DNA of 14,871 nucleotides from Pseudomonadota bacterium (GTDB taxonomy: Bacteria > Pseudomonadota > Alphaproteobacteria > Micropepsales > Micropepsaceae). A program made the translations under genes and the position numbers. The notes below the pieces were generated by a model. The model saw only the letters and a program-made list of their open reading frames with translations, searched no databases and was not told where the DNA came from. The stretch spans positions 1 through 14,871 of the forward strand of contig JAKBAU010000052.1 of assembly GCA_021808875.1 (NCBI GenBank), read 5' to 3'. The number at the start of each line of letters is the position of its first letter. The first letter of the stretch is position 1. Below are positions 1 to 14,871 of this stretch, piece by piece.

Positions 1-92
1 TCGCGCCGCAGTAACGGGCGCTCCTGGTCATCGACCCCATGGATCGTAAAAACATGCTTGGACGTGTCTATCGAAATCCGCTTAAATTCCAT
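1..92 (-). CDS. IS110-family transposase, N-terminal fragment cut by the window edge
   Basis: Read on the minus strand from the ATG at 92, the sequence gives 30 codons with no stop before the window edge. The protein starts MEFKRISIDTSKHVFTIHGV and continues with DDQERPLLRR. An I-D-T-S-K-x-V-F-x-x-H-G-V-D start is the hallmark of the N-terminal RuvC-like (DEDD) domain of IS110/IS1111 transposases; Asp9 would be the first acidic catalytic residue. A purine-rich stretch (GAAAGGG in minus-strand reading) sits a few bases upstream of the ATG. The rest of the gene lies outside the window, so I cannot tell whether the element is intact. The 145 bases up to the dehydrogenase stop (93-237) carry no gene and probably include the element's non-coding end. 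Confidence 0.72.
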   Translation of the reverse strand, partial: MEFKRISIDTSKHVFTIHGVDDQERPLLRR

Positions 93-237
93 TGGGCGGC
101 CCTTTCATTAGGTTCGTTGTTCGACCTTATATTGGCACATTGGATGCCGTCGGGCCGTCCACCCCAACAGAAATCAACGCCAATGGGAATCCCCTCGCGA
201 TTCAGACAGGTCGAAAACCGCTCTAAGGGCACGATGA

Positions 238-981
238 TCAGATGATCCCGCCATTGGCGCGCAGGATCTGACCATTGATCCAGCCGCCATCGGGACCGGC
301 GAGGAAGGCGACTGCATTGGCGATATCTTCCGGACGGCCCAGCCGCTCCAGCGGGGCAAGTCTGGTCAGCTTGTCGACGACCGCCTGCGGCTTGCCATCG
401 AGGAATAATTCGGTCGTGGTGGGACCGGGGGCGATCGCATTGACTGTGATGTTGCGGCCGCGCAGTTCCTTGGCGAGCACGCGCGTCATGGCCTCCACGC
501 CAGCTTTGGTGGCCGCATAGACGCCGTAGGTGGGCTGGTAGAGCCCAACCACGCTGGACGAGATATTGATAATCCGCCCACCCGCGCGCAGCCTTGTGGC
601 GGCCAGCTTCATCGTGTTGCGCGGCCCCTTCAGGTTGATCGCGACCTGGCTGTCGAACAGCTCGTCGTCTCCCTCGGACAGAGGGGCCAGCCTCATGATA
701 CCGGCATTGTTGACGAGCACATCGATTTCACCGAACGCCCTCTCCGCCGCGTCCCACATGCGGGCGACCGCCTGCGGCTCGCTGACATCGGCCTGCACGG
801 GCAGCGCGCGTCCGCCGGCCGTCTCAATGTTTTCTGCGAGCGTCTCCGCCTCGGCGCCAGTGCTGGAAAAGTTGATGACAACCGTGAAGCCGTCCCCGGC
901 AAGCCTTGTGGCAATGGCCGCTCCGATGCCGCGTGACGCGCCCGTGACGAGGGCAACTCTGGATTCCATCCGGTTTGTCAT
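238..981 (-). CDS. SDR family NAD(P)-dependent oxidoreductase
   Basis: Classical short-chain dehydrogenase/reductase of 247 aa, the usual family length. Visible motifs: the dinucleotide-binding TGASRGIG at residues 13-20, the structural NNAG at 91-94, the catalytic set Asn116, Ser142, Tyr155 and Lys159 (Y-x-x-x-K), and the PGP motif shortly after. It ends GWINGQILRANGGII, as FabG-like members do. It should reduce a carbonyl or oxidise an alcohol with NAD(P)H in the cytosol; the substrate cannot be read from sequence. An AAGGAG ribosome binding site lies 7 bases before the ATG at 981. The gene is divergent from a LysR regulator 119 bases away, which probably controls it. Confidence 0.93.
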   Translation of the reverse strand: MTNRMESRVALVTGASRGIGAAIATRLAGDGFTVVINFSSTGAEAETLAENIETAGGRALPVQADVSEPQAVARMWDAAERAFGEIDVLVNNAGIMRLAPLSEGDDELFDSQVAINLKGPRNTMKLAATRLRAGGRIINISSSVVGLYQPTYGVYAATKAGVEAMTRVLAKELRGRNITVNAIAPGPTTTELFLDGKPQAVVDKLTRLAPLERLGRPEDIANAVAFLAGPDGGWINGQILRANGGII

Positions 982-1100
982 TGCATGGCTCCTTCCCAGT
1001 GATGTGACCTGTGGCCTGGCGAATGTGCGCGCTAGCCAATCGAAGATAATCAGCGTAGTTTCGTCAATATTGTTCCATTTTTAGAAATAATGTTGCACCC
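982..1100. promoter_or_regulatory. Divergent intergenic region between SDR and LysR genes
   Basis: These 119 bases separate two divergent genes and must hold both promoters. The half next to the regulator is AT-rich (about 1045-1095) against a GC-rich background, with near-repeats AATATTGTT and AATAATGTT flanking a run of T. That is where a LysR protein would be expected to bind, though I see no clean T-N11-A dyad I would insist on. Confidence 0.4.
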
Positions 1101-1991
1101 ATGGATCGGCTCGACGCCATGCGATTGTTCATCAGGGTGGTAAGCCGACGCAGCTTCACCGCCGCCGCGCAAGATCTGAACGTGCCGCGCTCCACGGCGA
1201 CCAGCGCCATCAAAGCCATGGAAGACCGGCTCGGCGTGCGGCTTCTTCAGCGCACCACGCGGACCGTGCGGCCGACACTTGACGGCGAGGTTTGGTATCG
1301 TCGCTGTCTCGCGATTCTGGATGATGTCGAGGATGCCGAGGGCACTTTCGGCGGAACCGAACCCAGGGGAATGTTGCGCGTCGAGGTGCAGGGGACCATC
1401 GCGCGCCATTTCCTGATGCCGGGTCTCCCCGATTTTTTTGCGCGCTATCCGATGATCGAGCTGTCTATGAGCGAGGGCGACCGTTGGGTCGACCTTGTCC
1501 ATGAAGGCGTCGACTGTTCGCTGCGTTACGGCGCGCTACCCGATAGTGACCTCGCTGCCCGGCAGCTGGCGATGCTGGAACGCGTTACCTGCGCCGCACC
1601 GGCATATATCGACCGGTTCGGCGCACCCGAGCGACTCGAGGATTTGGCGAACCACCGTTTGGTCGGCATACGACGGCTGAGCAGCGGTACATTGACGCCC
1701 GTCACGTTTCAGGTCGGCGGTATGTTGCGCCAGATCGACATGGTCGCGCCCTTTTCCGTCACCGGACCGGAGAGCTACCTGATGGGTGTCCAGCTCGGCC
1801 TGGGCCTCGCGCAGTTACCCCGCTTCCACGTCGAGGCTGCCCTCGCCAGCGGCACGCTCGTCGAACTGCTGAAGGATACGCCTCCGCCGCCTGAGCCGGT
1901 TTCCCTGCTCTACCCTCGCAGCCGCCAGCTCAGCCCGCGGGTGCGCACCTTCATCGACTGGGCAGCCGCGCAATTCGCCCATCGACGCTGA
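1101..1991 (+). CDS. LysR family transcriptional regulator (divergent from SDR)
   Basis: 296 aa, the family's usual length. Residues 1-60 form the winged helix-turn-helix: MDRLDAMRLFIRVV leads into SFTAAAQDLNVPRSTATSAI and ends at LGVRLLQRTTR. The remaining residues (about 90-290) are the type-2 periplasmic-binding-like effector domain. The N-terminus resembles the large group of regulators that sit beside SDRs and quinone or aldehyde reductases. LysR proteins usually activate a divergent neighbour in response to a small effector, so the SDR at 238-981 is the likely target and the effector may be its substrate (inference). No strong ribosome binding site is seen before the ATG; the start is supported by the canonical LysR N-terminus. 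It converges with the next LysR gene. Confidence 0.92.
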   Translation: MDRLDAMRLFIRVVSRRSFTAAAQDLNVPRSTATSAIKAMEDRLGVRLLQRTTRTVRPTLDGEVWYRRCLAILDDVEDAEGTFGGTEPRGMLRVEVQGTIARHFLMPGLPDFFARYPMIELSMSEGDRWVDLVHEGVDCSLRYGALPDSDLAARQLAMLERVTCAAPAYIDRFGAPERLEDLANHRLVGIRRLSSGTLTPVTFQVGGMLRQIDMVAPFSVTGPESYLMGVQLGLGLAQLPRFHVEAALASGTLVELLKDTPPPPEPVSLLYPRSRQLSPRVRTFIDWAAAQFAHRR

Positions 1992-1996
1992 ACGGC

Positions 1997-2031
1997 GGCG
2001 CCGGCAAGACCCGATGGGATCACCCGGCGCC
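1997..2031. terminator. GC-rich hairpin between convergent LysR genes
   Basis: GGCGCCGG at 1997-2004 pairs perfectly with CCGGCGCC at 2024-2031 around a 19-base loop, 6 bases after the first LysR stop. There is no T-run on either side, so it is not a classical intrinsic terminator, but its place between two converging genes fits a bidirectional transcription barrier. Confidence 0.4.
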
Positions 2032-2067
2032 AGCGTTGATTTCATCACGATCACACATGCATGGTAT

Positions 2068-2967
2068 CTATTTCGTACCCAGTTGCTCCACGAGCATATC
2101 AATGAACAGACGCACCTTTGCGGACATCCGGTGCCGGTGCGGATAGAGCACCTCAAGGCGCAACTGCCTGGGAACGTAACGCTCCATGACCGGGACGAGT
2201 GTTCCGTGCGCAAGATCCTGATCAACAAGAAAGTTCGGCGCCATGATGATCCCGACGCCGCCGATGGCCGCGGCGCGCATCAACATCCCCCCATTGGTCA
2301 GCAGGTTTCCGCGGATCCGGACGGTTGCCTCACCCTTGGGACCATCGAATATCCATTCGTCGCCGAATGGATAGGCCGCATGACAGAGACAATTATGCCG
2401 CGCCAGGTCTGCCGGGATTCGCGGCGTTCCATTCTGCGCGAGGTAGCCCGGGGATGCGCAGAGGACGTGCCGATAGCCCGACAGATGGCGAACGATAAAG
2501 CGTGAATCGGGAAAGGGCACCATGCCTATGATGAGGTCGAGCCCTTCACTTATCGGATCGACGACCAGATCATTGACCATCTGTGCTTCGATCTGCATCT
2601 GCGGGTAGCGCGCAAGATAGCTGGTGACCACCGGTGCAAGAAGCGAGCCGAGGACGTGAACGGCGGCAAAGCGTAGCCGCCCGGTCGGCATTGTTTGCAG
2701 CGCTGCCGCGGTCTGGTCGGCCTCCTCGATCGCAGAGAGGATGCGGCTGCACTGTTCGTAGTATGTCTGACCGATTTCGGTTAGGCTGACTCGGCGCGTC
2801 GTGCGATTCAGCAAGCGGACGCCCAGCCGTTCCTCAAGTTCCTGGATATGGTTGCTCGCCATCGCCGGCGACATGCCGAGGCGCCTCGCCGCGGCAGCAA
2901 AACCTCCGGCTTCTGCGATTTTAGCAAAGACCGTAAGGCTTGTCAGACGATCCAAACGCACCTCCAT
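2068..2967 (-). CDS. LysR family transcriptional regulator (divergent from emrAB)
   Basis: 299 aa from the ATG at 2967. The frame stays open to a GTG at 3033, but the canonical LysR start MEVRLDRLTSLTVFAKIAEA argues for 2967. The DNA-binding helix-turn-helix (residues about 5-62) includes GFAAAARRLGMSPAMASNHI and ends with LGVRLLNRTTRRVSLTE, typical of the AaeR/CrgA-like subgroup. The rest is the LysR effector domain, including a DLIIGMVPFPDS segment. It is divergent from the emrA-emrB operon, 117 bases away, and is the obvious candidate to regulate it, probably sensing an aromatic or other toxic compound that the pump exports. That role is inferred from position. Confidence 0.9.
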   Translation of the reverse strand: MEVRLDRLTSLTVFAKIAEAGGFAAAARRLGMSPAMASNHIQELEERLGVRLLNRTTRRVSLTEIGQTYYEQCSRILSAIEEADQTAAALQTMPTGRLRFAAVHVLGSLLAPVVTSYLARYPQMQIEAQMVNDLVVDPISEGLDLIIGMVPFPDSRFIVRHLSGYRHVLCASPGYLAQNGTPRIPADLARHNCLCHAAYPFGDEWIFDGPKGEATVRIRGNLLTNGGMLMRAAAIGGVGIIMAPNFLVDQDLAHGTLVPVMERYVPRQLRLEVLYPHRHRMSAKVRLFIDMLVEQLGTK

Positions 2968-2983
2968 TATCAAGCAAAACTGA

Positions 2984-3011
2984 ATAATCTCGCAAAAAAA
3001 TAGCTGATTAT
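2984..3011. promoter_or_regulatory. Inverted repeat in LysR/emrA divergent promoter region
   Basis: ATAATC at 2984-2989 and GATTAT at 3006-3011 are perfect inverted copies, separated by 16 mostly A-rich bases. They lie in the 117-base gap between the divergent LysR and emrA starts, where a LysR dimer would be expected to bind. Each arm is only 6 bp in an AT-rich patch, so this is a candidate operator only. Confidence 0.35.
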
Positions 3012-3084
3012 CGTCGTCATTGCCACGCTGCACAGTTCAGACCGCGAGGCGGCCGGTTCGGGTCGCCAAAAGGAGGTGGGGGTC

Positions 3085-4209
3085 ATGACTGGCAAGAAAA
3101 TACTCAGGAAAGCAGCGCTCTTGACCACGGTGGCGGCCGGATTGGTCGGCGGTGCGTATTACGCGGTTGGTTGGTGGCAGCATGGCCGCTTCGATGTAAG
3201 CACCGATGATGCCTACCTTCAGGCCGATTCGACGATCATCGCGCCGAAGGTGTCAGGCTATGTAGCGAAGGTTCTGGTCACGGATAACCAGCACGTCGCC
3301 GCGGGCGAAGTTCTGGCGCGCATCGATCCGAGAGATCTTCAGGACGCGTTCGCGGAAGCCAAGGCCGAGGTGGCCGTCGGACGGCAAGGGATTGCCAATC
3401 TCGTGGCACAGATTGCCTTGCAGCACAGCGTCGTGGCACAGGCCGCGGCAGAAGAGACCGCCGCGCGAGCGGCTCTAACATATGCTCTCGAGAATTCTGG
3501 CCGATACGCAGTGCTGGCTCGCAGCGGTGCCGGTACTATACAAAGCGAGCAGCGTGCGGCGGCGGCGCTCATAGAAGCCAAGGCGGCACTTCGACACGAC
3601 CGGGCGATGACACTGGCGGCGACGCAGAAGATAGCCGTCCTGGAAACGGCGCGGGCCCAGGCGGCGGCGCACCTGGATCATGCGCAGGCCGCGGCGCGGC
3701 AGGCCGCACTCAATCTCTCCTATACGACGATCACCGCGCCGATCGCCGGGACCGTGGGCAATCGCTCGCTGCGCGTCGGCCAGTATGTTCGAGCCGGCAC
3801 CCAGCTCATGGCTCTCGTGCCGCTCCGGCACGTGTATGTCACGGCCAATTTCAAGGAAACGCAACTCACCCGCGCACGACCAGGCCAGACCGTTGACGTC
3901 GCAGTCGACATGTTCCCGGACACGGTCCTGCACGGGCGGGTCGTGAGTTTGGCACCGGCTACCGGCCTCGAATTTGCGCTTCTGCCGCCCGACAATGCGA
4001 CCGGAAACTTCACCAAGATCGTCCAGCGAATACCCGTAAAGATCGAACTTGATGCCGGCACCAGGCTGCTCGGCCGATTGCGTCCAGGCATGTCGGTAGA
4101 GGCAACGATCGACACGGAATCCCGCCCTGCCACCGCAGCCGCACGAATGGCAACGTCTTTTCCGCCGGCCACGCGGCCCGCCGTTTCGACGCAAGGGAGG
4201 GGAAGATGA
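3085..4209 (+). CDS. emrA: HlyD/EmrA-type membrane fusion protein of a multidrug efflux pump
   Basis: 374 aa from the ATG at 3085, chosen because AGGAGG at 3071-3076 lies 8 bases before it; an upstream in-frame GTG at 3076 overlaps that ribosome binding site. The N-terminus has one membrane segment (about residues 9-30). Next comes DVSTDDAYLQADSTIIAPKV and SGYV, the EmrA-type first half of the lipoyl domain, then a long Ala/Gln/Glu-rich coiled-coil hairpin (about 85-205). The second lipoyl half (TTITAPIAGTVGNR, about 214-227) and a beta-barrel region with NFKETQL follow. The protein would span the periplasm and link the inner-membrane transporter encoded next to an outer-membrane channel, which is not in this window. 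Its stop overlaps the emrB start (ATGA), showing translational coupling. Confidence 0.92.
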   Translation: MTGKKILRKAALLTTVAAGLVGGAYYAVGWWQHGRFDVSTDDAYLQADSTIIAPKVSGYVAKVLVTDNQHVAAGEVLARIDPRDLQDAFAEAKAEVAVGRQGIANLVAQIALQHSVVAQAAAEETAARAALTYALENSGRYAVLARSGAGTIQSEQRAAAALIEAKAALRHDRAMTLAATQKIAVLETARAQAAAHLDHAQAAARQAALNLSYTTITAPIAGTVGNRSLRVGQYVRAGTQLMALVPLRHVYVTANFKETQLTRARPGQTVDVAVDMFPDTVLHGRVVSLAPATGLEFALLPPDNATGNFTKIVQRIPVKIELDAGTRLLGRLRPGMSVEATIDTESRPATAAARMATSFPPATRPAVSTQGRGR

Positions 4210-5873
4210 GCACAGTCACGGCAGGAACGCCCAACACAACCCAAACTCCGCTCGCCCCGGCAGCGGCCGATGCGGTGCCGATGCGCACCTGGCTTGCCGT
4301 TCTCGCTGCGACGCTTGGAGCCTTCATGGCCGTGTTGAACATCCAGATCACCAATGCCGCCCTTCCTGATATCCAGGGCGCGATCGGCACGGGGCTCGAC
4401 AATGGCGGATGGATCTCTACCGCCTACCTGATCGCCGAAATCATCGTTATTCCACTCACCGGTTGGCTTGCCCGCGTGTTCTCCGTACGCCGCTATCTGC
4501 TGACGAATGCCGCTCTGTTTCTCGTCTTCTCAATGTCGTGCGCGAGTGCCCATGACCTTCCTCAGATGATCGTATTGCGGGCGTTTCAGGGCTTCACCGG
4601 CGGGGTTCTGATCCCGCTTGCCTTCACCATCATCATGACCATGCTGCCGAAATCGAAGCAGCCGATCGGGCTCGCGCTTTTCGCCCTTTCGGCAACGTTC
4701 GCGCCAGCGATCGGCCCAACCATCGGCGGCTGGCTGAACGAGAACTACGGTTGGCAATACATTTTTTACGTCAATCTCGTGCCCGGCATCGTCATGCTCG
4801 GCATGCTCGTGGCGTCCCTAGATCCAGCGCCGATGAACCTCTCATTGCTGCGGCAGGGCGACTGGCCGGGCATCGCCACGATGGCGATTGGTCTCGGAGC
4901 ACTGGAAACCGTGCTGGAGGATGGCAACAAGGATGGCTGGTTTGGGTCGCCCTTTATCCTGCATCTCTCTCTCACCGCCGCGGTCGCACTTGCCACTTTC
5001 CTCGCGATCGAACTCACCGTCCGTCGGCCACTTCTCAATCTCCGTCTCTTGCTCGGGCGCAACTTCGGCTTCGGCACACTCGCGAACTTCTTGCTTGGCA
5101 CGGCGCTCTACGGGTCAGTCTTCATCCTGCCGCTCTATCTGTCGCAGACCCAAGGCTACAATGCGGAGCAAGTGGGCGAGGTCCTCGCCTGGACGGGGCT
5201 GCCGCAACTTGTGCTCATTCCGCTCGTACCGAAGCTGATGAGCAAATTCGATACGCGCTTGCTGACAATTGTGGGATTCGCGCTGTTTGCCGGTAGCTCG
5301 CTCATGACCATCCATCTAGATGCCAATTTTGCCGGCCCCCAATTCCTTCTGCCGAATATCGTGCGCGCCATTGGCCAGGCGTTGATCATGACACCACTCT
5401 CCATACTCGCCACGGCGGACATTGAGGTCGAGGACGCCGGTAGCGCCTCTGCCCTATTCAACATGTCACGCAATCTCGGCGGCGCACTTGGTATCGCGGT
5501 GCTGCAGACCGCTTTCACATGGCGGGAACAATACCACTCAAATATCCTCAGTAGCGCCGTGTCCCTCGCGAGCAGTGGGACCCAGCAAACGATCGTGGGA
5601 TTAACGCAATATTTTCTAAGCCATGGAACCAGCGATCCGGCAGCCGCGCACCACGATGCGATCATCGCGATTGGCCGCTTCGTCCGGCAGCAAGCCGAGA
5701 TCATGGGATACAGCGACACATTCTTTCTGCTCGGCGTGGCTTTGGTCCTTGCCCTGGCCGCTTCGCTTTTTTTGCACAAGCCGGCGCGGCCACGGGAGGC
5801 GGCGCGCACTAAACTAGAAGCCAATCGGTCGGACATCAATCTGAAAGTATCAGTCGATCCGACGGCTCAATGA
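4206..5873 (+). CDS. emrB: DHA2 family MFS drug:H+ antiporter (EmrB-type)
   Basis: 555 aa, within the normal range for 14-helix DHA2 transporters. Hydrophobic segments run the full length; the first starts near residue 24 (MRTWLAVLAATLGAFMAVLN). Antiporter motif C is seen as GPTIGGW at residues 170-176, followed by GWQYIFYVNLVPG. A late conserved segment, SALFNMSRNLGGALGIAVL, is typical of EmrB. GGAGGGGAAG directly precedes the ATG, and the start overlaps the emrA stop by 4 bases. With EmrA it should export hydrophobic toxins or drugs across both membranes using the proton gradient. The specific substrate is unknown. The usual acidic residue in the first helix (L-D-x-x-I-V-N) reads L-N-I-Q-I-T-N here, which may affect coupling or specificity. 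Confidence 0.93.
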   Translation: MSTVTAGTPNTTQTPLAPAAADAVPMRTWLAVLAATLGAFMAVLNIQITNAALPDIQGAIGTGLDNGGWISTAYLIAEIIVIPLTGWLARVFSVRRYLLTNAALFLVFSMSCASAHDLPQMIVLRAFQGFTGGVLIPLAFTIIMTMLPKSKQPIGLALFALSATFAPAIGPTIGGWLNENYGWQYIFYVNLVPGIVMLGMLVASLDPAPMNLSLLRQGDWPGIATMAIGLGALETVLEDGNKDGWFGSPFILHLSLTAAVALATFLAIELTVRRPLLNLRLLLGRNFGFGTLANFLLGTALYGSVFILPLYLSQTQGYNAEQVGEVLAWTGLPQLVLIPLVPKLMSKFDTRLLTIVGFALFAGSSLMTIHLDANFAGPQFLLPNIVRAIGQALIMTPLSILATADIEVEDAGSASALFNMSRNLGGALGIAVLQTAFTWREQYHSNILSSAVSLASSGTQQTIVGLTQYFLSHGTSDPAAAHHDAIIAIGRFVRQQAEIMGYSDTFFLLGVALVLALAASLFLHKPARPREAARTKLEANRSDINLKVSVDPTAQ

Positions 5874-5967
5874 TGCCGCCGGAATGCCGGATGGGGGAAT
5901 TAACCCCCCGACACCCTGCGGAACCTGTCCCGATGCCTCCTCATCAATCCTTTTTCCGGAGTTGTAA

Positions 5968-6552
5968 ATGCACGCTAAAATTCTCGCCTTTTCAGGTAGT
6001 TCCCGACTCGGGTCTGTTAACCAACGTGTTCTCGACATTGCAGCGAAAGGGGCAATGGCGGCCGGCGCCAGTATCACAGCGCTACGCCTCAGCGACCTCG
6101 ACCTGCCGATCTATGATGGCGATATGGAAACCGGCGGTCTGCCCCCGGGCGCGTGTCGGCTCAAAGAGATGATCGCTGCGCATGACGCGCTGCTTATCGC
6201 GTCCCCGGATTACAATGGCGGGTATACACCGCTTCTGAAGAACGCTCTCGACTGGGCTAGCCGTCCCGGCACAACGCTGGGTCCAAACGTATTCTCAGGC
6301 AAGTTGGCGGCCGTGGTATCGGCATCGCCAGGCTTGCTAGGCGGGATAAGATCCCAAGTCTCGCTGTTGCCCGTGCTACACAAGCTTGGCATGCACGTTG
6401 TCCCGGCATCTTTCGCGCTCGGCCTCGCCTTCCAGATGTTCGATCAGGACGGCGCAATCACGGACAGCACCGCACATGACGCCCTTGGCAGTGTCGGGGC
6501 GGCACTTGTCAAGGCGATAGCGCGCTTTACCAAACGGGTCGAAGACAAGTGA
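5968..6552 (+). CDS. NADPH-dependent FMN reductase-like flavoprotein
   Basis: 194 aa with the flavodoxin-like fold of the NADPH-dependent FMN reductase family (ChrR/YieF/ArsH-like). The FMN phosphate loop GSSRLGSVNQ starts at residue 10. SPDYNGGYTPLLKNALDW starts at residue 79 and is the second signature, contacting the isoalloxazine ring and forming the dimer face. These enzymes reduce quinones, azo dyes, chromate or free flavin with NAD(P)H and are often linked to oxidative or xenobiotic stress. A CCGGAG ribosome binding site precedes the ATG by about 10 bases. It follows emrB by 94 bases on the same strand with no strong terminator between, so it may be co-transcribed with the pump as part of one detoxification unit (inference). 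Confidence 0.88.
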   Translation: MHAKILAFSGSSRLGSVNQRVLDIAAKGAMAAGASITALRLSDLDLPIYDGDMETGGLPPGACRLKEMIAAHDALLIASPDYNGGYTPLLKNALDWASRPGTTLGPNVFSGKLAAVVSASPGLLGGIRSQVSLLPVLHKLGMHVVPASFALGLAFQMFDQDGAITDSTAHDALGSVGAALVKAIARFTKRVEDK

Positions 6553-6643
6553 CGGTAGTCGGGCTGTCGATTCTGTATATAGCATCAGCATTATGGGAAG
6601 CAACGCTGAAGACGAAGTGGTCTGAGCCCCAAGTTCCCGCCAT

Positions 6644-7060
6644 TCAGGAGTAGAGTCTCATCCCCGAGTGATGCCCACGATTGTGCGTAGGTGCAACAGC
6701 CGGGTTGGGGGTTAACCCCCAACCCGGCGCGCCGCTGATTTTTCCCGCCACCTCTGCCAGGGTTTTGTTGCCCGGGCGCGAATGGGGGCGGTGATGATTA
6801 TAGTCGTGACGCCAGGCGGCCAGCACGGACCTCGCTTGAGGCAGGCTCGTGAACAAGGTCTCGTTCAGACGCTCGTCCCGGAGCCGGGCGTTGAAGCTCT
6901 AGGCGAACCCGTTTTGCTGGGGCTTGCCGGGCGCGATGTAATGCCATTCCACGTTCCGCTCTTTCGACCAGCGCAGGATCGACATGCTGGTAAGCTCAGT
7001 GCAGTTGTCGCTGACCACCATGAGCGGGCGCGCCCCGCGCTCAGTGATCGCCATATTCGG
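6644..7060 (-). pseudogene. IS3-family transposase (OrfB) C-terminal remnant
   Basis: On the minus strand one frame reads AITERGARPLMVVSDN, CTELTSMSILRWSKERNVEW, HYIAPGKPQQNGFA, then a TAG stop (6899-6901), then SFNARLRDERLNETLF and TSLPQARSVLAAWRHDYN, ending GMRLYS at the 6644 stop. This is the integrase core of an IS3-family OrfB: VSDN carries the second Asp of DDE, and the usual N-G-F-V-E-S-F-N block has lost V-E to A-stop, so the final catalytic Glu is gone. The N-terminal half is missing: homology stops near 7060, where an unrelated repeat sequence begins. The gene is dead by both truncation and nonsense mutation. Confidence 0.85.
6699..6728. repeat. Perfect 30-bp palindrome
   Basis: The 30 bases read identically on both strands: arm GCCGGGTTGGGGGTT at 6699-6713 followed directly by its exact reverse complement at 6714-6728, with no loop. 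It falls inside the C-terminal codons of the dead IS3 transposase, in the segment PGWGLTPNPA. It could extrude as a hairpin or act as a transcription barrier. It may be native to this IS type or a later change. Confidence 0.9.
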
Positions 7061-7064
7061 ATGC

Positions 7065-7107
7065 TGTTGATTGAAATGGAAGGCGGTCGCAAAAATGGAA
7101 AGCGGTC
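7065..7107. mobile_element. Probable IS21-family terminus (orphan end with two direct repeats)
   Basis: The stretch begins TGTTGATTG and carries two 15-base direct repeats, AAATGGAAGGCGGTC at 7074-7088 and AAATGGAAAGCGGTC at 7093-7107, one mismatch apart and 19 bases apart start to start. Multiple repeated transposase-binding sites at an end that starts with TG are characteristic of IS21-family elements. No istA or istB gene lies next to it, so this would be a relic left after deletion or rearrangement. It starts within a few bases of where the IS3 homology stops, so it plausibly inserted into the IS3 copy. Confidence 0.45.
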
Positions 7108-7497
7108 ATCGCCGACGCTCTGATCGTCACACGAGCGATTTATAATTATTTGGCTGCGGCTTGATGCGACCATGACGCGAATATTGCGGGCCCATGTTCC
7201 TCTAGAGGATGCAGACCGATTAGCCGACCAACCACCGCGAACTGTCTTATCAACACGAGTCCGGAGGCAGAAAGTACACCTCAAAAAATCGCCTTTGATC
7301 AGTCAGTTGGCGACTATAGCTGAAAAGCCGTCGATCTTTGACAGCCGTACTCGGATGGAAAGGAACCGTGCCGCCTCGAACCAGCGTCGTCGTCAGACAT
7401 TCAAAAATTGCAGATCAGCCATTCACCCCTGAGCCGCAGGCGACGAACGAAATTCTGGTTTCGGCGACGAAAATTCCGTCGTCTGTATTCGCCCGCG
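7108..7497. other. Gap with no supportable gene
   Basis: About 390 bases between the insertion-sequence relics and the first gene of the recombinase module. Several short open frames cross it on both strands, but none shows a family motif, a convincing ribosome binding site or consistent codon use. Near the right end, 7465-7481 is a near-palindrome (CGACGAAAATTCCGTCG, 14 of 17 symmetric), about 17 bases before the next start codon and a possible operator for the downstream helix-turn-helix protein. Confidence 0.5.
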
Positions 7498-7755
7498 ATG
7501 AAGACCATGAGAGACAAGCGCGGGCTTACCGGAACGGAGGCGGGAGAAGATCCCGTCGCCGCGCTCCGGCGCGAAGCGGGCGACCATCCCGCCTTCGCCG
7601 ACGAAGCCGCCTGGCGGTTTGAGCCGGCGGTCATGGCGACGGGCCTAGCCATGCAGGAGCTCGCCCGAATGCTCGGACGGATTGCCGCGCGGAAGGTTGA
7701 ACGGTCGGCATCGCCTTCTCAAACCGAACCGGAAGGTGCACGATCCGATGATTGA
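7498..7755 (+). CDS. Small hypothetical protein ahead of excisionase-like gene
   Basis: 85 aa from the ATG at 7498; a second ATG at 7507 is also possible. I recognise no family. The protein is Ala/Arg/Glu-rich and probably helical, with a core around DPVAALRREAGDHPAFADEA and WRFEPAVMATGLAMQELARM, and a charged, probably disordered tail. Its stop overlaps the next start by 8 bases, which suggests translational coupling to the helix-turn-helix gene and is the main reason to accept it as real. It has no membrane segment or signal peptide. It may help the DNA-binding protein or the recombinases, but this rests on position alone. Confidence 0.5.
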   Translation: MKTMRDKRGLTGTEAGEDPVAALRREAGDHPAFADEAAWRFEPAVMATGLAMQELARMLGRIAARKVERSASPSQTEPEGARSDD

Positions 7756-8038
7756 AAATTCTACTTTCCCTCGCCCTGGAAGCGGCGGCCGCTTGCTCAC
7801 GCGTAAACAAGCATCTCATTTTCTGCGCTGTTCCGAGAGGACTATCAGTCGCCTCGTTGAGAAAGGTGAATTGCCGTGCCTACACGTCGGCCGCCAGATG
7901 CGGTTCGATATCGCTGATGTGCGCAATGCGCTCCGGCGCAAGATGTCTCCGCACAGCCAGGGCGCCCCAAGCAACATCAACCCCGATTTAGACGCCTTTA
8001 ATATGCAAAGTGAAAAATCTTTGGATTCCGCGCCTTAG
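7748..8038 (+). CDS. Excisionase-family helix-turn-helix DNA-binding protein
   Basis: 96 aa from the ATG at 7748, which has GGAAGG at 7731-7736 upstream and overlaps the preceding stop. Residues about 15-65 are a MerR-like helix-turn-helix of the excisionase (HTH_17) type: LLTRKQASHFLRCSERTISR, then a basic wing VEKGELPCLHVGRQMRFDIA and DVRNAL. Members either bend DNA to steer integrase reactions or regulate small mobile elements. Lying just upstream of two tyrosine recombinases on the same strand, it is a good candidate for their recombination directionality factor or regulator (inference). The C-terminal 30 residues are low-complexity and not recognised. Confidence 0.8.
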   Translation: MIENSTFPRPGSGGRLLTRKQASHFLRCSERTISRLVEKGELPCLHVGRQMRFDIADVRNALRRKMSPHSQGAPSNINPDLDAFNMQSEKSLDSAP

Positions 8039-8101
8039 TATTCTTGCGTGAAAAGCATTGCATCCATTTGGCCTGAAAATGGACTATACGATGTTCACGA
8101 A

Positions 8102-8133
8102 TGTCACTACCTGTCGTCTACTGTCACAATAGG
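8102..8133. repeat. Helically phased TGTC repeats, with left copy of the flanking inverted block
   Basis: TGTC occurs at 8102, 8112 and 8122, exactly 10 bases apart, so all three face the same side of the helix. The last one is part of ACTGTCACAATAGG (8120-8133), which recurs inverted at 11818-11831 with 12 of 14 bases the same. The site lies immediately before the likely start of the first recombinase and may be an operator or a recombinase-binding site. Confidence 0.4.
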
Positions 8134-8140
8134 ACTAAAA

Positions 8141-10168
8141 ATGCTCAAAAAGAAGCCTTATAGTCAATTGGATTTCTTCGCCGCACTGGCCCCAGGCGTA
8201 GCGGCTACGCATATTGTTGAGGCTGCGCCTGTCACTGCAGCAGCCCATGAGACCGTCGGGTCGGATCCGGCCGCACCTGGGGGTCAGTCGGTTATCCCCC
8301 CGCTCGATGCTGGGGACGAGGACACGGGACGGGCCGACGCCGCGCGCGACCAGGAGCTCTCCAAATGGACCAGCGGCGAAGGTATCTCGGCCGTCGAGGT
8401 TTTGTGCCAGATGTCGCGGTGGGAAGACCTCTCCACGAGTCAGCACCGCGACATGTCGAGCGCCGTGCGCACGGCGGTACGCGTCTCAGGTCTGTCGATG
8501 GCGGCGCTGATGATGACGGCGCCCTCGGTCCGGGCGCACGTCGTATCCAAACCGCTGCCCGACTGGGGCGATCGCAAGCGGCGCCGCGCCAACGTGTTGT
8601 CCCTCCTGCGGCGGGTGCTCGAGCGCCTCGATGTCATCGATAAGGAAAGCATTCCGATCGCCGATGAGTGGGACCTCCTACGCGAGAGGCTCGACCAGCG
8701 CGGACGTATGAGCCTAGCGGCCTTCATGCGGTTCGCAACGTTCCATGAGATCGCTCCGGCCACGGTCCGTGCCGACACGCTCGAAATGTTCCGCGGATGG
8801 CTCCATGAGCGTACGATCATCGACAAGCCCGACAAGCTGGTTAACGCCGCCCGGCGCGCTTGGAACCAGGCCGCACAGACGATCGAGACGTGGCCGCGCA
8901 CCAATCTGGCACTGAAGCCGCGGCGCAAGCTGAGAACGCCCTTCAGTGCCTATCTCGCTTCCTTCCGCGAGGACTTGGACCGAATGAGGGAACGCCTGTC
9001 CGGCGCTGATGCCGAAGCCCTGTTCGGCTTCGACCAGGCGGACGACGAGGCTGCTTCCGGCCCGCTCCCGATCACGAAGGCGCTGAGACGGGCAACCATC
9101 GACACTCGCCTTCAACACATCCGCACCGCAGCGGATGCGCTGCATCGGTCCGGCATTCCGCTCGAACAGATCTCCTCGCTCCGGACCCTGGTCGAGCCCT
9201 ATCGGCACGCCCGCCAGATCATTGAGCTCCTTTGGAACGAAAATGGCCGGAAGAAGTCACCGACCATCAGCCACGTCGCCGAAACTCTCCGGCAGATTGG
9301 CAAATTTCATACCCCAGTGTCCGAAGGCGATCTCGCTCGGCTGACGGACCTCGCGAAAAAATCTGCCGTCCGGTACCGGTCGATGACGCACAAAAACCGG
9401 ACTCTGCTCGAACAGCTGAACAGTCCGGAACGACTTCTGCGCCTCCTCGAGCTTCCGAGGGTACTTTTCGACGATGCGTCTCGCGAGACAAGTCCCCGGC
9501 GTGCCGCCGCCCTGGCGTTACGCGGCCTCGTGATCGCGCTTCTCCTCCGGTGCCCGATGCGGCTCGCAAACCTGCTCCTCCTCGAGATCGAGGCTCACCT
9601 GGTGCGGCCGGATCCTGCATCCAGGCGAGTAGCCGCCATCATTATTCCGGCCAACCTGACAAAAAATCGAGAACCGCTTTGCTACCCGGTGCCCGAGGAC
9701 CTGGCCGAGTTTCTGGATCTCTGGATCAGCCACTACCGCGATGGTGTCGCGGCCCCGGGTTCGCCGTTCCTGATTCCAGGTCTGGAGGACAGGCCGATGA
9801 CGCGACAGGGAATCCGCGACGCGGTCAAGTCGGTCACGCGCGAGCGCGTCGGCGTCGCGATCCACCCGCACGCGTTCCGACATCTCGCCGCGTATCTCTA
9901 CTTGCGGGCCCGTCCGGGATCATACGAGGGCGCGCGCCAGTTGCTTGGCCACCGTGACCTCCGCACGACAACCCGCGCGTATCTCGGCTTCGAGGCCGAC
10001 GCGGCTTTCCGCGACTTCGACCAGATTCTCAACGCAGAGATCGAGACGCTCGACACCGCGAGAGCCGGCAGCCGTCGCCGACGCGCCCGCAAACCCAAAA
10101 TGCACTCCCTCCTGAAACGCGGCCCCAAGCCTCAGCCTCTCTCAAAAATCCTGAAAGGCTCGACTTGA
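8141..10168 (+). CDS. Large tyrosine-type site-specific recombinase (integrase)
   Basis: 675 aa from the ATG at 8141 (MLKKKPYSQLDFFAALAP), preceded by AGGAC. The frame is open back to a GTG at 8048, but that extension would run through the phased repeats. The C-terminal third is a full tyrosine recombinase catalytic domain: Arg474 (CPMRLAN), a TKNREP hairpin with the likely Lys, His577-x-x-Arg580 (HPHAFRH), His604 (LLGHRDL) and nucleophile Tyr614 (TTTRAYLG). The N-terminal ~440 residues are much longer than in phage integrases and are helical, probably DNA-binding; the C-terminus is a basic tail. It probably acts with the second recombinase encoded 3 bases downstream, cutting and joining DNA at the ends of the element. 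Confidence 0.88.
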   Translation: MLKKKPYSQLDFFAALAPGVAATHIVEAAPVTAAAHETVGSDPAAPGGQSVIPPLDAGDEDTGRADAARDQELSKWTSGEGISAVEVLCQMSRWEDLSTSQHRDMSSAVRTAVRVSGLSMAALMMTAPSVRAHVVSKPLPDWGDRKRRRANVLSLLRRVLERLDVIDKESIPIADEWDLLRERLDQRGRMSLAAFMRFATFHEIAPATVRADTLEMFRGWLHERTIIDKPDKLVNAARRAWNQAAQTIETWPRTNLALKPRRKLRTPFSAYLASFREDLDRMRERLSGADAEALFGFDQADDEAASGPLPITKALRRATIDTRLQHIRTAADALHRSGIPLEQISSLRTLVEPYRHARQIIELLWNENGRKKSPTISHVAETLRQIGKFHTPVSEGDLARLTDLAKKSAVRYRSMTHKNRTLLEQLNSPERLLRLLELPRVLFDDASRETSPRRAAALALRGLVIALLLRCPMRLANLLLLEIEAHLVRPDPASRRVAAIIIPANLTKNREPLCYPVPEDLAEFLDLWISHYRDGVAAPGSPFLIPGLEDRPMTRQGIRDAVKSVTRERVGVAIHPHAFRHLAAYLYLRARPGSYEGARQLLGHRDLRTTTRAYLGFEADAAFRDFDQILNAEIETLDTARAGSRRRRARKPKMHSLLKRGPKPQPLSKILKGST

Positions 10169-10171
10169 CCC

Positions 10172-11236
10172 ATGAATGAAAGCAATGACTGGATCCCGAG
10201 CTGTACCAAATTTGCCGACTGGCCTCAGATCGACCGCACCCTCTGGGCTGCAGGCTGCATCGCCGAAACCCCATTCGACGTTGGCGGCCACGGTGCCACG
10301 ATGCGGCCGGACAGCCTGAGAAAGGTCCAGAAGGGCTATGGGGTATGGCTGTCCTTCCTCGCGGCCAGGGGCGAACTCGACCCGACCCTGTCGCCGGCGG
10401 AGCGGCTGACCCGGGCACGAGCCAGCGCCTATTTCCAGGCTCTCAAGAACCTTGGTCGGTCCGGACATACGATCCTGGGTCGGTTCGGCGAACTCCGCCT
10501 CGCCATGAAGATCATGGCGCCCGATGCCGACACGGCCTGGCTTCTACGGCCGCGCGACGTATCGCTCCGATCGATCATCCGCCCGCACTCGCGCTCCGTG
10601 GTTGTGCCGGATTCGGCGGTCGCGTTCCGGTGGGGGCTCGACCTGATGGAGAAGGCCCGTTCGGCCCCGCCGTCATCGCGGCAACACTCCCGGTACCGTG
10701 ACGGGCTGATGATCGCGCTGTTCGCTGCCCGCGCCCGCCGGTTGCGCTCTATGGCCCTGATCCGCGTCGGCAAAGAGCTCCGGTTCTGTGATGGCCGCTT
10801 CTATGTCGAACTGACCGAAGATCAGGTGAAGACGGGCAAGCCCGACAGGTTCTCCGTACCCGATTCCCTGACGGCGGCGATGCATCACTACCTTGACGTA
10901 GTCCGCCCTGCCCTGCTCGGCGAATCGGAGGACGACGCGCTCTGGATAAGCGCCATCGGAACCAGGTTATCCGAGAGAGCGATTCAGACCATGTTGGCTC
11001 GCCGCTCGAAACGCCGCTTCGGCGTCGCGTTCTCGGCGCACCGGTTCCGGCACATGGTAGCGACCACGCTACCGCTGCGCCGTCCCGACCGTCCGGGCCT
11101 GGGTGCCGCGGTTCTAGGGGTGTCCAAGCAAGTCGTCGAGCAGCACTATTACCGTGCCGGACAGATTCTTGCTGCAATGAATTACGAAAAAATCCTTGCC
11201 GTATATACGAACGACTGGAAAACGCGCCGAAGATAG
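10172..11236 (+). CDS. Second tyrosine-type recombinase lacking box-II histidine
   Basis: 354 aa, typical integrase length. Recognisable catalytic parts are an Arg cluster at 187-192 (RARRLR, with Arg190 aligning to the box-I Arg), a VKTGKP segment for the Lys, His290-x-x-Arg293 (SAHRFRHM) and Tyr327 in QHYYRAG. The box-II LGH reads LGV here: Val317 sits 10 residues before Tyr327, the same spacing as His604 to Tyr614 in the first recombinase. The enzyme may still work, because this position tolerates substitution in some family members, or it may serve mainly as a structural partner. It starts 3 bases after the first recombinase's stop, so the two are surely one transcript. Confidence 0.85.
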   Translation: MNESNDWIPSCTKFADWPQIDRTLWAAGCIAETPFDVGGHGATMRPDSLRKVQKGYGVWLSFLAARGELDPTLSPAERLTRARASAYFQALKNLGRSGHTILGRFGELRLAMKIMAPDADTAWLLRPRDVSLRSIIRPHSRSVVVPDSAVAFRWGLDLMEKARSAPPSSRQHSRYRDGLMIALFAARARRLRSMALIRVGKELRFCDGRFYVELTEDQVKTGKPDRFSVPDSLTAAMHHYLDVVRPALLGESEDDALWISAIGTRLSERAIQTMLARRSKRRFGVAFSAHRFRHMVATTLPLRRPDRPGLGAAVLGVSKQVVEQHYYRAGQILAAMNYEKILAVYTNDWKTRRR

Positions 11237-11439
11237 ACCAATATTCCCGATATTTATTGACACGATTATTGATTATTACAAACAGACTGCAAATATAACT
11301 GAGGCAGACCCCATCAATCGACAGCCTCTCCAACCCGCGCGGCGGATCCAGTGCCGCACGGGAGCAATCTTTGTTGTCTGCGGCGACCTTACCGGTCGCG
11401 TAGGAGACCCGGCTGCCGGCTCATCAAGGACAACCGCAT

Positions 11440-11763
11440 ATGTCTGACTATCCCTATGTTCCCGTGCAACTCGACCGCTATATGGCGATCGCCGAGCGCG
11501 GCATGCGCGAACGCTTCCGCCTACGAGCGGCCCGAACATCGGTCGAATACGAATGCGACCTGACGCTCCGGAATATCCAGACCCTTCGCGGCCGATATCG
11601 CGACTTGCTGGCCAGAGAGAATCGGACCGAAGCCGATGATTGGCTCGAGCCGGAGCTCATGGCTCTCGCCGCTCAGGCCGAGTGTATGCTCGAAGTGCTG
11701 AGACACTTCCTGCAGCTGCTCGACGCGCTCGACACACCAGTGTTCAATATCGAACAGTCGTGA
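11440..11763 (+). CDS. Small helical protein at the end of the recombinase operon
   Basis: 107 aa, family not recognised. AAGGA at 11426-11430 lies 9 bases before the ATG. The sequence is rich in Arg, Glu, Leu and Ala with almost no Gly or Pro after residue 10, so it should form long helices, likely a coiled coil, between about LDRYMAIAERGMRERFRLRA and AECMLEVLRHFLQLLDAL. There is no membrane segment. It is separated from the second recombinase by 203 bases, partly AT-rich (11237-11300), and is closed by a strong terminator. By position it could be the small accessory factor of the recombinase pair, as TnpC is for Tn554. That is inference only. Confidence 0.65.
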   Translation: MSDYPYVPVQLDRYMAIAERGMRERFRLRAARTSVEYECDLTLRNIQTLRGRYRDLLARENRTEADDWLEPELMALAAQAECMLEVLRHFLQLLDALDTPVFNIEQS

Positions 11764-11765
11764 CC

Positions 11766-11804
11766 AAGCCCCCTCACCTCTTATCATGGGTGAGGGGGCT
11801 TTTG
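11766..11804 (+). terminator. Strong intrinsic terminator
   Basis: A perfect 13-bp stem pairs 11766-11778 (AAGCCCCCTCACC) with 11789-11801 around a 10-base loop. The 3' arm ends in TTTT. It starts 2 bases after the 107-aa gene stop and should end the recombinase operon. Confidence 0.9.
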
Positions 11805-11817
11805 CGTTAAGGATCGC

Positions 11818-11852
11818 CCTAAAGTGACAGTCTGGCAACCCGTGTCTACTTT
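11818..11852. repeat. Right copy of flanking inverted block inside an imperfect dyad
   Basis: CCTAAAGTGACAGT at 11818-11831 is the inverted copy of the block at 8120-8133 (12 of 14 bases the same). It also forms the left arm of an imperfect dyad: AAAGTGACAG (11821-11830) faces GTGTCTACTTT (11842-11852), symmetric apart from one inserted base and the last position, with 11 bases between. Short inverted arms around a small spacer are what a tyrosine recombinase core site looks like, so this is a candidate attachment or end site. Confidence 0.35.
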
Positions 11853-11941
11853 GCGCCTAGCCCGGCCACTGGAGTTCCTCGAGCTGCAGCCCGAAACCTG
11901 ACATTCCCCCTGACGGAAGGCACGATGGGCGAAGTGGCGGT

Positions 11942-11970
11942 TTGCAACCAAAATTAGTCCATGCTATTCA
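11942..11970 (+). promoter_or_regulatory. Candidate promoter for the ATPase/protease pair
   Basis: TTGCAA at 11942-11947 and TATTCA at 11965-11970 are 17 bases apart, about 50 bases before the ATPase start, in an AT-rich patch after the terminator. The hexamers match sigma-70 consensus only partly (4/6 and 3/6). A 7-bp inverted pair, TAGTCCA (11955-11961) and TGGACTA (12011-12017), brackets the -10 and start region. Confidence 0.3.
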
Positions 11971-12018
11971 TTCAAAAAATCAGCTGTTTCTAAGGAATAC
12001 GTGGGGAATTTGGACTAG

Positions 12019-13203
12019 ATGTCTTTTGGAAGCGACGAATTCGTCCAGATTGCGCGTCTTGCGCTGACCGGGCGCCCCCAGGATGCACAGGCGTTCTTGC
12101 GCCGACTGGTTCGTAAGGCGAAGCCAGATGAGCGTCCTCTGGCCGAACTGTTGGGTAACCTCTTGGCTATAGCCCCCACGCAAGCAAGCCCCTTAAGGGA
12201 AGTGGGGGGTGCGATGCTCCCTGTGGATGGGGATACGCGCCTGTCCCTTCTGCGTCAGGAATTTCCTTCCGGCATGGCTGAAGCCCCGATTTTGCCGTCT
12301 GCCCTGCAATCGCGGCTAGATCAGGTCTTGGCTGAGCGCCGCAGTTTGTCAGTTCTGGCACAAAAGGGGTTAGAGCCAACGCGCTCGTTGCTGTTTATCG
12401 GGCCGCCTGGCGTGGGGAAGACCATGACTGCGCGGTGGGTTGCCCAAAGTCTTGGCCTGCCCCTGCTGACCCTTGATCTTTCCGCCGTGATCAGCAGCTA
12501 TCTCGGAAAGACAGGTACCAACCTCCGCAATGTGCTGGATTACGCCAAGAGTCTATCGTGCGTGCTGCTGTTGGATGAGTTCGACGCTGTGGCGAAGCGC
12601 CGAGACGACGATGCCGAGATTGGCGAATTGAAGCGGCTTGTAACGGTCTTGCTGCAAGAAATCGATGATTGGCCAGAAACCAGTTTGCTGGTAGCGGCCA
12701 CCAACCACGAAGAGCTTCTGGACCCGGCGGCATGGCGTAGATTTGATGACGTAATAAAATTTGGTTTACCGTCAAAAGGCCTGCGGGTGGCGTTTCTGGC
12801 GGCCGCATTCGGTGACGATGGAAAGGATGCCTCCACTTGGTTGCCAATCCTTGCCGATGTTTGGGCCGGCCGGTCTTTTAGCGACGCGGAAAAAAGTGTC
12901 CAACGCATCCGAAGGCGTCACATCCTTGGGCAATGCACCCTTGTCGCGGCCATTACCGATGAAATTTGCAAAGACAGCAGAGATTGGGATGCGGAGAAAA
13001 AACGAACTGTCGCGCGAGCGCTCCATCAGGAAGGTATGTCAGACCACAAAATCCACGATCTGACAGGTATTTCTCGCGACACCCTGCGAAAAATGTGGGC
13101 AGCCGAAAAGATAAGTACAGGAGAAGGCAATGACGGAACCCAGGTATCTGATCGGCGGCGGGGAGCAACTAGCCGTGGAGGTTCCTCGGCCAAGGCGCGG
13201 TAG
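12019..13203 (+). CDS. ietA: AAA+ ATPase of an ietAS-type system (antitoxin/regulator component)
   Basis: 394 aa. Residues 1-60 are a helical N-terminal domain. The AAA+ module has Walker A GPPGVGKT at 128-135, a pore-loop-like SSYLGKTG, Walker B with Asp186-Glu187 (LLLDEFD), a sensor-1-like AATNH, and an Arg-finger region DPAAWRRFDD at 235-244. The C-terminus adds a helix-turn-helix around 329-360 (RTVARALHQEGMSDHKIHDL, TGISRDTLRKMW). The next gene, overlapping by 74 bases, is a subtilisin-like protease. AAA+ ATPase followed by S8 protease is the ietA-ietS arrangement from Agrobacterium pTiC58, where the ATPase was reported to counteract the toxic protease; ietAS was later listed among anti-phage systems. 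The assignment rests on architecture and pairing, not on an alignment. Codon use looks less GC-biased than in the recombinases, hinting at separate acquisition. Confidence 0.8.
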   Translation: MSFGSDEFVQIARLALTGRPQDAQAFLRRLVRKAKPDERPLAELLGNLLAIAPTQASPLREVGGAMLPVDGDTRLSLLRQEFPSGMAEAPILPSALQSRLDQVLAERRSLSVLAQKGLEPTRSLLFIGPPGVGKTMTARWVAQSLGLPLLTLDLSAVISSYLGKTGTNLRNVLDYAKSLSCVLLLDEFDAVAKRRDDDAEIGELKRLVTVLLQEIDDWPETSLLVAATNHEELLDPAAWRRFDDVIKFGLPSKGLRVAFLAAAFGDDGKDASTWLPILADVWAGRSFSDAEKSVQRIRRRHILGQCTLVAAITDEICKDSRDWDAEKKRTVARALHQEGMSDHKIHDLTGISRDTLRKMWAAEKISTGEGNDGTQVSDRRRGATSRGGSSAKAR

Positions 13204-14871
13204 CGGCGACAAGGCGCACCCTTATTCATTCTTGGCGGCGCGGGAGCGCCTGACGCTCCAATTCAACAACACCGTTACGCGCCTGCGAGAGTTGCCCGGC
13301 ACTGCATGCCCGGATGGCGATTCGGTCATTAACATGACCCTGCATCCGTCTTACCTTGCCAAAAGCTATTATCCCTCTGGCCTGATCCGAGAGTTGGGAC
13401 TTCGCTCGGTAGGAAGTCGGGCGGTTCATCTCGTTCCAGAAAAAATCACGGGAGCCCAGAGTAAACTCGGTCAGGACATACGTCCGTTTCCGGCGCTCCA
13501 ACTTTTCCTGGCGGGATCACGGGACCGAATTGACGAATGGGCACACGGATTACCGAACTGGTCACCACAAGAGGACGCGCTTCGGGACGAGTTTCGCCGT
13601 ATCGAAAGCGTGGAGCCGCCGCAAGAAGATAGGCTGAAGCCAATACCGGACGAAAGGCGGCAAGCCGAAGTGCCACTAGAAGTCGTATTGCACGCCTCGG
13701 CCAACCAAGAAGACGCTTATGTGCGTCACGGCTTCCAAGAATATGTGCAGTCGTTTGGCTTGCAACTCGACTTGGGACGGGCACGTTTTGCTGGCGGTCT
13801 TTGCTTCTTACCGCTCCGATCCACGATCGAGCTTTTGCCCAAAATTGCAGAATTTTCATTCTTGCGGGCATTGCGGCAAATGCCTCGCGTGGTGCCGCTT
13901 GATCCGCTCATTCGGAGTGCGGTGCCTGGCTTTCCCGTAACGCTTCCCGACCAAGATGCCGCCGCACCAGATTTGAGGGTTGCGATCCTGGATGGCGGCC
14001 TTCCCGACGATCACCCACTTGACCGGTGGGTAACATCGAACGTCGCGCCGGGCGTGGGCGCTCCCATTCCAAATTTCCAACGCCACGGCTTGGCGGTCAC
14101 GTCCGCTTTTCTCTTCGGCCCGCTTCAGCATGGCATGGGTTTGGATCAGCCCTATGCCAATGTGGATCACTGGCGAGTTATAGGGGCGGACACCGCCCAT
14201 GACGATTTCGAACTTTATTCTATTCTTAGCCGAATAGAGGATATTCTCCAGTCCAACGACTACGATTTCGTCAATATTAGCCTCGGTCCCGATATGGCGA
14301 TTGAGGATGATGAAGTGAACTCTTGGACCTCCACGCTGGACTTGCTGCTGGCAGAAGGTGAAACCGTTGCGACCGTGGCTTGCGGCAACAATGGGGAGCA
14401 GGATGCCCATTTGCTGTTGCACCGAATCCAGCCGCCATCCGATGGCGTCAACATGGTTGCGGTCGGCGCGGCTGATCGTCCTGACGGTCCATGGAGGAAA
14501 GCTCCGTATAGTGCTGTTGGCCCTGGCCGTAGTCCCGGATACGTCAAGCCTGACCTTTTGGCTTTCGGCGGTGCCTACAGCACGCCATTTTTGGTCCTGG
14601 AACCGGGTATTTCTCCTTCGGGTAACGGAGATATGGGCACTAGCTTTGCAGCCCCGCTGGCGATGCGGTCCGGCGCGGCGATCAGGGCACAGTTTAGCGA
14701 AAAGTTGTGGGCACCGACAATCAAGGCGCTCATGGTTCACCAAGCCAATAATCCCAACGAACATCCTAGGAAGCGTGGACAAACCGCACGGAGGGATTCC
14801 CACGACGCGGTGAGATGTGATTCGACACTGACTTCTGGGACGGAGGTCAGCGTTGGTTCGTGGATTGATGA
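13130..14871 (+). CDS. ietS: Subtilisin-like (S8) serine protease, IetS-like, partial at 3' end
   Basis: The frame runs from the ATG at 13130 to the window edge without a stop (580 codons visible). The start is supported by AGGAG at 13119-13123, 6 bases upstream, and by the N-terminus MTEPRYLIGGGEQL. Residues 1-270 are a substrate- or partner-recognition region of no clear family. The peptidase domain follows with a complete triad: Asp288 (VAILDGG), His319 (QRHGLAVT) and Ser505 (GTSFAAP), plus the oxyanion-hole Asn420 (ACGNNG). No signal peptide is present, so it acts in the cytosol. Paired with the ATPase encoded upstream, it is presumably the effector that cleaves host or phage proteins when triggered. 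After about residue 545 I recognise no usual S8 landmark. The C-terminus is outside the window. Confidence 0.85.
   Translation, partial: MTEPRYLIGGGEQLAVEVPRPRRGSGDKAHPYSFLAARERLTLQFNNTVTRLRELPGTACPDGDSVINMTLHPSYLAKSYYPSGLIRELGLRSVGSRAVHLVPEKITGAQSKLGQDIRPFPALQLFLAGSRDRIDEWAHGLPNWSPQEDALRDEFRRIESVEPPQEDRLKPIPDERRQAEVPLEVVLHASANQEDAYVRHGFQEYVQSFGLQLDLGRARFAGGLCFLPLRSTIELLPKIAEFSFLRALRQMPRVVPLDPLIRSAVPGFPVTLPDQDAAAPDLRVAILDGGLPDDHPLDRWVTSNVAPGVGAPIPNFQRHGLAVTSAFLFGPLQHGMGLDQPYANVDHWRVIGADTAHDDFELYSILSRIEDILQSNDYDFVNISLGPDMAIEDDEVNSWTSTLDLLLAEGETVATVACGNNGEQDAHLLLHRIQPPSDGVNMVAVGAADRPDGPWRKAPYSAVGPGRSPGYVKPDLLAFGGAYSTPFLVLEPGISPSGNGDMGTSFAAPLAMRSGAAIRAQFSEKLWAPTIKALMVHQANNPNEHPRKRGQTARRDSHDAVRCDSTLTSGTEVSVGSWID

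Follow-up and report, generated by a model that had tools for sequence, protein, structure and literature searches.

A divergent ietAS-type ATPase/protease pair with an apparently interrupted protease gene beside a twin tyrosine-recombinase module in an alphaproteobacterial contig

The window analyzed here is the whole stretch of 14,871 nucleotides of contig JAKBAU010000052.1 (assembly GCA_021808875.1, Micropepsaceae). It harbours a recombinase module of four open reading frames (ORFs) in one direction, followed by an ATPase gene and a protease gene of the ietA and ietS type (Table 1). Both members of the pair are located on the same strand with ietA first, and the genes overlap by 74 bases. 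The reading frame of ietS stays open to the end of the window. The long and short tyrosine recombinases of the module are 3 bases apart and are the two Phage_integrase proteins found by profiling ORFs between 7400 and 11763, so that the initial annotation, which placed twin recombinases beside the pair, was correct in this respect. A terminator-like hairpin separates the module from ietAS; such sites number 11 in the region against a mean of 8.0 (sd 3.1) in shuffled sequence.

Table 1 Features of the recombinase module, the ietAS pair and the contig end
Feature	Coordinates	Strand	Basis
Excisionase-type helix-turn-helix protein, 118 aa	7682..8038	+	TIGR01764, 38.7 bits (cut-off 28.8)
Long tyrosine recombinase, 706 aa	8048..10168	+	Catalytic domain match at residues 494-646
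Short tyrosine recombinase, 354 aa	10172..11236	+	Phage_integrase
ORF of 107 aa after the recombinases	11440..11763	+	Unmatched in Pfam; placed like tnpC/ginD
Terminator-like hairpin after the 107-aa ORF	11777..11797	+	Hairpin scan
Upstream DNA common to L001 (Magnetospirillum MAG), bounding the ietAS homology block on the left	11925..12018	+	DNA alignment
ietA-type AAA+ ATPase, 394 aa	12019..13203	+	Pfam AAA, 109.7 bits; PADLOC IetA
ietS-type S8 protease, N-terminal 547 codons only	13130..14770	+	Pfam Peptidase_S8; PADLOC IetS
Candidate left end of an IS5-type element, not ietS	14771..14871	+	Weak DNA match; position

The assignment of the pair to ietAS, proposed before any database search, was borne out by profile searches. 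The top PADLOC models for the two products are IetA (PDLC02196, 285 bits, residues 7-363 of 394) and IetS (PDLC02197, 95.7 bits, residues 152-547), respectively, and the protease also matches Pfam Peptidase_S8 with 59.8 bits. IetA carries a Walker A motif (GPPGVGKT) at residue 128 and a Walker B motif (LLLDEFDA) at residue 183, and its top solved relatives by sequence are AAA+ proteins of the Cdc48/p97 type. The catalytic triad of IetS is intact (D288, H319 and S505, with codons starting at 13991, 14084 and 14642) and the oxyanion residue N420 is present as well. In an alignment of 121 rows, including that of the window, D288 and N420 are found in all 121, H319 in 120 and S505 in 118. No signal peptide of the protease is obvious by eye. 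The IetA profile also matches in all 14 control genomes and is hence unspecific by itself, so that the assignment rests on the score together with the S8 partner; the long AAA+ frames (640-790 aa) of those genomes match the profile with just 119-128 bits. The NCBIfam equivalogs for IetA and IetS (NF042959 and NF042956) are top matches too, yet they score 241 against a cut-off of 510 and 76.7 against a cut-off of 900, the latter score being depressed by truncation and both scores being those of the window copy. Scores this far under the cut-offs place the pair on a divergent branch. Judged by these profiles, the window pair is a member of the IetAS kind: an IetA-type ATPase and an IetS-type S8 protease with its triad stand adjacent on one strand, while full-length IetS and scores above the NCBIfam cut-offs are missing. 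That the two proteins are unrelated housekeeping members of the AAA+ and subtilase superfamilies is extremely improbable. Both superfamilies are large and the equivalog cut-offs are missed, but the best PADLOC models are those of IetA and IetS, and the pair with its overlap is kept in two relatives, L001 (Magnetospirillum MAG) and L002 (Rhodospirillales MAG).

The initial annotation described an AAA+ ATPase overlapping an S8 protease with an intact triad. Overlap and triad hold, but the protease gene is incomplete. Both protein and DNA comparisons revealed that homology to IetS ends at 14770 (codon 547), while full-length relatives have ~755 aa, leaving the window copy without ~210 conserved C-terminal residues. 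The best relative (P0121, 742 aa) shares 93 % identity across 532 residues, with no meaningful match thereafter. Five further relatives end at 14752-14773; the exception is P0130, with an alignment trailing, poorly matched, to 14821. Of 120 listed IetS homologues, 117 run at least 150 residues beyond the break point (median 212), and 26 columns that are invariant in a 47-row alignment fall past it. The window copy is thus a broken, incomplete IetAS system, and the idea of a functioning defence or addiction island is not supported for it. An AlphaFold model of the intact IetS of L001 (pLDDT 83, pTM 0.86) predicts a subtilase core (about residues 280-545) flanked by a long N-terminal part and a beta-rich C-terminal part. 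A fold search with this model returned subtilases, with pro-Tk-SP and KP-43 as the best PDB matches at a TM-score over the query of at most about 0.4. On the model the break is positioned after helix 528-538, between the core and the C-terminal part. The stump of IetS could, according to this model, fold while being deprived of a strongly conserved region, and the shortened protein might still act, since its catalytic domain is complete.

The last 101 bases of the contig showed no match beyond chance to ietS relatives in any frame. A plasmid search with this tail yielded 27 of 30 bases (E 0.5) in two plasmids from a single Mesorhizobium strain, and a second weak match of 23 bases elsewhere (E 6). 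Both Mesorhizobium stretches align to the tail over 77 nt and continue directly into a reading frame (ALVRGLMSDAEWAFFEPFV...). We take this frame to be the start of a transposase, presumably of the IS5 type. Neither an exact 24-base pattern of the tail, searched in viral contigs, nor 15 bases of it, searched among the 88 loci examined, gave a match. The contig end seems to sit just inside an insertion sequence, and ietS was apparently cut by an insertion that, from this weak match, is probably of the IS5 type; the window copy of ietS has probably been inactivated by it. It is improbable that the break is an assembly artefact in which the contig runs into a repeat while ietS itself is unbroken. 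The contig stops 101 bases past the junction, the visible length of the tail, and starts inside IS110-like sequence, as is seen in assemblies that stop in repeats, and the IS match is weak and derived from a single strain. However, the junction between ietS and the tail is sharp, the tail is IS-like in the right orientation, and an independent case exists in Enterobacter hormaechei (L163), where ietA is intact and ietS is split by an IS3-type element. A broken ietS with ietA kept has thus been seen twice, in the window and in L163, which makes no rule.

The DNA that the window has in common with L001 is restricted to positions 11925-14770 (88 % identity) and that in common with L002 to 12011-14755 (67 % identity). 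This homology block opens about 160 bases past the last ORF of the module. The 74-base overlap is kept in both relatives and the IetS of L001 is intact (757 aa). In L002 the cassette is located after genes for a phage primase, terminase subunits and a methyltransferase, a prophage-like region, while the L001 cassette is preceded by a weak lysozyme-like match and followed by an integrase at about 3 kb. Unlike in the window, twin recombinases were absent from the examined flanks of L001 and L002. The two closest DNA-level relatives thus occur in other contexts, indicating that ietAS is not bound to one fixed chromosomal site and is horizontally mobile, as had been proposed. Two outcomes had been named beforehand as speaking against the initial annotation, grouping with unrelated families and conservation at a fixed site; both were tested and neither occurred. 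More distant relatives of IetA were found at 21 viral-contig loci and in 10 phage records. Among plasmids, 24 records match IetS at E ≤ 1e-20, and in every one of them a listed IetA match lies no more than about 1.5 kb away, in one case across the start of the record.

It had also been proposed that the pair is moved by the paired recombinases, and this found no support in the same comparisons. Within the flanks examined, none of 80 ietA loci on genome contigs (several with short flanks, and most of them distant relatives at 34-50 % identity) had the recombinases, the helix-turn-helix protein or the 107-aa ORF nearby, and none of 29 loci with module relatives had IetA or IetS. With homology to L001 limited to the cassette, the next relative in a prophage-like region and no linkage elsewhere, it appears from these alignments that the ietAS cassette was horizontally acquired and moves without the twin recombinases. 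The recombinase genes have a GC content of about 0.64 and the cassette one of 0.57, the low GC already beginning in the 11-12 kb stretch ahead of it.

Of 385 genomes sampled from the class, 20 have a relative of the long recombinase, as do 19 plasmid records; none was found in viral contigs. The ten best of these 20 genome loci all have a short partner, and in seven of the ten a large serine recombinase follows directly after it, two of these seven modules (G196 and G289) being nearly identical. A trio of two tyrosine recombinases and one serine recombinase was not named in the literature searched, in which coverage of subscription journals was partial. The organization of the module resembles that of Tn554-related couples, described in the accessible part of PMC3414803 as an abnormally long recombinase (611-828 aa) plus one of about 350 aa and a small third gene; in the window, recombinases of 706 and 354 aa lie side by side, followed by a small ORF. 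This likeness is one of description, and not of comparison with Tn554 or TnpC themselves. The 107-aa ORF gave just a 16-residue match (E 0.018) to the small ORFs in two modules of Roseomonas. GInts (Tn6571 family) are similar as well, with a multi-integrase operon and a small last gene followed by cargo, but the available portion of PMC5385486 defines them by three integrases plus ginD, and the two integrases of the window fall short of this definition. An SDR/LysR gene pair near Roseomonas plasmid modules was considered as shared synteny and rejected, the window proteins being unmatched there at 1e-4.

These properties bear on whether ietAS is genuinely carried as cargo by a mobile island that both tyrosine recombinases move in a GInt-like manner, the cargo beginning at the last recombination gene, which on balance is rather unlikely. 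In GInts the cargo begins at the ginD stop codon (PMC5385486, in the part available), and in the window the 107-aa ORF and the start of ietA are 255 bases apart; GInts of E. coli carry defence systems, as stated in the accessible text of PMC10121019. A PADLOC scan of module flanks furthermore revealed strong BREX, CBASS or Zorya matches at 4 of 12 loci, and at none of 12 arbitrary regions. On the other side, repeat searches for element ends gave just short imperfect repeats, the right end lying beyond the window. The two systems also occur together in the examined flanks of none of the ietA and module loci mentioned above, and the hairpin and the homology limit at 11925 stand between them. Moreover, there are two recombinases instead of three, and one of the four defence-positive loci (L146) has no short-recombinase match. 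A role of ietAS as cargo of the module is therefore plausible but unproven; of the link between the two that was initially proposed, what holds is that some other genomes have the module family in the vicinity of defence genes.

It is a serious possibility, at somewhat under even odds, that the module belongs to a plasmid backbone, serving in resolution or maintenance, with ietAS as a plasmid-borne addiction pair that just happens to be close by. ParA is annotated in the examined module flank of 9 of the 17 annotated plasmid records, two further records having no usable annotation and the Roseomonas records being related to one another and hence not independent. On plasmid 3 of R. gilardii (Roseomonas) an ietAS pair lies near repA, some 20-27 kb from the module. 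IetA-like matches at E ≤ 1e-30 occur in 235 plasmid records, 127 of which were typed as conjugative. However, four Rhodobacterales records show no short-recombinase match, relatives of the module also reside on contigs of 1.6-5.5 Mb, and no rep or par genes were recognized in the window.

The reading preferred here, with a probability of roughly 0.77, is that a horizontally acquired IetAS cassette lies beside a Tn554-like module on accessory DNA, that its protease side was later inactivated by an IS5-type insertion, and that intact pairs function as a toxin-antitoxin or abortive-infection switch. The family match, the triad, the overlap, the break, the shared homology block and the lack of linkage elsewhere are direct observations; for the identity of the IS, the loss of function and the mechanism the following course of events is suggested. 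The cassette, of which about 2.8 kb is visible, would have landed just downstream of the long/short recombinase module, on DNA that is likely accessory and probably a plasmid, and the insertion would subsequently have disabled the protease. In intact relatives the pair most likely acts as a toxin-antitoxin or abortive-infection switch, in which IetS, a predicted subtilase-fold protease, would be restrained or licensed by an AAA+ ring of IetA. Phage infection or loss of the element would free IetS, which may then harm the cell or the phage. In the window copy, ietA would be left as an antitoxin without its toxin.

Related systems make such a mechanism conceivable. The sgiAT system of SGI1 consists of an IetS-type protease toxin that is neutralized by an AAA+ partner, and the same is cited for ietAS of pTiC58 (PMC5006074, in the text available). 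The accessible part of PMC11878078 ties ietAS borne by a Pf phage in P. aeruginosa statistically to phage resistance; the study made no lysogen with the phage concerned and describes the mechanism as unknown. The window pair and those of pTiC58 and SGI1 fall in the same two families by profile, with the ATPase gene first and the protease gene second, a likeness drawn from profiles and description instead of direct sequence comparison. They differ in that the window pair represents a divergent branch and is devoid of about 210 C-terminal IetS residues. A broken toxin half with the antitoxin half kept is the direction that toxin-antitoxin logic predicts. The window pair is an ordinary member of the known IetAS family in a mildly interesting neighbourhood. 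Its cassette occurs at 88 % DNA identity over 2.8 kb in quite different surroundings, in a Magnetospirillum MAG and in a contig with Acidiphilium-like insertion sequences.

The defence genes near module relatives differ from locus to locus. BREX is represented by PglX, PglZ and BrxL at L136 and by BrxA and BrxB, the only ones seen, at L138. A CBASS cyclase with a 4TM effector was found at L145. At L146 only ZorD was found, whose model also matches in 8 of 14 control genomes; this locus drops out of the count if strict recombinase pairs only are considered. The scan covered 80 of 135 predicted ORFs around the 12 loci, recombinases and small ORFs having been dropped, plus 6 ORFs taken from four additional plasmid loci, a total of 86. 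The control covered 112 of 171 predicted ORFs in 12 hand-picked regions of six of the same genomes, two of these regions being on the module's own contig and three plasmids of the module set having no control. Families were compared among the best 25 of 74 for the module flanks and the best 25 of 53 for the control; the latter 25 included no BREX, CBASS or Zorya, and the control matches were to a DNA methyltransferase (the strongest), CARF/deaminase, cyclase-like proteins and mad3/mad8. The counts are small and the control regions are arbitrary and not integrase neighbourhoods, so that the difference could also come from defence genes tending to cluster near integrases in general. Outside this count, a separate set of 10 hand-picked ORFs revealed complete Hachiman genes adjoining a Roseomonas plasmid module (L082) and PDC-S19 at L150; six of these ORFs had no match and one more merely a weak caspase match. 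It might be speculated, though we consider it unlikely, that the long/short pairs of tyrosine recombinases in this branch, together with the serine recombinase behind them in seven of the ten genome loci, constitute an undescribed alphaproteobacterial family of mobile elements that carries BREX, CBASS, Zorya, Hachiman and, in the window, ietAS with its toxin half silenced by an IS and its antitoxin half intact. The surroundings of this module family merit a proper defence-system census.

Rfam and tRNA scans of the window were empty. The contig start is IS110-like (positions 1-172, 93.6 % identity to an Acidiphilium plasmid), and Acidiphilium-close sequence is confined to IS-like pieces, namely the first 226 bases and positions 6617-7056 (97 %). 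The window also carries an EmrB-type MFS gene, the best matches of which are about 70 % identical.

A large serine recombinase directly follows the pair of long and short tyrosine recombinases at 7 of the 10 genome loci around relatives of the module, namely L136, L139, L140, L142, L143 and L144 (in genomes G382, G048, G196, G240, G378 and G062, respectively) and the locus of genome G289. No mention of such a mixed trio of two tyrosine recombinases and one serine recombinase was found among the literature search results.

The window contains a 29-nt inverted repeat with 83 % complementary arms. The left arm ends precisely at the limit of homology to Acidiphilium, and the right arm falls within the 107-aa ORF. 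This repeat may be a chance occurrence. The Acidiphilium-like stretch shares 97 % identity with Acidiphilium plasmid DNA, harbours a perfect palindrome of 30 bases and resembles, by eye and by its motif, an IS3-type integrase end on the reverse strand. The left part of the window holds unrelated accessory genes.

Coordinates of features in the window and in other records
Feature	Record	Position	Basis
Accessory genes	window	238-6552	
SDR oxidoreductase	window	within 238-6552	named by eye
Two LysR-type regulators	window	within 238-6552	named by eye
EmrA/EmrB-type efflux pair	window	within 238-6552	named by eye
FMN-reductase-like protein	window	within 238-6552	NCBIfam matches below cut-off
Acidiphilium-like stretch	window	6617-7056	
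Palindrome	window	6699-6728	
Inverted repeat, left arm	window	7028-7056	
Inverted repeat, right arm	window	11480-11508	
Hachiman genes	L082	7894-11700	
ZorD gene	W01 (NZ_CP054621.1)	910720-913470	
ietAS	L163	2854-7479	

Defence genes were also observed near module relatives. Plasmid p546-6 of Roseomonas haemaphysalidis carries complete Hachiman genes (HamA, 673 bits; HamB, 788 bits), flanked by twin recombinases and parA, and an Azospirillum oryzae plasmid carries a ZorD gene with a single in-frame TAG. A second interruption of ietS was seen in Enterobacter hormaechei, where ISEc52 splits the gene and ietA is intact; this ietAS site has cpxP on one side and fieF on the other, with a phage replication gene close by.
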